DNA from: Pseudorhodoplanes sinuspersici
Lineage (GTDB): Bacteria > Pseudomonadota > Alphaproteobacteria > Rhizobiales > Xanthobacteraceae
Reading direction: 5' to 3'
Assembly (NCBI RefSeq): GCF_002119765.1
Contig: NZ_CP021112.1
Span: forward strand, 3,776,501 to 3,840,500
Length of the DNA stretch: 64,000 nucleotides
Below the pieces are notes generated by a model. The model was given only the letters and a program-made list of their open reading frames with translations, searched no databases and had not been told where the DNA came from. Shown one piece after another: positions 1 through 64,000 of this stretch (position 1 is the first letter of the stretch; each line of letters starts with the position of its first letter). The translations under genes and the position numbers were made by a program.

Positions 1-32
1 CCGCGACATTCGGCGGGAGGCGGAAACGACAT

Positions 33-803
33 ATGCAGCTCGACGTCTCATTTCTCCCGGCGCTGGCTGCAACCTTCATGCTGGTTTTCGCACGTATTGG
101 CACGATGGTGATGCTGTTGCCGGGGCTCGGCGAAATGAGCATGCCGGTGCGTGTGCGCCTGAGCATCGCCTTGGCCCTGGCTGCGGTGTTCCTGCCTCTG
201 CACCGGACCGCCTATAATATCGATCTGCGCGAGCTTGGACCGGTGCTGCTGATGCTCGGCCACGAAATGATCATCGGCGCCATTCTCGGTTTCACAGCGC
301 GGTTGTCGATCTCGGCTTTGCAGGTTGCCGGCGCGGTGATCGCGCAGCAGATGGGGCTCGGCTTCGTCACAGCTGTCGATCCGTCGATGGGTCAGCAAAA
401 TGTCATCGTCGCCAATTTCCTCACCATGCTTGGCGTCACGCTGATTTTCGCAACCGACCTGCATTACCTTGTCATTGCCGCGCTCAACGACAGCTATCGT
501 CTGTTTGCGCCTGGCGCGTCCATTCTGGTTGGCGATGCCGCGTCCCTGATCACCAAGACGGTGGCTGGTGCTTTCAAGGTCGGCATTCAGCTTTCCGCGC
601 CATTCCTTGTTTTCGGTTTGTTGTTCAATCTCGGCCTCGGCGTGCTGTCGCGGCTGATGCCGCAGATGCAGGTCTTCTTCATCGGTCTGCCGCTGTCGAT
701 CCTGCTTGGTTTCCTCATCCTGATCGCCGTCGTCGGCGCGATGATGGGAACGTTCATTGACTTCATCGGCGCGATCCTTCGCGAACTCGCTCCTTATTCA
801 TGA
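33..803 (+). CDS. fliR: Flagellar biosynthesis protein FliR
   Basis: Inner-membrane component of the flagellar type III export gate, which it forms with FliP and FliQ. The 256-residue product has the usual family length and is almost entirely hydrophobic, with about six membrane segments. The conserved stretch GLGFVTAVDPSMGQQN lies near residue 110 and the family's LGFLILIAVVGAMM-like segment is near the C-terminus. A GGGAGG ribosome binding site lies about 12 bases before the ATG. It is followed after 12 bases by flhB, the standard flagellar order. The first 32 bases of the window precede it and show no complete gene; fliQ would be expected upstream. Confidence 0.95.
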   Translation: MQLDVSFLPALAATFMLVFARIGTMVMLLPGLGEMSMPVRVRLSIALALAAVFLPLHRTAYNIDLRELGPVLLMLGHEMIIGAILGFTARLSISALQVAGAVIAQQMGLGFVTAVDPSMGQQNVIVANFLTMLGVTLIFATDLHYLVIAALNDSYRLFAPGASILVGDAASLITKTVAGAFKVGIQLSAPFLVFGLLFNLGLGVLSRLMPQMQVFFIGLPLSILLGFLILIAVVGAMMGTFIDFIGAILRELAPYS

Positions 804-815
804 GGTGAGATCGCG

Positions 816-1883
816 ATGGCCGAGCAGAGCGAAGACAACGAGAAAACAGAAGACCCCACCCAAAAACGATTGGACGAAGCCCTCGAGCGCGGCGACGTTG
901 CCAAGAGCCAGGAAGTCTCGACATGGTTCGTCCTGGCCGGCGCGACCTTGATGTTGCTGACCTTCGGCAACCAGATGGCATCAGGTCTGAAGACGACACT
1001 CGGTGGCCTGATTTCCAATGCGCATCGTATTCCGACTGACGGAACGGCGCTCATTCTTCTCTCCGGCCGTATCGGCAAGGAGGTCATTGCGGCTGTGGCG
1101 ATTCCAATTCTTCTGGTCGCGCTGTTCGCAATCGGCGGCAATATGATTCAGCACCGGCTGGTCTGGTCAACGCAAAGCCTGACCCCCAAGCTCTCAAAAA
1201 TTTCGCCAGCGGCCGGCTTCAAACGATTGTTTTCCAAGATTGCGCTGGTCAATTTTGCCAAGGGCATTGCCAAGATCGCCATTCTCGGCACGGTCATGAC
1301 CATGCTGCTGTGGCCGGAACGTACGCGCCTCGAGGGGCTGGTGACGCTCGATGTGGCGGCGATCCTGCCGTTCACGGCGGTGTTCGCGCTGAAGATGCTC
1401 GGCTTTGTCGTGATCATCATGGCCTTCATCGCCGGCGCGGATTACTTCTTCCAGTATCGGCAGTGGTACGAAAAACAGAAGATGTCGCTGCAGGAGATCA
1501 AGGAAGAGTTCAAGCAGACCGACGGCGACCCGCAGATCAAGGCGCGTATCCGCCGCATTCGCGAAAGCCGCATGCGCAAGCGCATGATGGCCGCGGTGCC
1601 CGAAGCCTCGGTCGTCGTCATGAACCCGACCCACTACGCGGTCGCGTTGAAATATGAACGCGGCGACAATGCCCCGCTCTGCGTTGCCAAGGGGCTCGAC
1701 AATATCGCGCTGAAGATCAGGGAGGTGGCCGAGGCGCATGGCGTGCCGGTGGTGGAAAATCCGCCGCTGGCCCGTGCGCTGCACGCGACTGTGGACGTTG
1801 ATCAGGAAATCCCGGCGGAACATTACCGGGCGGTGGCCGAAGTCATCGGTTACGTGATGCGGCTGCGGCGGAGGCTGAATTGA
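816..1883 (+). CDS. flhB: Flagellar biosynthesis protein FlhB
   Basis: Export-gate protein that switches substrate specificity from hook to filament proteins after self-cleavage. Four membrane segments fill the first ~210 residues and a cytoplasmic domain follows. The self-cleavage motif NPTH is intact at residues 270-273, close to its position in enteric FlhB. The length of 355 residues is normal. The N-terminus (MAEQSEDNEKTEDPTQKRL) is typical of the family. GAGGTGAG just upstream is a good ribosome binding site. It is co-oriented with and 12 bases after fliR, so probably in the same transcript. An inverted repeat separates it from cckA. Confidence 0.95.
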   Translation: MAEQSEDNEKTEDPTQKRLDEALERGDVAKSQEVSTWFVLAGATLMLLTFGNQMASGLKTTLGGLISNAHRIPTDGTALILLSGRIGKEVIAAVAIPILLVALFAIGGNMIQHRLVWSTQSLTPKLSKISPAAGFKRLFSKIALVNFAKGIAKIAILGTVMTMLLWPERTRLEGLVTLDVAAILPFTAVFALKMLGFVVIIMAFIAGADYFFQYRQWYEKQKMSLQEIKEEFKQTDGDPQIKARIRRIRESRMRKRMMAAVPEASVVVMNPTHYAVALKYERGDNAPLCVAKGLDNIALKIREVAEAHGVPVVENPPLARALHATVDVDQEIPAEHYRAVAEVIGYVMRLRRRLN

Positions 1884-1897
1884 TGGCTCTTTATTTT

Positions 1898-2010
1898 CGT
1901 CATTCCGGGACGGCGCATCACGCCGGACCCGGAATCCAGGGGCGGCGCAGTCGGTGTTTGTGGCTCTGGATTCCGGGTCCGCGCCCTTCAGGCGCGTCCC
2001 GGAATGACGA
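1898..2010. repeat. Intergenic inverted repeat, 'CATTCCGGG' family
   Basis: The two arms begin and end with CGTCATTCCGGGACG and its near-complement CGTCCCGGAATGACG. An inner complementary pair (GACCCGGAATCCAG / CTGGATTCCGGGTC) also forms, so the whole ~113 bases can fold into one long hairpin. A related copy lies at 42256-42397. It sits between flhB and cckA and has no coding content. Confidence 0.85.
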
Positions 2011-2061
2011 GAGATGCAATGCCCCCTTGCGGATCACCTGCAGCTTGAGGCACTAGCAGTC

Positions 2062-4620
2062 ATGACGACAACCGATATGGGCGAGATGCGGGATCCCGGC
2101 AGCCTGGACCGGTCACAGCGCGGCGGCTCCATCGGGCTTGTGATCGTGATCGCCATTGCGCTTGTGGGCGCAGCGGTCGGATTGTTGCAGGTCGGACGCG
2201 GCAATACCTCTCTGTATATCCTTATCCTGCTGGCGATTCTCGGCACCGTCGGGGTGTTTTCGCTGTTCGCGCTGGCGGCCGGCATCCTGCGCTTTGCCGG
2301 GCAGGACAGCGGCAACCCGATGATCCGCGGGTTGGTGGATGGCGCATTCGACGGCATCCTCGTCACCGATTCCAGCGGTCGCGTCGTTTATGCCAACGCG
2401 GCCTATCTGAACCTGATTGGGGCTGCCAGCGCCAAGGATGCCCGGCCGATCGAGCGCGTGTTCATCGGCGACCCGGATGTCTCCGAAGCCGTCTATCGCC
2501 TTTTGAAAGCAGCCCGCGAAGGACGGCGTCTGCAGGAAGAAGTCCGTGTCGGCGGCTTGAAGGACGAGCCGGCACGCTGGCTTCGCCTGCGGGTGCGGCC
2601 GGGCGACGCGGGACGCAACGCACGGACGACGGTGTGGACCGTTGCCGATGTCACCCGCGATCGCGAAAAGCAGGAAAATGTCTTCCAGGAACTGCAGCAC
2701 GCGATCGATTATCTCGATCACGCGCCGGCCGGCTTCTTCTCGGCCGATGCTGCCGGCAATATCGTCTATCTGAATGCAACACTCGCAAGCTGGCTCGATC
2801 AGGATCTGGCGGAAGTCGGCTCCGGCGGTTTGAAACTGACGGATGTCGTTTCGGGTGAGGGTGCTTCGCTGCTGGCGATCCCGCCGGAGCCAGGCGATGT
2901 GAAGACCGAAATTCTCGATCTCGACTTCAAGACGCGGAGCGGGCTTTCCGTTCCGGTCCGTCTTTTCCATAAGGTAGCGTTCGGCGCCGACGGCGTGCCG
3001 GGACCGTCGCGCACGCTTGTGCTCAATCGGGCGCGCGGCGAGCAGCAGGATGCACAGCGCGCCGCCGAAGTGCGCTTCATGCGCTTCTTCAACAATACGC
3101 CGATGGCGATTGCGACGGTCGATCGATCCGGTCGCATCATGCGATCCAATGCGTTGTTTGCGCGGCTGTTCAAGGGAGCTGCGGCAGAAGGTCCGGCACG
3201 CAGTATTCTCTCGACCGTCGCCGAACGCGATCGCAGCACGCTGGAACACGCGATCGCCAAGGCGAGCGAGGGGCAGGGCGACATTGCGCCGGTCGAGGCC
3301 GCGCTGTCCGATAGCAGCGACAAATTCGCGACCTTCTTCCTGACTGCGATCGACGATGACGGCGAGCGCGATTCAGAAACAGCCATCATTTACGCGCTTG
3401 ATACGACCGAGCGTCGCGCGCTGGAAGGCCAGATCAAGCAGCAGCAGAAGATGGATACTGTCGGTCAGCTGGCTGGCGGCATCGCGCACGATTTCAACAA
3501 CGTTCTCTCCGCCATCATGATGGCGACGGATTTCCTTCTCTCGGCGCACAAGCCGACCGATCCGTCCTTCTCGGACATCATGCAGATCAAGCAGAATGCG
3601 AACCGCGCCGCATCGCTGGTCCGCCAATTGCTTGCGTTCTCGCGCCGTCAGACCTTGCGGCCGCAGGTGCTCGACCTTGGCGAAGTCTTGTCCGATCTCG
3701 GCATGCTGCTGAAGCGCCTGATCGGCGAGAAGGTGAAGCTCGATGTCGTGCATACGCGCGACCTGTGGCCAGTGAAGGCTGACCTGTCGCAATTCGAACA
3801 GGTGGTGGTGAATCTGGTCGTCAATGCGCGCGACGCGATGCCCGATGGCGGCAAGCTGACGATCCGCACCGCGAACATGTCTGCGGCCGATATTCCGTCG
3901 GCGGCCTATAAAGGCATGCCGTCCGGCGATTACGTGCTGGTCGAAGTGACCGATTCCGGCACCGGCATGTCGGCCGAAGTGCTGACGCAGATCTTCGAGC
4001 CGTTCTTCTCCACCAAAGAAGTCGGCAAGGGTACGGGTCTTGGCCTCTCGACGGTCTATGGCATCGTCAAGCAGACCGGCGGCTTCATCTATCCGGAATC
4101 GGAGGTGGGCAAGGGAACAGTCTTCCGTATTTTCCTGCCGCGACATATCCCCGAAAAGGAAGAGATCAAGCCGGCCGATGCACCGGCGATCGCAGCGCTC
4201 ACATCAGCCGAGAAGCTTGCACAGGCCGCGCAGCCCGATCTCACCGGTCATGGCACGGTGTTGCTGGTCGAGGACGAAGAAGGCTTACGTGCACTCAACG
4301 CCCGCGGGCTCGCCTCGCGCGGCTATACGGTGCTGACGGCCTCCAACGGCGTCGAGGCGCTGGAAGAGCTGGAGCGCAATGAGGGCAAAGTCGATCTCGT
4401 GGTGTCCGACGTGGTGATGCCGGAGATGGATGGTCCGACGTTGCTGAAGGAAATGCGCAAGACCAATCCGGACCTGAAGATGATTTTTGTATCCGGTTAC
4501 GCCGAAGAGGCGTTCGAGAAGAATCTTCCGCAGGGGCCGGATCGTCAGTTCAAGTTCCTGGCCAAGCCGTTCACGCTGAAGCAGCTCGTGGAAGTGGTGA
4601 AAGAGACGTTGGCGAAGTGA
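2062..4620 (+). CDS. cckA: Hybrid sensor histidine kinase CckA
   Basis: Master cell-cycle kinase of Alphaproteobacteria; it feeds phosphate through ChpT to CtrA and CpdR. The 852-residue product has two membrane segments (about 23-45 and 52-75), three PAS-like regions (about 90-450), a HisKA domain with the phosphoaccepting His476 in GGIAHDFNN, and an HATPase domain with N, G1 (DSGTGM) and G2 (GKGTGLGLSTVYG) boxes. A C-terminal receiver domain carries the phosphoacceptor Asp783 in VVSDVVMPEMDG. An upstream in-frame ATG exists at 2014, but the ATG at 2062 starts the family-like N-terminus. The flhB-cckA neighbourhood is, to my knowledge, also seen in Caulobacter. Confidence 0.93.
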   Translation: MTTTDMGEMRDPGSLDRSQRGGSIGLVIVIAIALVGAAVGLLQVGRGNTSLYILILLAILGTVGVFSLFALAAGILRFAGQDSGNPMIRGLVDGAFDGILVTDSSGRVVYANAAYLNLIGAASAKDARPIERVFIGDPDVSEAVYRLLKAAREGRRLQEEVRVGGLKDEPARWLRLRVRPGDAGRNARTTVWTVADVTRDREKQENVFQELQHAIDYLDHAPAGFFSADAAGNIVYLNATLASWLDQDLAEVGSGGLKLTDVVSGEGASLLAIPPEPGDVKTEILDLDFKTRSGLSVPVRLFHKVAFGADGVPGPSRTLVLNRARGEQQDAQRAAEVRFMRFFNNTPMAIATVDRSGRIMRSNALFARLFKGAAAEGPARSILSTVAERDRSTLEHAIAKASEGQGDIAPVEAALSDSSDKFATFFLTAIDDDGERDSETAIIYALDTTERRALEGQIKQQQKMDTVGQLAGGIAHDFNNVLSAIMMATDFLLSAHKPTDPSFSDIMQIKQNANRAASLVRQLLAFSRRQTLRPQVLDLGEVLSDLGMLLKRLIGEKVKLDVVHTRDLWPVKADLSQFEQVVVNLVVNARDAMPDGGKLTIRTANMSAADIPSAAYKGMPSGDYVLVEVTDSGTGMSAEVLTQIFEPFFSTKEVGKGTGLGLSTVYGIVKQTGGFIYPESEVGKGTVFRIFLPRHIPEKEEIKPADAPAIAALTSAEKLAQAAQPDLTGHGTVLLVEDEEGLRALNARGLASRGYTVLTASNGVEALEELERNEGKVDLVVSDVVMPEMDGPTLLKEMRKTNPDLKMIFVSGYAEEAFEKNLPQGPDRQFKFLAKPFTLKQLVEVVKETLAK

Positions 4621-4627
4621 ACAGTCG

Positions 4628-4655
4628 GGCGGGTTAGCCGAAGGCGTAACCCGCC
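4628..4655. terminator. Stem-loop between convergent genes
   Basis: A perfect 9-bp stem (GGCGGGTTA / TAACCCGCC) with a 10-base loop lies 8 bases after the cckA stop and 9 bases before the end of the opposing small gene. No U-tract follows on either strand, so it may be an RNA-stabilising or rho-assisted end rather than a strong intrinsic terminator. Confidence 0.5.
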
Positions 4656-4663
4656 ATACAGAA

Positions 4664-4942
4664 TCACCAGCCGTTATAAGCCGGACCCCAGCGGCCGGCA
4701 CGGCGGCAGACGAAGCCGATGTAATCGCCCGGCCAGGGATGCACACTGGTGATGATCGCGTACTTCTTGTAGCGCATGCAATGCGCGCCGGCGAGGTGCA
4801 GCGCATATTCGTCGGCGCCCGGCTGCCAGGGAATCATGCCGCCGGTGTCATTGCCCTTCACGCCCGACCCGAACCAGAGGAAGACGCCGAGCATCGTGGC
4901 CGTAAGAGCGCGGATGTGAGGCCGGTTCAGTCGCAGCGGCAT
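4664..4942 (-). CDS. Small exported protein of unknown function
   Basis: A 92-residue product. The start at 4942 is chosen because AAGGGG lies six bases upstream; an earlier in-frame ATG at 4957 lacks this. Residues ~15-33 are hydrophobic and suggest a signal peptide or membrane anchor. The rest is short, with two cysteines (in AHCMRY and GFVCRR) and several Trp/Tyr residues near the C-terminus (GRWGPAYNGW). I do not recognise the family. It is convergent with cckA, with only a hairpin between. Confidence 0.6.
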   Translation of the reverse strand: MPLRLNRPHIRALTATMLGVFLWFGSGVKGNDTGGMIPWQPGADEYALHLAGAHCMRYKKYAIITSVHPWPGDYIGFVCRRAGRWGPAYNGW

Positions 4943-5118
4943 GGGCAACCCCTTCAATCCAGCCGGTCGAATCCGGCCGGCACATCATGCACAGTATTAT
5001 GTCAGGTGTTCCGTCGCGGTCCAGTGGCGGTCAGTCAGCATGCGGCACTGATGCACCTAAACTTCGGTCCCGCCAGCCCCTATATGTCGCGCCGAATAGC
5101 CGTCCTGGGAGGACCGAA

Positions 5119-6102
5119 ATGCCGGGTAAAATGCAAATTCGCTTGATCTTGTGCGGCCTTGCGGCTGCAGCCATGCTGGTTCTGGCGGTTGCGGATGCCG
5201 ATGCCGCGCGCCGCGGTGGCGGCTTTGGCAGCCGTGGCAGCCGCACCTATGCGCCGCCGCCGGTCACGCAGACGGCACCGAATACCGCAGCTCCGATCAA
5301 CCGATCGATTACCCAGCCGCAGGCACCGAATGCTGCTGCCACCGCAGGTCAAGTTGGCGCGGCGCGGGGCGGCTTCTTCAATCGTCCGGGCTTCATGGGC
5401 GGTCTGATGGGCGGCCTTCTCGGTGCGGGCCTGTTCGGCCTGTTGTTCGGCAGTGGCCTTTTCGGCGGCCTGTCGGGTTTCGCCGGTTTTCTGGGGCTTC
5501 TGATCCAGATCGTTCTGGTGGTGATCGTCGCGCGCCTGCTTTGGTCCTGGTGGCAGCGCCGCAATGCGCCGGGCTATGCCACGGCGGCCGGTCCGTCGAT
5601 GCGCAATGCCGGTCCGCAGGACAATAATTCTCATGAGCGTCAATCGATGTCGCAGCCGGCTTACGGCGGTGGCGGCGCGCCGATGATGGGCGGTGGCGAC
5701 ACCATCGAGATCGGCGAAGCCGACTTCAACACGTTCGAGCAAAAGCTGTCCGAAGTGCAGGCGGCTTACAGCGCCGAAGATATCGGCAAGCTGCGTCAGC
5801 TCGCGACGCCGGAAGTCGTCAGCTATTTCGCCGAGGAACTGACCGACAATGCCAGCCGCGGCGTGGTCAACACCGTCAGCGACGTGAAGCTGCTGCAGGG
5901 CGATCTCGCCGAAGCCTGGCGCGAAGGCGACAAGGAATACGCAACGGTGGCGATGCGCTATTCGTCGATCGACTACACCGCCGAGCGCCAGTCCGGCAAT
6001 ATTGTCGAAGGCGACAAAGAGCCGTTCGAGCGCACCGAAATCTGGACGTTCGTGCGTTCGCGCGGCGGCGAGTGGCTGTTGTCGGCCGTGCAGGAGGCGT
6101 AA
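5119..6102 (+). CDS. Tim44-like domain membrane protein
   Basis: 327 residues. An N-terminal signal-type segment (residues ~8-29, ending ADADA) is followed by a Gly/Arg/Pro/Gln-rich linker, a very Gly/Phe/Leu-rich hydrophobic region (~90-150) and a C-terminal Tim44/MRPL45-type alpha+beta domain (about 195-327, ending TFVRSRGGEWLLSAVQEA). Bacterial members of this family are membrane-attached and of poorly defined function, perhaps in membrane protein handling. GGGAGG six bases before the ATG at 5119 decides the start over upstream in-frame codons. It is a single-gene unit ending in a clear intrinsic terminator. Confidence 0.85.
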   Translation: MPGKMQIRLILCGLAAAAMLVLAVADADAARRGGGFGSRGSRTYAPPPVTQTAPNTAAPINRSITQPQAPNAAATAGQVGAARGGFFNRPGFMGGLMGGLLGAGLFGLLFGSGLFGGLSGFAGFLGLLIQIVLVVIVARLLWSWWQRRNAPGYATAAGPSMRNAGPQDNNSHERQSMSQPAYGGGGAPMMGGGDTIEIGEADFNTFEQKLSEVQAAYSAEDIGKLRQLATPEVVSYFAEELTDNASRGVVNTVSDVKLLQGDLAEAWREGDKEYATVAMRYSSIDYTAERQSGNIVEGDKEPFERTEIWTFVRSRGGEWLLSAVQEA

Positions 6103-6130
6103 AGCCAACCGCGTCACGCAAATTTTTGAG

Positions 6131-6160
6131 AAGCCCGGCGGCAACCCGCCGGGCTTTTTC
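6131..6160 (+). terminator. Intrinsic terminator
   Basis: AGCCCGGCGG, a three-base loop CAA region and CCGCCGGGCT followed by TTTTTC form a strong GC stem and U-tract 28 bases after the Tim44-like gene stop. Confidence 0.92.
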
Positions 6161-6291
6161 TGGGCTGGTAGTACGATCCGCGTTGCGGCTTTATTGCGGC
6201 GGCGAGCCAAATCCCGCCCGCTCGGCGACATGAAATCGGCGGATGCCAATGCTGCATTCGTTCCGGGGGCTTTCGCGCCTTCGGAGGGGAG

Positions 6292-7329
6292 ATGCGCGCC
6301 GCTGCGATCTTGTTGTCTGCTATTATCTTTGTCTCGCACGATGCAGGTTTTGCCGCGACGCCCCGCGTCGCCGACTTCTCTTCATCCGATAACGTGCTGA
6401 CCTGGATCAACGGCTATCGTCACAGGCCCGAGCCCGATCGTCTGCCGGCGGCGATCCAGGCCATGAGCCGCTATGGCGCGCTGCGCGATCCGGAAGGCTC
6501 GGGCGTCTATGTCGGCTTCATCTCCGGCGTGATCGGCGCCAACCCTGATCGCGCGAGCGCGCTGATCGAAGGCGCTTTTCCCATCAACACGGAAGATCAT
6601 TGGGCCATCGTGCGCGCCATTGCCCATTCCGGTTTGCCGAACTGGAAACAGGTGTTGTCCGAACAGTCACCGCATATGCCGACGCGCGCGGTGATGATCG
6701 CGAAATATTTCGATGGCTCATTGCCGACGATCACGGCAACGGTCCCGCAGCCGCCGCTTTCGGCGAGCGACAAGATCAAGCAATTCTTCTCGCGCGAGAA
6801 GCCAAAAGGACCTGAAGTCGACTGGGCGCTCGACGCCTCACCGGAAGTGTTGGACATGCTATGGGGCAAGTATTTTGCGACCGGCGATTACGGACCGATC
6901 CTGCGTATCGTCGGCATGCTGCCATGGTCAAAGGAGCGCGACAGTGTCGACAAGCTCACGCTGGGCGTGATGGCGAAATTTACCCTCGCCACGAATTCTG
7001 CGCGCAATCCGGAATTGCTGGCACTCTTGAAGCGCTCCGCGCGTCATCAGCCGAAGGAGACGGCGGAGATCCTGAAAACGATCATCGATGCAGCCGACAC
7101 GATGCAATTGACGGCGCTCCGCAAGGAAGCGGTTGGTGCGATCGAGGATCTGAAACGCAAAGGGCCGGGCAGCAAGCGCGATGTCGCGACCGCCGGCAAG
7201 ATCGGCGAAGGCGCGATTGCGCTGGGCTGTCTCGGTGCGGCCGTGACCGGGCAGGTTGCGCTTGGCTTGCCCTGCGTGGTCGGTGGGGCGGTAACGTCGG
7301 CGGTGTTGAAGGGGTGGACGGGGCAGTAA
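6292..7329 (+). CDS. Exported protein of unknown function
   Basis: 345 residues with a clear N-terminal signal peptide (AAAILLSAIIFVSHDAGFAA, cleavage about residue 22). The body is mixed alpha-helical and mentions no motif I can assign. The last ~45 residues are unusually Gly/Ala/Val-rich (from GKIGEGAIALGCLG) and could be a glycine-zipper-like membrane segment. A GGAGGGG ribosome binding site precedes the ATG. It may be co-transcribed with the P-loop ATPase gene 24 bases downstream. Function unknown. Confidence 0.75.
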   Translation: MRAAAILLSAIIFVSHDAGFAATPRVADFSSSDNVLTWINGYRHRPEPDRLPAAIQAMSRYGALRDPEGSGVYVGFISGVIGANPDRASALIEGAFPINTEDHWAIVRAIAHSGLPNWKQVLSEQSPHMPTRAVMIAKYFDGSLPTITATVPQPPLSASDKIKQFFSREKPKGPEVDWALDASPEVLDMLWGKYFATGDYGPILRIVGMLPWSKERDSVDKLTLGVMAKFTLATNSARNPELLALLKRSARHQPKETAEILKTIIDAADTMQLTALRKEAVGAIEDLKRKGPGSKRDVATAGKIGEGAIALGCLGAAVTGQVALGLPCVVGGAVTSAVLKGWTGQ

Positions 7330-7353
7330 GTGGAAATTGGAAGGCAATATTGA

Positions 7354-7917
7354 ATGCGGGACGTGGAGCGCTTTTTCGTCATCACTGGCGGTCCCGGTTC
7401 TGGAAAGACCACACTGGTCGAGGCGCTGGCGGCAGCCGGCTTCGCGCGCACGGCCGAAGCGGGGCGGGCCGTCATTCAGGAGCAGCTTGCGAATGGTGGC
7501 GGGGCGCTGCCGTGGAAGGATCGGGCTGCTTTCGCCGAGAAGATGCTGGAGCGGGATATCCAATCCTACAAAGCGACCATAGCGCAGACCGGGCCGGTGT
7601 TCTTCGATCGTGGCATTCCCGATGTGGTCGGCTATCTGCGCTTGTGTGGCTTGCCGGTGCCGGTGCATCTGATGAAAGCCGCGACGGACTTTCGTTATCA
7701 TCGCCGCGTGTTCATCGCGCCGCCCTGGCGCGAGATTTACGCGCAAGATGCCGAAAGGAAGCAGGACTTCGACGAAGCGCAGCGGACGTATGATGCGATG
7801 GTAGAGATTTATAGCAAGCTTGATTATGAGCTTGTGATACTGCCGCGTATGAACGTTGAGGAGAGGGTGAGGTTTGTTGTTGATGCCATTGCTCGCCAAG
7901 GGCATCGGCAGCATTAA
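7354..7917 (+). CDS. P-loop ATPase of the AAA_28 type
   Basis: 187 residues. The Walker A motif GGPGSGKTT is at residues 12-20. A DRGIPD segment (about residues 85-90) and an RRVFIAPPW segment (~115) match the predicted-ATPase/kinase-like AAA_28 family, whose members bind ATP and whose substrates are mostly unknown. Lengths and order of motifs are complete. It lies 24 bases after an exported protein gene, so may be its operon partner. It could also be read as a small nucleoside-kinase-like protein; the true substrate cannot be read from sequence. Confidence 0.8.
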   Translation: MRDVERFFVITGGPGSGKTTLVEALAAAGFARTAEAGRAVIQEQLANGGGALPWKDRAAFAEKMLERDIQSYKATIAQTGPVFFDRGIPDVVGYLRLCGLPVPVHLMKAATDFRYHRRVFIAPPWREIYAQDAERKQDFDEAQRTYDAMVEIYSKLDYELVILPRMNVEERVRFVVDAIARQGHRQH

Positions 7918-7921
7918 TTGT

Positions 7922-8000
7922 TCGCTCGTCCCCGCGAAAGCGGAAATTCAGTCTTCTTTTTTAAATTCCAGGTCCCCGCTTTCGCGGGGACGAACGGGGG
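7922..8000. repeat. Intergenic inverted repeat, 'CCCGCGAAAGCGGG' family
   Basis: Left arm GCTCGTCCCCGCGAAAGCGG and right arm CCGCTTTCGCGGGGACGAAC are complementary. This is one of six related copies in the window (also near 17.4, 19.9, 20.7, 23.0 and 51.8 kb). Confidence 0.85.
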
Positions 8001-8048
8001 ATTAATGAGCGGGCTATCCAAGAGTATGCTGCAAATGGCTGCAAGCGG

Positions 8049-8786
8049 TCAGCGATCCGTTTTGGTCGTGTCGGTGCTTTGCCGCCGCCCGAAGACAGGC
8101 GTGCCTTCATAGCGGTCATCGACCCGCCGCGCCGCGTCGCGGATCTCGGTCCAGGCGCGGGTCGCGAGATCGTCGTCCTGCTTGGATTGTGTGACCGACG
8201 CCGGCGTCAACAGCCGTGTTGGCGGGGGCATGACGTCGAGCGGTGCGCGCAAGGGTGCCAGCTGCACAACTTCGGCAACATGCGGTTCAGCGCGTTTTTG
8301 CGCAGGGCGCAACGCCGGTGCGATCGCTCCAATCTGCGCCTTGATGGCTGCGATCTCCTGTTCGGCCGCGCTCAGCGCGGCGTTCTTGCCGGCGATCTCA
8401 CGTTTGGCGTTTCGCAGTTCGGTGCGTGCGGATTGCTCGCGCGTCTCGGTTTCTTTCAACGCAGCGTCGACGGCTCCCAGTTCCTGCTTTAATCGCGCGA
8501 TGAGCTGCGTCTTTCTGGCCAGATCAGTGGCATGCGCGGCGGTCTTGTCGCGCAATTGCGCAAGGCTCATTTCAAGCTTGGTGGTTGCGGCGGCAAAGCC
8601 GGCGCGGATGCTGTCTTTCTCCGCGCGCATCTCCTGAATCGACAGCGGCAGTTCATCATATTTTTTGCGCGTCAGCCGAACGGCGCGGTGATGCACCGCC
8701 GGCATCACCATCAAGGCCATCAGCCACGCAGCCAGAAAGCCGACGAGGCCGACCATGACATAATCCAGAGGAATGGAGCCGCCCAT
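8049..8786 (-). CDS. Membrane-anchored coiled-coil protein of unknown function
   Basis: 245 residues: one N-terminal membrane segment (about 8-30, VMVGLVGFLAAWLMALMVMP), then a long Lys/Glu/Ala-rich heptad region (about 40-155) predicted to form a coiled coil, then a Pro-rich tail ending at a charged C-terminus. The organisation, one anchor plus a cytoplasmic or periplasmic coiled coil, is common among envelope organising proteins, but I recognise no specific family. It stands alone, transcribed opposite to its neighbours. Confidence 0.7.
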   Translation of the reverse strand: MGGSIPLDYVMVGLVGFLAAWLMALMVMPAVHHRAVRLTRKKYDELPLSIQEMRAEKDSIRAGFAAATTKLEMSLAQLRDKTAAHATDLARKTQLIARLKQELGAVDAALKETETREQSARTELRNAKREIAGKNAALSAAEQEIAAIKAQIGAIAPALRPAQKRAEPHVAEVVQLAPLRAPLDVMPPPTRLLTPASVTQSKQDDDLATRAWTEIRDAARRVDDRYEGTPVFGRRQSTDTTKTDR

Positions 8787-8927
8787 CAGTCCACCCGTAC
8801 GCTACCACCGCCCATTGCGTGACATGACAGCGTGCCTGCTTCAAGAGCGGCTGTCCATTAACCTGAATAGGGGATCGGATTCCGGGGTTGATCTTCAGAG
8901 CAACAGCCCTGAATGCGGAGGTCTGAC

Positions 8928-9587
8928 ATGCGCAATGGCTTGATATCGATCGCGGCTTTTGCCGCAGCCATCATCTTACCGACACTTCCCGCTGCGGCGC
9001 AGCAAACCGACATGACATTCTTCGTCACGAGCAACGGTCTCGGCAAGGGTGGCGACCTGGGCGGTCTTGACGGAGCCGACAAGCATTGCCAATCGCTGGC
9101 ACAGGCTGCCGGCGCTGGTGGGAAGACTTGGCGGGCTTACCTTTCGACGCAAGGTGCGGGCGCTGTGAATGCGCGTGATCGCATCGGCAAGGGCCCGTGG
9201 CAGAATGCCAAAGGCGTTGTGATCGCCAAGGATGTCGCGGAGCTTCACAACAACAATAACATCAACAAGCAGACCGCGCTCACCGAGAAGGGCGAGGTGG
9301 TCAATGGCCGCGGCGACCAGCCGAACCGTCATGATATCCTCACCGGCTCGGAGCCTGATGGCGTCGCATTTACCGGCAGCAACGACCGAACCTGCGGCAA
9401 CTGGACGAAAAGCGGGGACGGCTCGGCGATGGTCGGCCACCACGATCGCATGGGTTTCGACGAACAACCGCCGGCGAAATCCTGGAATTCGTCGCATTCG
9501 TCACGTGGCCCGGGAGGAGGGTGTTCGCAGGCCGATTTGCGCAGCACCGGCGGTGACGGTCTGCTCTATTGCTTTGCGGCGAACTGA
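8928..9587 (+). CDS. Exported lectin-like (DUF1554-type) protein
   Basis: 219 residues. Start at 8928 is preferred because GGAGG lies six bases before it. A signal peptide ends near ...PAAAQ. The mature part has the pattern TFFVTSNGLGKGGDLGGLDGAD-x-HCQ, KTWRAYLST, a middle region with NRHDILTGSEPDG and C-terminal cysteines (CGNWT, GGCSQ, YCFA). This pattern is shared by secreted proteins related to endostatin/DUF1554 and often annotated as lectins in Bradyrhizobium relatives. Four cysteines could form two disulfides. Role unknown; probably periplasmic or secreted. Confidence 0.75.
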   Translation: MRNGLISIAAFAAAIILPTLPAAAQQTDMTFFVTSNGLGKGGDLGGLDGADKHCQSLAQAAGAGGKTWRAYLSTQGAGAVNARDRIGKGPWQNAKGVVIAKDVAELHNNNNINKQTALTEKGEVVNGRGDQPNRHDILTGSEPDGVAFTGSNDRTCGNWTKSGDGSAMVGHHDRMGFDEQPPAKSWNSSHSSRGPGGGCSQADLRSTGGDGLLYCFAAN

Positions 9588-9677
9588 TTGTCCAATTCGC
9601 GCTGCGGTGCTTTATAGCACCACAGCCCCGCACCCGACCGACGCGTGCGGCGGCTTATTCGCTGGAACGGGGGCCGT

Positions 9678-10388
9678 ATGCGTTACGAACTCTATTACTG
9701 GCCGCAGATCCAGGGGCGCGGCGAATATGTCCGTCTGGCACTGGAGGAAGCGGGCGCCGACTATATTGATGTTGCGCGCAAGCCGCGCGGCGAAGACAAG
9801 ATGCTGCATCTGATGCAATCGCGGGCGGTGAAGACGCCATCGTTCGCTCCGCCCTTTCTCAAGGCCGGCAAGCTGCTCATCGGCCAGACGCCCAACATCC
9901 TTCTGTATCTTGGCAAGCATTGCGGACTGGCGCCGAAGACCGAAGCGGGACGGTTATGGGTGCATCAGTTGCAACTGACGATTGCCGATTTCGTTGTCGA
10001 GATTCACGACACGCATCATCCGATCGGTTCGGGCCTTTACTACGAGGAGCAAAAGCCCGAAGCGGAGCGCCGGGCCGACGATTTCCGGGCTCATCGGGCG
10101 CCTAAATTTCTCGGCTATTTCGAGCGTGTGATCAAGGCGAGCGGCGGGCCTTATTTGACAGGCCGCCGCGTCACCTATGCGGACTTGTCTTTGTTCCAGA
10201 TCGTTGCCGGTCTGAACTATTCCTTTCCGCGGATGATGAAGCGGCAAGCGAGGAAATATCCACATATCCGCAGTCTGCATGATCGTGTGGCCGCGCGTCC
10301 GCGCATCGCCGCCTACCTCAAGAGCGAACGGCGCATTCCTTTCAACGAGATGGGTATTTTCCGCTTCTATGACGAGCTGGATGGATAG
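9678..10388 (+). CDS. Glutathione S-transferase family protein
   Basis: 236 residues. The N-terminal thioredoxin-like half starts MRYELYYWPQIQGRGEYVRLALEEAG, where Tyr/Gln/Arg residues take the place of the usual catalytic Tyr or Ser. The LLIGQTPNILLYLGK segment supplies the glutathione-binding QT/S turn. The C-terminal helical half contains YLTGRRVTYADLSLFQIV, the conserved N-capping/hydrophobic staple region. GGGGG precedes the ATG at 9678. The specific substrate is not readable. A second, unrelated-subclass GST is at 60420-61049. Confidence 0.88.
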   Translation: MRYELYYWPQIQGRGEYVRLALEEAGADYIDVARKPRGEDKMLHLMQSRAVKTPSFAPPFLKAGKLLIGQTPNILLYLGKHCGLAPKTEAGRLWVHQLQLTIADFVVEIHDTHHPIGSGLYYEEQKPEAERRADDFRAHRAPKFLGYFERVIKASGGPYLTGRRVTYADLSLFQIVAGLNYSFPRMMKRQARKYPHIRSLHDRVAARPRIAAYLKSERRIPFNEMGIFRFYDELDG

Positions 10389-10492
10389 GATCGCATCCCA
10401 CCCATCCCACATCTCCAAAATTCGTATCGCCGCGTGAACCTGACGCGGGTCCACCGCAACCAATTCTGGCACATTCCTTAAAGGGGACCTTC

Positions 10493-10840
10493 ATGACCAA
10501 TCTGATCGCGCGGCTCGCCGCAGCCAGTCTCATTTCCGGAGCTCTCATGCTTGCCGCTCAGCCTGCTTTTGCCGACACGCTGTTCAAGATCGTGACCGTC
10601 AAGGACGAAATCATCGTCGGTTTGAACGATACCGAACTTTCCGATTTTGGCGGCGACGCCGGCGGTATCGCCAAGGCGATCGCGTCCAAGGGCTCCCTGA
10701 CACTCTGGCAATATGCGGTGCGCCAGGCAAAGGATGGCGAGCGCCAGATGGCGCCGCTGCAGAAGGTCGGCGTATTGGCCGCGTCCTCGCTGCGGGTTGA
10801 GCCCTACAAGCAGCCATTCAAAGTGCTTCCGCACGAGTGA
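10493..10840 (+). CDS. Small periplasmic protein of unknown function
   Basis: 115 residues. A clear signal peptide (AAASLISGALMLAAQPAFA) with cleavage after Ala27 leaves an ~88-residue mature protein without cysteines. AAAGGGGACC precedes the ATG. No family recognised. It stands alone between a GST gene and a decayed nirK locus. Confidence 0.75.
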   Translation: MTNLIARLAAASLISGALMLAAQPAFADTLFKIVTVKDEIIVGLNDTELSDFGGDAGGIAKAIASKGSLTLWQYAVRQAKDGERQMAPLQKVGVLAASSLRVEPYKQPFKVLPHE

Positions 10841-10999
10841 GCGGCGACTGGCGGACTAAACGTCGTTCGCATCCCGTTCGGCAATCGCTTCGATCCGCAT
10901 CAGGTCGCGGATGGCGACCTTTTGCGATCGAGGGCAAAGGGCACGACGAGTCCGCCTGTCGTTCGAGCTGCGGTCTGCCGCATCATAATCGGCGCGCCG

Positions 11000-11041
11000 T
11001 GACAAAAAACAAATTCGGCCTCCGCATCACGGAGGCCGAAT
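11000..11041 (-). terminator. Intrinsic terminator behind the nirK remnant
   Basis: Read on the minus strand, ATTCGGCCTCCG, a short loop and CGGAGGCCGAAT are followed by TTTGTTTTTTG. It is an intact strong terminator about 20 bases after the stop codon of the nirK remnant, showing that the 3' end of that transcription unit is preserved although the gene is not. Confidence 0.9.
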
Positions 11042-11062
11042 GTCGCGTTCCTCGGTCTCAGA

Positions 11063-11363
11063 TCAGTGCGACAGGGAATTGGCGGATTTCGCCGGGTCGT
11101 GATCCTTGAAGACGTCGTGGTTCTCGGGTCCTTCCACCACCAGCACGCCGGCGAGTCCTTTTCGACGCGGCTCAGGGCGTGATCGACCAGCATGTATTTG
11201 CCGGGGACTTCGAGCTTGAACTCGACCACTGCGGCGCCGTCGGGAGGAACAGTGGTGGTCTGCACGCGCCGGCTGGGCGCGCAACGGCGTGTTGGCGCGT
11301 GCCTCGGCGGGGCCAGCGCGTGGGCAAGGCGCCGTCCTTGACACCCAAGGGGTGCTTCAACAT
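11063..11363 (-). pseudogene. nirK: C-terminal remnant of copper nitrite reductase (nirK)
   Basis: Minus-strand translation gives VQTTTVPPDGAAVVEFKLEV and PGKYMLVDHALSRVEK, then after a one-base frame change GLAGVLVVEGPENHDVFK to a stop. Together this is the C-terminal cupredoxin end of NirK-type copper nitrite reductase. The break is at about 11160: the expected G run in GAAAAGGGACTC has lost one G. Only ~90 residues of an enzyme that normally has about 350 are visible; upstream of VQTTT the sequence no longer aligns in one frame and there is no room for the rest before the divergent FAH-family gene. The terminator behind it is intact. Confidence 0.82.
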
Positions 11364-11401
11364 TGTTCCCCCATAAAACAAACAAGACTAAGGGAAACGC
11401 C

Positions 11402-12397
11402 GTGAAGCTGATCAGTTTTCGCTGGAAGGACCGTGACCGTGTCGGGTTCGCCATTAGTGGCGACCGCTTCGCCGATCTTGGCGAGATTGCGCAAGCGATG
11501 GGTCGCCCGCCATATGCCGACATGATTGCGCTGATCGAAGCGGGGGACGAAGGGCTTGCCTTTCTGCGCGAGGCACAGACCTTCATGCTCGAGCGGCCGG
11601 GTCGTGTGAACGCCATCGATGCAAAAGCCATCGTCTTCCATCCGCCGGTGCGGCGTCCGTCGAAGATCTGCGGTGTCGCGCTGAACAATTCCGCCAGCAA
11701 CGACCGCAAGATCAGCGCGCCCGATCATCCGCTGTTCTTTCTGAAGCCTGCGTCCTCGCTTGTCGGTCATGGCCAGCCGATCGAGGTCTATGACTATTAT
11801 GGCTCCGTCCATCCCGAGCCGGAATTGGCCGTCATCATCGGCAAACACTGCCGGCATGTGCAGGCGAAAGACGCGCTTGATGTCGTCTATGGTTATTCGA
11901 TCATGAACGACATGACCGGCAATTTCATGCGGGCGCAGGACATGGTGCATTACTATGCGCTGTATCCCTCGAAAGACGATCCGAATGTCGTCGAACGGCG
12001 CGAACAGCATCTGTCCTACACCGCACGCTACAAGGGCTCGGACACCTTTGGCCCCTTCGGTCCTTATCTCGTGACGAAGGACGACATCCCCGATCCGCAT
12101 GCGCTCGATGTCCTATGCTGGCACAAGGACGAGCTGATCGCCGAAGATTCGACGCGCTATTACACCTATTCGGTGCCGGACGTGATCGCCTATATCACCC
12201 GATATCATTCGCTGTGGCCCGGCGACGTGATCTCCATGGGCACGGCGTTTCGGCCAGGCAAGGCCGGACGGCGCAGCCTTCATACCGCCAACATCACCGC
12301 CTTTGGTGGGCCGGTCAGCGTGTCCATCACCGGGCTCGGCACGCTGGTCAATCCGGTGAAGCGGATGGACGACGTGGAGGCCCAGGCTGCCGAATGA
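11402..12397 (+). CDS. Fumarylacetoacetate hydrolase family protein
   Basis: 331 residues starting at a GTG with TAAGGGA eight bases upstream. The FAH-fold signature is present: LKPASSLVGHGQPIEV, HPEPELAVIIGKHCRHV and GYSIMNDMTGN, which supply the metal-binding acidic residues. Members cleave or hydrate carbon-carbon bonds in beta-diketo acids (fumarylacetoacetate, acylpyruvates, oxaloacetate or catechol meta-cleavage products). No companion aromatic-degradation genes adjoin, so the substrate is not assigned. It overlaps in direction with the DUF5996 gene 18 bases downstream. Confidence 0.88.
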   Translation: MKLISFRWKDRDRVGFAISGDRFADLGEIAQAMGRPPYADMIALIEAGDEGLAFLREAQTFMLERPGRVNAIDAKAIVFHPPVRRPSKICGVALNNSASNDRKISAPDHPLFFLKPASSLVGHGQPIEVYDYYGSVHPEPELAVIIGKHCRHVQAKDALDVVYGYSIMNDMTGNFMRAQDMVHYYALYPSKDDPNVVERREQHLSYTARYKGSDTFGPFGPYLVTKDDIPDPHALDVLCWHKDELIAEDSTRYYTYSVPDVIAYITRYHSLWPGDVISMGTAFRPGKAGRRSLHTANITAFGGPVSVSITGLGTLVNPVKRMDDVEAQAAE

Positions 12398-12415
12398 TTG
12401 CCGCCGAGGAACGAC

Positions 12416-13363
12416 ATGAGTGTGAACGCGCAAGCCTGGCCTGCCTTGCCTTACACGGACTGGAAGGATAGCTGCGCAACGTTGCACTTGTGGACGCAGG
12501 TCGTCGGCAAGATCCGCCTCGTGCAAACCCCTTGGGTCAATCACTCCTGGCATGTGCCGCTCTATGTCACAGCGCGCGGCCTGACCACATCGCCTGTTCC
12601 CTACAAGAGCAGCGCCTTCCAGATCGATTTTGACTTTGTCGATCATGTGCTGTGGCTGCGCACGAGCGAAGGTCATTATCGTCAGATCATGCTGATGCCG
12701 ATGACGGTTGCCGACTTTTACGGCAACGTCCTGGTCGATCTGAAGCTGCTCGGCATCGAAGTGGCGATCGATACCATGCCGAACGAAATTCCCGATGCCA
12801 TTCCGTTCCCGCAAGACACGGCCCACTATGCCTACGATCCGCAGGCGGCGAATGCCTTCTGGCGCATCCTTCTGTCGACGCATCTTGTGATGTCGCATTT
12901 CCGCACATCGTTTCTCGGCAAGGTCAGTCCGGTGCATTTCTTTTGGGGCAGCTTCGATCTCGCAGTGACGCGGTTTTCCGGACGCAAAGCGCCGCCGCAT
13001 CCGGGCGGGGTGCCGAATTTGCCGGACGCGGTGGCGCGGGAGGCCTATTCGCATGAGGTCTCGAGCGCCGGTTTCTGGCCGGGCGGAGGCGGCATGATCG
13101 AAGAGCCGGCTTTTTATTCCTATGCATACCCCGCGCCGGACGGGTTTTCGGAGGCGAAGGTGCGTCCCGCCGCGGCCTATTTCCACAAGACGCTGGGCGA
13201 ATTCATTCTGCCCTACGAGGCCGTCCGCACGGCGAGTAATCCCGAACAGACGCTGATGGATTTTCTGCAGTCGACCTATGACGCCGCGGCCGATCTCGGA
13301 ACATGGGACCGTAACGCGCTGGAATGCGCGCCTGGTATGCCGCGTCGTCCACGGCCCGTGTAA
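12416..13363 (+). CDS. DUF5996 family protein
   Basis: 315 residues. The start at 12416 has GAGGAA upstream. Conserved blocks are WPALPYTDWKDSCATLHLWTQVVGKIRL near the N-terminus, then WVNHSWHVPLYVTARGLTT and FDFVDHVLWLRTSEG, which match the DUF5996 family of unknown biochemical function. No signal peptide, so cytosolic. It is 18 bases after the FAH-family gene on the same strand and probably in one transcript. Confidence 0.82.
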   Translation: MSVNAQAWPALPYTDWKDSCATLHLWTQVVGKIRLVQTPWVNHSWHVPLYVTARGLTTSPVPYKSSAFQIDFDFVDHVLWLRTSEGHYRQIMLMPMTVADFYGNVLVDLKLLGIEVAIDTMPNEIPDAIPFPQDTAHYAYDPQAANAFWRILLSTHLVMSHFRTSFLGKVSPVHFFWGSFDLAVTRFSGRKAPPHPGGVPNLPDAVAREAYSHEVSSAGFWPGGGGMIEEPAFYSYAYPAPDGFSEAKVRPAAAYFHKTLGEFILPYEAVRTASNPEQTLMDFLQSTYDAAADLGTWDRNALECAPGMPRRPRPV

Positions 13364-13433
13364 GGGCCTTTGCAGACGCCCGCCAATTGCCTAGAACGGC
13401 GCACAGGCAATTTGCAAAGTTATATTCAAATCC

Positions 13434-14228
13434 ATGCTGGACTGGCTGCACGACCTTCCGACCTGGCTTGGCGCTTTGGTGATCGCTGCCGCTTTCGTCG
13501 TTCCGACAATGGTCGGCTCGTATTTTCTCCAGCCCTCGATTGCCCGCCTGTTTCGCGGCGAACGGGATATCAACACCATACTCGGCTTCCTCCTGAACGC
13601 GTTCGCGCTCTATTTCGGCGTCTTGCTGGCGCTGCTGTCGATCGCCGTATTCGAGAACCATAACAGGGCCGAGGACGCCGTCGTGCGCGAGGCGGTCAGC
13701 ATCATCAAGCTGTATCGCGATCTGAACGGCTATCCCGAGCCGGTGCGCACGCAGCTTTCCAATACCCTGAATGAATATGTGGATGAGGCCATCGGCCCCG
13801 GCTGGGTGCTGCAGCAACGCGGCGAACCCAATCCGAAGGAAACAGCCATCATGTTCAAGTTTCATCGCACGGTGGCAGACTTCAAGCCCACGGATACCGG
13901 TTCCAGCATCCATCACGCCGAGATGTTGCGGGCGCTGAACGATTTCATCGAGGCGCGGCGGTTGCGGATTTCGGCCGGCGGCGAGTCGATCCCGAAGATC
14001 ATGTGGTTCATCGTCCTGGTCGGTGCGGTGATGAACGTGTTCGTGATCTGGATGTTTGACCTGCGCCCGTTCACCCATGCCATCGTCGGCGGGACGTTGT
14101 CGTTGTTCATCGGTCTTGTGATTTATATGGTTGCAGTGCTGGACGCACCGTTCAAGGGCACCTACGGCCTCAAACCCGAGGCGATTATCGCCATTCACGG
14201 TCGCGCCGGGATGGATCACCAACAGTAA
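13434..14228 (+). CDS. DUF4239 / bestrophin-like membrane protein
   Basis: 264 residues with two membrane segments near the N-terminus (about 14-34 and 44-68) and two near the C-terminus (about 186-205 and 212-236), separated by a ~115-residue soluble domain containing AEDAVVREAVSIIKLYRDL. This arrangement is that of DUF4239, a family related to bestrophin channels by topology but of unproven function. Stands alone. Confidence 0.75.
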   Translation: MLDWLHDLPTWLGALVIAAAFVVPTMVGSYFLQPSIARLFRGERDINTILGFLLNAFALYFGVLLALLSIAVFENHNRAEDAVVREAVSIIKLYRDLNGYPEPVRTQLSNTLNEYVDEAIGPGWVLQQRGEPNPKETAIMFKFHRTVADFKPTDTGSSIHHAEMLRALNDFIEARRLRISAGGESIPKIMWFIVLVGAVMNVFVIWMFDLRPFTHAIVGGTLSLFIGLVIYMVAVLDAPFKGTYGLKPEAIIAIHGRAGMDHQQ

Positions 14229-14381
14229 ATTCCATTCTTGGCCTGCACCTTGTTGGATTGAAATCTTGTTGGCTGAAATCTCTTGGCGCGGCTGGCTGCG
14301 ACCAGGCCTGGCTCGCAGTTTTGATCGCCTCATGCGCGCTGTTTGAAAGAGCGCGCATGAGCGAGGCCTTCGGCAGCAGCG

Positions 14382-14957
14382 TCAGTCGCACACCCAGACC
14401 TGGCGCCAGCGCAGGCCATAGGGCGTGGCGACGCGCTGCAATTCGTAGCATTCGTCGTCGCCGTAATAGGACGAGTAGTAGGGCGCGCCGTAGGCATACG
14501 CACCGATGAATGGGGCGCCATAAAAGGCGTAGCCATAGCCGCGTCCGCGCCGGTGATAGCGACCGCGATGCCAGTTGCGTCCGCCACCGGCCCACCTGTT
14601 GCCATCCCAGTTGCGTCCACCATCGGCGATACGCGGGCCGCCGCCGCCACGATTGATCGTCACACGTCCGCCGCGCATGCCATCGCCGCTGCGGAATGCC
14701 GGACCACCGCCGCGGAATCCGTCGCCGCCGCCACGGATGGCCATGCCGCCGCCGCGCATACCTCCACCGCCGCCGGCGCGCATGCCACCGCCGAAGCCGC
14801 CGCCTCCACCGCCACCCATGCTCATGCCACCACCGCCTCGGCCGCCTCCGCCTCCACCGCCGCCTCGGCCGCCATCGCCTTTCTGCGCGAAGGCGGGCGC
14901 TGCCGCGAAGGCCAGTGCGCCAGCAAGGGCGATGGCTGTGATTGTCTGTTTGAACAT
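14382..14957 (-). CDS. Gly-rich exported protein, paralogue 1
   Basis: 191 residues. Signal peptide MFKQTITAIALAGALAFA, ending AAPAFAQ. The mature protein is a long Gly/Arg/Met-rich low-complexity region, followed by a Tyr/Gly-rich segment and a conserved C-terminal block with DDECYELQRVATPYGLRW and final VCD. AGGAGAAGCGCA lies upstream of the start. The C-terminal block and the signal peptide are shared with the next two genes, so this is a tandem family. The two cysteines in the C-terminal block are conserved and could form a disulfide. Function unknown. Confidence 0.78.
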   Translation of the reverse strand: MFKQTITAIALAGALAFAAAPAFAQKGDGGRGGGGGGGGRGGGGMSMGGGGGGGFGGGMRAGGGGGMRGGGMAIRGGGDGFRGGGPAFRSGDGMRGGRVTINRGGGGPRIADGGRNWDGNRWAGGGRNWHRGRYHRRGRGYGYAFYGAPFIGAYAYGAPYYSSYYGDDECYELQRVATPYGLRWRQVWVCD

Positions 14958-15134
14958 TGCGCTTCTCCTGACCCAATACGCCCCTATCGCTCTAACGCCG
15001 TCACGAGCGTTTCGGCGCAGACGAAAGCAACATTTTCGTACGATCAAAATACGGGCGGGCGCGGGTGACGGTAAGGCGGAACCATGGCCGCGATCCACCA
15101 TCAGGTGGCCGCGCGGCCATGATCATCATTGCCG

Positions 15135-15767
15135 TCAGTAGCACACATTCTCACGCTGCCACCGCAGGCCTTGGGGCGTCCGGACGCGGACCAGCCGGTA
15201 GCATCCATCGTCGTAATAGCCGTAAGGCACGTCATAAAAGCTGTCGTAGTACGGGTAGCCGTAAAAGGCGAAATTCCGGCGGCCGCGGAAATGGGCATGC
15301 CCGCGACGTCCGTTATGGGCATGTCCGGCGTTGCTGCGCTGCGGACTGGCGTGTCCGCCGAGTGCAGCGACATGACCGCCGGTCCCATGGGCTGCACCGA
15401 AGGCCGAGCGTGCCGTGTCGGACGGCGCGCCTGTAAAGCCGGCACCACCCAGTCGCATTCCGGTGCCGCCATTGTGGAGGCCACCTAAGCTGGCGCCGCC
15501 AAATCCGCTGTGGCCCAGGCCACCGGTATGCAAGCCACCGCCGAGGCCACCACCGTGGAAGCCGCCGCCGAGGTCGCCACCATGGAAGCCGCCGCCGAAA
15601 TCTCCGCCACCGTGGAAGCCACCGCCAAAGCCGCCACCATGAAAGCCGCCGCCGCCACCGAACCCGCCGCCGCCATGGCCGCCACCACCGCCACGCGCGA
15701 GGGCGGGGCCTGCAGCGAGTGCCAGCGCACTGGCAAGGGCAATGACCGTGATCGTTTGCTTGAACAT
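15135..15767 (-). CDS. Gly/His-rich exported protein, paralogue 2
   Basis: 210 residues beginning MFKQTITVIALASALALA, nearly identical in signal peptide to the neighbouring paralogue. The mature part is a GGGFHGG-type repeat region rich in Gly and His (residues ~25-100), then a mixed region with HGTGGHVAALGGHAS, and ends in YDDGCYRLVRVRTPQGLRW and NVCY. His-rich Gly repeats suggest metal binding, but this is inference. Same strand as and ~180 bases upstream of paralogue 1; probably arisen by tandem duplication. Confidence 0.78.
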   Translation of the reverse strand: MFKQTITVIALASALALAAGPALARGGGGGHGGGGFGGGGGFHGGGFGGGFHGGGDFGGGFHGGDLGGGFHGGGLGGGLHTGGLGHSGFGGASLGGLHNGGTGMRLGGAGFTGAPSDTARSAFGAAHGTGGHVAALGGHASPQRSNAGHAHNGRRGHAHFRGRRNFAFYGYPYYDSFYDVPYGYYDDGCYRLVRVRTPQGLRWQRENVCY

Positions 15768-15974
15768 TTGCGCTTCTCCTAATGCGATGCGCCCCCTGCG
15801 TTGATGCCGATGTGCCTTTCGCACAGGGCGCCAACCCGACAATTGAGTTATTGAATGCCGCGTGTCATTTCAGCGGCGCGCGGAAACGCAAGCGCAAGAG
15901 CGGACAAAGGAAGGCAATCGTCGCGCACAACATCGCCGCGCGGCCCCGTCAGGAGAGCCGTGCAGCGATCGAAT

Positions 15975-16337
15975 TTAATTTCCGTAATAGCAGACATTCA
16001 CAGGCCGCCACCGCCATCCATGATGCCGTGTCAGAACACGGACGAGCCGGTAACATCCGTCGTCATAGGCGTATGTATTGTAGATCCCGCTATAGAACGG
16101 GTCGCCGAAATAGGCGAAGACGGCGCCGCCATAGCCATGGTGATGATGTTTGTGACCGTTGCCATGATGATGGTGATGGCCCTGTCCGCCGTTTCCATGG
16201 CCGTGTCCGCCATGACCGCGCGCAAGAACAGGGCCGGTGCCAAGATGCGGTGCGCCGAATGCGGGATGTCCGACGGTCACCGGCGCGCCACGCTTGACGC
16301 CAGCGAAAGCCGATCCATGCAGGTCAATCTCCATCAT
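15975..16337 (-). CDS. His-rich protein, paralogue 3, without signal peptide
   Basis: About 120 residues. A centre of His/Gly (for example GQGHHHHHGNGHKHHHHGYGG) is followed by the same C-terminal block as its neighbours: DDGCYRLVRVLTRHHGWRW and VNVCYYGN. Unlike the other two paralogues no signal peptide can be found in frame; possible starts are GTG at 16361 or ATG at 16337/16334, none with a ribosome binding site. It may be an N-terminally decayed copy or use a different start. The many histidines suggest Ni, Zn or Cu binding. Confidence 0.55.
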   Translation of the reverse strand: MMEIDLHGSAFAGVKRGAPVTVGHPAFGAPHLGTGPVLARGHGGHGHGNGGQGHHHHHGNGHKHHHHGYGGAVFAYFGDPFYSGIYNTYAYDDGCYRLVRVLTRHHGWRWRPVNVCYYGN

Positions 16338-16361
16338 GCGGGATGAGCGAAAAGCGGGCAC

Positions 16362-16708
16362 GCCTGTGCACCCCTGTTCTTTGCGGCGCGGAACGGCATA
16401 TCGCGGGCGATCGATGTCGCGGCGTCGGCCGGCGCATCATTGTGGTGCGTGTCTTTATCAAGAAGACGCAAAAGACTCCGCAACGCGCAGGACACGAGGC
16501 GGTGGGATGGACCGAGCTCATCCCGCGTCCACGGGATTGGTCAGTGATGTTTGCATTCGCTGCGTGAGAGCATGTCAGATCGATCAATTACGTCGAAAAG
16601 TTTCAGCGTAACGCGCTTCGCGCATGACCAAAAATTTAGATGCAACAATACGATCACATCTTATCTCAGGGTCGCATCTCAGATTTTGCATTCTCGAGGA
16701 GGCAATCG
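16362..16708. other. Intergenic stretch without recognised content
   Basis: About 350 bases between the His-rich paralogue and the Dabb-domain gene. I see no convincing coding frame, hairpin or repeat. It should contain the promoters of both divergent units, including one for the Dabb gene, but no element stands out by eye. Confidence 0.4.
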
Positions 16709-17104
16709 ATGAACCACGTATCCGACACAGGCACGATCGCAGCCCATCAGGGCACGTCAAACGCGGCCGCGCACGGGCATATCCATCACGACATCTTCAT
16801 CACGCTGAAAGACAAGAATCCCGACGCCGTTCAGAAGCAACTCGACCTTGGAAAGAAATATCTGGCCAATCATCCTGGAGAGCTGTCGTTCTTCGCGACG
16901 GCGCTGGCGCACGACCTGACGCGTCACAAGCAGGTCGCCTATCTCTTCAATGACGACGGCTTCGACGTGGCCTTTCACATGGTGTTTGCCAATCGGGAGG
17001 CGCATGACGCGTATCAGGTGTCCGATGCGCACGTGAAACACTTTATCCCGCAGAGCAATCCCAACTGGGTGAAGATCCGCGTCTTCGATTCGGTCGAGCG
17101 CTGA
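16709..17104 (+). CDS. Dabb (stress-responsive A/B barrel) domain protein
   Basis: 131 residues. The start is fixed by GAGGAGG seven bases before the ATG at 16709. The body HHDIFITLKDKNPDAVQKQL ... FDVAFHMVFANREAHDAYQVSDAHVKHFI is the Dabb ferredoxin-like alpha+beta fold, often dimeric. Family members are found in stress responses and as small decoupled enzymes; no specific activity can be inferred. No signal peptide. Stands alone. Confidence 0.78.
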   Translation: MNHVSDTGTIAAHQGTSNAAAHGHIHHDIFITLKDKNPDAVQKQLDLGKKYLANHPGELSFFATALAHDLTRHKQVAYLFNDDGFDVAFHMVFANREAHDAYQVSDAHVKHFIPQSNPNWVKIRVFDSVER

Positions 17105-17118
17105 GCGGTCTTGGCGCG

Positions 17119-17307
17119 TTACGGCCTGTTGTTCGGCCGCTTCTCGTCAAAACGTGACGAGAACGCAATCACCGCGACGATAAACACCAGCAGCAGAAGC
17201 GCGACCGACAATTGCACGATGCCGAAATTCGGCGCGTCCTTGGCGACAAGCCAGCCGGCGATGATGCCAGCCGGAATCATGATCAGCCGAATGAGCCAGC
17301 CAAACAC
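17119..17307 (-). CDS. Small two-segment membrane protein
   Basis: 62 residues with two hydrophobic segments (about 2-22 and 30-50) and a charged C-terminus (SSRFDEKRPNNRP). It is convergent with the Dabb gene, 14 bases apart. The upstream AAGGACTAC is a fair ribosome binding site. Small conserved membrane proteins of this shape are common in Hyphomicrobiales; function unknown. Confidence 0.6.
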   Translation of the reverse strand: MFGWLIRLIMIPAGIIAGWLVAKDAPNFGIVQLSVALLLLVFIVAVIAFSSRFDEKRPNNRP

Positions 17308-17444
17308 GGTGTAGTCCTTTCGCGGCTTCGATTTAGTGGCCGCGATCTTAGCGGGGCGATGCGCTTATCGGCAATCGGATCAAGTCCGATATTCCGCAGG
17401 GCTTGATTGCAGATTGTAATGAATCCCGGATTTTGCGGAATTAT

Positions 17445-17534
17445 CCGCTCGTCCCCGCGAAGGCGGGGGCCCAGAGCGTTTAACGCGTGCTCGTTTGTGG
17501 TTTTCTGGATTTCCGCCTCCGCGGGAATGAGCGG
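17445..17534. repeat. Intergenic inverted repeat, 'CCCGCGAAAGCGGG' family
   Basis: CCGCTCGTCCCCGCGAAGGC at the left and CCTCCGCGGGAATGAGCGG at the right pair imperfectly. Related to copies at 7.9, 19.9, 20.7, 23.0 and 51.8 kb. Confidence 0.75.
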
Positions 17535-17595
17535 CGAGTGGTGAGGGCGCGACGTCTCGCAGGCAGTTCGTCTGGCTGTTGCGTGCGATGCCGTG

Positions 17596-18108
17596 TTACC
17601 GCGCGGCGATCTTCCGCAGCCAGTCGGCGAGCAGCGCCTTCTCATAAACGAACGGATCGCCGGAAAAGCGCGCCGACGGGTTCATCAGGTAATTCATGTC
17701 GGTCAGCGTCTCGCGGCCGGATTGCGGCTTGCCGCCGCCGGTCAATTGATAGCGCAGCGTGATGCGTGGCGGCGTGATGTCTTTCAGGATGCGGACATTG
17801 GCGGCGTTGCCGAGCAGCGGGTTGTAGATGCCGGCGCGTTGGAAATCGAGGATCTCGATCCGCAAGCTTGCGCCCGGCTTCAACAACGATTGTGCCGCGC
17901 GCACGATATAGCCGGTCAGTTCGCTGACCGCGGCGGCGCGCTCGCGCGGCGTGAAGCGATAGCGGAAATCGTCGTCGTTGAAGCGTTCGGGATGAACGAA
18001 GGTGACCTTGACGGCGGCGGGTGCCGCCATTGCGGGCGACGGTGCCGCGATGGCGCATGCAGCGGCGATCACGATCGCGGCAGCGAAGGTCCGGCACAGC
18101 ATGATCAC
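17596..18108 (-). CDS. DUF3016-type exported protein
   Basis: About 170 residues. A signal peptide (AAAIVIAAACAIAAPSPAMA) is followed by VKVTFVHPERFNDDDFRYRF and a domain matching DUF3016 (unknown function, periplasmic). GGAG lies seven bases before a GTG at 18108; an in-frame ATG at 18102 is the alternative start, with a poorer spacing. Divergent from the fumarase gene. Confidence 0.72.
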   Translation of the reverse strand: MIMLCRTFAAAIVIAAACAIAAPSPAMAAPAAVKVTFVHPERFNDDDFRYRFTPRERAAAVSELTGYIVRAAQSLLKPGASLRIEILDFQRAGIYNPLLGNAANVRILKDITPPRITLRYQLTGGGKPQSGRETLTDMNYLMNPSARFSGDPFVYEKALLADWLRKIAAR

Positions 18109-18293
18109 GCGAGGTCTCCGATGGATGGGGCGGGGAGGGCGGCAAAGAACACAATTGTCCTCCGTCCAGATAGGGGATGTTCGATCTGCGCCAAAGGGTA
18201 ATCGGCGATGCAGCGGCGTTCTTTGCATTCCTTTGGAAATTCTCTAAAACGCGCGACGAAGCCGTCGAGGCAGCCAAATCGCGAGTGTTTTCA

Positions 18294-19937
18294 ATGAACG
18301 CCCCTGTCACCCCGCCGATCCCCGCCTACAAGCACACCCCGCTGTTCCCGCTCGGCAAGGACAAGACGCCGTATCGCAAGCTCGATGTGCCGGGCGTGCG
18401 GGTGGAAAAGGTGCTGGGCAAGGACGTGCTGGTGGTGCCGGCGGAGGCGCTGAAAGTGCTGGCCGAGGCGGCGTATTCCGATATCAACCATTATCTGCGG
18501 CCAGGCCATCTGCAGCAGCTTCGCAACATCCTCGAAGACTCAGAGGCCAGCGACAACGACAAGTTCGTTGCGTTTGATTTTTTGAAGAATGCCAATATCG
18601 CCGCCGGCGGAACGCTGCCGATGTGCCAGGACACCGGCACCTGCATCATCATGGGCAAGCGCGGGCGCAATGTGTGGGTGGAGGGTGACGACGAAGCCGC
18701 GCTCGCGGAAGGCGCGCGCGATTCATACCTGAAGAAGAACCTGCGCTATTCGCAGCTCGCGCCGCTCTCGATGTTCGAGGAAAAGAATACCAAGTCGAAC
18801 ATGCCGGCGCAGGTCGAGCTCTATGCGGACGGCGACGACGAATACAAGTTCCTGTTCATCGCCAAGGGCGGCGGCTCGGCCAACAAGACGTTCCTGTTCC
18901 AGGCGACGCCCTCGATCCTGACGCGCGACCGCATGCTGGCCTTCCTGAAAGAGAAGGTGCTGACGCTCGGCACCGCGGCGTGCCCGCCGTATCATCTGGC
19001 GATCGTGATCGGCGGCACCTCGGCAGAGCTGAACCTGAAGACGGTGAAGCTCGCCTCCTGTCGTTACTATGACACGCTGCCGACGCAAGGGTCGGAGGAC
19101 GGTCACGCCTTCCGCGACCTCGAGATGGAGCAGGAAGTGCTGAAGATGACGCAGTCGCTCGGCGTCGGCGCGCAGTTCGGCGGCAAGTATTTCTGTCACG
19201 ACGTGCGGGTGATCCGGCTGCCGCGGCATGGCGCGTCATTGCCGATCGGTCTTGGCGTATCGTGCTCGGCTGATCGTCAGGCGATGGGCAAGATCACCAA
19301 GGACGGCGTGTTCCTGGAAGAGCTGGAGCACAATCCGGCGAAATATCTACCGGACATCGATGAATCCACGCTCGGCGGCGAGGTGGTGCAGATCAACCTC
19401 AACCAGCCGATGGACGCGATCCGCAAGACGCTGTCGCAATATCCGACCAAGACACGCCTCTCGCTCACCGGCACCATGATCGTGGCGCGCGACCTTGCCC
19501 ACGGCAAGCTGCGCGAGCGGCTGGAGCAGGGCAAGGGCCTGCCGGATTATTTCAAGAACCATCCGATCTATTATGCCGGTCCCGCCAAGACGCCGGCCGG
19601 TTACGCCTCCGGCGCGTTCGGCCCGACCACGGCGGGGCGGATGGACAGCTATATCGACCAGTTCCAGGACGCCGGCGGCTCGCTGGTGATGGTGGCCAAG
19701 GGCAATCGCTCGCCGGCGGTGCGCGAAGCCTGCAAGAAATACGGCGGCTTCTATCTCGGTTCGATCGGCGGGGCGGCCGCCAACCTTGCCGAACATTGCA
19801 TCAAGAAGGTCGAGACCATCGAATACCACGAGCTCGGCATGGAAGCGATCTGGCGCATCGAGGTGGAGAATTTCCCGGCCTTCATCATCATCGACGACAA
19901 GGGCAACGACTTTTTCAAGGAGTTGAATTTGGGGTGA
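18294..19937 (+). CDS. fumA: Class I fumarate hydratase (Fe-S)
   Basis: 547 residues, the length of single-chain class I fumarases. It interconverts fumarate and malate in the TCA cycle using an oxygen-sensitive [4Fe-4S] cluster. The N-terminal alpha domain carries the [16 protein letters not shown] cluster-ligand region. Further features are [32 protein letters not shown] and the C-terminal beta domain with [21 protein letters not shown] (substrate-binding). Start at ATG 18294 ([21 protein letters not shown]); upstream in-frame codons would add an unrelated extension. Monocistronic; followed by an intergenic repeat. Confidence 0.95.
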
Positions 19938-19949
19938 TGAGCATCCATT

Positions 19950-20042
19950 GCTCCGCTCATTCCCGCGAAAGCGGGAATCCAGAGCCACACAACGAGAGTT
20001 TTCGTTTCGCCCTGGGTCCCCGCCTTCGCGGGGACGAGTGGA
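19950..20042. repeat. Intergenic inverted repeat, 'CCCGCGAAAGCGGG' family
   Basis: CGCTCATTCCCGCGAAAGCG at the left, CCGCCTTCGCGGGGACGAG at the right. Lies just after fumA and can form a long imperfect hairpin. Confidence 0.85.
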
Positions 20043-20166
20043 GTGGATGTATAAGCCCTGTGGGCTTAACCATCCCGCCAATTGAAATTTTATTGCAATC
20101 GGCATAATGCTGAGGCGGAAGGCCCTTCATCCGATTCTGTCATCAGCGGATTTATCGTTCCGGACC

Positions 20167-20712
20167 ATGGCTAAAGCATTCCGTCGCCCCTATCGCGTCG
20201 GCCGATCCCGTACCGGGCTTGGCGGCTTCGCAACCCGCGAAATCCAGAAGAACGAACTGATCGATACCTATCGCGGTCAGATGATCGACAGCAAAACCGC
20301 TGACGAGCGCGACAATCGTTATATGTTCGAGGTCAATTCGCGCTGGACCATCGACGGCTCCAACCGCCGCAACCTCGCGCGCTATTTCAATCATTCCTGC
20401 CGCCCGAATGCCGAAAGCGACGTCAAGGGCCACACGGTCATCATCAAGGCCCGCAAGAAGATTCAACCCGGCGAAGAGATCGTCTACGATTACGGCAAGG
20501 ATTACTTCGATATCTTCCTGAAGCCGGTCGGCTGCAAGTGCGACAAGTGCCTGGAAAAGCGCGCCGCCGAGCGCGCCGAAAAAAGGGCCGCCGCGGCTGG
20601 CAAGAAGCCGACGGTGAAGCGCGGCAAGGTCGCCGGTGCGAAGAAGGCCGCGCCGAAGAAGACGAAGGCCGTCGGCGCGAAGAAAAAGAAGACCACGAAG
20701 AAGCGGAAGTAG
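20167..20712 (+). CDS. SET-domain protein methyltransferase with Lys/Ala-rich tail
   Basis: 181 residues. A SET domain spans about residues 8-120: GRSRTGLGGFATREIQ, the SAM/catalytic motif YFNHSCRPN (Asn75-His76-Ser77-Cys78) and EEIVYDYGKDYFD, followed by a post-SET-like CKCDKC. SET enzymes transfer methyl groups from S-adenosylmethionine to lysines of proteins. The last ~50 residues are almost only Lys, Ala, Gly, Thr and Arg, like the tail of histone H1, and could bind DNA or be a self-substrate. Start at ATG 20167, preferred over an upstream alternative because the SET domain begins right there. Single gene between repeats. Confidence 0.88.
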   Translation: MAKAFRRPYRVGRSRTGLGGFATREIQKNELIDTYRGQMIDSKTADERDNRYMFEVNSRWTIDGSNRRNLARYFNHSCRPNAESDVKGHTVIIKARKKIQPGEEIVYDYGKDYFDIFLKPVGCKCDKCLEKRAAERAEKRAAAAGKKPTVKRGKVAGAKKAAPKKTKAVGAKKKKTTKKRK

Positions 20713-20715
20713 TTG

Positions 20716-20831
20716 TCGGTCGTCCCCGTGAAAGCGGGGACCCATACGCCGAGACCTTTCGATGATCGTTCGCTGGGCGTTACAATCATACACCGCTGTG
20801 GTTATGGGGCCCCGCTTTCGCGGGGACGACC
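20716..20831. repeat. Intergenic inverted repeat, 'CCCGCGAAAGCGGG' family
   Basis: TCGGTCGTCCCCGTGAAAGC and GCTTTCGCGGGGACGACC are the arms, ~115 bases from end to end. The following stretch to 21076 holds no gene that I can recognise; it must contain the promoter of the alpha/beta hydrolase gene. Confidence 0.85.
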
Positions 20832-21076
20832 AATACTCATTCGCGCTCAGCACATCGCCCCGGTATTGGCCTGCGGCGTTCGCGGACATCATTGAACCGG
20901 CCGCGGCCGAATGCGCTGGACTCCGCCACAAGCGCAAGGCCCCCCGATAGCCATGCAAGCCCGGTACCTGCCGCCCGCAGATGCGCAGGATTAAAGCTCT
21001 GTAGCGCCTGTCCCTGTTCGGTTTATGCTCCCCGGCAGGGCCGGTAAGTGCGCCGGGAATTCCGAAGGAGCCTTTG

Positions 21077-22015
21077 ATGTCCCCTCGACCTGCTTTGGCT
21101 GTTCTTGCATTTGCCGCTCTTGCCGCCACACTGGCTGTTTCGCTTGCCACCCCCGCCGCCGCCCAGATGAAATCCGAAATCCCGCCGCTGCCGGATATCC
21201 AGTTCGCCGAGATCCCGGCCGCCTCACGCGCCGAATATCAAGGCGACCGCTTCAGCTATATGGAGGCCGGCCGGGCCGATGCGCCGGTGGTGCTGCTGTT
21301 GCACGGCGTCGGCGCCAATTCCATGCATTGGCGTTACCAGCTCGCCGGCCTGTCCGACCGCTACCGCGTGATCGCCTGGAACGCGCCAGGCTACATGCTG
21401 TCCGACGCTTTCATGAAGGAAACACCGGACTGCAAGGATTACGCGGAAGCCATTGCCGATTTTCTCGCCGCGCTGAAGATCGAGCGCGCCTATGTGGTCG
21501 GCAATTCGTTCGGCAGCCGGGTCGCGCAATGCTTTGCGATTTACTATCCGGATCGCGTGCTCCGGCTGGCGATGACCGGCACCGGTGTCGGTCCGAAAGA
21601 TATGCCGGAGGAGCAGAAGGCGAAGATCATCGCCACGCGCGAGGCGCAGGTCGCCAAGGGCATCTATGGTTTCGGTGCGCGTGTCACCGCCCTGCTGGGT
21701 CCCAATCCATCGCCGGAACTGGTGACGGAAGTGCAGCGCGTGCTGCGCGCGACGCAGCCGCGCGGTTTCATGCACGGCGTCAAGCTCGGTATGGCCAACG
21801 GCTATAGCCCGGAGGAGGTCGGCGCCAAGGCGACGATGCCGGTGCTGATGATTCAGGGCCGCACCGACAAGGTCAATCCCGGCGACGTGAATGCCGCTGT
21901 GCTGATCAAGCATCTGAAGAACGGCAAACTCGAATGGCTGGAGAATTATGGCCATCTGCCGGAAGTCGAAGCGCCGGACACCGTCAACAAGATGCTGCGC
22001 GACTTTTTCGGATGA
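21077..22015 (+). CDS. Exported alpha/beta hydrolase
   Basis: 312 residues with a signal peptide (ALAATLAVSLATPAAA). The alpha/beta hydrolase fold shows the oxyanion-hole segment LLLHGVGANSMHWRYQL, the nucleophile elbow GNSFGS (Ser144), the acid in IQGRTDKVNP and the catalytic His in ENYGHLPEVE. The substrate is not readable. GAAGGAG lies nine bases before the ATG at 21077. Its stop overlaps the start of the Bug-type binding protein gene (ATGA), so the two are translationally coupled. Confidence 0.86.
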   Translation: MSPRPALAVLAFAALAATLAVSLATPAAAQMKSEIPPLPDIQFAEIPAASRAEYQGDRFSYMEAGRADAPVVLLLHGVGANSMHWRYQLAGLSDRYRVIAWNAPGYMLSDAFMKETPDCKDYAEAIADFLAALKIERAYVVGNSFGSRVAQCFAIYYPDRVLRLAMTGTGVGPKDMPEEQKAKIIATREAQVAKGIYGFGARVTALLGPNPSPELVTEVQRVLRATQPRGFMHGVKLGMANGYSPEEVGAKATMPVLMIQGRTDKVNPGDVNAAVLIKHLKNGKLEWLENYGHLPEVEAPDTVNKMLRDFFG

Positions 22016-23004
22016 GGATCGTTCGATTGATGTTGGCCCAATGCAGAGCCATTGCCGTCTTCGCAGTCTTGTCGATTGCGGGGCACGCGGCGGCTGCGCA
22101 AGACCTTTATCCGTCGCGGCCGATCACCATGATCGTGCCGTTCGCGGCCGGCGGTTCGACCGATGTGATCGCCCGTGTGGTCGCCGAGGCGATGCGCGAT
22201 GTGCTGGAGCAACCGATCGTCATCGAGAATCGTGGCGGTGCGGGCGGCTCGATCGGCACGGCCGCGATCGCACAGGCCGCGCCCGACGGCTATACCATCG
22301 GCATGGGCACGGCATCGACGCTGGCGATCAATCCGGCCGCCTACAAAAGCCTGCCTTATAACATCGTCCGCGATCTCAAACCGGTCGGGCTGATTGCATC
22401 GGTGCCGAACGTGATCACGGTCAATCCGTCCGTTCGCGCGAAGTCGGTGGCCGAGCTTGTCGCACTTGCGAAATTGCAACCCGGCAAAATGACGTATGGG
22501 TCGGCCGGCAACGGCTCGGTCAGCCATCTGATGGGCGAGCAATTCAAGGTGGCGACCGGCACCGACATTGTGCATGTGCCGTATCGCGGTGTCGGCCCGG
22601 CTTTGAACGACGCCGTGGCCGGGCAGATCTTCATCCTGTTCGACAATCTGCCGACCTCGCTGCCGCTCATTCAGGCCGACAAACTGCGGGCGCTGGCGGT
22701 GTCGTCTCCGACGCGGCTCGAGGATTTGCCCGACATTCCGACCTTTGCGGAACTGAACCTGGACGGCCTCGACTGGATGGCGTTTTTCGGCATCGTCGCG
22801 CCGGCCAGGACACCGCAATCGATCATCGAGCGTCTCAATGCGGCCTTGGCGCAGGCGCTGACCAGCACGCAGGTTGCCGAGATCCTGGCGAAGCAGCATG
22901 CCTTTCCGCAGCCGGGGCCACCGGGCGAATTCGCCGCGCTGATCGACCGCGAATTCACGCGCATGAAGCGTGCGGTGACGGCGGCGAAGATCGAGGTGCC
23001 GTAG
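22012..23004 (+). CDS. Bug/TctC-type tripartite tricarboxylate solute-binding protein
   Basis: 330 residues. Signal peptide, then the family opening YPSRPITMIVPFAAGGSTDVIARVVAEAM, later NVITVNPS, MTYGSAGNGSVSHLMGEQFK and HVPYRGVGPALNDAVAGQI. This is a periplasmic binding protein of the TTT/Bug class, typically for carboxylates. The start ATG overlaps the TGA of the hydrolase gene (four-base overlap). The tctA/tctB membrane components are not in the window, so it is an orphan binding protein; the pairing with a hydrolase hints at an ester substrate. Confidence 0.9.
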   Translation: MRIVRLMLAQCRAIAVFAVLSIAGHAAAAQDLYPSRPITMIVPFAAGGSTDVIARVVAEAMRDVLEQPIVIENRGGAGGSIGTAAIAQAAPDGYTIGMGTASTLAINPAAYKSLPYNIVRDLKPVGLIASVPNVITVNPSVRAKSVAELVALAKLQPGKMTYGSAGNGSVSHLMGEQFKVATGTDIVHVPYRGVGPALNDAVAGQIFILFDNLPTSLPLIQADKLRALAVSSPTRLEDLPDIPTFAELNLDGLDWMAFFGIVAPARTPQSIIERLNAALAQALTSTQVAEILAKQHAFPQPGPPGEFAALIDREFTRMKRAVTAAKIEVP

Positions 23005-23024
23005 CTTGTCGGGCTTCAACACAT

Positions 23025-23113
23025 TCTCCGCTCATTCCCGCGAATGCGGGAATCCAGCCTTGTGTTCTTGAAGATGAAAGGCTGGGTTCCCGCTTTCGCG
23101 GGGACGAACGGTG
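23025..23113. repeat. Intergenic inverted repeat, 'CCCGCGAAAGCGGG' family
   Basis: CCGCTCATTCCCGCGAATGC and GCTTTCGCGGGGACGAACGG are the arms; it separates convergent genes and may serve as a transcript end for both. Confidence 0.85.
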
Positions 23114-23131
23114 GATGACTATAGCGCGCTG

Positions 23132-24094
23132 TTATTGCAGCGCCTTCGCTTCGATCTTCTTGTCGGCGAAATATTTCAGCGCGCCGGGGTGATACGGGAT
23201 GTCGTATGTCTTGTAGAGGCCGGCGGCCGAGAACTCGCGCAAGGCCGGCTGCACCGAGACGAGATCGGCCTTGTTGGCGTCCATGGCCTCGATCATCTTG
23301 TAGACCACGTCATCCTTCACCTTGGCGCTGGTGAACAACATGTTGTCCCAGGTGTAGACGCCCATCGGCTTGTCGACGCCGATGAAGAAGGGCCCGGGCG
23401 TGGCCTGGCTGAGATAGCCGGGCGCGAAGATCTTGCGCGCGGCCGGCATCCCTGATTCCGGAATTTCGACGACGCGGATGCCGCCGACCGTCACATCGGT
23501 TTCGCGGACCTTCGGCGCGCCGAACGCAAAGAAGAATGTATCGGACGAGCCGGCGGTGAAATCGTCGGCGCCGCGGATCACGTTCGGCACCAGCACGGGA
23601 TTGATGTCTTTTTCAGTCAGGCCACCGGTGGCGAGCATCGCCCGCGAGATCGGATCGAGCGTGCGCTGCGCCGAAAAGCCCCAGACCACTTTCTTGCCCT
23701 TGAGGTCGGCCATCGATTTGACCGGACTGTCCTTGCGCACGAAGAAGGCGGCGCGCAGCGGATGGATCGCGCCGATCAGCCGCAGGTCACCCGGCTTCTT
23801 GCCGTCGCCGGTCGCGGCCAGCACCTCGGCGAGATTGGCGATGCCAAGCTCTGCCTCATTGCGGGCCACCAGCGGGATCAGAACCGATTCACCCGCGGTC
23901 GGCTGCACCAGCACGTTGAGGCCGGCCTTTTCCTTCAGCACCTTGGCGATGGCAGAGCCGGTCGTGTGGTTGAGTGTGCCGGGCTGCATGGTGGCGAGCC
24001 CGAAGGTCTGGGCCGTGGCAGGCGTAATTATGGCAGGCGCCGTCACCAGCGTCGCGGCCAGAAGCGCGGCCGCGACCGTAGAAAGTCGTGTCAT
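23132..24094 (-). CDS. TAXI-family TRAP solute-binding protein
   Basis: 320 residues. A signal peptide is followed by FGLATMQPGTLNHTTGSAIA, the family hallmark VQPTAGESVLIPLVARNEAELGIANLAEV and DLKGKKVVWGFSAQRTLDPI. TAXI proteins deliver substrates such as glutamate or carboxylates to TRAP permeases of the fused DctQM type. The gene for such a permease is not nearby. AGGGAGGAAG precedes the ATG at 24094. It is followed upstream on the same strand by another binding-protein gene. Confidence 0.88.
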   Translation of the reverse strand: MTRLSTVAAALLAATLVTAPAIITPATAQTFGLATMQPGTLNHTTGSAIAKVLKEKAGLNVLVQPTAGESVLIPLVARNEAELGIANLAEVLAATGDGKKPGDLRLIGAIHPLRAAFFVRKDSPVKSMADLKGKKVVWGFSAQRTLDPISRAMLATGGLTEKDINPVLVPNVIRGADDFTAGSSDTFFFAFGAPKVRETDVTVGGIRVVEIPESGMPAARKIFAPGYLSQATPGPFFIGVDKPMGVYTWDNMLFTSAKVKDDVVYKMIEAMDANKADLVSVQPALREFSAAGLYKTYDIPYHPGALKYFADKKIEAKALQ

Positions 24095-24151
24095 TGTCTT
24101 CCTCCCTTTTATCGTTACGGAAGACAGAGCAGGACCGGAGCCGCCCGTCAA

Positions 24152-24188
24152 TCACCACTTCATCTTGCACTCACCACTTCATCTTGCA
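24152..24188. repeat. 19-base tandem duplication at a gene end
   Basis: TCACCACTTCATCTTGCA occurs twice, separated by one C. The second copy encodes the last residues (KCKMKW) and stop of the branched-chain-type binding protein gene; the first copy is just beyond the stop. Confidence 0.9.
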
Positions 24189-25346
24189 TTTGTCGTGATA
24201 GCGGTCCTGGTGGTCCTTCAGGGCGAGGGCAGTGGTCTTGAGCGTGAAACCGCCATTGTCATCTTTCACCGCCTCCTGCAGGTAGAAATTCTGGATCGGG
24301 AAGTGGTTGTTGCCGTATTTGTAGTCGCCGCGGACCGACTTGTAATTCGCCTTGCGCATGGCCTCGCGCATCACATCCTTCTTGGTGAGATCGCCGCCCG
24401 CCGCTTTGACCGCACTGTCGATCAGCATCGCCGCATCATAGGCTTGCGAGGCATAGAAAGCCGGGTTGCGGTGGTACTTCTTCTTGAAATCGGCGACGAA
24501 CTTCTTGTTGGCGTCGTTCGGCAGATCGATCACCCAATGTTGCGCGCTGGGAATGCCAAGGGCGAGGTCCTTCAGCAGCGGCAGCGAGACCGCATCGATG
24601 ACGTAACCGGTATAGAGGGGGATCTGTCCACGTAATCCGCTTTGCGCATATTGTGTCAGAAACTGCACGCCAGCCGCACCGGGATAGAACGCAAAGATCG
24701 CATCCGGCTTGGCGGATCGCGCCTTGGACAACTCTGTCGAGAAATCAAGTTGATCCGGCCAGCGTGTATAATCTTCGCCGATCACCTGGCCTTTGAAATT
24801 GGCTTTGAAGCCGGCGAGCACGTCCTTGCCGGCGGCGTAATTCGGCGCCAGCAGATAGACCGACTTGACGCCCTTCTGGTTCATGTATTCGCCGATCGCC
24901 TGCGGCACCTGATCGCCTTGCCATGAGGTGGAGAAAAACCACGGCGAGCACAACTCGCCTGCGATCTGCGAGGGGCCGGCATTGGGACTGATAATAAAGG
25001 TTTCGGAATCGACAGCCGACTTCAGCGAGGCGAGGAGAACATTCGATGCGATGTAGCCGGTGAGGATATTGACCTTGTCCGATTGGATCAGCTTCTCGGT
25101 TTTCTGCTTGCCGACGTCCGGCTTCAGGCCGTCGTCTTCGTAGATCATTTCGACATTGAGGCCGTTCATCTTGCGGCCGAGATGATCGAGGGCCAGTTCG
25201 AAGGCGTCCCGCATGTCGGTGCCGACGGCCGCGAGCGGGCCGGTAAAGCTTGCGACATATCCGATTTTGATGGACTTCTGCTGCGCCGTTGCAGGCCAGG
25301 CAGCGCAGACGAAGAGGGCAGTTCCGAGCAGCAATCGCTTGAGCAT
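24171..25346 (-). CDS. Branched-chain amino acid-type ABC solute-binding protein
   Basis: 391 residues. Signal peptide, then IKIGYVASFTGPLAAVGTDMRDAFELALDHLG and the two-lobe Peripla_BP_6 pattern (LivK/LivJ family) with AEKVVIL-like regions and a final QDRYHDKCKMKW. It probably captures amino acids, amides or aromatic acids in the periplasm. No permease or ATPase genes follow. GGGAGAGAGTCAC precedes the ATG. It is an isolated binding protein beside the TAXI gene. Confidence 0.88.
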   Translation of the reverse strand: MLKRLLLGTALFVCAAWPATAQQKSIKIGYVASFTGPLAAVGTDMRDAFELALDHLGRKMNGLNVEMIYEDDGLKPDVGKQKTEKLIQSDKVNILTGYIASNVLLASLKSAVDSETFIISPNAGPSQIAGELCSPWFFSTSWQGDQVPQAIGEYMNQKGVKSVYLLAPNYAAGKDVLAGFKANFKGQVIGEDYTRWPDQLDFSTELSKARSAKPDAIFAFYPGAAGVQFLTQYAQSGLRGQIPLYTGYVIDAVSLPLLKDLALGIPSAQHWVIDLPNDANKKFVADFKKKYHRNPAFYASQAYDAAMLIDSAVKAAGGDLTKKDVMREAMRKANYKSVRGDYKYGNNHFPIQNFYLQEAVKDDNGGFTLKTTALALKDHQDRYHDKCKMKW

Positions 25347-25418
25347 GTGACTCTCTCCCTAGATGTGTATGCGCCTTTTTGGCTGGCGCTTTATGGTTTG
25401 GTATCCTGGGGCTTCTTC

Positions 25419-25562
25419 TTCACCCTCCCCTGGAGGGGGAGGGTCGGCGAGTATCGAACGTTAGTGAGATACGAGCCGGGGTGGGGTGATTTTGAAAGTA
25501 AGTCACCCCACCCCGCTGCTCGCTTCGCTCACAGCGACCCTCCCCCTCCAGGGGAGGGTGAA
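25419..25562. repeat. Intergenic inverted repeat, 'CCCTCCCCTGGAGGGG' type
   Basis: Arms TTCACCCTCCCCTGGAGGGG and CCCCTCCAGGGGAGGGTGAA are perfectly complementary for ~28 bases and each is itself palindromic; between them lie GAGTATCGAACG / TGCTCGCTTCGCTCAC segments. The whole non-coding stretch 25347-25703 holds nothing else that I can identify apart from promoters. Confidence 0.88.
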
Positions 25563-25703
25563 AGCAGGCCGCAGCACGGAATGAAGTGAAGTGGTGCGCT
25601 GCAGAACCGGGATCTTCAGAACGTCGGTGGCCGGAACGGTCCCGGACCAGCGGTGCATCATTTGCGTTTCGCGCTTATGTTGCACGGCGCCCCGGACACG
25701 CGC

Positions 25704-26870
25704 TTAATTCCACAATTTCTTTGTTGCGATATCGGCACCTTCGCGCATCGCCTTGAATTTCTCCCACACGACGCTGTCGTGCACTTCGGTGCGGTAGAGC
25801 GCCTGCGAGGAAAAGCCGCAATCGGCGCCGGCCATGACGTTCTCGCGTCCGACCAGCTTTGCGAAGCGCAGGAGGCGTTCGGCAATCAGTTCGGGATGTT
25901 CGACGATGTTGCTGGCATGGGTGACGACGCCGGGGCAGAGCACGAGATCTTTCGGCACCTTCACATTCTCGAACAGGTGATATTCGTGCTCATGGCGCGG
26001 ATTGGCGGCTTCGAACGAGACCGAGCCGGCATTGACCGACAGCACATATCCGATGATTTCCGCCAGCGTCGCCTCATAGAGGCGGGGGCCTTCGTTGATG
26101 CCGTAGCATGTATGGAATCGCACTTTCTCGCGCGGAATGCCTTTCAGCGCGGTATTGACCGCCTCGACATAGATCTGCGCCCGGCGCTTCATCTGCGTCT
26201 CGTCGAGGCCGGGCTCGACGAAAATGTCCGGCAGGAACGGATCGTCGACCTGAAGAATGATGCCGGCATCGACGATCGCCTTGTATTCCTTGCCGAGTTC
26301 GGCCGCGAGCGCGTGGAAATATTCTTCATCCGACTTGTAATACTCGTTGACGCCGACGCCGGACGGCGCGGTGGCCGGCAGGAACACATGATGATCGGGA
26401 ATGCCGGCGGCCTTGGCCGCGGCTTTCACATTGGCGATGTCGCGCTGCACGGCTTTCTCGCCGCGATATTTCACCGGACCGACACAGACCACCGGCGTGA
26501 TCGGCACGATGGTGCCGCCCATCATCGCCTGCTTGAAATACTCCTGATAGTATTCCGGAAAGGCTTCGACTTCCTTCTGGAACAGCACCATCTTCTGGCC
26601 GGTGCGGGCCTCGAAGCCTTCAAGGCGCTCCTGAATGTAAGTGAAGAAGCCGGGCTTGGAGAACTCGCCGTCGGTGACGATGTCGATGCCGCTGTCCTTC
26701 TGTTTCTTCACCGAGTCCTTCACCGACTGGCTGAGGATCTTGTCGAACTCGGCCTCGTCGATTTTTTCGCCGGAATACTTCTTTTTCAGAATGTCGAGCA
26801 ACTTGTGCGGCCGCGGCAGACTGCCGATATGCGTGGTCTGGATGCGATCGGTGTTCTGCTGGATTGTCAT
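25704..26870 (-). CDS. MetE C-terminal-like cobalamin-independent methyltransferase, paralogue 1
   Basis: 388 residues, only half the length of full MetE, corresponding to its catalytic C-terminal barrel. Signature features: TTHIGSLPRP near the N-terminus, DGEFSKPGFFTY, a zinc site HTCYG plus a later ADCGFSS (His, Cys and Cys ligands of MetE retained) and a Glu between them. MetE moves a methyl group from methyl-tetrahydrofolate to homocysteine; short proteins of this kind may act on other thiols or methyl donors. GGAGA lies upstream of ATG 26870. It follows a tetR gene on the same strand. Confidence 0.85.
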   Translation of the reverse strand: MTIQQNTDRIQTTHIGSLPRPHKLLDILKKKYSGEKIDEAEFDKILSQSVKDSVKKQKDSGIDIVTDGEFSKPGFFTYIQERLEGFEARTGQKMVLFQKEVEAFPEYYQEYFKQAMMGGTIVPITPVVCVGPVKYRGEKAVQRDIANVKAAAKAAGIPDHHVFLPATAPSGVGVNEYYKSDEEYFHALAAELGKEYKAIVDAGIILQVDDPFLPDIFVEPGLDETQMKRRAQIYVEAVNTALKGIPREKVRFHTCYGINEGPRLYEATLAEIIGYVLSVNAGSVSFEAANPRHEHEYHLFENVKVPKDLVLCPGVVTHASNIVEHPELIAERLLRFAKLVGRENVMAGADCGFSSQALYRTEVHDSVVWEKFKAMREGADIATKKLWN

Positions 26871-26921
26871 CCGAGGTTTCTCCATTAGTTTTTTGTCGTT
26901 GAGGTGTTTGCCAAGCGCGGA

Positions 26922-27629
26922 TCAGCGCACGTCGATGCGCGCGTTTTTGACGCCGCCCGCGCGCACGATCTTCGTCCACTCGCGCAAGAACTTCTTGTAA
27001 TAGGAGAGATCGCGCTGCCAGATGCTGTTGATGGCCATGCCGCGGACCATGTTGAGCGTCGACATGATCAGGAAGGACGCTTCCTGCCTGCTGTAGCCGG
27101 CGCGTATGAAGGCCTCGAGCCAGATCGCATTCATGGTCTTGCGATAGCGCTGCATGAACGCATCGAACGGTGCGTTCATCAGCGGATCGGTGCGCGCCGC
27201 GACCATCATTTCCGTGGTCGGGATGAAAGCGGCACCGAGATAGACGTCGACGCAATCGGAGATGAAAGCCGACAATGGATCCTTGCGTGCGGCGGCACTC
27301 GCAGCGATGCGGCGGCCATCGGCAATATGCTGGTCGTAGATATGCGCGCCGGCCGCGATCACGAGATCGGCCTTGGTGCTGTAATGATGCATCAGCGCGC
27401 CGTTGGAAAATCCGGCGCGCACGGCCACTTCCTTGGTGGTCAGGCCGTTATAGCCGCGCTCGCGCAACACCTCGAGCGTGGCATTCAACAGCTTCTCGCG
27501 CGCGGCCTTGCTGCGCGATTCCTGTGTGCGGCGCGCGGGAGGGCGGCGCTTCGGTGTGTCGCCGGTGGCGCGCGATTGCAGCGGCGTGCGGCTCGCTGTC
27601 GCGCGTGCGGAAGCGCGTGTGCCTCGCAT
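26922..27629 (-). CDS. TetR-family transcriptional regulator
   Basis: 235 residues. After a basic, Ala/Arg-rich extension (~1-40) comes a TetR helix-turn-helix domain (AAREKLLNATLEVLRERGYNGLTTKEVAVRAGFSNGALMHHYSTKADLV), then a helical ligand domain. It probably represses itself and the MetE-C-like gene 50 bases downstream. The ligand is unknown. Confidence 0.9.
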   Translation of the reverse strand: MRGTRASARATASRTPLQSRATGDTPKRRPPARRTQESRSKAAREKLLNATLEVLRERGYNGLTTKEVAVRAGFSNGALMHHYSTKADLVIAAGAHIYDQHIADGRRIAASAAARKDPLSAFISDCVDVYLGAAFIPTTEMMVAARTDPLMNAPFDAFMQRYRKTMNAIWLEAFIRAGYSRQEASFLIMSTLNMVRGMAINSIWQRDLSYYKKFLREWTKIVRAGGVKNARIDVR

Positions 27630-27671
27630 TCGTTCTCCTCCCGTTCGGTTCTGACGACCGTTTTTGTTTGC

Positions 27672-27717
27672 GCATGATCGTTTTCGAAAACGGGACAGCC
27701 GCTTTTCCGGATCATGC
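27672..27717. repeat. 'GCATGAT' inverted repeat
   Basis: GCATGATCGTTTTCG at the left and ATCATGC at the right flank a GTTTTCGAAAACGGG core. It resembles the widespread GCATGAT-type elements of Hyphomicrobiales. Confidence 0.6.
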
Positions 27718-27810
27718 TCCGTCGTGAGGATGCTTGCGCGTCATCGGCGGCAAGTCAAGTTACATTCCGGCTGCTCGGTATGTTTGTCGTGTGGGCAGAG
27801 AACCGGAGCA

Positions 27811-27830
27811 GCCCATTTTCGGAAATGGGC
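27811..27830. other. Perfect 8-bp hairpin with TCGG loop
   Basis: GCCCATTT / AAATGGGC around TCGG. No U-tract follows; purpose unknown. Confidence 0.55.
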
Positions 27831-28204
27831 AGAAGGGAAGGAAGCAGACGCGCAAAGGTGGTGGTGCGCGGAAGAGTGCGTTGATGGGGCCAGCCATCTT
27901 TGAGCGGCACAACGCACGTCGCGAAGGGGCGCAAGGCCTGGCAAAGGCGCGGTTTGCGGGTGCTTGGCTTGCGGTTGGCGGAACGAGAGGAACGCCGGAC
28001 GGCTATGCGAGCATTTCCGGAAGCATCGTATCGGGGACGCTCTTCGATCGATGCTCGTGACCTGAGCATCCGATCTTCTTCGAGCATGAACAGTGCGAGA
28101 AAAACGATACTATAGGAATTTTTTCATGCGAAACACGTAAAGGCGAAGCCCGGCTTAATTTATGCCTTTGCCGCCGTTTTCTTGAGAATTGGCACGGGTT
28201 TAAA

Positions 28205-28242
28205 GCCCACATCCGAGGTCTGGCGCTGCCTCGGGTGTGGGC
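28205..28242 (-). terminator. Strong hairpin after the NMT1-type gene
   Basis: GCCCACATCCGAGG and CCTCGGGTGTGGGC pair over 14 positions (one wobble) around a 10-base loop, 16 bases after the stop of the minus-strand solute-binding protein gene. The minus-strand sequence after it is TTTAAACC, a weak U-tract, so it is a likely terminator. Confidence 0.7.
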
Positions 28243-28257
28243 GAGCGAGGGTTGCGG

Positions 28258-29256
28258 CTAATTCTTCTTCGCCTTGTCGTAATAGGAGAGGTCATAATAT
28301 TTGCCGGGATCGGTGAGCTCTTTTTTCGGCTCGGCATATTGGCTGCGCAGTTGCAGCACGGTCTTCACGCCCTCGGGGTCGAGCACGGCGCCGCGGGTGA
28401 AGCCTTTGCTCGGGTGAAGCAGCACGTCATAGGAGCGTGCGGCGAGTGTCTCCGACAGGTTCGGTGCGTTCTTGCGCAGGATGGCGATGGCTTCTGCCTT
28501 GTTGGCCGGATCATAGAGCCAGTCGAGCGCCGCGGTGTAGGCGCGGATGTAGCCGATGAGTTCCTTCTCGTTCTCCTTAGCCCATGAGCGGCGGGTGGCG
28601 CCGACAAGACCCTGGTAACGGCCAAGCGCTTCATCGGCATTGGCCAGGCGATTGAAGCCTTCGGCTTCGGCATTGACCTCGAACGGCGATATCAGCAGCG
28701 TCGCGGCATGCTCCTTTTTCAGGAGTGCTTGATATCGCTGCACGACGCCGCCGGCGCTGACGAACTCAAAGTCGCCCGGCTTCAGCCCACCATTTTCGAG
28801 AAGCTTGCGCAGTACGAAGGCGTAACCGGTGGTGAGCGCATCGACGGACACCTGCTTGCCCTTGAGGTCGGAGATCGCCTTGACGTCCGGAACAGCGACC
28901 AGCCGCAGAAAACCGTTGTCGCCGCCCATGAAGGCGAAGATGTCAGGTTGCACGTCGGTCTTGGCCGCGCCCTGTCCCTCGCTATAGGCGACGACATTGT
29001 CGATCGCCGTCATGGCGATATCGAATTTGCCCTCGATCAGGTTCTTGAGCTGGAATTGCGAATTCGGCGTCGGCGTCACTTTGACGGAAACACCATTCTT
29101 TTCAAAATAGCCTTTGTCCTGCGCCACCCAGATCGGCCAGTTGAATCCGCCGGGAAAGACGATGACCTCGATCGGCTTTGCGCTTTGCGCCGAGGCGGCG
29201 GTGAGCCCGAAAGCAGCAAGACATGCGATCATCGCCGCATGAATCATTTTTCTCAT
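28258..29256 (-). CDS. NMT1/SsuA-like ABC solute-binding protein
   Basis: 332 residues. Signal peptide then PIEVIVFPGGFNWPIWVAQDKGYFEKNGVSVKVTPTPNSQFQLKNLIEGKFDIAM, the NMT1/THI5-like pattern of binding proteins for sulfonates, nitrate, thiamine precursors or aromatic acids. GGGAG six bases before ATG 29256 decides the start. No ABC permease or ATPase adjoins. A terminator upstream isolates it from the monooxygenase operon. Confidence 0.86.
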   Translation of the reverse strand: MRKMIHAAMIACLAAFGLTAASAQSAKPIEVIVFPGGFNWPIWVAQDKGYFEKNGVSVKVTPTPNSQFQLKNLIEGKFDIAMTAIDNVVAYSEGQGAAKTDVQPDIFAFMGGDNGFLRLVAVPDVKAISDLKGKQVSVDALTTGYAFVLRKLLENGGLKPGDFEFVSAGGVVQRYQALLKKEHAATLLISPFEVNAEAEGFNRLANADEALGRYQGLVGATRRSWAKENEKELIGYIRAYTAALDWLYDPANKAEAIAILRKNAPNLSETLAARSYDVLLHPSKGFTRGAVLDPEGVKTVLQLRSQYAEPKKELTDPGKYYDLSYYDKAKKN

Positions 29257-29341
29257 TCTCTTCTCCCTTGGTTTTTGTTTTCTCCCAATGACATCGTGAC
29301 ACGACACCAGTTGCCGACGCCATGTCCAAATCGCCGCGCAT

Positions 29342-29374
29342 AAAAAAATGCCGCAACCTGAAAGGTTGCGGCAT
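29342..29374 (-). terminator. Intrinsic terminator of the monooxygenase operon
   Basis: ATGCCGCAACCT / AGGTTGCGGCAT, 12 perfect base pairs with a three-base loop, followed on the minus strand by TTTTTT. It ends minus-strand transcription from the LLM/flavin-reductase unit. Confidence 0.9.
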
Positions 29375-29443
29375 CAAAATCCTTGTCGCTTGGGAGGACA
29401 AGGTGAACTGACAAAACGCGGCCAAGCGAAATGGACCCCGGGC

Positions 29444-29511
29444 CGCGTGAAGAGAACGCGTCGAAACAAAAACTCAGATCCCGGCTTTGATAGTATCAAA
29501 GCCGGGGATTT
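29444..29511. repeat. 'CCGGCTTTGAT' repeat, copy 1
   Basis: CGCGTGAAGAGAACGCGTCG, then CCGGCTTTGATA / TATCAAAGCCGG forming a hairpin. The same arrangement recurs at 31345-31420. Confidence 0.8.
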
Positions 29512-29521
29512 AACGGTCTGC

Positions 29522-30601
29522 TCAGGCGGCTCGACGCTCCTGATGCTTGCCCTGGAAATTCGGCGCCACTTCGCTCATGAAGCGGTCCATCTCCTCCAGA
29601 ACCATCTTGTGCGGCTTCATGCCGACATTGAAGTAGAGGATGACTTCGTCGAAGCCGGCGGCCTCGACCTTCTTCAGCGTTTCGGTGATGCGCGCGGAAT
29701 TGCCGATCAGCACCGAATTCTCGGTCAGGTCTTCCGGCTTCACCTTGTGCAGGCGCTCGACCATGTCGATGAAGTAGCGATAGCTCGGGGGCGCCGTGCG
29801 CGGGTCGCCCGGGAAGGAGGGGATCACGCACTCCTTGTAGTAGCGGATCTGGCGGTCGCGCTGGGCCTTCTCGCTCGCCGCGTCATCGGCAAAATGGGTG
29901 AAGTAGCTGCACATCAGGCGCTTGGGCGTCGTGCCGTATTTGGCGCAGCTCTCCTTGTAGAGATCGGCGACCTGCTTGAGACCGCCGAAGCTCATGGCGG
30001 CGGCGAAGGGCGCAACGATCAGACCGCAATCGAGCCGTGCCGCCAGTTCGATCGAGGGCTTGGAGAACGAGGCCACATAGATCGGCATCGGATTCTGCAG
30101 CGGCTGCGGCGTGATCCGCACATCCTCGAACTGGTAATGCTTGCCCTTGTAGTCGATGCGCTCGCCGTTCGAACCCCACAGCTTGCGCAGGATATCGACG
30201 CCTTCGTCGAAGATCGACTGGTTGTCGTCGAACGACACGCCGAACGGCAGATATTCGCGACGGTCGTAACCGCGGCCGGCGGCGAAATCGACGCGGCCGC
30301 CGGAGAGGAGATCGAGCGTCGACCATTGTTCGGCAACGCGGATCGGGTTGTGCAGCGGCAGCACGGTGACGGCCGGAGCGAGACGGATATGTTCGGTGCG
30401 TGCGGCGATATAGGCCAGCACCATTTCCGGAGATGAATTCACGCCGAGCGAATTGAAGTGATGTTCACCGATCCAGGCCGAGTGCATGCCGAGCTTGTCG
30501 GCATAGAGCGCTTCGGCGGTGAGGTCCTTCACGAACGTATTGGCGTCGCGCGTGTTGCCCTCATAGTGATTGTCAGACAGTGTGAAGTAACCGAATTCCA
30601 T
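29522..30601 (-). CDS. LLM-class flavin-dependent monooxygenase
   Basis: 359 residues of the bacterial luciferase superfamily. Begins MEFGYFTLSDNHYEGNTRD, with AWIGEHHFNSLGVNSSPEM, APAVTVLPLHNPIRVAEQW, STLDLLSGGRVDFAAGRGY and a C-terminal FMN/substrate barrel. It oxidises a substrate with O2 and reduced FMN supplied by a flavin reductase. The partner reductase lies directly upstream on the same strand (60 bases), so a two-component system. The start ATG has GGGAGATTGAA before it. Substrate unknown. Confidence 0.9.
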   Translation of the reverse strand: MEFGYFTLSDNHYEGNTRDANTFVKDLTAEALYADKLGMHSAWIGEHHFNSLGVNSSPEMVLAYIAARTEHIRLAPAVTVLPLHNPIRVAEQWSTLDLLSGGRVDFAAGRGYDRREYLPFGVSFDDNQSIFDEGVDILRKLWGSNGERIDYKGKHYQFEDVRITPQPLQNPMPIYVASFSKPSIELAARLDCGLIVAPFAAAMSFGGLKQVADLYKESCAKYGTTPKRLMCSYFTHFADDAASEKAQRDRQIRYYKECVIPSFPGDPRTAPPSYRYFIDMVERLHKVKPEDLTENSVLIGNSARITETLKKVEAAGFDEVILYFNVGMKPHKMVLEEMDRFMSEVAPNFQGKHQERRAA

Positions 30602-30660
30602 TTCAATCTCCCTGGAATGCGTTGTTTTTTGCCGATGTCACTTGCTAACGCCGCATCGCT

Positions 30661-31179
30661 TCAAGCGATCGGCACGATCCAGTCGACGCCTTCACCGAGG
30701 CCGACCGTATATTGTCCATCCTGATACAGCAGCGGCGCGACCTGTCCGCGCACGGCAACCTGACGCACCTTGCCGACGATAATGGAATGGGTGCCATAGC
30801 TGGAGATCGCATCCATGTCGCAGAACACGCTGGCCTGCGCCGGAATGAGATAGGGCAGTTCTTCATCGTCGCTCGCCCATTCGCCGCACAGGAAACGGTC
30901 GGTGCCCGCCGGCGTGCCGCCACTGAAGGCATTGGCGATCTCGATGTGATGCGCCTGCAGGATATTGACGCAGAACTGGCCGGCGCGGATCATCGGCGTG
31001 TGAATGCTGGCGCGCTGATTGATGCAGATCAGCAGCGAGGGCGGGGCCATCGATACCGATGTCACCGAGGTGACGGTGATGCCGTAACGGACGCCGGCAT
31101 GTGCAGTCGAAATCACGCTGACCGCACTGGTGAGGCGACGCATGGCCTTGCGGAAATCGGTGCCGAGTTCGTCCATCAT
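30661..31179 (-). CDS. Flavin reductase (HpaC-like) component
   Basis: 172 residues of the flavin reductase / FMN-binding split-barrel family: FRKAMRRLTSAVSVIST, YGITVTSVTSVSMAPPSLLICINQ, CVNILQAHH and SSYGTHSIIVGKV. It reduces FMN with NAD(P)H for the monooxygenase. Start ATG 31179 has CAGGGAGAG upstream; an earlier in-frame ATG (31233) is less likely. First gene of the operon; two half-palindromic operator-like sites lie ~60 bases upstream. Confidence 0.9.
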   Translation of the reverse strand: MMDELGTDFRKAMRRLTSAVSVISTAHAGVRYGITVTSVTSVSMAPPSLLICINQRASIHTPMIRAGQFCVNILQAHHIEIANAFSGGTPAGTDRFLCGEWASDDEELPYLIPAQASVFCDMDAISSYGTHSIIVGKVRQVAVRGQVAPLLYQDGQYTVGLGEGVDWIVPIA

Positions 31180-31234
31180 TTCTCTCCCTGGTCGGCTGGT
31201 TTGGGCCTTGTTCTTATCGTTGGAAGAGATCATA

Positions 31235-31264
31235 CTTGCAAATGCAACAGTTGTAAATGCACTA
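31235..31264. promoter_or_regulatory. Probable MarR operator
   Basis: TTGCAAATGCAA (31237-31248) is a near-palindrome and TTGTAAATGCA (31252-31262) repeats it 15 bases on. Located between the divergent flavin-reductase and marR genes, about 60 bases upstream of the first. Symmetric AT-rich sites of this size are typical for MarR dimers. Confidence 0.6.
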
Positions 31265-31319
31265 TTTGGTCAGAGTCACTGACCTTTTGACAGGACCTGA
31301 GGGCCTCTCGTAAGAGCAA

Positions 31320-31420
31320 ATAGAGCGTTTTCGAGCGTAGTGAGTACCGGTTCGCGTGAAGAAAACGCGTCAAAAAAAAGCTAGAGCCCCGGCTTTGATT
31401 TCATCAAAGCCGGAAGGGCT
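31320..31420. repeat. 'CCGGCTTTGAT' repeat, copy 2
   Basis: CGCGTGAAGAAAACGCGTC, then CCCCGGCTTTGAT / ATCAAAGCCGG. Same order as the copy at 29444-29511; the two flank the monooxygenase operon. Confidence 0.8.
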
Positions 31421-31449
31421 TTAATCTGTCGGCAGGAGAGTCTTTCGCC

Positions 31450-31950
31450 GTGATCGACCGCCCCCATCTCGATCTGTCCGAGTACCTGCCGTACCTGATC
31501 AACCGGGTCGGGTCGGCCCTGGTCGAGCGCATGCAGGAAGAATTGTCGCCGCACGGACTGAGCATCGCCATGTGGCGCGTGCTGGCGGTTCTGTCCGATA
31601 TCGACAAGCAGCGGCAGATCGATATTGCCGAGATGACGGCGATCGATGTTTCGACCATGTCGCGCCTGGTCTCGCGCCTGATCAAGATGGAGCTCGTCAG
31701 CCGCGTGCGCTCCGACACCAACAACCGCGAAGTCATTGTCGAACTGACGACCAAAGGCCGCACATTGGTGAACCGGCTGATCCCGACCGCCCGCAAAATG
31801 GAGCGAGCGGCGGTGGCTGGCCTGTCTTCGGGCGATCTTGCCATCACCCGCGATTGCCTGCGGCAGATGTATTTCAATATCGCGCCGCAACAGGACAAGG
31901 ACGCCGAGCCGCAAAAGCCGGTCCCGGCGCAACCGCGCAAGGCTGGCTAA
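31450..31950 (+). CDS. MarR-family transcriptional regulator
   Basis: 166 residues starting at GTG, with AGGAGA upstream. A winged-helix domain: YLPYLINRVGSALVERMQEEL, ALSIAMWRVLAVLSDIDKQ region, DIAEMTAIDVSTMSRLVSRLIKMELVSRVRSDTNNREVIVELT. Divergent from the flavin reductase gene and probably its repressor, acting at the repeated TTGCAAATGCA sites between them. Ligand unknown, probably the monooxygenase substrate. Confidence 0.9.
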   Translation: MIDRPHLDLSEYLPYLINRVGSALVERMQEELSPHGLSIAMWRVLAVLSDIDKQRQIDIAEMTAIDVSTMSRLVSRLIKMELVSRVRSDTNNREVIVELTTKGRTLVNRLIPTARKMERAAVAGLSSGDLAITRDCLRQMYFNIAPQQDKDAEPQKPVPAQPRKAG

Positions 31951-32048
31951 AATTTTAGCCGGAACCCATTTTTCCACCGCGCTTTGATCTACCGCAAGGC
32001 GAAAGCCTGTGGCTTGGCCACGCTTTGTTGATGCGAGGAGACTTCATT

Positions 32049-32786
32049 ATGAAAGCGCGCGATGTGATGACCCAGCCTGTCATCTCGGTCGATGCGGATG
32101 CGCCGATCAGTCTTGCCATCCGCCTGCTGCTGCAGAAAAGGATCAGCGGTGTGCCGGTGGTCGATGCGACGGGCAATCTGGTCGGTGTGGTGACCGAGGG
32201 CGATTTCCTGCGACGGGCCGAGTCCGGGACGCAACACACGCAACCGCGTTGGCTGGAATTTCTGATGGGCCCTGGCCTGCTGGCGGACCAATATGTCAAG
32301 GCGCATGGCCGCAAGGTCGGCGAGGTCATGACCCGTGATGTGAAGACGGTCGATGAAGCGACGCAGCTTGAGGACATCGTCGCGCTGATGGAGCGCAACA
32401 ATATCAAGCGCGTGCCGGTGCTGCGCGGCAAGAAGCTGGTCGGCATCGTGACGCGGGCCAATCTGCTGCGAGCCTTGGCGAGTTACCTGCATCCGGGGGC
32501 GCCGGCCTCCACCAGCGATACCGCGATCCGCGAGACAGTGCTCGGCGGGTTGAAGAGCGAGAAATGGGCGCCGTCCGCCACGGTCGATGCGATCGTCCGC
32601 AATGGCGTGGTGACGCTGACGGGCTTCGTCCTGGATGAGCGTCAACGCGCAGCGCTGAAGGTGCTCGCGGAGAATGTGCCGGGCGTCAAGCAGGTCCGCG
32701 ACCATATGGTTTGGGTCGAGCCGATCTCCGGCACAACTCTTGAGCCGGACGATCTGCGCGCGAGCAAAGCATCGCAGCATCATTAA
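32049..32786 (+). CDS. CBS-pair plus BON domain protein
   Basis: 245 residues. Two CBS domains (about 1-60 with VMTQPVISVDADAPISLAIRLLLQKRISGVPVVD, and 90-145 with VMTRDVKTVDEATQLEDIVALMERNNIKRVPVLRG) usually sense adenosyl ligands; the C-terminal BON domain (about 165-235) may bind phospholipids or sit at a membrane. GAGGAG seven bases before ATG 32049 decides the start. It is convergent with the bufferin operon and ends in a shared terminator. Confidence 0.88.
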   Translation: MKARDVMTQPVISVDADAPISLAIRLLLQKRISGVPVVDATGNLVGVVTEGDFLRRAESGTQHTQPRWLEFLMGPGLLADQYVKAHGRKVGEVMTRDVKTVDEATQLEDIVALMERNNIKRVPVLRGKKLVGIVTRANLLRALASYLHPGAPASTSDTAIRETVLGGLKSEKWAPSATVDAIVRNGVVTLTGFVLDERQRAALKVLAENVPGVKQVRDHMVWVEPISGTTLEPDDLRASKASQHH

Positions 32787-32819
32787 CGGCTCCGCGGCCG
32801 CCCATGTCGCGGTGCCGGG

Positions 32820-32861
32820 AGGGCTGCCCCACGGAGGCTGTCGTGGGGCAGCCCGATTTTT
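32820..32861 (+). terminator. Intrinsic terminator after the CBS-BON gene
   Basis: GGGCTGCCCCACG / CGTGGGGCAGCCC hairpin followed by ATTTTTAT on the plus strand. It abuts the stop codon of bufD and the same hairpin can end minus-strand transcripts. Confidence 0.9.
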
Positions 32862-33327
32862 ATCTGTATTGTCGCGCGATCCAGTGATCGAGCGACAGCT
32901 TTCCCGGCCCCTTCGCCATCAGCACGAGGAAGCACGCCGCCCATGTGCCATGCGTCGGCCATGCATCGGGATAGACGAAGATCTCGATCACCAGCGTCAT
33001 GATCAGCAGTGACAGCGCGGCGAAGCGGGTGGCCAGACCCAGCACCAGCAGGACCGGAAAGAAGTGTTCGGCAAATGTCGCAAGATAGGCGGCGAGTGTC
33101 GGATCGATCACCGGCAATCTGTATTCTTCCTTGAACAGTTCGATCGCGCTGCTGGACACTTGCCAGCCCTCGACCTTGGTCTGGCCCGACCGCCAGAAAA
33201 CCGCGGCAATCGGAATGCGCAGCACGAGGGCAAGGAACCAATAGGGGATTTCGGCCATCAGCGCATTGGCACGCAGGACGAGTGCGGACAGTCCGGACGG
33301 CCGTGCAGTCGGAAGCGTCTCGGTCAT
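32860..33327 (-). CDS. bufD: DoxX-family membrane protein of the bufferin cluster
   Basis: 155 residues with about four membrane segments, beginning with a short cytosolic N-terminus. DoxX pattern: [70 protein letters not shown]. In bufferin operons a DoxX protein is usually the last gene and may help supply reducing equivalents or export; its exact role is not settled. The start overlaps the bufC stop by four bases (ATGA). Last gene of the operon. Confidence 0.85.
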
Positions 33328-34097
33328 GATGTGCGATCCTCGGCAAGAGCGAAATGGGTCACGGCGCCGGACGCGATCAGGCCGGCGATATTGGCCGTGA
33401 GATCGAAACGATTGTCGCGGTCAGTGGCGTGCGCTGCCGCTTCATCCAGACGCGAGCCGCGCGCCAAGGCGTACAGGAACGCGGCACCACCCGGCGGCAG
33501 TGTCCGGACAAGGACATCGAGGCCGGGGCGAATAACCAGCGCATCTTCCGCCTGCATGTCATCGATGGGACCAAGCGGCCATTCGCCCGCATTCATCGAC
33601 CAGATGGTCACGACGGGATGGTGCGAGCAGACGATCTGCAGCGATGGATGCAAGGTGAAGCGCATCGACCCCACACGGTCCGCGTCGGTGTCCTGAAATG
33701 CCGCTGCCGTCAGCGGTTCGGCATCGGCCGCGTGATAGGCCCGCGTGCGCGCAGCCTCGAGACGCGCGACGTCGGCCAGATACGGCAATTCCGCTGCCGG
33801 TTCGAAGGCTACGATGAAATCGGCAAAATCGTCGCCGTAGGTGTGCAGGATTTTCGAACGCGGCGGATAGGTCGCAACGAAAATGCGCGCCATCGCCGCG
33901 AAGAATTCCTCGCCGACGATGCGTTCGGTCGCCGGGAATTTCGCCTTCAATGTATTGATGAGACCCACCACCACATTGTTGCGGTAGACGGCGAAACGCT
34001 TAACCGGCTGTCGCGTGGTGTGAGATGTGACGTTGTCTGGGATTGCGCTTTGCGGATTGAACAGTGCCGTCGCAAATTCGGATTGCTGCGTGATCAT
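33324..34097 (-). CDS. bufC: DUF2063 partner protein BufC/HvfC
   Basis: 257 residues. The N-terminal DUF2063 domain has [32 protein letters not shown], typical of the HvfC/BufC family (annotated as putative DNA-binding domain). It is known as the helper that brings the RiPP precursor to the DUF692/MNIO oxidase BufB. Start at ATG 34097, one base after the bufB stop. Overlaps bufD by four bases. Confidence 0.85.
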
Positions 34098-34098
34098 G

Positions 34099-34953
34099 TC
34101 AGGCCGCCTTGCTGTGTGCGGCATGCTTCAGAATCGCCGCGGCGGCGCGAGCCTCATCGGCCAGAACTGGCCAGCTTGGGACGTCATTGTCCCATTCGAT
34201 CAAGGTCGGCAGCGGACCAGCCTTTGCGATGACATCGGCATAGAGTGACCAGACGTCACTGGTGACTGGCGAGCCATGTGCGTCGATCAGAAGCGGCGCG
34301 TCCACATCGTCTGTCTGCGCGTCATGACCGCCGAGATGGATTTCCTTCACACGCGCGAGCGGAAAAACCGCGAGATAGTCTTGCGCGTTGGTGCCGTGGT
34401 TTTTGGCCTGGACGAAAACGTTGTTGATATCGAGCAGCAATCCGCACCCGGTACGGTGGGCGATTTCGGCGAGGAATTCGGTTTCGGGGATCGTCGTATC
34501 CGCGAACTGGATATAGGTCGATGGATTTTCCAGCAGCATTTCTCGATTGAGCGTGTGTTGCACCCGATCGACATGATCGACAATGCGCGCCAGCGTTTCC
34601 GGCGTATAGGGCAGGGGCAAGAGATCATTGAGATAGACCTCCCCATGCGACGACCAGGCGAGATGTTCGGAGAAGCTAGCGGGCTCGTAACGGTCGCACA
34701 AGATCCTGAGCCGGGACAGGTGTTCGGTATCGAGCGGCGCCATCGAGCCGATCGACAAGCCGACGCCGTGAATGGAGAGCGCATAGGTTTCCTGCAAACG
34801 CCTTAGCATGGCGTGCGGTGGTCCACCGGCGCCCATGTAATTCTCGGCATGAACTTCGATGAAGCCGATCGGTTGTTCGGCGGAGACGATGTCGTCGAAA
34901 TGCTGCGGCTTGAAGCCGATGCCGGGAGCTGCGGGAAGCGATGCGCGGATCAT
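34099..34953 (-). CDS. bufB: DUF692 / MNIO oxidase BufB
   Basis: 284 residues of the multinuclear non-haem iron-dependent oxidase family (DUF692, TIM-barrel). Iron ligands or near-ligands visible: His35/Glu37/Asn38 in VHAENY, His62, Glu96-His97, Glu142-Asn143, Asp175/Asn177 in DINNV, His206/His210 in HLGGH, Asp224/His226 in DAHGS and Glu253/Asp255 in EWD. Such enzymes oxidise cysteines of RiPP precursors, in bufferins to thiooxazoles that bind copper. Located between bufA and bufC, transcribed from the same promoter. Complete. Confidence 0.9.
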
Positions 34954-34985
34954 GCTAATTCTCCGAACGGATGAATGAGCGTCGT

Positions 34986-35016
34986 CCTTATCCCTCTTGG
35001 TAGAGGAGGGATAAGG
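34986..35016 (-). promoter_or_regulatory. Stem-loop between bufA and bufB
   Basis: CCTTATCCCTC (34986-34996) and GAGGGATAAGG (35006-35016) form an 11-bp perfect stem with a nine-base loop. No U-tract. It lies 14 bases after the bufA stop and 33 bases before the bufB start, a position suited to partial termination or RNA stabilisation so that more precursor than enzyme is made. Confidence 0.6.
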
Positions 35017-35030
35017 AGAGAGCGATGGGA

Positions 35031-35321
35031 TCAGCTCTTGATCGGCGTGAGCGAGCCCATCCCCTTCGGCGTCTTCATCGTGACGCAGGTGCCCTTATCG
35101 ACATACTTCCAGGCGTTGCCCTGATAATCGACCTTTGATGTGCCGGCACAGGTCGTCCCGGGGCCTGCGGCGCAGTCATTCTTGCCAGCCAGCGAGATGC
35201 CATAGCATTTGTCTTTGCCCGGCTGAGCCGCGACCGGCCCTGCCATGGCGGGAGAAGCGGCGATGGCGAGAGCGGCGGCGAAAGAGCTTGCGAGAGCTGC
35301 AGCGGAAAATTTGGTGTTCAT
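35031..35321 (-). CDS. bufA: Bufferin-type RiPP precursor (DUF2282)
   Basis: 96 residues. Signal peptide ([13 protein letters not shown], cleavage after Ala27) and a ~69-residue mature part with exactly four cysteines, Cys39, 50, 58 and 79, in the contexts [22 protein letters not shown] and DKGTCVTM. This is the DUF2282 pattern of bufferins: cysteines are modified by BufB/BufC and the exported product binds copper. ATG 35321 has GGAGG nine bases upstream. First gene of the operon, under a GTAACA-N16-CGAA promoter. Confidence 0.9.
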
Positions 35322-35413
35322 CCGGTATCCTCCAAAGGGTAATGACGGCGCACACTCCACCTGGCTAACCATCTGGATTGGCGCAGACCGGGTGTCCCGG
35401 CCTTATGCTGAGC

Positions 35414-35439
35414 TTCGCAAAGGCCGTGGCCAGTGTTAC
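35414..35439 (-). promoter_or_regulatory. SigF-type promoter of bufA
   Basis: On the minus strand GTAACA (35439-35434) is followed after exactly 16 bases by CGAA (35417-35414). The bufA ATG is about 90 bases downstream. The same motif, same spacing, drives the divergent sigma-factor gene. It matches, from memory, the Caulobacter SigF consensus GTAACC-N16-CGAA. Confidence 0.8.
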
Positions 35440-35499
35440 GTGCTCACGGTCTTGTGTTCGCCCCGATCGCGGGGTGGTCAGAAAATCTTGGCGCTGCGT

Positions 35500-35525
35500 G
35501 TAACAACACGGCCCATAAGCCCGAA
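35500..35525 (+). promoter_or_regulatory. SigF-type promoter of the sigma-factor gene
   Basis: GTAACA (35500-35505), 16 bases, CGAA (35522-35525), then the AAGGA ribosome binding site and the TTG start at 35548. A very short leader. Implies autoregulation of the sigma/anti-sigma pair. Confidence 0.75.
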
Positions 35526-35547
35526 GACGAAGAAGGATGAGTGCCAC

Positions 35548-36093
35548 TTGAAAGGTGATGCCGAATGGGCCGACCTGATGCGGGCGGCCAAGGCAGGCAA
35601 TGGGGCGGCTTATGATCGCTGCCTGCGCGAGATGGCGCAGGCGCTGCGGCCGCTTGTGCGTCGCGGCATGTATCGCGCCGGCGCTAATCCGGCCGAAACG
35701 GAGGATGTGGTGCAGGACATTCTGATCGCAGTGCATCTCAAGCGTCACACCTGGGACGACACCCGGCCGATCGGCCCGTGGATCGCCGGCATCGCACGCT
35801 ACAAGATCATCGATTCTCTGCGCAAGCGCGGGTCGCGGATCGAATTGCCGATCGAGGATTTTGTCGAGATCATCCCGGCCGAAACGGAAACCGAGATTGC
35901 GAGCGAACGCGATGTCACGCGCTCGTTGGAAGCCTTGCCGGAAGGACAACGCAATGTCGTGCGTGCCATCGCCATCGACGGCATATCGATCGCCAGCACA
36001 GCGCAGAAACTGAACATGAGCGAAGGCGCCGTGCGCGTCGCGCTGCATCGAGGATTGGGAGCCTTGGCGAAACGCCATAGTCAGGACACATGA
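35548..36093 (+). CDS. sigF: ECF sigma factor of the SigF (ECF16) type
   Basis: 181 residues from a TTG start at 35548 (AAGGA ten bases before it); the first in-frame ATG at 35578 lacks a ribosome binding site and would cut the sigma2 domain. Sigma2 region: DRCLREMAQALRPLVRRGMYRAGANPAETEDVVQDILIAVHLKRHTWDDTRPIGPWIAGIARYKIID; sigma4 region: LEALPEGQRNVVRAIAIDGISIASTAQKLNMSEGAVRVALHRGL. It would direct transcription from the two GTAACA-N16-CGAA promoters. Its stop overlaps nrsF by four bases. Confidence 0.88.
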   Translation: MKGDAEWADLMRAAKAGNGAAYDRCLREMAQALRPLVRRGMYRAGANPAETEDVVQDILIAVHLKRHTWDDTRPIGPWIAGIARYKIIDSLRKRGSRIELPIEDFVEIIPAETETEIASERDVTRSLEALPEGQRNVVRAIAIDGISIASTAQKLNMSEGAVRVALHRGLGALAKRHSQDT

Positions 36094-36728
36094 AGACCGA
36101 CGACCTCATTCGCGCGCTTGCTGCCGACCGTGAGCCGGCCGGTCCGAAGCCGGGTTTCGCGCTGTTCGTCGCAGCCGCATGCGGCTTCGTCGTGTCGGCG
36201 GTGTTGTTCATGTGGCAGATCGGGCTGCGTCCGGACCTGCTGTCGGCGATGCTCTCCTTCGATTTCATGCTGAAGCCGGTGGAGATGGGCCTTTTGGCCG
36301 TCGCCGCCGCAATTTTGGTGGTGAGGCTGGCGCGGCCCGGCGTGCCGTTCGGCCGCACATGGCTGGTCGTGGCAGCGGTGCCGGCGATCATGGTGGCGGC
36401 TTTGGCGGTCGAACTGATGCGCGTGCCGCATGCGGAATGGCTGGTCCGGCTCGCTGGCGCGCATTGGTATCTTTGCGTGATCAACATGGTGCTGCTGGCG
36501 ATGCCGATACTGGCCGCGGTGCTGTTCGGCCTGCGCTATGGCGCACCGACGCGTCCGGTGCTGGCCGGCGCGATGGCGGGGCTGCTGTCGGGCGCACTAT
36601 CGGCGACGCTTTATATTTCCCATTGCCCGGATGATTCGCCGATCTTCGTCGCCGCGTGGTTTACGCTGGCCATTGCTATTTCCACAGGCATCGGCGCGCT
36701 GGCCGGAGGCCGCTTGCTGCGCTGGTGA
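36090..36728 (+). CDS. nrsF: DUF1109 anti-sigma factor NrsF
   Basis: 212 residues with six predicted membrane segments. Two cysteines, Cys129 and Cys179 (in YISHCPDDSP), lie two residues from the positions of the Cys131 and Cys181 needed in Caulobacter NrsF for sensing metals. NrsF holds SigF at the membrane until metal stress. Start ATG overlaps the sigF stop (ATGA). Co-transcribed with sigF. Confidence 0.88.
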   Translation: MKTDDLIRALAADREPAGPKPGFALFVAAACGFVVSAVLFMWQIGLRPDLLSAMLSFDFMLKPVEMGLLAVAAAILVVRLARPGVPFGRTWLVVAAVPAIMVAALAVELMRVPHAEWLVRLAGAHWYLCVINMVLLAMPILAAVLFGLRYGAPTRPVLAGAMAGLLSGALSATLYISHCPDDSPIFVAAWFTLAIAISTGIGALAGGRLLRW

Positions 36729-36761
36729 GCGATTACCCCGGTTCGTTGGGCAACAACTCTG

Positions 36762-36956
36762 TCACCGCAGCAGATAGGGCAGGAGCCGAAGAAGCCCGAT
36801 CGTCATCGCTGCGCCGATGATAGCGAGTACGAAAATCCCAAGCAGCGGTTTCACGTCACGGGTCTTGGAGGCGTGTGAAAGCTTGGGCAATCGTTTGATC
36901 GGCTCGTGCACTCTTTGTCTCTGATCCTTGTCCTGATCCTTGGGCTGGCCCTTCAC
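36762..36956 (-). CDS. Possible small membrane protein
   Basis: 64 residues from a GTG. A charged N-terminal half (KDQDKDQRQRVHEPIKRL) and one C-terminal hydrophobic segment (LLGIFVLAIIGAAMTIGLL). Ribosome binding site weak (GGTGG). Convergent with nrsF. It may be real, but there is no family evidence. Confidence 0.4.
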   Translation of the reverse strand: MKGQPKDQDKDQRQRVHEPIKRLPKLSHASKTRDVKPLLGIFVLAIIGAAMTIGLLRLLPYLLR

Positions 36957-37150
36957 CGATCCACCGGGATCGCGCCTCCATGCCTTAGACCTCTGGCCGC
37001 GAGGCGCCGGCCGAACAATCGGAACATGATGCCGCCCCTTCCTGGTCGTTTGAAACCGACTGTATCAAGGCTAAGCCTTTGCACGCAAACGATCTTGTGT
37101 GATCATTCGGGGTCGCCGATCGCGACTTGAACGAAAGCCAGGAGATCGTC

Positions 37151-38143
37151 ATGGTGCGCCCGCCACTCTCTTTTGCATTGAGCCGCCGTACCGTCATGAC
37201 AGGAACTGCCAGCATACTCGCCGCTTCGTCGATCCCCGCTTCCGGCCAGCAGGCCGCGCCGGCCAAAGGGCCGGCCGTATGGCTCGACATGGACCAAGCC
37301 CAGCTCGATGACGCCTATAATCAGGCGAAATATGCGCCGAACGTCCGGCAGGTGGTCGGTCGCTATCGTACCAATAGCGATGTCACACGTTCGCGCCTTG
37401 GTGCGCCCAAGCGGCTTGCTTATGGCCCGTCACCGGTGGAGGGGATGGATCTTTATCCGACGAAGCAGGCGAATGCGCCGATCCAGGTCTTCCTGCATGG
37501 CGGGGCATGGCGGGCGGAGGTTGCCGCCTATTATGGCTTCCCGGCGGACATGTTCGTCGCTGCCGGTGCGCATTACATCTCGGTCGATTTCACCAATGTG
37601 GTCGAGACCAAGGGCGATCTGATGCCGATGGCTGAGCAATGCCGTCGGGCGGTGGCCTGGATCTACAAGAACGCAGCCAGCTTTGGCGGCGATGCCAGCC
37701 GGATCTATCTGTCCGGTCATTCGTCCGGTGCTCATCTCGGCGGCGTGGTAATGGTGACCGATTGGGAAAAGAATTTCAGCCTGCCCAAGGACACAATCAA
37801 AGGCGCGATGCTGGTCTCGGGCATGTATGACCTCAAGCCGGTGCGGCTGTCGTCGCGTTCGTCCTATGTCACCATCACTGACGAGGTGGAGCATGCATTG
37901 AGCGCGCAGCGCTATATCGACAAGCTGAATGCGCCGCTCGTGGTCGCTTATGGCTCGCTGGAGACGCCGGAATTCCAGCGGCAAAGCCGTGATTTTGCCG
38001 ACGCCGTGAAGACAGCGGGCAAGCCCATACAGCTCATGCGCTGCGACGGCTACAACCATTTCGAAGTGATCGAGACATTCGGCAATCCACATGGATTGCT
38101 CGGACATGTCGCCTTGCAGCAGATGAAGCTGATCCCGGCCTGA
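37151..38143 (+). CDS. Tat-exported alpha/beta hydrolase (esterase/formamidase-like)
   Basis: 330 residues. N-terminal twin-arginine signal SRRTVMTGTASILAASSI. Hydrolase fold: oxyanion HGGAW (FLHGGAWRAE), nucleophile elbow GHSSGA (Ser191), catalytic His in YNHFEV. It resembles esterases related to kynurenine formamidase. AGGAGA precedes ATG 37151; an upstream TTG is less likely. Probably periplasmic; a Tat signal suggests it folds before export, perhaps with a cofactor. Confidence 0.85.
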   Translation: MVRPPLSFALSRRTVMTGTASILAASSIPASGQQAAPAKGPAVWLDMDQAQLDDAYNQAKYAPNVRQVVGRYRTNSDVTRSRLGAPKRLAYGPSPVEGMDLYPTKQANAPIQVFLHGGAWRAEVAAYYGFPADMFVAAGAHYISVDFTNVVETKGDLMPMAEQCRRAVAWIYKNAASFGGDASRIYLSGHSSGAHLGGVVMVTDWEKNFSLPKDTIKGAMLVSGMYDLKPVRLSSRSSYVTITDEVEHALSAQRYIDKLNAPLVVAYGSLETPEFQRQSRDFADAVKTAGKPIQLMRCDGYNHFEVIETFGNPHGLLGHVALQQMKLIPA

Positions 38144-38291
38144 TACGCGCCGCTCCTTGCCGCTTTGTGCCGTGCGCCTATGTCTTTTTACATAAAATGT
38201 GCGTTGATCTCGCCGTCTTTCGGCAAGATGCGCATTTGTAGAATGTGACTATCGAATCACGGCTGATAATATCTGCCGGGGGGCCCGTCAG

Positions 38292-39248
38292 ATGCTGGCC
38301 GAGTGGTGGCGTCGCATTATCGACCGTGCTTTCGCGCCTTACTCGGTGAGCGCGTTTGCATTCGCGATCGGCTGCGTCGCAGTGGCCACCGGCGTGCGCT
38401 ATGCGCTGGGGTGGATTCACCCCGCCATCGTGCCGCATGCCGCGTATTTCCCGGCGGTGATGCTCGTCGCGCTGGTGGCGGGAACGCCGGCGGCAATTGT
38501 TGCAACGCTACTGTCGATCCTCCTTGCCGCGACCCTTTTTGTGCACGAGGGTGGAGAGCTTGGAGTTCTCAATAGCACATTCTTCGCGCTCTCCAGCATC
38601 CTGATCATCGTGGTGGCGGAAGCCTACCGGCAATTGCTGCATCGCTATCAGCAACAGGAGCGTCAGAAGAATCTGATGCTGCGGGAGCTGGAGCATCGTG
38701 GCAAGAACATGCGTTCGATGGTCGAGGCGATCGTGGCGCAAACATTGCCGGATGACCCGGATGCGGCGCAGACCATCATCGGGCGTATTCGCGCGGTCTC
38801 ATCGACCAACGACATCATCAGCCATGCGGCCGATCTGCACGCGGATCTGCGCACGCTCATCCGTGCGAAATTCGAGCCGTTCGGCCCTTTTCGGGCCAGC
38901 CTCGAGGGTCCGAAAATCACGCTGCCAGCGGACCCCGCCCGCAATCTGTCGCTGGTCTTTCATGAACTGGTGACCAACGCGATCAAGCACGGAGCCTTGT
39001 CGCGCGAAGAGGGGCGGGTGGACATTTCTTGGCGGGTGAGTGGCGGCAATCTCATCGTCACGTGGGCCGAGCGCCACGGACCGGAGATATCGCCGCCCGC
39101 TGAACGCGGCTTCGGCTCGCGCCTCATTGTCGGCTGCATGAAAAGTCTCGGCGGCAGCGTTGTCGCCGATTTTCCGCCGACGGGTCTTGTCTGTGTGATT
39201 TCCATTCCGCTCAAGACAGCCCCAGTCGAGACCGAGGCTGCCCCATAG
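38292..39248 (+). CDS. HWE-family sensor histidine kinase
   Basis: 318 residues. N-terminal DUF4118-like membrane part (about 18-110, four segments), then the H-box ELEHRGKNMRSMVEAI with phospho-accepting His135, N-box LSLVFHELVTNAIKHGALS, and a WAE triplet in VTWAERHGP that marks the HWE subfamily; a G-box (GFGSRLIVG) ends it. HWE kinases are frequent in Hyphomicrobiales. No response regulator gene is nearby, so its partner is elsewhere. Confidence 0.88.
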   Translation: MLAEWWRRIIDRAFAPYSVSAFAFAIGCVAVATGVRYALGWIHPAIVPHAAYFPAVMLVALVAGTPAAIVATLLSILLAATLFVHEGGELGVLNSTFFALSSILIIVVAEAYRQLLHRYQQQERQKNLMLRELEHRGKNMRSMVEAIVAQTLPDDPDAAQTIIGRIRAVSSTNDIISHAADLHADLRTLIRAKFEPFGPFRASLEGPKITLPADPARNLSLVFHELVTNAIKHGALSREEGRVDISWRVSGGNLIVTWAERHGPEISPPAERGFGSRLIVGCMKSLGGSVVADFPPTGLVCVISIPLKTAPVETEAAP

Positions 39249-39253
39249 ATCAC

Positions 39254-39362
39254 GGTGATTTTGGATCGTATCGATCCAAAATCATAAACGTGCTCGATTT
39301 TATACGTTAGAGCATGATGTCGTCCGAAGACCGCTTCGCACTTTTCGACATCATGCTCTAGT
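39254..39362. repeat. Inverted-repeat pair, Hyphomicrobiales type
   Basis: GATTTTGGATCG / CGATCCAAAATC forms one hairpin; AGAGCATGATGTCG / CGACATCATGCTCT forms a second, larger one. It is between convergent genes and may act as a bidirectional transcript end. Confidence 0.85.
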
Positions 39363-39388
39363 CGCGGGCAAAAAATTTTGCGCCTCAG

Positions 39389-39880
39389 TCAAGCGGCCAT
39401 CTGATTAAGCGAACTCTCGGCCAGCCTGGTGAGTGTCAGGTCGGTGTTTTTTTCTTCCTCGAGGGTCTGCTGCAGGAGTTCCGCCGCCTCGGGCATGCCG
39501 AGCTGTTCGGCCCAGGCGATCAGCGTGCCGTAGCGCGAAATCTCGTAATGCTCGACCGCCTGCGCGCCGGAGAGAAGGCCGGCGTCATGCGCGTCGGATT
39601 TCTTGAAGTCCTTCATGACTTCCTGGCCTTCTTCAACAAGACCGAGAATGGCCGGACAGGTTTTGCCGCGTGCGGGCTTTTCGATCAGTTCGAACACCTG
39701 CTCCAGCCGGTCGACGTGTCCTTCGGTTTCCTCGTAGTGCTTCTCGAAGGCAGCGCGCAATTCTTCCGAATGCGCGGCTTTCGCCATCTTCGGCAACGCC
39801 ACAAGAATTTTCTTCTCGGCGAAATACATGTCTTTCAGCGTTTCGTGGAAGAGGCTCTCAAGATTCTTTTCGTTGGCCAT
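39389..39880 (-). CDS. DUF892 (YciE/YciF-like) ferritin-like protein
   Basis: 163 residues: SLFHETLKDMYFAEKKILVALPKMAKAA, ALRAAFEKHYEETEGHVDRLEQVFELI, HDAGLLSGAQAVEHYEISRYGTLIAWAEQLG. Glu/His residues in EKK, HYEETEGH and EHYE could form a diiron site as in YciF. Stress-associated in enterics; iron role inferred. GGAGAG upstream of the start. Complete and monocistronic. Confidence 0.9.
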   Translation of the reverse strand: MANEKNLESLFHETLKDMYFAEKKILVALPKMAKAAHSEELRAAFEKHYEETEGHVDRLEQVFELIEKPARGKTCPAILGLVEEGQEVMKDFKKSDAHDAGLLSGAQAVEHYEISRYGTLIAWAEQLGMPEAAELLQQTLEEEKNTDLTLTRLAESSLNQMAA

Positions 39881-40055
39881 GACGGTTCTCTCCGGGAAGG
39901 GGGATTACCGCTCGTGAACGCATGGTGGTGACGAGAGTTCCCAAGCGAGGCGACAAAAGTCATCTGCCACTCCACTGCGCCGAGAGAATTGCGCGGTATC
40001 GAACCAGGCCCGTGGCCAATCGTTATTGCATCGGCGATGCCGATGGAGTCCCACC

Positions 40056-40349
40056 ATGCAAATGAACGGTTTACGGCGCTTCGGGTTTCTCTGGGTGACT
40101 GGTGGCTTTTTCGTCATCTCGCTACTGGGGCACTGGGTGTTTGGCTAGTTCGCCTATGTGGACGAGCAACTGGCGCTCCGAATGGAAGCAAAGCTCGATG
40201 CCATCCTGATCGCGGTCGACAAGGCCGGTGGCGAGCAGGCGGTCAAGGATATCGATGCGACCTATCTGGGCCGCGAAACCGACGAGGGCTATAAGCGGCG
40301 GTTGGCGGCAGCGGAAGAAAAGGGGCGGTCGTCAAGCGATCGCGCCTGA
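40056..40349 (+). pseudogene. Small membrane protein gene with an in-frame TAG
   Basis: The frame ATG 40056 to TGA 40349 reads MQMNGLRRFGFLWVTGGFFV, ISLLGHWVFG, TAG (40146-40148), then FAYVDEQLALRMEAKLDAIL and further to GRSSSDRA. An aromatic residue is expected at the TAG (a TGG to TAG change would explain it), as in small DUF6766-like membrane proteins. GGAG lies before the first ATG. Either the gene is dead, or only the second part is made from the GTG at 40158, or the stop is read through. A sequencing error is also possible. Confidence 0.55.
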
Positions 40350-40411
40350 TACATCCCGCGCAAAATCCTGCCCGGCAGCGCACCGGTAAAGTGGCGGCGT
40401 TTGCCGCAGCG

Positions 40412-42193
40412 TCAGTGCGGTACGAGCGGCCAGAACAATGCAATCAGCGGCACGCCCGCAACCACGACATAGATCGAGAGCGGCAAACCCAGTTTCCAGT
40501 AATCTGTGAACTGATAGCCGCCCGCGCCCATGACGAGCGTATTCGATTGATGGCCGATGGGAGTCAGGAAATCGCAGGCCGCGCCGATGGCCACCGCCAT
40601 CAGAAACGGATCGGGCGACAATCCGAGGGTCTTGGCAAAGGTTGCCGCGATCGGGCCCATCACGAGAACCGTTGCGGCGTTATTGAGGAACGGCGTCACT
40701 GCCAGCGCTGCCACCATGATGAGGGTAAGGGTGCCGATCGGCGGCAATTGCGTTGCGACGGCACTGAGCCATCCGGCGATGACATCTGTGCCTCCGGTGG
40801 TGCGCAATGCATCCGAAACGGGGATCAGCGTGCCGAGCATGATCAGGATCGGCCATTCCACCGCGTCATAGGCTTCGCGCAACGACAACGATTTCAACAG
40901 GATGATGACGGCGGCCGCAGTAAAGAAAGCTACCGCGATCGGCAGCACGCTCACAGCGACCAGCAGCATCGCGACCGCCAGCACCAGCACTGGGATGAGA
41001 CCGCGTCGTCCGCGTCCGAGCGACAATCTGCGTTCGGCCAGCGGCAGCACGCGCAAGTCGCCAAGCGTTTCCGGCATGGTTTTGATATTCCCCTGCAGCA
41101 TGATGACGTCGCCCGGCTGGAAGCGAACGGCGCGCAGACGATGGGCGATGCGCCGGCCGGCACGGCTGACGGCGAGGAGATTGATCTGAAAATGATCGTA
41201 GAGCCGCACCGTCACCGGCGTGTTGCCGACCAGCGAGGATTCCGGCGTGACGATGCCTTCGATTACGCCGATATCGTCGGATGGCGTATCCTTGTCCTTC
41301 GTCACCTCGTTGCGTACAAGCTTCAGCTTTGCAGCGCCGACGATGCGTTCGAGCGCGTCCGGGTCACCCTGCAGGATGATGATATCGCCGGCACGCAATT
41401 GCACACCGCCGGTCGGCGAGGAGTTGCGTTGCCGCCGCCGCAGGATCGCAAGGACCTCGACCTCGTTCTCGCTCAGCGTCTCAAGCTCCCTCACGGTCTT
41501 GCCGACGAACTCGGAATTTTCCGGCACGCTGACTTCCGTGGTGTAGCCTTCAAGGTTGAAGGCAGCGTCCAGTGAGGCGGCGCCCTTGCGTTCAGGCAAC
41601 AAACGCCAGCCGAATGCCAGGAACGCGACGCCGCCGATCGCGAGCAGCACGCCGACCGGCGCGAAGTCGAACATCTGGAACGGTTCGCCGAGAATTTCCT
41701 GGCGCACACGTGAGACGATGATGTTCGGTGAGGTGCCGACCAGCGTGACAATGCCGCCGAGCAGCGAGCCAAACGCCATCGGCATCAGCATGGCGGAGGC
41801 CGGGGTGCCGGTCCGCCGCGCGAGCTGGAAGGCCACCGGCATCATCATCGCCAATGCGCCGATATTCTTCACAAAGCCCGACAAGGCGGCAACGACGGCC
41901 GTCAGCACGAAGATCTGGATGGTCGGTGTCGTCAGCCATGGCGCGATCGGCCGCACGGCCGCTTCGATCATGCCTGAACGCGCGACGGCGGCGCTGACGA
42001 TCAGCGCGCTGGCGACGATGATGACGATGTCGTCGGAAAAGCCGGAGAAGGCCTTGTCATAGGGAACGATGCCGGTGAACAGGCAGGCCAGCAGCGCCAG
42101 CACTGCGACTATGTCGTAACGAAGCCGCCCCCAGACGAACAACCCCATCATCGCGGCCAGGATCGCGAAGGCGAAGATTTGCGGTGTCGTCAT
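40412..42193 (-). CDS. SLC13-type divalent anion transporter with TrkA-C domains
   Basis: 593 residues. Membrane segments at the two ends frame two cytosolic TrkA-C (RCK_C) domains near the middle (VRELETLSENEVEVLAI..., TVRLYDHFQINLLAVSRAGRRIAHRL). SLC13/DASS-like pattern: AARSGMIEAAVRPIAPWL, NAATVLVMGPIAATFA and AIGAACDFLTPIGHQSNTLVM. Transports carboxylates, sulfate or similar anions. Start at 42193 (MTTPQIFAFAILAAMM). Substrate not assigned; monocistronic. Confidence 0.87.
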   Translation of the reverse strand: MTTPQIFAFAILAAMMGLFVWGRLRYDIVAVLALLACLFTGIVPYDKAFSGFSDDIVIIVASALIVSAAVARSGMIEAAVRPIAPWLTTPTIQIFVLTAVVAALSGFVKNIGALAMMMPVAFQLARRTGTPASAMLMPMAFGSLLGGIVTLVGTSPNIIVSRVRQEILGEPFQMFDFAPVGVLLAIGGVAFLAFGWRLLPERKGAASLDAAFNLEGYTTEVSVPENSEFVGKTVRELETLSENEVEVLAILRRRQRNSSPTGGVQLRAGDIIILQGDPDALERIVGAAKLKLVRNEVTKDKDTPSDDIGVIEGIVTPESSLVGNTPVTVRLYDHFQINLLAVSRAGRRIAHRLRAVRFQPGDVIMLQGNIKTMPETLGDLRVLPLAERRLSLGRGRRGLIPVLVLAVAMLLVAVSVLPIAVAFFTAAAVIILLKSLSLREAYDAVEWPILIMLGTLIPVSDALRTTGGTDVIAGWLSAVATQLPPIGTLTLIMVAALAVTPFLNNAATVLVMGPIAATFAKTLGLSPDPFLMAVAIGAACDFLTPIGHQSNTLVMGAGGYQFTDYWKLGLPLSIYVVVAGVPLIALFWPLVPH

Positions 42194-42255
42194 GAAGCGG
42201 TCCGCGCGGCAATGCGCAAGGTAACGCTGGCGGCCAGACGAAGTTCCATCAATGC

Positions 42256-42397
42256 CGTCATTCCGGGGCGCATGCAAAGCATGCGAGCCCGGAATCCATA
42301 ATCACAGCTGCGGCGTATGGATTCCAGGCTCGCGACACGCAGGCAAGATAACGCTGGCTGCGTAAACTTGCTAGCGCTGTCGCGCCCCGGAATGACG
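42256..42397. repeat. Intergenic inverted repeat, 'CATTCCGGG' family
   Basis: CGTCATTCCGGGGCGC and GCGCCCCGGAATGACG are the arms; related to 1898-2010. It lies between the SLC13 and dctM genes and ends 6 bases after the dctM stop. Confidence 0.85.
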
Positions 42398-42403
42398 AAT
42401 GAA

Positions 42404-43720
42404 CTAATTCATCGTGCTCGGTAGCCAGAGCGAGATCTGCGGGAAGGCGATCAGTAAGGTCATGATCACCACTTCACAGGCCAGGAACCAGTAGCAGCCG
42501 CGGAAGATGGTGGTCAGCGGGATCTGATTGTTGAGCGCGCCGGACACCACATAGATGTTGAAGCCGACCGGCGGCGTCAAAAGTCCGATGCCGATATATT
42601 TCACCACCAGCACGCCTAGCCAGACGAGATCGAGATCGAGAGCCGCAAACATCGGTACGAAGACCGGGATGGTGAGAAGGATCATGCCCAATGGATCGAG
42701 GAACATCCCGAGGATCAGGTAGATGACCGATATGGCGACGACGAGCAGCAACGGATCGAGCGCCCATGTGCCAACCAGTTCGGTAAACAGCGTCGCGCTG
42801 CCGGAGAGAGCGAGGAACTTGGTGTAGATCACAGCGCCGATGCCGACGAATAACAATTGCGCAGTGGTGCCGATCGCGTCCTTGAAGCTCTCGATGAGGC
42901 CGCGCAGCGACAGCTTGCGTTGCGCGAAACCGATGAGAATCGCGATCAAGGCACCGGCGGCGCCGGACTCGGTCGGCGAGACGACACCCCAATAGAGGCC
43001 GCCCATCACCGCAACGATGAGAACGAGTATCGGCCAAATGTCGCGCAACGACGCCCAGCGCTCGCGCCACATGTCATTGCGGTTTGGGAATTCCACTGGC
43101 GGCCCAAGCTTCGGATTGAGCCAGCAGCGCACGACGATCATGATCATGTAGACGCCGGCGGTGAGCAAGCCGGGAATGATGCCGGCCAGCAGCAATTTCG
43201 AAATCGAGACTTCCGCGAACACGCCGTAGATCACGAACAAGATGCTCGGCGGGATCAGCGCGTCGAGCGTGCCGCCCGATGCGCAGACGCCGGTGGCCAG
43301 CGCCTTGTCGTATTTGTTCTTCAGCATTTCCGGCACGGACAGCCGCGCCATGACGGCGGCGGCGGCAATGCTCGAGCCGGACGCGGCGCCAAAGCCCGCG
43401 CAGGCCCAGTTGGTCGCGACCGCAAGTCCGCCGGGCAGGCCTCCAAACCACGCATAGGCCGCGCGGAACAGCCCTGCGCCGATGCCGGAATTGGACGCGA
43501 CCGCGCCCATCAGAAGGAACATCGGAATTGCGGACAGATCCCAATTGGCCGCGAACACGAACGGCGTGTCGCGCAGCACGCTGAGCGCGACGTTGAAATT
43601 GCGCAAGTACCACAGACCGAGAAACGCGACACCGCCCATCGCAACGCCGATCGGCACACGCAATCCGATCAGGATCAGCATCATGACGATGCTGGAGCCG
43701 GCGACCTGCAGTGTTGTCAC
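42404..43720 (-). CDS. dctM: TRAP transporter large permease DctM
   Basis: 438 residues with 11-12 membrane segments. Start GTG at 43720 overlaps the dctQ stop by four bases (GTGA), and family features follow: LRDTPFVFAANWDLSAIPMFLLMGAVAS, GGLPGGLAVATNWACAGFGAASGSSIAAAAVMARLSVPEM and LMLIGPVLL-like C-terminal segments (VVKYIGIGLLTPPVGFNIYVVSGA). Moves organic acids with sodium or proton symport together with DctQ and the periplasmic DctP. Confidence 0.92.
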   Translation of the reverse strand: MTTLQVAGSSIVMMLILIGLRVPIGVAMGGVAFLGLWYLRNFNVALSVLRDTPFVFAANWDLSAIPMFLLMGAVASNSGIGAGLFRAAYAWFGGLPGGLAVATNWACAGFGAASGSSIAAAAVMARLSVPEMLKNKYDKALATGVCASGGTLDALIPPSILFVIYGVFAEVSISKLLLAGIIPGLLTAGVYMIMIVVRCWLNPKLGPPVEFPNRNDMWRERWASLRDIWPILVLIVAVMGGLYWGVVSPTESGAAGALIAILIGFAQRKLSLRGLIESFKDAIGTTAQLLFVGIGAVIYTKFLALSGSATLFTELVGTWALDPLLLVVAISVIYLILGMFLDPLGMILLTIPVFVPMFAALDLDLVWLGVLVVKYIGIGLLTPPVGFNIYVVSGALNNQIPLTTIFRGCYWFLACEVVIMTLLIAFPQISLWLPSTMN

Positions 43721-44253
43721 GCGATCTCTCCCGCGTTCTGGATCTCGTGCGCGGGGGGCGTCTGTGGGCCCTTGATGATGTCGTCGATGATCTTGAGGAC
43801 CAGATAGAGCAGCATCAAGCCGCTGGCGACCGGCGGAACCCAGCGGCTCGGCCACACCGGCAGAAACGTGGTGCCAGCCTGCCAGACTTCATGGATGCGG
43901 GTTTGTCCGATCGCCTGCGAGCCGGTCTGGTAGACGAACAGAGCGAGATAGGCGACGACGAGGATCTTCACGACGACATCGAGCCAGTGCGCGACCGGTT
44001 TCGGCATCAGCCGGGTAAAGATATCGACCGAGATGTGACTGTCGTTCCTGGCGAGATAAGCCCAGGGAAGGTAAGTCACGATCACCATGTAATAGGCCGA
44101 CACGATTTCGGTGGTCCCTTCGATGGGACGACCGAAAAAGGTGCGGCCAGTCACATCCGCGCTGACCTGCAGCATCATCAGGAAACCGGCGATCAGTGCG
44201 ATCCAGAGGAAGATCTGGATCGGCCATTCAAGCCATTTGAGCAGGCGGTCCAT
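43717..44253 (-). CDS. dctQ: TRAP transporter small permease DctQ
   Basis: 178 residues with four membrane segments; W-L-E-W-P N-terminus, SADVTGRTFFGRPIEGTTEIVSAYYMVIVTYLPWAYLARNDSHISVDIFTRLM, the DctQ pattern. The four-base overlap with dctM indicates coupled translation. 180 bases after dctP with a repeat between. GTG 44256 or ATG 44253 are possible starts. Confidence 0.9.
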   Translation of the reverse strand: MDRLLKWLEWPIQIFLWIALIAGFLMMLQVSADVTGRTFFGRPIEGTTEIVSAYYMVIVTYLPWAYLARNDSHISVDIFTRLMPKPVAHWLDVVVKILVVAYLALFVYQTGSQAIGQTRIHEVWQAGTTFLPVWPSRWVPPVASGLMLLYLVLKIIDDIIKGPQTPPAHEIQNAGEIA

Positions 44254-44279
44254 CACGGTATCGGCCTTGCATTCAAGTG

Positions 44280-44400
44280 AACGGTCACCCTGAGGAGCCG
44301 TGCGGCAGCACGGCGTCTCGAAGGGCGACGGCCCAATTGGTGGCCGTGCATCCTTCGAGGGTCACGCGCTTTGCGCGTTCGCGCCTCAGGATGACAGAGT
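44280..44400. repeat. 'CTGAGGAGC...CTCAGGATGACA' element
   Basis: CACCCTGAGGAGC and CGCGCCTCAGGATGACA flank internal GTGCGGCAGCAC and CGCTTTGCGCGTTCGCG hairpins; related to 54188-54240. It separates dctP from dctQ. Confidence 0.7.
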
Positions 44401-44434
44401 TAGATCTGGCGGCCCGCTCCACCACGATTTGGGC

Positions 44435-45565
44435 TTACAACTTGCTCAGATCGACCTTGGAATAAATTTCCTTGTCGAGCAGATCGGCCAGCTTGTCGAT
44501 GTCGCGGCCAACGGTTCCGGAAAGCTTGCGCCATTTCTCGACGTTCTTCTCATAGGCGTCGATGATCGCGCCGGGGTCTTTCAGCCCGAAATTCTTGCCG
44601 ACCTCGATATTGCGGGCCCGTTCGCCCTTCTTGTATTCGGATGTCACCTTTTCGAAATCGGCGTCGGGCTTGATCATCTGCACGCCCTTATCCTTGATGA
44701 CGGTCTGCAGGCCCTGTTCCTCGGAGATGATGAAATTGCCAATCATCATCTTGGCGCTCATCCAGGCGGCCTGTTTCATATGCAGGCGCTTCTGCTCGGG
44801 CGTGAACTTGTTCCAGGTGTCGCGGTTCAGGAACATGCCGATAGCGGGGCCGGTGATGCCTAGCGGCGCATCGGTGACATATTTGGCGAAATCGGCATAA
44901 CCGAAGGTGCGCAGCCAATCCGCGATGCCATGCTGGCAATCGAGACCGCCGCGCTGCAACAGGCTGACCGCTTCAACCAGCGTTGCGCCGACCGGCACCG
45001 CGCCTGCGAGCTTGAACATTTCGGCATTGCCGCCGGTTGCGCGCACCCGCTTGCCCTTGAGATCGGCGAGTGACTTCACCGGCTCGCGGCAGGCGAGCAC
45101 ATAGGCGGGTGTGGTCCAGCCGCCGAGCGGCACGGCGTTCAGCTTTCTCACCTCGTCAAGGCAATCCGGACAATTGAAATAGACCGTCTCCATCGCGGCG
45201 GCGGAGGTCGCGATCACGTCGTTATGGCCGACGATCACGGTCGAGTAGATTATGAACAAGGCCGGCACCGTATTTGGCACATAGGTCGGTACCGCAAGAC
45301 CGCCCTGGATCAGCCCATCCTTCACGGCGGTGAAGGTGGTCTTGCCATCGGCCAACTGACCGCCGGGCACCAGCTTCCACTTGATCTGTCCGTTGGTTTC
45401 CTTCTCGATCGTCTTGAACAGGTCCGGCATCACTTGCGCGTTCTGGTATTCGCGCGCCGGTGTCCAGCTTCCGAAGATGAGTTCTTGTGCGTTGGCATGC
45501 TGCGCTGCCAGAAGGCTGGCAGCCAGAGCCATGCCGCTGAACGATATCGAACGATGTGCGATCAT
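44435..45565 (-). CDS. dctP: TRAP transporter solute-binding protein DctP
   Basis: 376 residues with signal peptide (MIAHRSISFSGMALAASLLAAQHANA). FGSWTPAREYQNAQVMPDLFKTIEKETNGQIKWKLVPGGQLADGKTTFTAVKDG and LKGKRVRATGGNAEMFKLAGAVPVGATLVEAVSLLQRGGLDCQHG are the DctP/TRAP pattern, with the conserved Arg in KGKRVRATGG. GGAGGAG before ATG 45565. Operon order dctP-dctQ-dctM. Substrate probably a C4-dicarboxylate, sugar acid or aromatic acid; adjacency to an FAD monooxygenase gene suggests an aromatic or related compound. Confidence 0.9.
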   Translation of the reverse strand: MIAHRSISFSGMALAASLLAAQHANAQELIFGSWTPAREYQNAQVMPDLFKTIEKETNGQIKWKLVPGGQLADGKTTFTAVKDGLIQGGLAVPTYVPNTVPALFIIYSTVIVGHNDVIATSAAAMETVYFNCPDCLDEVRKLNAVPLGGWTTPAYVLACREPVKSLADLKGKRVRATGGNAEMFKLAGAVPVGATLVEAVSLLQRGGLDCQHGIADWLRTFGYADFAKYVTDAPLGITGPAIGMFLNRDTWNKFTPEQKRLHMKQAAWMSAKMMIGNFIISEEQGLQTVIKDKGVQMIKPDADFEKVTSEYKKGERARNIEVGKNFGLKDPGAIIDAYEKNVEKWRKLSGTVGRDIDKLADLLDKEIYSKVDLSKL

Positions 45566-45634
45566 CGTTTTTCTCCTCCCTGTGTGTGCCGACTTTTCGG
45601 TTCGGTCTTTTGGTGTCTTGGGGACAAGGCTATC

Positions 45635-45648
45635 GTTGGATATCCAAC
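45635..45648. promoter_or_regulatory. Perfect palindrome GTTGGATATCCAAC upstream of dctP
   Basis: A 14-bp perfect palindrome about 70 bases before the dctP start, the usual site for a GntR-family operator controlling TRAP operons. No such regulator gene is adjacent. Confidence 0.6.
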
Positions 45649-45690
45649 AATTCAATCGGCCTTCGCGCATAAAGTGGTGGCAAATCTCAC

Positions 45691-45797
45691 CCGTCATGGC
45701 CCGGTTTCGCTCGTCATGGCCGGGCTTGTCCCGGCCATCCACGACTTGGCTTTTGGGAAGAAAGACTTGGATGCCCGGCATAAGGCCGGGCAAGACG
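45691..45797. repeat. 'CGTCATGGCCGGGC' intergenic repeat
   Basis: CCGTCATGGCCCGG and TCGTCATGGCCGGGCTTG are followed by a complementary GCCCGGCATAAGGCCGGGC segment. It lies just after the monooxygenase stop and before the dctP promoter. Confidence 0.75.
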
Positions 45798-45806
45798 GCG
45801 GTGGGA

Positions 45807-47006
45807 TTACTGATTTGGAATCCCAATCGGGTTGCCCACCAGCTTGTAGGTCATGGTGAGGGCGGTGCGCTGGAACTGCGTATCATTGTGCAATTGCTGC
45901 AGCCGCTCGAAATCGGCCTTTTTCCTGCCGGGATCAGCTTCGGTCATCCGGCGCTTGTTTTCCCTGGCGGTTGGGCCGGTGACCTCGAGGAACACACGGC
46001 GCCGCTCGTTCGAATAGCGGTCGAGCAGGTTGTCATCTGCCGTTTCCTTAATGACCGCGGGCAGGGCATCGCCCAACAGGCCGCCATCCAGCAGGCCGGA
46101 TGTCAGCCCAAGCCCGCCGAACGGATTGCAGACATGGGCGGCGTCGCCTGCCAGCAGCACACGGCCGACGCGAAAGCTCTCCGCACAACGCTCGTGCACG
46201 CGGAAGGGCGAGAACGCTTCCAGCTCGTAATGGCCATCATCCGGCAACAGGTGTTTGTAATGTTCGGCGATGCGTGCCGCGATGCTGTCCTCCGGCAGTC
46301 CGGCATCCTCGCCATAGGTGACGCGCCACAGGCCATGGCGATCGACCTTCACGATCACCGCCCAATGCACCGGGTCGATGATGAAATTGGCGCGGGCATA
46401 GCCGCGCGCCTCGAAATCGTAGACAAGATTGGTCGAGACCAGCCGCTCGGGATGGGTATAGCCATCGAACGATAAGCCGAGCGCGCGGCGCACGGTGCTG
46501 CTGCCGCCATCGGCGCCGACCAGCCAGTCGCAGCGAAGCTCATCGCTCCCGCCGTTCGATTCAATGGTGAGGGTCACGCCATCGGCATCCTGCGTCAGGC
46601 CGGTGACGCGTGTGTTCCAGCGCACATGCGCGCCAGGGATCGCCAGCAGATTCTTCAGGATGACGCGCGCCAATTCATGCTGCGGCATGTGCAGATTGTA
46701 TGGATAGGCCGTGTCCTCGGACGTCAGCACCGACATGCTGGGTGCGGCTAGGATTTTTCCGTCAATGGTGCGGAACTGATAATCCTGCTTGAGGATGCCG
46801 GCGACCTTCAGCTCATCCAGCAATCCAAGCCGGTCGAGCATCTCCACGGTCGGCGCATGATACACCACCGCGCGCGGCCAGCGGATGATGTCCGGTTCGC
46901 TGTCCAGCACCAGAACCGGAATACCGGCCTGGGCGATCTTTAGAGCTGTGACAAGGCCGACGGGCCCGGCACCGGCGACGACAACGCCTCTGAAAGTCTC
47001 ACTCAT
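45807..47006 (-). CDS. FAD-dependent aromatic-type monooxygenase
   Basis: 399 residues of the PHBH-type flavin hydroxylase family: N-terminal FAD fingerprint VVVAGAGPVGLVTALKIAQAG, LDSEP, DWLVGADGGSSTVRRALG and the second FAD motif RVLLAGDAAHVCNPFGGLGL. It hydroxylates an aromatic or related substrate with NAD(P)H and O2. The start overlaps the stop of the MetE-C-like gene 47003-48112 by four bases, so they are coupled. It precedes a TRAP operon on the same strand. Confidence 0.88.
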   Translation of the reverse strand: MSETFRGVVVAGAGPVGLVTALKIAQAGIPVLVLDSEPDIIRWPRAVVYHAPTVEMLDRLGLLDELKVAGILKQDYQFRTIDGKILAAPSMSVLTSEDTAYPYNLHMPQHELARVILKNLLAIPGAHVRWNTRVTGLTQDADGVTLTIESNGGSDELRCDWLVGADGGSSTVRRALGLSFDGYTHPERLVSTNLVYDFEARGYARANFIIDPVHWAVIVKVDRHGLWRVTYGEDAGLPEDSIAARIAEHYKHLLPDDGHYELEAFSPFRVHERCAESFRVGRVLLAGDAAHVCNPFGGLGLTSGLLDGGLLGDALPAVIKETADDNLLDRYSNERRRVFLEVTGPTARENKRRMTEADPGRKKADFERLQQLHNDTQFQRTALTMTYKLVGNPIGIPNQ

Positions 47007-48112
47007 GCGTCGCCCCAGACCTCGCGTGCGGTCTCGACGATCAGTTTGAGCTTGGCGAATTGTTCGTCGATTGAGAGAAGGTTACCTTCCGATGTCGAAG
47101 CAAAGCCGCATTGCGGCGACAGGCAAAGCTGTTCGAGCGGCGCGAATTTCGCCGCTCTGTCGATGCGGCGCTTGAGATCGTCCTTGCCCTCGATCACGCC
47201 CGACTTGGTGGTGACGAGACCGAGCACCACCATCTTGCCTTTCGGCAGGAACCGCAGCGGCTCGAAACCGCCCGAGCGCTCATCATCATATTCGAGGAAG
47301 AAGCCGTCGACATTGAGCTGGTTGAACAGCGCGTCGGCGACGTGTTCATAGCTGCCTTCCGCCATCCAGGCGGACTTGTAATTGCCGCGGCACAGATGCG
47401 TGCAGATTGCCATGCCGGCAGGTTTTTCAGCGATCGAGTCGTTGAACAGCTTGATGTAGCGCAGATGCTGGCTTTCCGCGCCTTCACCCAGCATGGCGCG
47501 GCGGGCCGGATCGTTGAGGAAGGCGAGGCTTGTATCATCGAGTTGCAGATAGGTGCATCCGAGCGCGGCGAGACCGGCAATCTGCTTGCGATAGATTGTC
47601 GCCAGATCGTCGAAGAAGACATCCCAGTCCGGATAGACATCGCGGTCGACGCCGCGACCGGCCGGATAATGCATCATGCTGGGCGAGGGGATGGTGAGCT
47701 TCGGCGTTGCCTTGGCTACCGACTTCAGGAACTTGAAATCGTCGGCAAAGATGGTGTGATCGAGACGCATGCGCTCGCCGATGCGGTAGGCGACGAATTC
47801 GAAATCGATGCCGCCCTTGTCGGAGCGGAACGGGACCTTGACCTTTTCCTTGAGCTGCTCGACGCCGCCAATAGAATATTTGAAATCCATGAACCAGTCG
47901 ATGCGGCGGAACTCGCCATCGGTCACCGATTGCAAGCCGACATCTTCCTGGCGCCGCACCACCTCGCGAATCGCGTCGTTCTCGATGTCACGCAGTTGTT
48001 CGACAGTGATCTTTCCGTTCGCGTGATCGTCACGCGCTTGCAGTAACGATGCGGGCCGTAAAAGGCTGCCGACATGATCGGCACGAAAAGGCGGCGTCGT
48101 GCGTGGAGGCAT
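47003..48112 (-). CDS. MetE C-terminal-like methyltransferase, paralogue 2
   Basis: 369 residues. FRADHVGSLLRPASLLQARDDH, VTDGEFRRIDWFMDFKY, a zinc-site-like THLCRGNYKS (His-x-Cys), Glu residues in FFLEYDDERS, and LSPQCGFASTSEGN. Same family as paralogue 1 at 25704-26870, but only moderately similar. Both lie beside a flavin-dependent monooxygenase. The four-base overlap with the FAD monooxygenase gene makes them a two-gene unit. Probably not the housekeeping methionine synthase. Confidence 0.84.
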   Translation of the reverse strand: MPPRTTPPFRADHVGSLLRPASLLQARDDHANGKITVEQLRDIENDAIREVVRRQEDVGLQSVTDGEFRRIDWFMDFKYSIGGVEQLKEKVKVPFRSDKGGIDFEFVAYRIGERMRLDHTIFADDFKFLKSVAKATPKLTIPSPSMMHYPAGRGVDRDVYPDWDVFFDDLATIYRKQIAGLAALGCTYLQLDDTSLAFLNDPARRAMLGEGAESQHLRYIKLFNDSIAEKPAGMAICTHLCRGNYKSAWMAEGSYEHVADALFNQLNVDGFFLEYDDERSGGFEPLRFLPKGKMVVLGLVTTKSGVIEGKDDLKRRIDRAAKFAPLEQLCLSPQCGFASTSEGNLLSIDEQFAKLKLIVETAREVWGDA

Positions 48113-48259
48113 TCCGGTATTTCCTTGTCAGCGTTCCTCGGATTTTTTGTGTTTTCATAGCGCAGCGATGCGAGGGTGCCAATTGGAATGGGGTTCACGC
48201 GCTTGCGGCGGGACCGGAATCCTTGCAAAGGTTTGATGGGCAAACACGGAGAAGAGAGA

Positions 48260-48970
48260 GTGGCAACGATTGTCGTCGCGCACGGTGCGTGGTCATCGGC
48301 GTGGGCATGGAAAAAGATGCGTCCGCTGCTTCGGGCGGCGGGACACGATGTCTTTACGCCGAGCTACACGGGCCTTGGCGAACGCGCGCATCTGTCGTCG
48401 CCGGATATCGGGCTCGACAACCATATCGCCGATATTCTCGCGGTGTTCGATTACGAGGACCTGCGCGATGTCGTGCTGATCGGCCACAGCTATGGCGGCA
48501 TGGTCGCAACTGGGGTCGCCGATCGCGCCCAGGGCCGTGTCGCGCAACTGATCTATCTTGATGCCTTCGCCCCGCGCGATGGGCAGAGCCTGTTCGATCT
48601 GGTGGGACCGGAAACCGAGGCGAGGATGCGCAAGGGCGCCGAGGAGACCGGCGAGGGCTGGAAGGTGCCGGCCAATCCCATGCCGCCGGACACCGCACCG
48701 GAGGATGTGGCCTGGGCGACGCCGAAGCGGCGGCCGCAGCCGGTCAAGACCTTCGAGACCAAGATCCGGCTGTCGTCCCGGTCGATGCCGCCGCGCAGTT
48801 ACATCTATTGCACGCGCATCGCACCGCAGGATTTTTTCGGACAATTCGCCGCGCGGGCCAAGTCCGAAAGCTGGGGATATGTGGAGATGGACGCCAGCCA
48901 TAATCCTCATATCACCGTGCCGGAAGAACTTCGGGATGTGCTGCAGGGGATGATCGACGGGAAGGCGTGA
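48260..48970 (+). CDS. Alpha/beta hydrolase (small esterase-like)
   Basis: 236 residues from GTG 48260 (GGAGAAGAGA before it). TIVVAHGAWSSAWAWKKM gives the oxyanion hole, GHSYGG the nucleophile Ser77, and ASHNPHIT the catalytic His; the lid and length fit small esterases of the methylesterase/salicylate-esterase-like group. Divergent from the MetE-C-like gene, with which it may share regulation. Confidence 0.85.
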   Translation: MATIVVAHGAWSSAWAWKKMRPLLRAAGHDVFTPSYTGLGERAHLSSPDIGLDNHIADILAVFDYEDLRDVVLIGHSYGGMVATGVADRAQGRVAQLIYLDAFAPRDGQSLFDLVGPETEARMRKGAEETGEGWKVPANPMPPDTAPEDVAWATPKRRPQPVKTFETKIRLSSRSMPPRSYIYCTRIAPQDFFGQFAARAKSESWGYVEMDASHNPHITVPEELRDVLQGMIDGKA

Positions 48971-49083
48971 GGCTGCTTGTGCATCATGGCGGCATTCCCG
49001 CCCTGATGCGCCTGCCCACATGACGAGGCGGCCCGAAGCGGGTAAGACAGGGTTCCTCTTTCGATCCCTTCTCAAGTTCCGGC

Positions 49084-51426
49084 ATGACATACCGCTTCAT
49101 TGGCAAATCGCTTCCGCGTACCGAAGACCTTCGCCTTGTCCGCGGCCTTGGCCGCTACACTGCTGATCTCGCTCCCGCAAATTCCCTGCGTCTGTTCATG
49201 GTGCGATCGCCCCATGCTGCGGCCCGTATCGTCAGCATCGACACGTCGGCCGCCGAGGCGATGCCCGGTGTGCATCTGGTGCTGACCGGCGAGGATCCGG
49301 AGGTGGCGGGGCTCGGCAGCATCCAGTCCAAGGTCAAGCGCAAGGCACCGGATGGATCGCCGAATTTCGAACCGCCGTATCTGCCGCTGGCGCGGGACCG
49401 GGCCCTGTTCGTCGGCGATGCGGTCGCCGCGGTGTTTGCCGAGACGCTGGATCAGGCCAAGGACGCCGCCGAGCAGATCGCCATCGAATGGGAGCCGCTG
49501 CCGGCGATCACCGAGACGCGGACCGCGGCCGATCCCGATGCGCCGCAGCTTTGGCCGCAGGCGCCGAACAACACCTGTTTCCTGTTTGACGCCGGGAATC
49601 GCAAGGCGGTGGACGAGGCGCTGGCAAAGGCCAGGCACAAGGTCAGTTTCACCTATGTCATCAACCGCATCACCGCGGTGACGATGGAATCGCGCGCGGC
49701 GCTTGCAACCTACGATCCGGCGGCCGAGACCTATACGCTCTATTGCGGCCTGCAGAACCCGCACGGCGTGCGCGAACAGCTTGCGGCCGATATCTTCGAC
49801 ATTTCCGGCAATCGCGTGCGCGTGGTTGCGCCCGATGTCGGCGGTGGCTTTGGCCTCAAGGAAGCGCCATTCCCCGAATATGTGACGGCCATGGTCGGCG
49901 CCCGCGTTACCGGCCGGCCCGTGCTGTGGATGGGCGAGCGCGGCGAAAGCTTCCTGTCGGACTTCCATGCGCGCGACAATTATTCGACCACAACGCTCGG
50001 CCTCGATGACGGGGGGAATTTCCTGGCGTTGAAAGTCGATACCACGGCCAATATCGGCGCTTACATTTCGCCGATGGGCCTGCATGTTTCGACCAACAAT
50101 CTCGGCGGGCTCGCCGGCGTCTATCGTACCCCGCACATCCATTCGCGTGTCACTGGCGTTTTCTCCAACACGCCGCCGACCGCGCCCTATCGCGGGGCCG
50201 GCCGTCCCGAAGCGATCTACGCGATCGAGCGTGTGATCGATCTGGCCGCGAAGCGCCTCGGCATGGATCATCTGGAATTGCGGCGCAAGAATCTGATCGC
50301 GCCCGAGCAGATGCCGTTCGATACGAAATTCGTGTTCACCTACGATTCCGGCGAATTCGAACGCAACATGGACGATGCGCTGGACCTCGCCGATTGGGCC
50401 GGCGCCGACAAACGCAAGAAGGACGCCAAGAAGCGCGGGCTGTTGCGCGGCATCGGCATCGCCAATGCGATCGAGATTTCCGGCGGTCCGGCAGCAGCGC
50501 CGAACCCCGAAGCCGCGGAAATCAAGTTCGACTCCACCGGCGGCGTGGTCGTGTCGATGGGCACGCATTCGCACGGGCAGGGGCACGAGATCAGCTTCGC
50601 GCAGATCGTCGCGGACTTTCTCGGTCTCGAAACCTCCGATGTCAGCGTGCGCTATGGCGACACCGACATGATCGAATTCGGCGTCGGTACTTTCGGCAGC
50701 CGCTCGATGATTACCGGCTCGAATTCGCTGCGCATTTCCGCCGACCGCCTGATCGAGCGCGGCAAGAAGATAGCGGCTGCACATTTCGAGGCCGATGCCG
50801 GCGATATCGTCTTTGAGGCTGGCCAATTCGCGATTGCGGGCACCGATCGCCGGGTCAGCATCAAGGACGTTGCCAAAATGTCCTATACCTTGCGCGATCC
50901 CAGCCTAAACCGCGAATTCGGTTTTTCGGAAAAAGTGATCTCGGCGCCGAAGGCAGCAACCTTTCCCAATGGCTGTCACGTCTGCGAAGTGGAAATCGAT
51001 CCCGATACCGGCGTTTGCAGGATCGTCAATTACGTGGTGGTCGACGATGTCGGCCGCGTGGTGAATCCGATGCTGGTCAAGGGCCAGGTGCATGGCGGCG
51101 TGGCGCAGGGCGTCGGCCAGATCCTGTTCGAGAACATCGCCTATGACGAGGACGGCCAGCTTCTGTCCGGATCGTTCATGGATTACGCGATGCCGCGCGC
51201 GGCGCATTTTCCCGAATTCATCTGCAAGGCGAACGAAGTGCTGACGCCGAACAACCCGCTCGGCGTGAAGGGCGCGGGCGAGGCGGGAACAGTCGGCGCG
51301 CTGGCGGCGGTCATCAATGCCATCGTTGATGCGCTGTCGCCGTATGGTGTCGAGCATATCGAGATGCCGGCGACGCCGGAGCGGATATGGCGCACGATCC
51401 GGGAGGCGGAGGCCGCGCGGCCATGA
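49084..51426 (+). CDS. Xanthine dehydrogenase family molybdopterin-binding subunit
   Basis: 780 residues, the large subunit of a molybdenum hydroxylase: GKSLPRTEDLRLVRGLGRYTAD, VAPDVGGGFGLKEAPFPEYV, TAPYRGAGRPEAIYAIERVIDLAAKRLGMD, GTHSHGQGHEISFAQIVADFLG and the C-terminal GVKGAGEAGTVGALAAVINAI with the active-site Glu. AYRGAGRPEA rather than the AYXCSFR of true CO dehydrogenase. The FAD and 2Fe-2S subunits are absent nearby. It overlaps a lipoprotein gene by four bases. Substrate unknown. Confidence 0.9.
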   Translation: MTYRFIGKSLPRTEDLRLVRGLGRYTADLAPANSLRLFMVRSPHAAARIVSIDTSAAEAMPGVHLVLTGEDPEVAGLGSIQSKVKRKAPDGSPNFEPPYLPLARDRALFVGDAVAAVFAETLDQAKDAAEQIAIEWEPLPAITETRTAADPDAPQLWPQAPNNTCFLFDAGNRKAVDEALAKARHKVSFTYVINRITAVTMESRAALATYDPAAETYTLYCGLQNPHGVREQLAADIFDISGNRVRVVAPDVGGGFGLKEAPFPEYVTAMVGARVTGRPVLWMGERGESFLSDFHARDNYSTTTLGLDDGGNFLALKVDTTANIGAYISPMGLHVSTNNLGGLAGVYRTPHIHSRVTGVFSNTPPTAPYRGAGRPEAIYAIERVIDLAAKRLGMDHLELRRKNLIAPEQMPFDTKFVFTYDSGEFERNMDDALDLADWAGADKRKKDAKKRGLLRGIGIANAIEISGGPAAAPNPEAAEIKFDSTGGVVVSMGTHSHGQGHEISFAQIVADFLGLETSDVSVRYGDTDMIEFGVGTFGSRSMITGSNSLRISADRLIERGKKIAAAHFEADAGDIVFEAGQFAIAGTDRRVSIKDVAKMSYTLRDPSLNREFGFSEKVISAPKAATFPNGCHVCEVEIDPDTGVCRIVNYVVVDDVGRVVNPMLVKGQVHGGVAQGVGQILFENIAYDEDGQLLSGSFMDYAMPRAAHFPEFICKANEVLTPNNPLGVKGAGEAGTVGALAAVINAIVDALSPYGVEHIEMPATPERIWRTIREAEAARP

Positions 51427-51824
51427 TCGGGCGATGTTACGCGCATGTCATCGCAATACTTGCAGCGATGGTGAGCGCCTGCGCATCGGCGCCGCCGTCG
51501 GTAATGAGCGGTGAGCCGAATGTCGCGCCGGTCAATTACAAGACCGAGATTCTCGCTTATCTGCGGACCTATCTGAACAACCCGACTGGCGTGCGCGAGG
51601 CTTTCATCACCGAACCGTCATTGATCACGGTCGGCGGTACGCAGCGCTATGTGTCGTGTCTGCGCTTCAATGCCAAGAATTCGATCGGCAAGTATGAAGG
51701 CAGCAAGACCAGGGTGGTGGCGTTTCTGTCCGGCCGGTTCGACACGCTCGCGTTGGCGCGTGGTGAGCAATGCAAGGATGCCAACTGGCAGCCATTCCCG
51801 GAGCTTGAGAAGCTGCAGCGGTAA
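51423..51824 (+). CDS. Small lipoprotein of unknown function
   Basis: 133 residues. ATG at 51423 overlaps the stop of the molybdenum hydroxylase gene (ATGA). A lipobox-like VSAC (AAMVSAC) lies near residue 20, so a lipoprotein. Mature part: EPNVAPVNYKTEILAYLRTYLNNPTGVREAFITEP and YVSCLRFNAKNS. Family members are hypothetical; translationally coupled to the enzyme gene. Confidence 0.75.
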   Translation: MIGRCYAHVIAILAAMVSACASAPPSVMSGEPNVAPVNYKTEILAYLRTYLNNPTGVREAFITEPSLITVGGTQRYVSCLRFNAKNSIGKYEGSKTRVVAFLSGRFDTLALARGEQCKDANWQPFPELEKLQR

Positions 51825-51829
51825 ACCAC

Positions 51830-51901
51830 TCTCCGTTCATTCCCGCGCAAGCGGGAATCCAGAAAAGACTGGGTCCCCGCTTTCGCGGGAACGAACGGAG
51901 A
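51830..51901. repeat. Intergenic inverted repeat, 'CCCGCGAAAGCGGG' family
   Basis: TCTCCGTTCATTCCCGCGC and GCGGGAACGAACGGAGA pair, with an internal GGGAATCCAG / CTGGGTCCC. The most compact copy in the window. Confidence 0.88.
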
Positions 51902-51909
51902 CAAACTTA

Positions 51910-52671
51910 TCACGCCCGCATGAAGACCCGTGCGGCGGCAAAGGCGGCGACCGCACCGCCGATGACGAACAGGATCGAATCGAACCATGGCGCCTGCGGG
52001 AGTGCTTTGACGCTGTCCGCAAAAGCGGCAAAGCGGTTGGCTGGCGTGGTGCTGTCGCCGTTGTCTCGCCGCGTGGCACGCCCATCCGTGCCTGCGAAGG
52101 CGACCGCTTGCGCGCGCGCTTGTCCTTCGGCCGGCTGCAGCGGTGCGGCAGCGCGATCGAGCTCACTCAGCTCGTCGGCCTCAACGATCTCTTCTTCACG
52201 ACCTGAAGTCGGGAGCAGACGATCGGCTTTCCCGGCGACGCGCATGAAATCATGCGATGGCAATTGCGTCATCGCTTCGGGGACTTCGCTCCTGGCCGTA
52301 TGGGCCTGGGGCCAGATCTGGATGAAGGGCGTGAGCGGCGCCAGCACCTGTGACGATTGTTCAGGCGATGTTTCGCTTGCGTCCTCTGTCTTCGTTTCTT
52401 GCACCCGTGTGCTTTTCGTCCGTTGGCGTTTCCGTGTTGCCGCAGCGGCGGCGCTCGGCTGCAGCCAGCGCGCGAAAGTTTCGGCGGCGCTCGGCGCATT
52501 CACAATGAGATTGTCCGGACTGGGCTGCGTCGGAGCGTTGCTTCCAGGCGTCCCGGGCAAGGCGGCAAAGAGGACGGCGAAGACGGCAACGATGCGGGCG
52601 ATATTCCTGCGGAAGAATGATGCAATGAACAACGGCGAAGTGTCCCCAAATATCCTGTTGAGCCAAACCAT
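51910..52671 (-). CDS. Membrane-anchored protein of unknown function
   Basis: 253 residues from ATG 52671, with GGAGGG before it. One hydrophobic segment near the N-terminus (FFRRNIARIVAVFAVLFAALPG), a long Ala/Pro/Thr-rich charged middle and a C-terminal membrane segment (FDSILFVIGGAVAAFAAARVFMRA). No family recognised. Confidence 0.65.
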   Translation of the reverse strand: MVWLNRIFGDTSPLFIASFFRRNIARIVAVFAVLFAALPGTPGSNAPTQPSPDNLIVNAPSAAETFARWLQPSAAAAATRKRQRTKSTRVQETKTEDASETSPEQSSQVLAPLTPFIQIWPQAHTARSEVPEAMTQLPSHDFMRVAGKADRLLPTSGREEEIVEADELSELDRAAAPLQPAEGQARAQAVAFAGTDGRATRRDNGDSTTPANRFAAFADSVKALPQAPWFDSILFVIGGAVAAFAAARVFMRA

Positions 52672-52780
52672 CCCGCGTCCCTCCCGGTTGTTGGCCGACG
52701 GGAATTGACACTCCGGGAGGTGACCGGAGAGGGGCGGTTTCAAGGAATTTTCGGTTCAAAAGCGGCTGGAGGCGGGCAAG

Positions 52781-52789
52781 TTATCCACA
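52781..52789 (+). promoter_or_regulatory. Isolated DnaA-box-like sequence
   Basis: TTATCCACA, identical to the consensus DnaA box, in a 267-base non-coding stretch. Only one copy seen, so not an origin. Confidence 0.4.
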
Positions 52790-52885
52790 GGGCCGGTAAC
52801 GTCATGCTGCTGTTACGTCGCCGCTCTAAACAGACCGCGCGCCGAACCGGAATCTTGGATCGGCCCCGTTCGTCAAGTTCCCTTC

Positions 52886-52920
52886 ACGGTCCTGTTCGCA
52901 TCGCGGCAGGACCGTTTTTT
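52886..52920 (+). terminator. Intrinsic terminator on the plus strand without a matching gene
   Basis: ACGGTCCTG / CAGGACCGT, nine base pairs, then TTTTTT. It points to a plus-strand transcript ending here although the nearest plus-strand gene stops at 51824 and a minus-strand gene lies between. A small RNA upstream, between about 52700 and 52920, is a possible source. Confidence 0.75.
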
Positions 52921-52938
52921 ATGGTGGCGTCTAAAGGA

Positions 52939-54168
52939 TTATTGTCCGGCGCCGCGATAGACCGACAATGCGGCATCGACGCCGGGTTTTGCGCGGAATC
53001 CGGCTTGACGCAGGCAGGTTTCGAGTGCGGCAAGGCCGATCAGCACATTTTCCTTCCGGCACACGTAACCCATGGTGCCAATGCGCCATATTTTACCATG
53101 CAGCGGCCCAAAGGACGTGCCGATCTCGATGCCGAAATCGTTCAGCATCATGCCGCGCACGGCATCGCCATTGACGCCGTCGGGGATATAGACGCCGGTC
53201 ACATTCGGCATTTTGTGGCGCTGGTCGCCGAACAGCATCAACCCCATTTCGGTGAGGCCGGTGGTGAGCGCATCGCTGGCGAGACGATGCCGCGCGAAAC
53301 ACGCATCAAGCCCTTCAGCCAGGACAATGCGCACCGCTTCGCGGGCCGCATACAGCATTGACGTCGCTTCCGTGTGATGGTTGAGGCGGCTTTCGCCCCA
53401 GTAATCCATCAGCATGCCGAGATCGAAATAGTTCGACGAGATGATTGGGCCATCGCCTTCGATAAAGTCCGGCGGCCTGATGCCTTCCTCGACATGGCGG
53501 CGGCGCTTCACCACCTCGACGATGCGATCGTTGATGGTGATCGGCGATGAGCCGGGCGGACCGGACAAACATTTCTGCAAGCCGGACGATGCCGCGTCCA
53601 CCTTCCAGTCATCGATAGCGACATTCATGCCGCCGAGAGACGCTGTGGCATCGGTATAAAGCAGGACATCATGCTTGCGGCAGAGCGCGCCGATTTCGTC
53701 CAGCGGCTGTGCCTGCGTGGTCGACGTGTCGCCATGCACGACCGCAAGGATACGCGGGTGGTGCTGTTTGATCGCGGCTTCGATCTCTTCCGGCGTGAAC
53801 ACCGTGCCCCATTCGCGATCGATGGTGACGACATCGCCACCGCAGCGCCTGCAGATTTCCGCCAGCAGATGGCCGAAGCGGCCGAACACCGGCACCAGAA
53901 CCTTGTCGCCGGGGGATACGATCGAAACAAGGATCGCTTCCACGCCCGCGCGCGCGGTGCCGTCGACCAGGAACGACCATTTGTTTTTCGTCCGATAAAG
54001 CTGCCGCAACAGCTCCATCGTCTCGTTCATATAGGCGGTGAAGGCCGGATCGAATTGTCCGAGCATCGGCATTGCCATCGCCCGCAAGACGCGCGGATCG
54101 ACGCCGACCGGGCCGGGGCCCATGAGAATGCGCGGCGGCGGATTGAGGTCGGCGAAGAGGGTGGTCAT
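52939..54168 (-). CDS. pucG: Alanine-glyoxylate/ureidoglycine-glyoxylate aminotransferase
   Basis: 409 residues of PLP class V aminotransferase type. RILMGPGPVGVDPRVLRAM, VVHGDTSTTQAQPL, DATASLGGMNVAIDDW, and the PLP-binding Lys199 in SSGLQKCLSGPPG. It converts glyoxylate with alanine, serine or ureidoglycine. The PucG assignment rests on similarity plus the purine-catabolism neighbourhood (dihydropyrimidinase-type gene just upstream and a UraD-UraH fusion at 62.7 kb). AGGAAG before the ATG. Confidence 0.85.
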   Translation of the reverse strand: MTTLFADLNPPPRILMGPGPVGVDPRVLRAMAMPMLGQFDPAFTAYMNETMELLRQLYRTKNKWSFLVDGTARAGVEAILVSIVSPGDKVLVPVFGRFGHLLAEICRRCGGDVVTIDREWGTVFTPEEIEAAIKQHHPRILAVVHGDTSTTQAQPLDEIGALCRKHDVLLYTDATASLGGMNVAIDDWKVDAASSGLQKCLSGPPGSSPITINDRIVEVVKRRRHVEEGIRPPDFIEGDGPIISSNYFDLGMLMDYWGESRLNHHTEATSMLYAAREAVRIVLAEGLDACFARHRLASDALTTGLTEMGLMLFGDQRHKMPNVTGVYIPDGVNGDAVRGMMLNDFGIEIGTSFGPLHGKIWRIGTMGYVCRKENVLIGLAALETCLRQAGFRAKPGVDAALSVYRGAGQ

Positions 54169-54187
54169 TTAACTTCCTGATCTAGTT

Positions 54188-54240
54188 CCGCCCTCATCCT
54201 GACGAGCCCGCGAAGCGGGCGTCTCGAAGGATGAGGTCGA
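54188..54240. repeat. 'CTCATCCTGACGAGC' element
   Basis: CCTCATCCTGACGAG and CTCGAAGGATGAGG flank GCCCGCGAAGCGGGC. Related to the element at 44280-44400. Between the two catabolic genes. Confidence 0.8.
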
Positions 54241-54265
54241 ATAAAGACGTGGCTCGTATCAAAGA

Positions 54266-55681
54266 TTATGCCCCGCCGGGCTTGGCATAGTCCGACTTCG
54301 CCCGCGGCACATATTCCCCTGCACCCAGCGTGCCAGCCAGCTCACCGTCGCGCACCACGAACTTACCGCGCACCATGGTCGAGACCGGCCAGCCTTGCAC
54401 CGCGATGCCTTCATAGGGCGTGTAATCCGAACCGCCATGCATCCGCGACTGCGAGATGGTGACTTCGCGGTTGGGATCCCAGATCGCGAGATCGGCATCG
54501 GCACCGACGGCAATGGTGCCCTTCTTCGGATAAAGGCCGTAGGTCTTCGCATGGTTGGTGGAGGTGAGCGCCACAAATTCGTTCAGCGAAATGCGGCCCT
54601 TGCCGACGCCCTCCGAGAACAAGATCGGCAGCCGCGTTTCCACACCGGGAATGCCGTTCGGCACCCAGCGGAATGACGTGCGTCCCTTTGGCGTGAGCTT
54701 GCCTTTCGGATCGTCGTAGCGGAACGGGCAATGGTCCGACGAGAACAGCGAGAAGACGCCTTGCTGCATGCCTTGCCAGCAGGCCTGCTGGCTCGCCTTG
54801 TCGCGTGGCGGCGGCGAGCAGACGTATTTCGTGCCTTCCATATTGAGGCCTTCGAGGTCCTTCTCGGTCAGCACCAGATATTGCGGGCAGGTCTCGCCAT
54901 AGACTTTCAGGCCGCGCTGTTGTGCTCTGCGAATTTCCTCCATCGCTTCGCCATTTGAGACATGCACGATCATGATCGGCACATCGACGAGTTCGGCGAG
55001 CGAGATGGCGCGATGCGTGGCTTCGCGCTCGACCGGGATCGGCCGCGACGTCGCGTGATGATGCGGCTCGGTCTTGCCGGCGCGCTCCAGCCGGTCGGTC
55101 AGGAAGCGGATCGCGTCGTAATTCTCGGCATGGATCATGACCAGCGCGCCGGTTTCGCGCGCGACCGACATGACATTCAGCATCTCGATGTCGGAGAGGG
55201 CGAGGCCCTCATAGGTCATGAACACCTTGAACGAGGTGTAGCCATCGTGCACGAGCGCCGGCAACTCTTGGCCGAGCACGGCGTCGGTCGCATCGGCGAT
55301 GATCAGATGGAACGAGACGTCGATATAGCACTGGCCATCGGCCTTCCTGTGATAGTCGGCGACAACCTCACGCAGCGACTGTCCCTTCTGCTGCATGGCA
55401 AAGGGCAGCACCATCGTGTTGCCGCCGAAGGCCGCGGAGCGTGTCGCCGAGGCGAAATCGTCGGCCATGACGATGTCGGGGCCGGAAGGCTGCGAAATAT
55501 GCACGTGGCTGTCGATGCCGCCCGGCAGGACTAGCTTGCCGGATGCATCGACGATCTCGCCGGCCGTGCCGAGATTGTCGCCCAAAGCGGCGATGCGGCC
55601 GTTCCTGATTCCGATATCGCAGGCAAATGTATCGGAGGCCGTCGCAATGGTGCCGCCGCGGATGATGGTGTCGAAGGTCAT
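54266..55681 (-). CDS. Dihydropyrimidinase/hydantoinase-type amidohydrolase
   Basis: 471 residues. Metal ligands His59/His61 in SHVHISQ, carbamylated Lys152 in TSFKVFMTYEG, HAEN, HVSN and Asp in FSSDHCPF, the complete cyclic-amidase set. It hydrolyses cyclic ureides: dihydropyrimidines, hydantoins or allantoin. Start ATG 55681 (AGGA upstream); the longer frame before it is unlikely. 97 bases upstream of the aminotransferase gene on the same strand, so probably one operon. Confidence 0.88.
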   Translation of the reverse strand: MTFDTIIRGGTIATASDTFACDIGIRNGRIAALGDNLGTAGEIVDASGKLVLPGGIDSHVHISQPSGPDIVMADDFASATRSAAFGGNTMVLPFAMQQKGQSLREVVADYHRKADGQCYIDVSFHLIIADATDAVLGQELPALVHDGYTSFKVFMTYEGLALSDIEMLNVMSVARETGALVMIHAENYDAIRFLTDRLERAGKTEPHHHATSRPIPVEREATHRAISLAELVDVPIMIVHVSNGEAMEEIRRAQQRGLKVYGETCPQYLVLTEKDLEGLNMEGTKYVCSPPPRDKASQQACWQGMQQGVFSLFSSDHCPFRYDDPKGKLTPKGRTSFRWVPNGIPGVETRLPILFSEGVGKGRISLNEFVALTSTNHAKTYGLYPKKGTIAVGADADLAIWDPNREVTISQSRMHGGSDYTPYEGIAVQGWPVSTMVRGKFVVRDGELAGTLGAGEYVPRAKSDYAKPGGA

Positions 55682-55740
55682 GGCATAATCCTGTTGCCCT
55701 GTTTCTACGGGCCGGACAGGATTATGCAACCGCCAGAAAC

Positions 55741-55785
55741 GGCAAAGCGCTCCCCATCGATACGTTTCTTTGGGGAGCGCTTGCC
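55741..55785 (-). terminator. Strong hairpin after the lytic transglycosylase gene
   Basis: AAGCGCTCCCC / GGGGAGCGCTT plus GGC/GCC outside one bulged A. It is 21 bases after the minus-strand stop. No marked U-tract follows, so a weak or rho-assisted terminator. Confidence 0.65.
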
Positions 55786-55805
55786 TTAAAACTGGTCTTG
55801 CGGGA

Positions 55806-56822
55806 TCAGCGTTTTCTGGCGCTGGTTTCCGCAAGCCTGTAGCCGCGCTTGCCGGACTTGCCAGTGACGCGGTCGGTGATCTTGGAGAGTTTTGCCGTCT
55901 TGCCGGACTTGTCACGGACGACGACAACTTTCGTTTTGCCGCCCTTGCCCTTGGCCAGCAATTTCCCGCGCTTCGACCTTTTGGCGGCTAGGGCCGCAGC
56001 GAGCCGTTGTTTCGCTTCCTCCGCAGCCTTGGCGGCAGCAATGCGTGCGTTCTCGACCAGTTTTGCAACCGGTGGCTCGAGTTGCGCTGCAACTGTCGTG
56101 ACACTTGCCTCGCGCGAGAGATCGGCAACACCATCGCAAGGGGCGTTGCGCGGCAGATTGACGGCGAGCGCTACTTCCTTGTTGTCGACCCACTTTTCCG
56201 GATCGTGGCCGGTGATGCTCTTCACGTAATTGCGTGTTTCATCCGGCAGTCTGCCGCGACGGGCAAGCCATTCGGTGACGCGGCGCGCCCCGCCATTATA
56301 GGCGGCGGCGGCAAGACCGAGGTTTCCGAAATACTCAACATGCTCCTTGAGAAACGCCGCTGATTCCGGCAGCGCCGCAAGCGGATCGAACGGATTGTTC
56401 AGACCACGCTCCGCAGCAACGGCGGGCATGAACTGGGCAACACCTTGTGCGCCTGCGGGGCTCACCACACGCTGCTTGAACTTGCTTTCCTGCCAGATCA
56501 GGCGCGCAAAGAAGCCGGTCGGCAAACCGTTGGCTTGCGCTGCCGCGGCGAGTGTGTCGCACACGGCTTCAATCGGAACGTCTCCAGGCGGAGGTGGCGG
56601 ACCCTCGGGCTCGCGCAGATCTGCGAGTTGTTTCTCGATCTCGGCCTCAGGGACAGGGTCGAGTTTGATGCCTAAGGTCTTTGCAGCCCGATCTTCCGCG
56701 AGACTCGTGAAGTGAATCTTGGACGGGTTGGAATCCCGACGTTCTACTTTGACAGCCTCGGAACCGAATTGCGTGGACGAGGCAATAAGCAAAACACCAA
56801 TTGTTGAAACTGCCAGTCTCAT
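55806..56822 (-). CDS. Lytic transglycosylase with SLT domain
   Basis: 338 residues. Signal peptide (AVSTIGVLLIASST), then an SLT domain: GLPTGFFARLIWQESKFKQRVVSPAGAQGVAQFMPAVAAERGLNNPFDPLAAL with the catalytic Glu in WQES, and GLAAAAYNGGARRVTEWL. It cleaves peptidoglycan. A C-terminal Lys/Arg-rich tail (KRSKRGKLLAKGKGGKTKVVVVRDKSGKTAK) is unusual. Start at ATG 56822; monocistronic. Confidence 0.9.
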   Translation of the reverse strand: MRLAVSTIGVLLIASSTQFGSEAVKVERRDSNPSKIHFTSLAEDRAAKTLGIKLDPVPEAEIEKQLADLREPEGPPPPPGDVPIEAVCDTLAAAAQANGLPTGFFARLIWQESKFKQRVVSPAGAQGVAQFMPAVAAERGLNNPFDPLAALPESAAFLKEHVEYFGNLGLAAAAYNGGARRVTEWLARRGRLPDETRNYVKSITGHDPEKWVDNKEVALAVNLPRNAPCDGVADLSREASVTTVAAQLEPPVAKLVENARIAAAKAAEEAKQRLAAALAAKRSKRGKLLAKGKGGKTKVVVVRDKSGKTAKLSKITDRVTGKSGKRGYRLAETSARKR

Positions 56823-57017
56823 GCCGACAACATCTCCCACCGCGCAGGCGGGCGGGGGCCAGCCGGCGGTTGTCAGAGTGATTTTGCGAGGATCTCCCCC
56901 TCGGCGATGTTTGGGCTGATGCTGGCGAAACCGGACAACTTTATGAAAAACATGGGACCGCCGGAAGGTATTATCGGGGAGGGTGGAACCAATCCCAAGT
57001 TCCGGTTTGGCCGCATT

Positions 57018-60000
57018 TCATCCGGCGACGACGATACGGGCGTTTTTCCCAGTAGAACGGCCCACAATTGCAGCATATTCCTCGATCGGCTGCGGGCGTC
57101 CGATCAGATAGCCTTGGATCTCGTTGCACCCGTCATTTCGCAATATGGTTAACTGCTCAGGGGTTTCGACCCCCTCTGCGACGGTGATCAGGTCGAGATT
57201 GTGTCCCAACGCGAGAACCGCGCGGACGATCGCGGCGCTTTGGGCGTTACGGTCGAGGTTGGAGATGAAGGTCTGGTCGATTTTGATTTTGTCGAACGGG
57301 AACGATTGCAGATAGGACAGCGACGAGTAACCGGTGCCGAAATCATCCATGGCAATGCGGACGCCGAGCGCCTTGACCCGGCGCAGAATGGAAACGGCGC
57401 GAGAGTAATCATCCATCAAGGCGCCTTCGGTGATCTCGAGCACCAACCGGTCCGGTGCCAAGTTGTTTTCAAGCAGCACCGAGTGCACGAGCGACACGAA
57501 ATCGCCTTGCCGCAACTGGAGCGGCGAAAGATTGATCGCGATCTGTAACGGCTTGCGCCAGGATGCAGCCTCGCGGCAGGCCTCTCGCAACACCCATTCG
57601 CCGATCTCGTTGATAAGGCCGGTTTCTTCCGCCAGCGGAATGAACGTATTCGGTGGCACGAAACCACGGCGCAGATGGTCCCACCGCAGCAGCGCTTCGA
57701 AGCCGATAATCTCGCCGGAGATCCGCGATTGCGGCTGATAGAAGAGCTGCAATTCGTTGCGCGATACCGAGAGAGCAAGATCGGCCTGCAATGCGCGGCG
57801 ATCATGCAGCATACGGTCCATCTCGGCTTCGAAGAAGCGGATCTCGCCGCGGCCTTCCGCTTTGGCGCGGTAAAGCGCGGCATCGGCGTTGCGAATGAGC
57901 GTCACGCTGTCGGTTCCGTCTGACGGAAACATGGCGATGCCAACGCTCATGCCGATATTGACCTTGCGTCCTTCGCAGTCGATATCGCCGGACACGGCGG
58001 CAATGAGAGATTGCGCGAGCGCCGTCGCCGCGGCCGGCATGACGCCATCGACACAGATCGCCATGAACTCGTCACCGCCAAGACGGGCGAGGAACGCGCC
58101 GCCACAGGCTTTCTTCATCAACCGCGTGATTTCAAGCAATACGCTGTCGCCGGCGGCATGACCGTAGAGATCGTTGACCTCCTTGAACCGGTCGAGATCG
58201 ACACAGAGCACCGCAAACTTGTCGCCTGTTTCCAAAGCGCCTTCGAGCGTCTTGGTCAGATGCAACTTCAGTGCCGCGCGGTTCGGCAAGTCGGTGAGGG
58301 AATCGTGATGAGCGAGATGCTCAATCCGCGATTCATTGCGCCGCCGCTCCGTGACGTCTTCGACGACGTTCAACAGATATTCCGGTTCGCCGTCGCGACC
58401 TCGGATCGCCACTCGTTTTGATATGACCTCGCGAAACTGGTCGGTTGCCGTCTGGAATGACAGGGTGTCGACAGTGAGATGACCTGATTGCAGGGCCGCA
58501 CGATCACGGGCAATGATGATGTTGGCGCGCTCAGGCGGATGAAGCTCTGCTGTTGTTTTGCCGATGACTTCATCCTTGGGGGCGCCAAGAAACGACTCGC
58601 CGGCGCGATTGAGGAAGATGTAGCGGCCGCTCTTCGCGTCCTTGACGATCAGCATCTCCGGGATGTTTTCGACGACAGCGCCCAGCATGTTGCGGGCGCG
58701 GACCAATTCCCTCTCGGCTGTTCGCCGCTCGGTGATATCCTCGTGGGTCGCCACCCAGCCGCCATCGCCGCTCGGCCTGTTGGTGATGCAGAATGTTCGG
58801 CCGTCGGGAAAATCAACGATCTGCGTGCGCGTCTGGCCCGCCTCCATGCTTTTTCGCACCAGAGCGACATGGGTATCGATGTCGGCCGGCATCGATCCCG
58901 TTTTCTTTCGCAACTCCATGACCTGCCGCAGCGTCAAGCCAGGCCTCATGGCGCCCGCGGGAAGGTTATAGAGTTCGATAAAGCGCTTGTTGCAAACGAC
59001 GAGCTTGCCATCTGCATCGAACATGACCAAGCCCTGAAGCATGTTATCGATCGCGGTGTCGATACGCGTATTGGCCTGTTCCAGCTCATGCGACTTTTCG
59101 GCAAGACGCGCTTCGCGTTCCAGCAAGGACGACCGAGACGCTGCCAGTTGCGCGAATTGGTGGTTGAGTGCGTAGAGCAGCAATAGTGAGCACAACAGCG
59201 CGAGACCGGTGCCGATTGCGATCAAAATGGCGCGATGCCGCCAGCTCGCCAGGATTGCCCGTTCGGAAACGCTGACATTCACCACCAGGTGATAGCCTTG
59301 CAGTGGGCGCACCGCGACGAGAAGAGGTTCGTCGCTAAAAAGACCGGGAGAGCGGAAGCTGCCGCCGCCCTGCGCCACAAGCGCATACCATTCGGATTCT
59401 TCCGGAATCTTCTGTCGGGCAAATTCCTCGTCGTCTGGATGGCGGACTAGAACGGTGCCGTCCGTGCGCGAGAATACGAAGGACTGATTGCGGAGCGATG
59501 TAATGGAATTGTAGACGTGCTGGAAATAGGAAAGCTTGATGCCGGTCAGAACGAGGCCCAAAAATTCTCCGTTCGGGCCGCTGATCCGCTTGGAGAAAAA
59601 GATGTTGCGTTCGTTGGTAATCCGGTTGCGCACCAGATCGCTGATGAAGAGCTGTCGGCCCGTGTTGTCCCTCGCGTGAATGTAATAATCGCGCCGCGAC
59701 ACATCGTTGTAAGGCATCGGCCATGTTCGCGATGAATTGGCGATATGCCCGTCCCGGTCGATCAGGGCGACGAAGTCCGTCTGAGGAAGATGGCCGAGGC
59801 GCTCGACCAACTGGTCATGAGTAATGCGGCTGCGCAACAAGGCCAGAAAGGAATCTGGTGCCATGCCGCCGCCGAGATTGCCGAAGCGGTCGACGATATC
59901 GGATGTAATGATATCGATCGCCTGGACGGAACGCTCGGTCTGTTCGGCGAGGACCGTCGCGATGTTGGCTGTATCGTTCGTGGCGTCCCGTAATGCATCC

Positions 60001-60293
60001 TCACGCAACGCCATTATGGTTGCGCCGACCGCAAGTACGGCGAGGCCGATCAGCCCCAAGGTGATGCCGATCAGTCCGCGAAATGAGATTCGATGGAGGA
60101 AGGACAGCAAGGCGTGCCTGCTCCCGCTATTTTTCTTGGCTTCTCGATGTTTTCTTGGCTTCTCGATAATGGATCGGGATGTGGGAAACGATAAAAGCGC
60201 TGTGGTTTCGATGTTCTGAATGAACAATTGCTTTTTGTTTGTTCCGTATCCTGCAGTGTTGCGCAGCTTTTGGTTAACCACGGCGGGAGGCAT
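57018..60293 (-). CDS. dCACHE-PAS-PAS-GGDEF-EAL cyclic-di-GMP enzyme
   Basis: 1091 residues. Membrane segments at about 74-96 and 354-376 frame a periplasmic dCACHE-like sensor (~100-350). PAS domains follow at ~410-520 and ~535-650, then a GGDEF domain with intact GGDEF (739-743) and an EAL domain with EAL at 866-868. Both enzymatic domains look intact, so it may both make and break c-di-GMP depending on signals. The PAS domains may sense intracellular cues. ATG 60293 gives a typical N-terminus. Monocistronic. Confidence 0.92.
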   Translation of the reverse strand: MPPAVVNQKLRNTAGYGTNKKQLFIQNIETTALLSFPTSRSIIEKPRKHREAKKNSGSRHALLSFLHRISFRGLIGITLGLIGLAVLAVGATIMALREDALRDATNDTANIATVLAEQTERSVQAIDIITSDIVDRFGNLGGGMAPDSFLALLRSRITHDQLVERLGHLPQTDFVALIDRDGHIANSSRTWPMPYNDVSRRDYYIHARDNTGRQLFISDLVRNRITNERNIFFSKRISGPNGEFLGLVLTGIKLSYFQHVYNSITSLRNQSFVFSRTDGTVLVRHPDDEEFARQKIPEESEWYALVAQGGGSFRSPGLFSDEPLLVAVRPLQGYHLVVNVSVSERAILASWRHRAILIAIGTGLALLCSLLLLYALNHQFAQLAASRSSLLEREARLAEKSHELEQANTRIDTAIDNMLQGLVMFDADGKLVVCNKRFIELYNLPAGAMRPGLTLRQVMELRKKTGSMPADIDTHVALVRKSMEAGQTRTQIVDFPDGRTFCITNRPSGDGGWVATHEDITERRTAERELVRARNMLGAVVENIPEMLIVKDAKSGRYIFLNRAGESFLGAPKDEVIGKTTAELHPPERANIIIARDRAALQSGHLTVDTLSFQTATDQFREVISKRVAIRGRDGEPEYLLNVVEDVTERRRNESRIEHLAHHDSLTDLPNRAALKLHLTKTLEGALETGDKFAVLCVDLDRFKEVNDLYGHAAGDSVLLEITRLMKKACGGAFLARLGGDEFMAICVDGVMPAAATALAQSLIAAVSGDIDCEGRKVNIGMSVGIAMFPSDGTDSVTLIRNADAALYRAKAEGRGEIRFFEAEMDRMLHDRRALQADLALSVSRNELQLFYQPQSRISGEIIGFEALLRWDHLRRGFVPPNTFIPLAEETGLINEIGEWVLREACREAASWRKPLQIAINLSPLQLRQGDFVSLVHSVLLENNLAPDRLVLEITEGALMDDYSRAVSILRRVKALGVRIAMDDFGTGYSSLSYLQSFPFDKIKIDQTFISNLDRNAQSAAIVRAVLALGHNLDLITVAEGVETPEQLTILRNDGCNEIQGYLIGRPQPIEEYAAIVGRSTGKNARIVVAG

Positions 60294-60419
60294 TCGACCC
60301 TGCCTGGTTCCAAATGACCAGCATTTGAATCATTCGCGCCGCGGTTCCTTAAGGATGACCGCGGCGCATGACAGATCGGCGATGGTGCAGGCCTTCTTTT
60401 CAGCCAGCCGCTCTTGATC

Positions 60420-61049
60420 TCACGGCATTGGAATGTCGCCGACGTCCTTGGGTTGCTTGTAGCCGCGCTGAACCGCCGGACGACTGGCGATCGTCGTATA
60501 CCAGCGCTTCACGTTCGGAAATTTGGACAGATCGATTTCCTGCCATTCAAAGCGCGAGATCCAGGGCCAGGTCGCGATGTCGGCGATTGAGTATTCGTCG
60601 GCCAAAAACTCCCGGCCTTCGAGACGGCGGTCGAGCACGCCGTAAAGCCGTTGCGCCTCTTTCGAGTAGCGCTCCTCGGCGTAGGGTGCTTTGCCCTTGT
60701 TGTATTTCACGAAGTGGTGCACCTGACCGAGCATCGGGCCGACACCGCCCATCTGCCACATCAGCCATTCCATGACGCGATAGCGCTTCTCGCCATCCCT
60801 CGGCATCAACTTGCCGGTCTTGTCAGCGAGATAGATCAGAATCGCGCCGGATTCGAACAGCGACAGGCCGGTGTCGTTGTCGATGATCGCGGGGATGCGA
60901 TTGTTCGGGGAGATTTTCAAAAAGGCGGGCGCGAATTGTTCATCCTTTGAAATATCGATGGGGTGCGCCCTGTAAGGAAGACCCAGTTCTTCAAGCGCAA
61001 TGGAGGCCTTGCGGCCATTTGGCGTGGTCCAGGTGTACAGATCGATCAT
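60420..61049 (-). CDS. Glutathione S-transferase (YfcG/Ure2p-like)
   Basis: 209 residues from ATG 61049 with GAGGAA before it. MIDLYTWTTPNGRKASIALEELGLPYRAHPIDISKDEQF with Thr/Asn in the active-site turn, NNRIPAIIDNDTGLSLFESGAILIYLADKTGKL (glutathione-binding E-S), and EYSIADIATWPWISRFEW. YfcG-like enzymes act as disulfide reductases. It lies nine bases after the TsdA-like cytochrome gene on the same strand. Confidence 0.9.
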   Translation of the reverse strand: MIDLYTWTTPNGRKASIALEELGLPYRAHPIDISKDEQFAPAFLKISPNNRIPAIIDNDTGLSLFESGAILIYLADKTGKLMPRDGEKRYRVMEWLMWQMGGVGPMLGQVHHFVKYNKGKAPYAEERYSKEAQRLYGVLDRRLEGREFLADEYSIADIATWPWISRFEWQEIDLSKFPNVKRWYTTIASRPAVQRGYKQPKDVGDIPMP

Positions 61050-61057
61050 GCATTTCC

Positions 61058-62092
61058 TCAGTTCTTCTTTTCGGACTCGAGCTTTTTGGCTTTCAGGCGA
61101 GCAATCGCCGCCTTGATCGGACCGAACGGTCCGAATTGATGCTGCCTCTGGCTGAAGCCGTCGGCATAAGGGCCATACGGCGTATCGATTGGTTTTAGCA
61201 AGAGATCGGGAAAGTCCTTGTTCAGATCCGCCATTTTGGGGCGCGGCCGCGAAATCACATAGGCGGCGACATCCCATGCGTCTCGTTGCGATAGGCGCGG
61301 CTCGTCATAACTCGTGCCGTTCGGCATGTTGAAATGAATGAAGTTCGCCGCATTGGTGAGCCGCCCCATGCCCGCGCCATCGTTGAAACTGTCCGGGCCC
61401 CAAAGCGGCGGCGCGAGGTAACCCATGGAGGGCACCCGGCGATTGCGCAGCAGTCCTTGTCCATCCGGCATGTGGCACTTGGCACAGGCACGGGCATAGA
61501 TCGCGCGTCCACGCACCGGATCGGCCGCGCGTTTCAGTTCGGGCATCTTTCCGGCGCCGAGGCCGGATAGCTTTTCGCCGGGTTGGACGTCCGTGGAGAG
61601 GAATTTGATGTAGGCGGCAAAGGCCTGCATTTCCGGTGAATCGACCGGCAACGGCTTGCCGTTCATGCTCCTAGACATGCAGGAATTGATGCGATCCTCG
61701 ATCGAAATATCGGTGCCAGAACGTTTGGAATATTGCGGAAACTCATCCCACAATCCCCAGAGCGGAATACCGAATTTCTTCGTCCCGGCATTCAGATGGC
61801 AATTGGTGCAGGCGAGATTGTTGCCGGCATAGCGCTTGGCCTCATCCGCGACATCGGGGCCGATATGGGCATAAGTCGCGGTAATGAGATCGCGGCCGTG
61901 GCGGATCAGGCGGTTCTGCGGGGTATCGGGCAGGGCGCCGATTTCCGGCACCGACCAGGCGGGATCGGCGGGCGCATTCAGATGCTGCGCAAAGACAGGA
62001 CCCAGTGAGGCAAGCACAATGGCGGCGGCCACCGCAGTCACTGCGGTGACGCGTCGTAGAAGAAAAGACAAGAGCTGGGCGCTGGTCGTCAT
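61058..62092 (-). CDS. tsdA: TsdA-like dihaem cytochrome c (thiosulfate dehydrogenase family)
   Basis: About 344 residues with a signal anchor. Two haem-binding motifs, CTNCH (95-99) and CAKCH (203-207). Between them IEDRINSCMSRSMNG, with Cys138 39 residues after His99, positioned like the unusual Cys ligand of haem 1 in TsdA; the context GTKKFGIPLWGLWDEFPQYSKRSG is also TsdA-like. Such enzymes couple two thiosulfates to tetrathionate, or the reverse. Start uncertain (62092 or 62107). It precedes the GST gene. Confidence 0.85.
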   Translation of the reverse strand: MTTSAQLLSFLLRRVTAVTAVAAAIVLASLGPVFAQHLNAPADPAWSVPEIGALPDTPQNRLIRHGRDLITATYAHIGPDVADEAKRYAGNNLACTNCHLNAGTKKFGIPLWGLWDEFPQYSKRSGTDISIEDRINSCMSRSMNGKPLPVDSPEMQAFAAYIKFLSTDVQPGEKLSGLGAGKMPELKRAADPVRGRAIYARACAKCHMPDGQGLLRNRRVPSMGYLAPPLWGPDSFNDGAGMGRLTNAANFIHFNMPNGTSYDEPRLSQRDAWDVAAYVISRPRPKMADLNKDFPDLLLKPIDTPYGPYADGFSQRQHQFGPFGPIKAAIARLKAKKLESEKKN

Positions 62093-62269
62093 GGTTGTAC
62101 TACTCATCCACGTTGTGAGGGGCAGAGCGGGATTGAGGGGCAGGCTCGATTGCGTCGGAATGACACAGGGCATGATTGGAAATCGGTTCGGCTGCTGTTT
62201 ATCTAAATTGAGTGTGCCGATGGCCTCCAGGGCCTTCGCGACGGCCATCGGTCGATGATGGAGGTCGCA

Positions 62270-62632
62270 ATGGAATGGAAGAATGAACGGATTTGCGACG
62301 TTTTGAATCTCCTGCTGGGGGCGTTTCTGCTGATTTCGCCGTGGCTGCTCGGGTTTGCGGCCGGGGCGGAAACCCAGAACGCCGTCATTTGCGGGATCAT
62401 CATCGTCGCGCTTTCACTGGCGGCGCTTGCCGCGTTCGCCGAGTGGGAGGAATGGCTCAATCTCATTGTCGGTGTTTGGGTGTTCGTAGCCCCTTGGGCT
62501 CTCGGCTTTACCGGGTCGAACACATGGGCCATGGGCGTTCATGTCGTGATCGGCCTGTTGGTCGCGGTGATTGCAGCCATCGAGGTTTGGATGCTGCATC
62601 GCACGCCGCCTCGTTTGACCGCCGGAGGCTAG
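62270..62632 (+). CDS. SPW-repeat membrane protein
   Basis: 120 residues from ATG 62270, GGAGG five bases upstream. Two SPW-type units: LLLGAFLLISPWLLGFAAG and LIVGVWVFVAPWALGFTG, each with a Trp after a proline. Four membrane segments. Unknown function; common in Hyphomicrobiales and actinobacteria. Between the cytochrome and purine-catabolism genes. Confidence 0.85.
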   Translation: MEWKNERICDVLNLLLGAFLLISPWLLGFAAGAETQNAVICGIIIVALSLAALAAFAEWEEWLNLIVGVWVFVAPWALGFTGSNTWAMGVHVVIGLLVAVIAAIEVWMLHRTPPRLTAGG

Positions 62633-62644
62633 TTCGAGGTGCAA

Positions 62645-62680
62645 GAAGCCTCGCCCGGCTCAACGCTCCGGCGGGGCTTT
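62645..62680. terminator. Bidirectional terminator-like hairpin
   Basis: AAGCCTCGCCCGG / CCGGCGGGGCTTTTT, slightly imperfect. Ends the SPW gene and, in the other direction, the UraD-UraH gene. Confidence 0.7.
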
Positions 62681-62692
62681 TTGCGATCACGA

Positions 62693-63577
62693 TCAGCTCC
62701 CGCGATAGGTTGAATAGCTCCAGGGCGTGACCAGCAGCGGCACGTGATAATGCCCTTCCGCCTCGGCGACGGAGAAACGGATCGGCACGATCCCAAGAAA
62801 GGCCGGGTCGGCCTGCACCGTCTTGTTCGCCGCGAAATAAGCCGCGACCTCGAACTGCAATTCGTAGGTGCCGATCCGCAACGGCTCACCGGCAACGAAG
62901 GGCTGATCGGTGCGGCCGTCGGAATTGGTGACGGCCTTCGCTAACAAGCTGCGGGCGCTCGCGCCCACTTCATAAAGCGAGATCGTCACGCCCTGTGCTG
63001 GCTGGCCGCTGACATTATCGAGCACATGGGTCGAGATGCGACCAGTCGTTTTCGGCTTGCCGGGGCCATCGACCTTGTCGACAAGCCGCAGCCGCGTGAT
63101 CAGCGCGATTTCGTCGAGCGCGGCTTTGCGTTCTGCATCGGCATCGTTCGCGAGCCGCCGCTCGAATTGCCGCAGGATCGAATCGCGCGTGTGCCGCCGC
63201 ACGCAGATGATGAAGGGGAAGCCGAACTTCTCGCGATAGGCCTTGTTCAAGTCTGAGAATTTCGTGAATTCGGCGTCGCTCAGGCGGTCGAGCCCGAGGC
63301 TGCCCTGTTCGGACTGCGATTCAGTGGTCCAATCGAGCCGCTTCACCTTGGAGCCGAGCTCCGGATGCGCCCGGATGAAAGCGAGCTGGCGCTCAGCCGG
63401 GCTCTCCCGCACCACCGCGACCATGGCGTCATGCAGGGCGGTGACGGTCGGGAAGGGACGCCGCCCGGCCGCGCCTTCGGCGACCCAGGGGGCATGCTCG
63501 AAAATGTCTCCGACAGCGCCGACAAAGGCGGTCTCGGAAAGGGAGTTCAGCGAATCTAAAGTGAACGTGGCGGCCAT
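62693..63577 (-). CDS. Fused OHCU decarboxylase / HIU hydrolase
   Basis: 294 residues. The N-terminal half (about 1-170) is 2-oxo-4-hydroxy-4-carboxy-5-ureidoimidazoline decarboxylase (UraD), with FIRAHPELGSKVKR (His71). The C-terminal half (about 179-294) is 5-hydroxyisourate hydrolase (transthyretin-like, UraH) with GRISTHVLD (His184) and the C-terminal YRGS. Together they turn 5-hydroxyisourate into (S)-allantoin, so one polypeptide covers both steps. Fits the nearby purine-degradation genes. Complete. Confidence 0.94.
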   Translation of the reverse strand: MAATFTLDSLNSLSETAFVGAVGDIFEHAPWVAEGAAGRRPFPTVTALHDAMVAVVRESPAERQLAFIRAHPELGSKVKRLDWTTESQSEQGSLGLDRLSDAEFTKFSDLNKAYREKFGFPFIICVRRHTRDSILRQFERRLANDADAERKAALDEIALITRLRLVDKVDGPGKPKTTGRISTHVLDNVSGQPAQGVTISLYEVGASARSLLAKAVTNSDGRTDQPFVAGEPLRIGTYELQFEVAAYFAANKTVQADPAFLGIVPIRFSVAEAEGHYHVPLLVTPWSYSTYRGS

Positions 63578-63774
63578 GAATCACGACGATACCTGATAAG
63601 CCCTGAAAAACCATTGATAACAATCGCGAAATTGCCCGCTTGGGAATATTCGCCCGTTGCATTAGGAAGGGCTGGGGCGAATTTTCTCTTCCTGACGCCC
63701 CGCCGAACTTTCGCTCACATCCATTTGAACCGGACCCGCGTTAACCGCGACCAAACCATGAGCCGGCCGTCACG

Positions 63775-64000
63775 ATGCAGCAGACATCAGACGAAGTCCT
63801 GATCCAGCGGATCGCAGGTGGTGACAGGCTCGCCATGCAGGTGCTGTTCGCGCGGCACCATGTACGGGTCTACCGGTTCATCCTTCGCATGGTGCGTAAT
63901 GAAGCCACTGCGGAGGATTTGATCAGCGAGGTCTTCCTCGATGTCTGGCGTCAAGCCGGGCGCTTCGAGGGACGGAGTGCCGTCTCGACCTGGCTGCTCG
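63775..64000 (+). CDS. ECF sigma factor, cut by the window edge
   Basis: MQQTSDEVLIQRIAGGDRLA MQVLFARHHVRVYRFILRMV and RNEATAEDLISEVFLDVWRQ AGRFEGRSAVSTWLL are a typical ECF sigma2 domain. Only the first ~75 residues are visible. The ATG at 63775 lacks a strong ribosome binding site; the frame is open to the end. Type cannot be assigned. Confidence 0.85.
   Translation, partial: MQQTSDEVLIQRIAGGDRLAMQVLFARHHVRVYRFILRMVRNEATAEDLISEVFLDVWRQAGRFEGRSAVSTWLL

Follow-up and report, generated by a model that had tools for sequence, protein, structure and literature searches.

The window analysed here, a stretch of 64,000 nucleotides from the genome of Pseudorhodoplanes sinuspersici, carries six genes at 32860-36728: the minus strand encodes bufA, bufB, bufC and doxX, and the plus strand encodes sigF and nrsF, which run divergently. 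Together with the two promoters predicted between these units, they are:

32860..33327, minus strand: doxX, DoxX-family membrane protein, 155 aa (PF07681, 67.2 bits)
33324..34124, minus strand: bufC, DUF2063 partner protein (PME type 1), 266 aa (PF09836, 88.9 bits)
34099..34953, minus strand: bufB, MNIO (DUF692) enzyme, 284 aa (PF05114, 348.4 bits)
35031..35321, minus strand: bufA, exported DUF2282 (Buf1) precursor, 96 aa (PF10048, 85.5 bits)
35414..35440, minus strand: predicted SigF promoter of bufABC-doxX, CGTAAC-N17-CGAA, exact match to the consensus
35499..35525, plus strand: predicted SigF promoter of sigF-nrsF, TGTAAC-N17-CGAA, exact match to the consensus
35548..36093, plus strand: sigF, ECF (ECF16-type) sigma factor, 181 aa, likely TTG start (PF04542/PF08281)
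36090..36728, plus strand: nrsF, DUF1109/NrsF anti-sigma factor, 212 aa (PF06532, 194.8 bits)

The first-pass annotation had proposed six genes at 32860-36728, including a 96-residue DUF2282 precursor with four cysteines, a DUF2063 partner, a DoxX protein and, divergently, an ECF sigma factor coupled to a DUF1109 anti-sigma factor. Profile matches place all six, and each protein exceeds the curated Pfam cut-off of its named family. Reading frames overlap by 4 bases at doxX/bufC and at sigF/nrsF, and by 26 bases at bufC/bufB. BufB passes the NCBIfam MNIO_BufB equivalog (380.2 bits, cut-off 310), and SigF scores 252 bits against NCBIfam PRK12512 (cut-off 198). Since the latter match begins at 35551, which is residue 103 of a 282-residue ORF, and the ORF from ATG 35245 would overlap bufA, the start of sigF is likely TTG 35548 (181 aa) and not ATG 35245. 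For bufA, the start giving 96 aa is favoured over that of a 113-aa ORF because, as read by eye, GGAGG sits just upstream. NrsF does not reach the cut-off of the NCBIfam AntiSigF_NrsF equivalog (139.6 bits, cut-off 300), which is an NCBI naming rule and no defining feature in the papers; the Pfam family is shared nonetheless. The NCBIfam equivalog cut-offs of HvfC (38.1 vs 142) and HvfX (64.8 vs 80), models built for another family, are not reached by BufC and DoxX, and neither is that of BufA2 (20.3 vs 60).

Conservation was assessed in the best 80 genome loci by BufB sequence, a sample biased to close relatives. BufA has a Sec-type signal peptide, as judged by eye, and its cysteines (Cys39, Cys50, Cys58 and Cys79) are each kept in 79/79 homologues; the one locus of the 80 that lacks a bufA match has its upstream DNA cut. 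BufB aligns to the solved MNIO 3BWW (E 5.4e-38), and also to MbnB chains and to 8hci, a DUF692 protein that we take to be TglH. The earlier statement that the metal ligands of this enzyme are intact is borne out by the alignment to 3BWW and by the metal-site motifs, which are invariant in 80/80 homologues (H62, H97, E142, D175, N178, H206, D224, H226 and E253). H62, H97, E142, D175, H206 and E253 are presumably metal ligands, as their conservation suggests. The site-3 residues of HvfB, which is closely related to 3BWW, are N175, D242 and H244 (PMC13419390), and BufB N178 (or N177, kept in 79/80 homologues), D224 and H226 are taken as their likely equivalents. The features of a Buf1 cluster are thereby present, namely a four-cysteine DUF2282 precursor, an MNIO with metal-site residues, a DUF2063 partner and DoxX. 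ECF16 SigF/NrsF systems are recognised by an ECF sigma factor whose gene precedes that of an NrsF (DUF1109) having six helices and a pair of conserved cysteines, judged here by PF06532 and the cysteines; the window has an ECF sigma factor followed by a DUF1109 NrsF with Cys129 and Cys179, each kept in 62/63 homologues.

The start codons of bufA and sigF are separated by 226 bases, and this gap holds two back-to-back copies of YGTAAC-N17-CGAA, one per direction, the consensus used for matching being that of ECF16/SigF promoters as printed in PMC8315932. Three matches were observed in the whole window against 0.14 expected, the third (20758-20784) being without an obvious target. Genome-wide, the exact motif is not enriched, with 17 matches as compared with 29 of the reversed control. 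What informs is therefore only where it lies, and an attempt to define the SigF regulon by genome-wide motif search was dropped on these numbers. In the best 80 BufB loci, 47 copies of the motif fall within the 53,410 bp situated 300-1000 bases upstream of bufB, as compared with 3 in the remaining 734,541 bp. The two divergent ECF16-type promoters are evidence that the first-pass annotation lacked, and its identification of a bufferin cluster under SigF/NrsF control is well supported.

That regulator and pathway form one divergent locus had been put forward as an inference. It is established knowledge, since PMC3511200, PMC6180224 and PMC12452194 describe this arrangement for Caulobacter, Sinorhizobium meliloti and Buf1 clusters. 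In Caulobacter, sigF-nrsF (CC3253, CC3252) and the target operon CC3254-3257 are numbered consecutively and are therefore divergent neighbours, and the six genes of this bufferin 1 locus have the same domains and order as those of the window (PMC3511200). The proteins are of similar size, with 93, 280, 254 and 150 aa for the operon and 179 and 214 aa for the regulators in Caulobacter (PMC3511200), and 96, 284, 266 and 155 aa and 181 and 212 aa in the window; the two conserved NrsF cysteines and similar promoters before both units are likewise described there. In S. meliloti, the four targets of rpoE7-ecfR7 (SMb20530-SMb20527) are divergent from the sigma/anti-sigma pair, as in the window (PMC6180224). 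The promoters printed in that report are TGTAAC-N17-CGAA for SMb20530 and TGTAAC-N16-CGAA for rpoE7 (spacers counted here), so the spacer of the sigma-factor promoter is 16 in S. meliloti vs 17 in the window. Buf1 clusters in a 2025 survey also include sigma-factor and NrsF genes, and in the available portion of that survey no difference from the window was noticed (PMC12452194).

Enough flanking DNA surrounds 68 of the 80 loci (the other 12 lack it), and 57 of these 68 have the divergent layout nrsF-sigF/bufABC-doxX. The script found 56; L128, which it scored as 'other' due to a long stop-to-stop frame, is divergent when read by eye and was added. In the remaining 11 full-flank loci, no sigF-nrsF pair was detected. 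An MNIO occurs in 22 of 41 genomes (this one and 40 relatives), so the system is patchy. The window locus is one more alphaproteobacterial bufferin/SigF module, complete and ordinary, in an arrangement common in related bacteria.

The best explanation, to which we assign a probability of about 0.9, is a Buf1-type bufferin operon, bufABC-doxX, under an adjacent, divergent and autoregulated ECF16 switch. Of this reading, the genes and their residues, the promoter motifs and the conservation of the layout were seen here. From homologues we infer the modification of BufA, its binding of copper, the inducer, and the release of SigF from the membrane. By this analogy, NrsF would keep SigF at the membrane until metal or thiol stress in the envelope acts on Cys129 and Cys179 of NrsF, which are periplasmic, and so sets it free; SigF would then fire both divergent GTAAC-N17-CGAA promoters. 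BufB and its partner BufC would turn Cys50 and Cys58 of BufA, which are central by position, into thiooxazoles before export, Cys39 and Cys79 would pair as a disulphide, and the mature periplasmic peptide would chelate copper, with DoxX perhaps adding an undefined redox or membrane function. Buf1 carries modifications on its central cysteines and a disulphide between the outer two, and the Caulobacter Buf1 chelates copper as both Cu(I) and Cu(II) (PMC12452194). Changing Caulobacter NrsF Cys131/181 to serine derepresses the regulon (PMC3511200).

The cluster might instead answer a non-copper stress (gold/silver, hypochlorite or thiol oxidation), copper not being the physiological metal in this species. 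ECF16 systems elsewhere respond to HOCl (PMC8315932), and the gig cluster of C. metallidurans is induced by Au, Ag and Cu (PMC8224329). Fusions of the S. meliloti rpoE7 and SMb20530 promoters gave no response to H2O2, Cd or chromate, copper being absent from the agents named in the available part of the report (PMC6180224), and the inducer may therefore differ between species. Caulobacter does not require sigF or CC2906/CC3255 to resist metal stress, dichromate or cadmium (PMC3511200). The chelation of both copper ions by Caulobacter Buf1 nevertheless speaks for copper, as does the sigF cluster of the same organism, which is copper-induced in all tested conditions and whose sigF::Tn5 mutant is copper-sensitive (PMC8224329). 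A purely non-copper role for the window locus is, on this evidence, unlikely.

The locus had also been described as self-contained. A divergent unit with its own switch is what was found, but 'self-contained' overstates the case, given a second bufABC without a SigF motif, two more NrsF genes, and a SigF-type motif beside a thioredoxin-like gene. The second bufA-bufB-bufC set lies near G000:C1:286-288 kb of this genome (L018, L023), its products having 59, 54 and 41% identity to the window copies, and no sigF-nrsF pair was seen beside it; downstream of it comes an NDH-2-like gene, and at a greater distance there are LysR and DoxX genes. The two NrsF genes lie near 490-494 kb (L024 5505-6155, plus strand, and 8851-9606, minus strand). 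One of them adjoins its own ECF sigma gene and the other is without a recognised sigma gene beside it; a multicopper oxidase gene (L024 1661-3145) is close by. The third site is an exact motif at G000:C1:1400790-1400816 (L006 1501-1527); 83 bases after it comes an ORF for an exported thioredoxin-like protein (PF00085, 49.7 bits), which was the one plausible target outside the window locus when start codons downstream of motif matches were checked. Two further ORFs downstream of matches were compared with Pfam, one being chemotaxis-receptor-like and the other without a match.

It could be speculated that SigF also controls such unlinked targets, and that the locus is the hub of a regulon and not a closed circuit. 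Caulobacter SigF controls, besides its neighbours, an unlinked buf operon (CC2907-2905) and CC2748 (PMC3511200), and the present genome offers the thioredoxin-like ORF, the second bufABC and PF00174 genes. The second buf operon differs from its Caulobacter counterpart, however, in that YGTAAC-N16..18-CG[AT]A was found nowhere in the 15 kb around it; 14 kb surrounding the two additional nrsF genes likewise contained none. As the motif is not enriched genome-wide, the thioredoxin site may be a further SigF target or may be chance. We regard a wider regulon as rather doubtful, if made somewhat likelier by the thioredoxin site, and a single operon under its adjacent switch is still preferred. The main use of the locus is as comparative data, with two bufferin operons in one genome of which apparently only one has SigF promoters. 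A Caulobacter-like control of msrP was also considered and rejected: PF00174 genes are present, but the single motif observed close to such a gene (G000:C1:2855967-2855993) faces away from it.

Among the 80 loci (L053-L132), the SigF-type promoters upstream of bufB take two -10 forms, GTAAC-N17-CGAA and GTAAC-N17-CGTA, the window locus having the CGAA form. Of the 64 loci in which sigF was matched, 34 lack the exact CGAA motif upstream, most of these 34 using CGTA by a gapped-word count, and at least one of the two forms is present in 61 of the 64. Where the motif occurs in both directions (42 loci), the forms are concordant in 39 (22 CGTA/CGTA and 17 CGAA/CGAA) and mixed in 3. The downstream control gave 1 match in 212,887 bp. 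A literature search found no account of the CGTA form for promoters of ECF16 sigma factors. The SigF switch of bufferin operons may be split into two promoter dialects that usually change together at both divergent promoters, which would suggest that SigF and both its promoters co-evolve and form a single transferable module; this is a tentative proposal, given somewhat less than even odds.

Two bufA matches lie upstream of bufB in 16 of the 80 loci (L066, L068-L070, L073, L081, L086, L087, L089, L091, L093, L101, L107, L109, L110 and L115, with that of L109 weak), and tandem precursors are likewise mentioned in PMC12452194.
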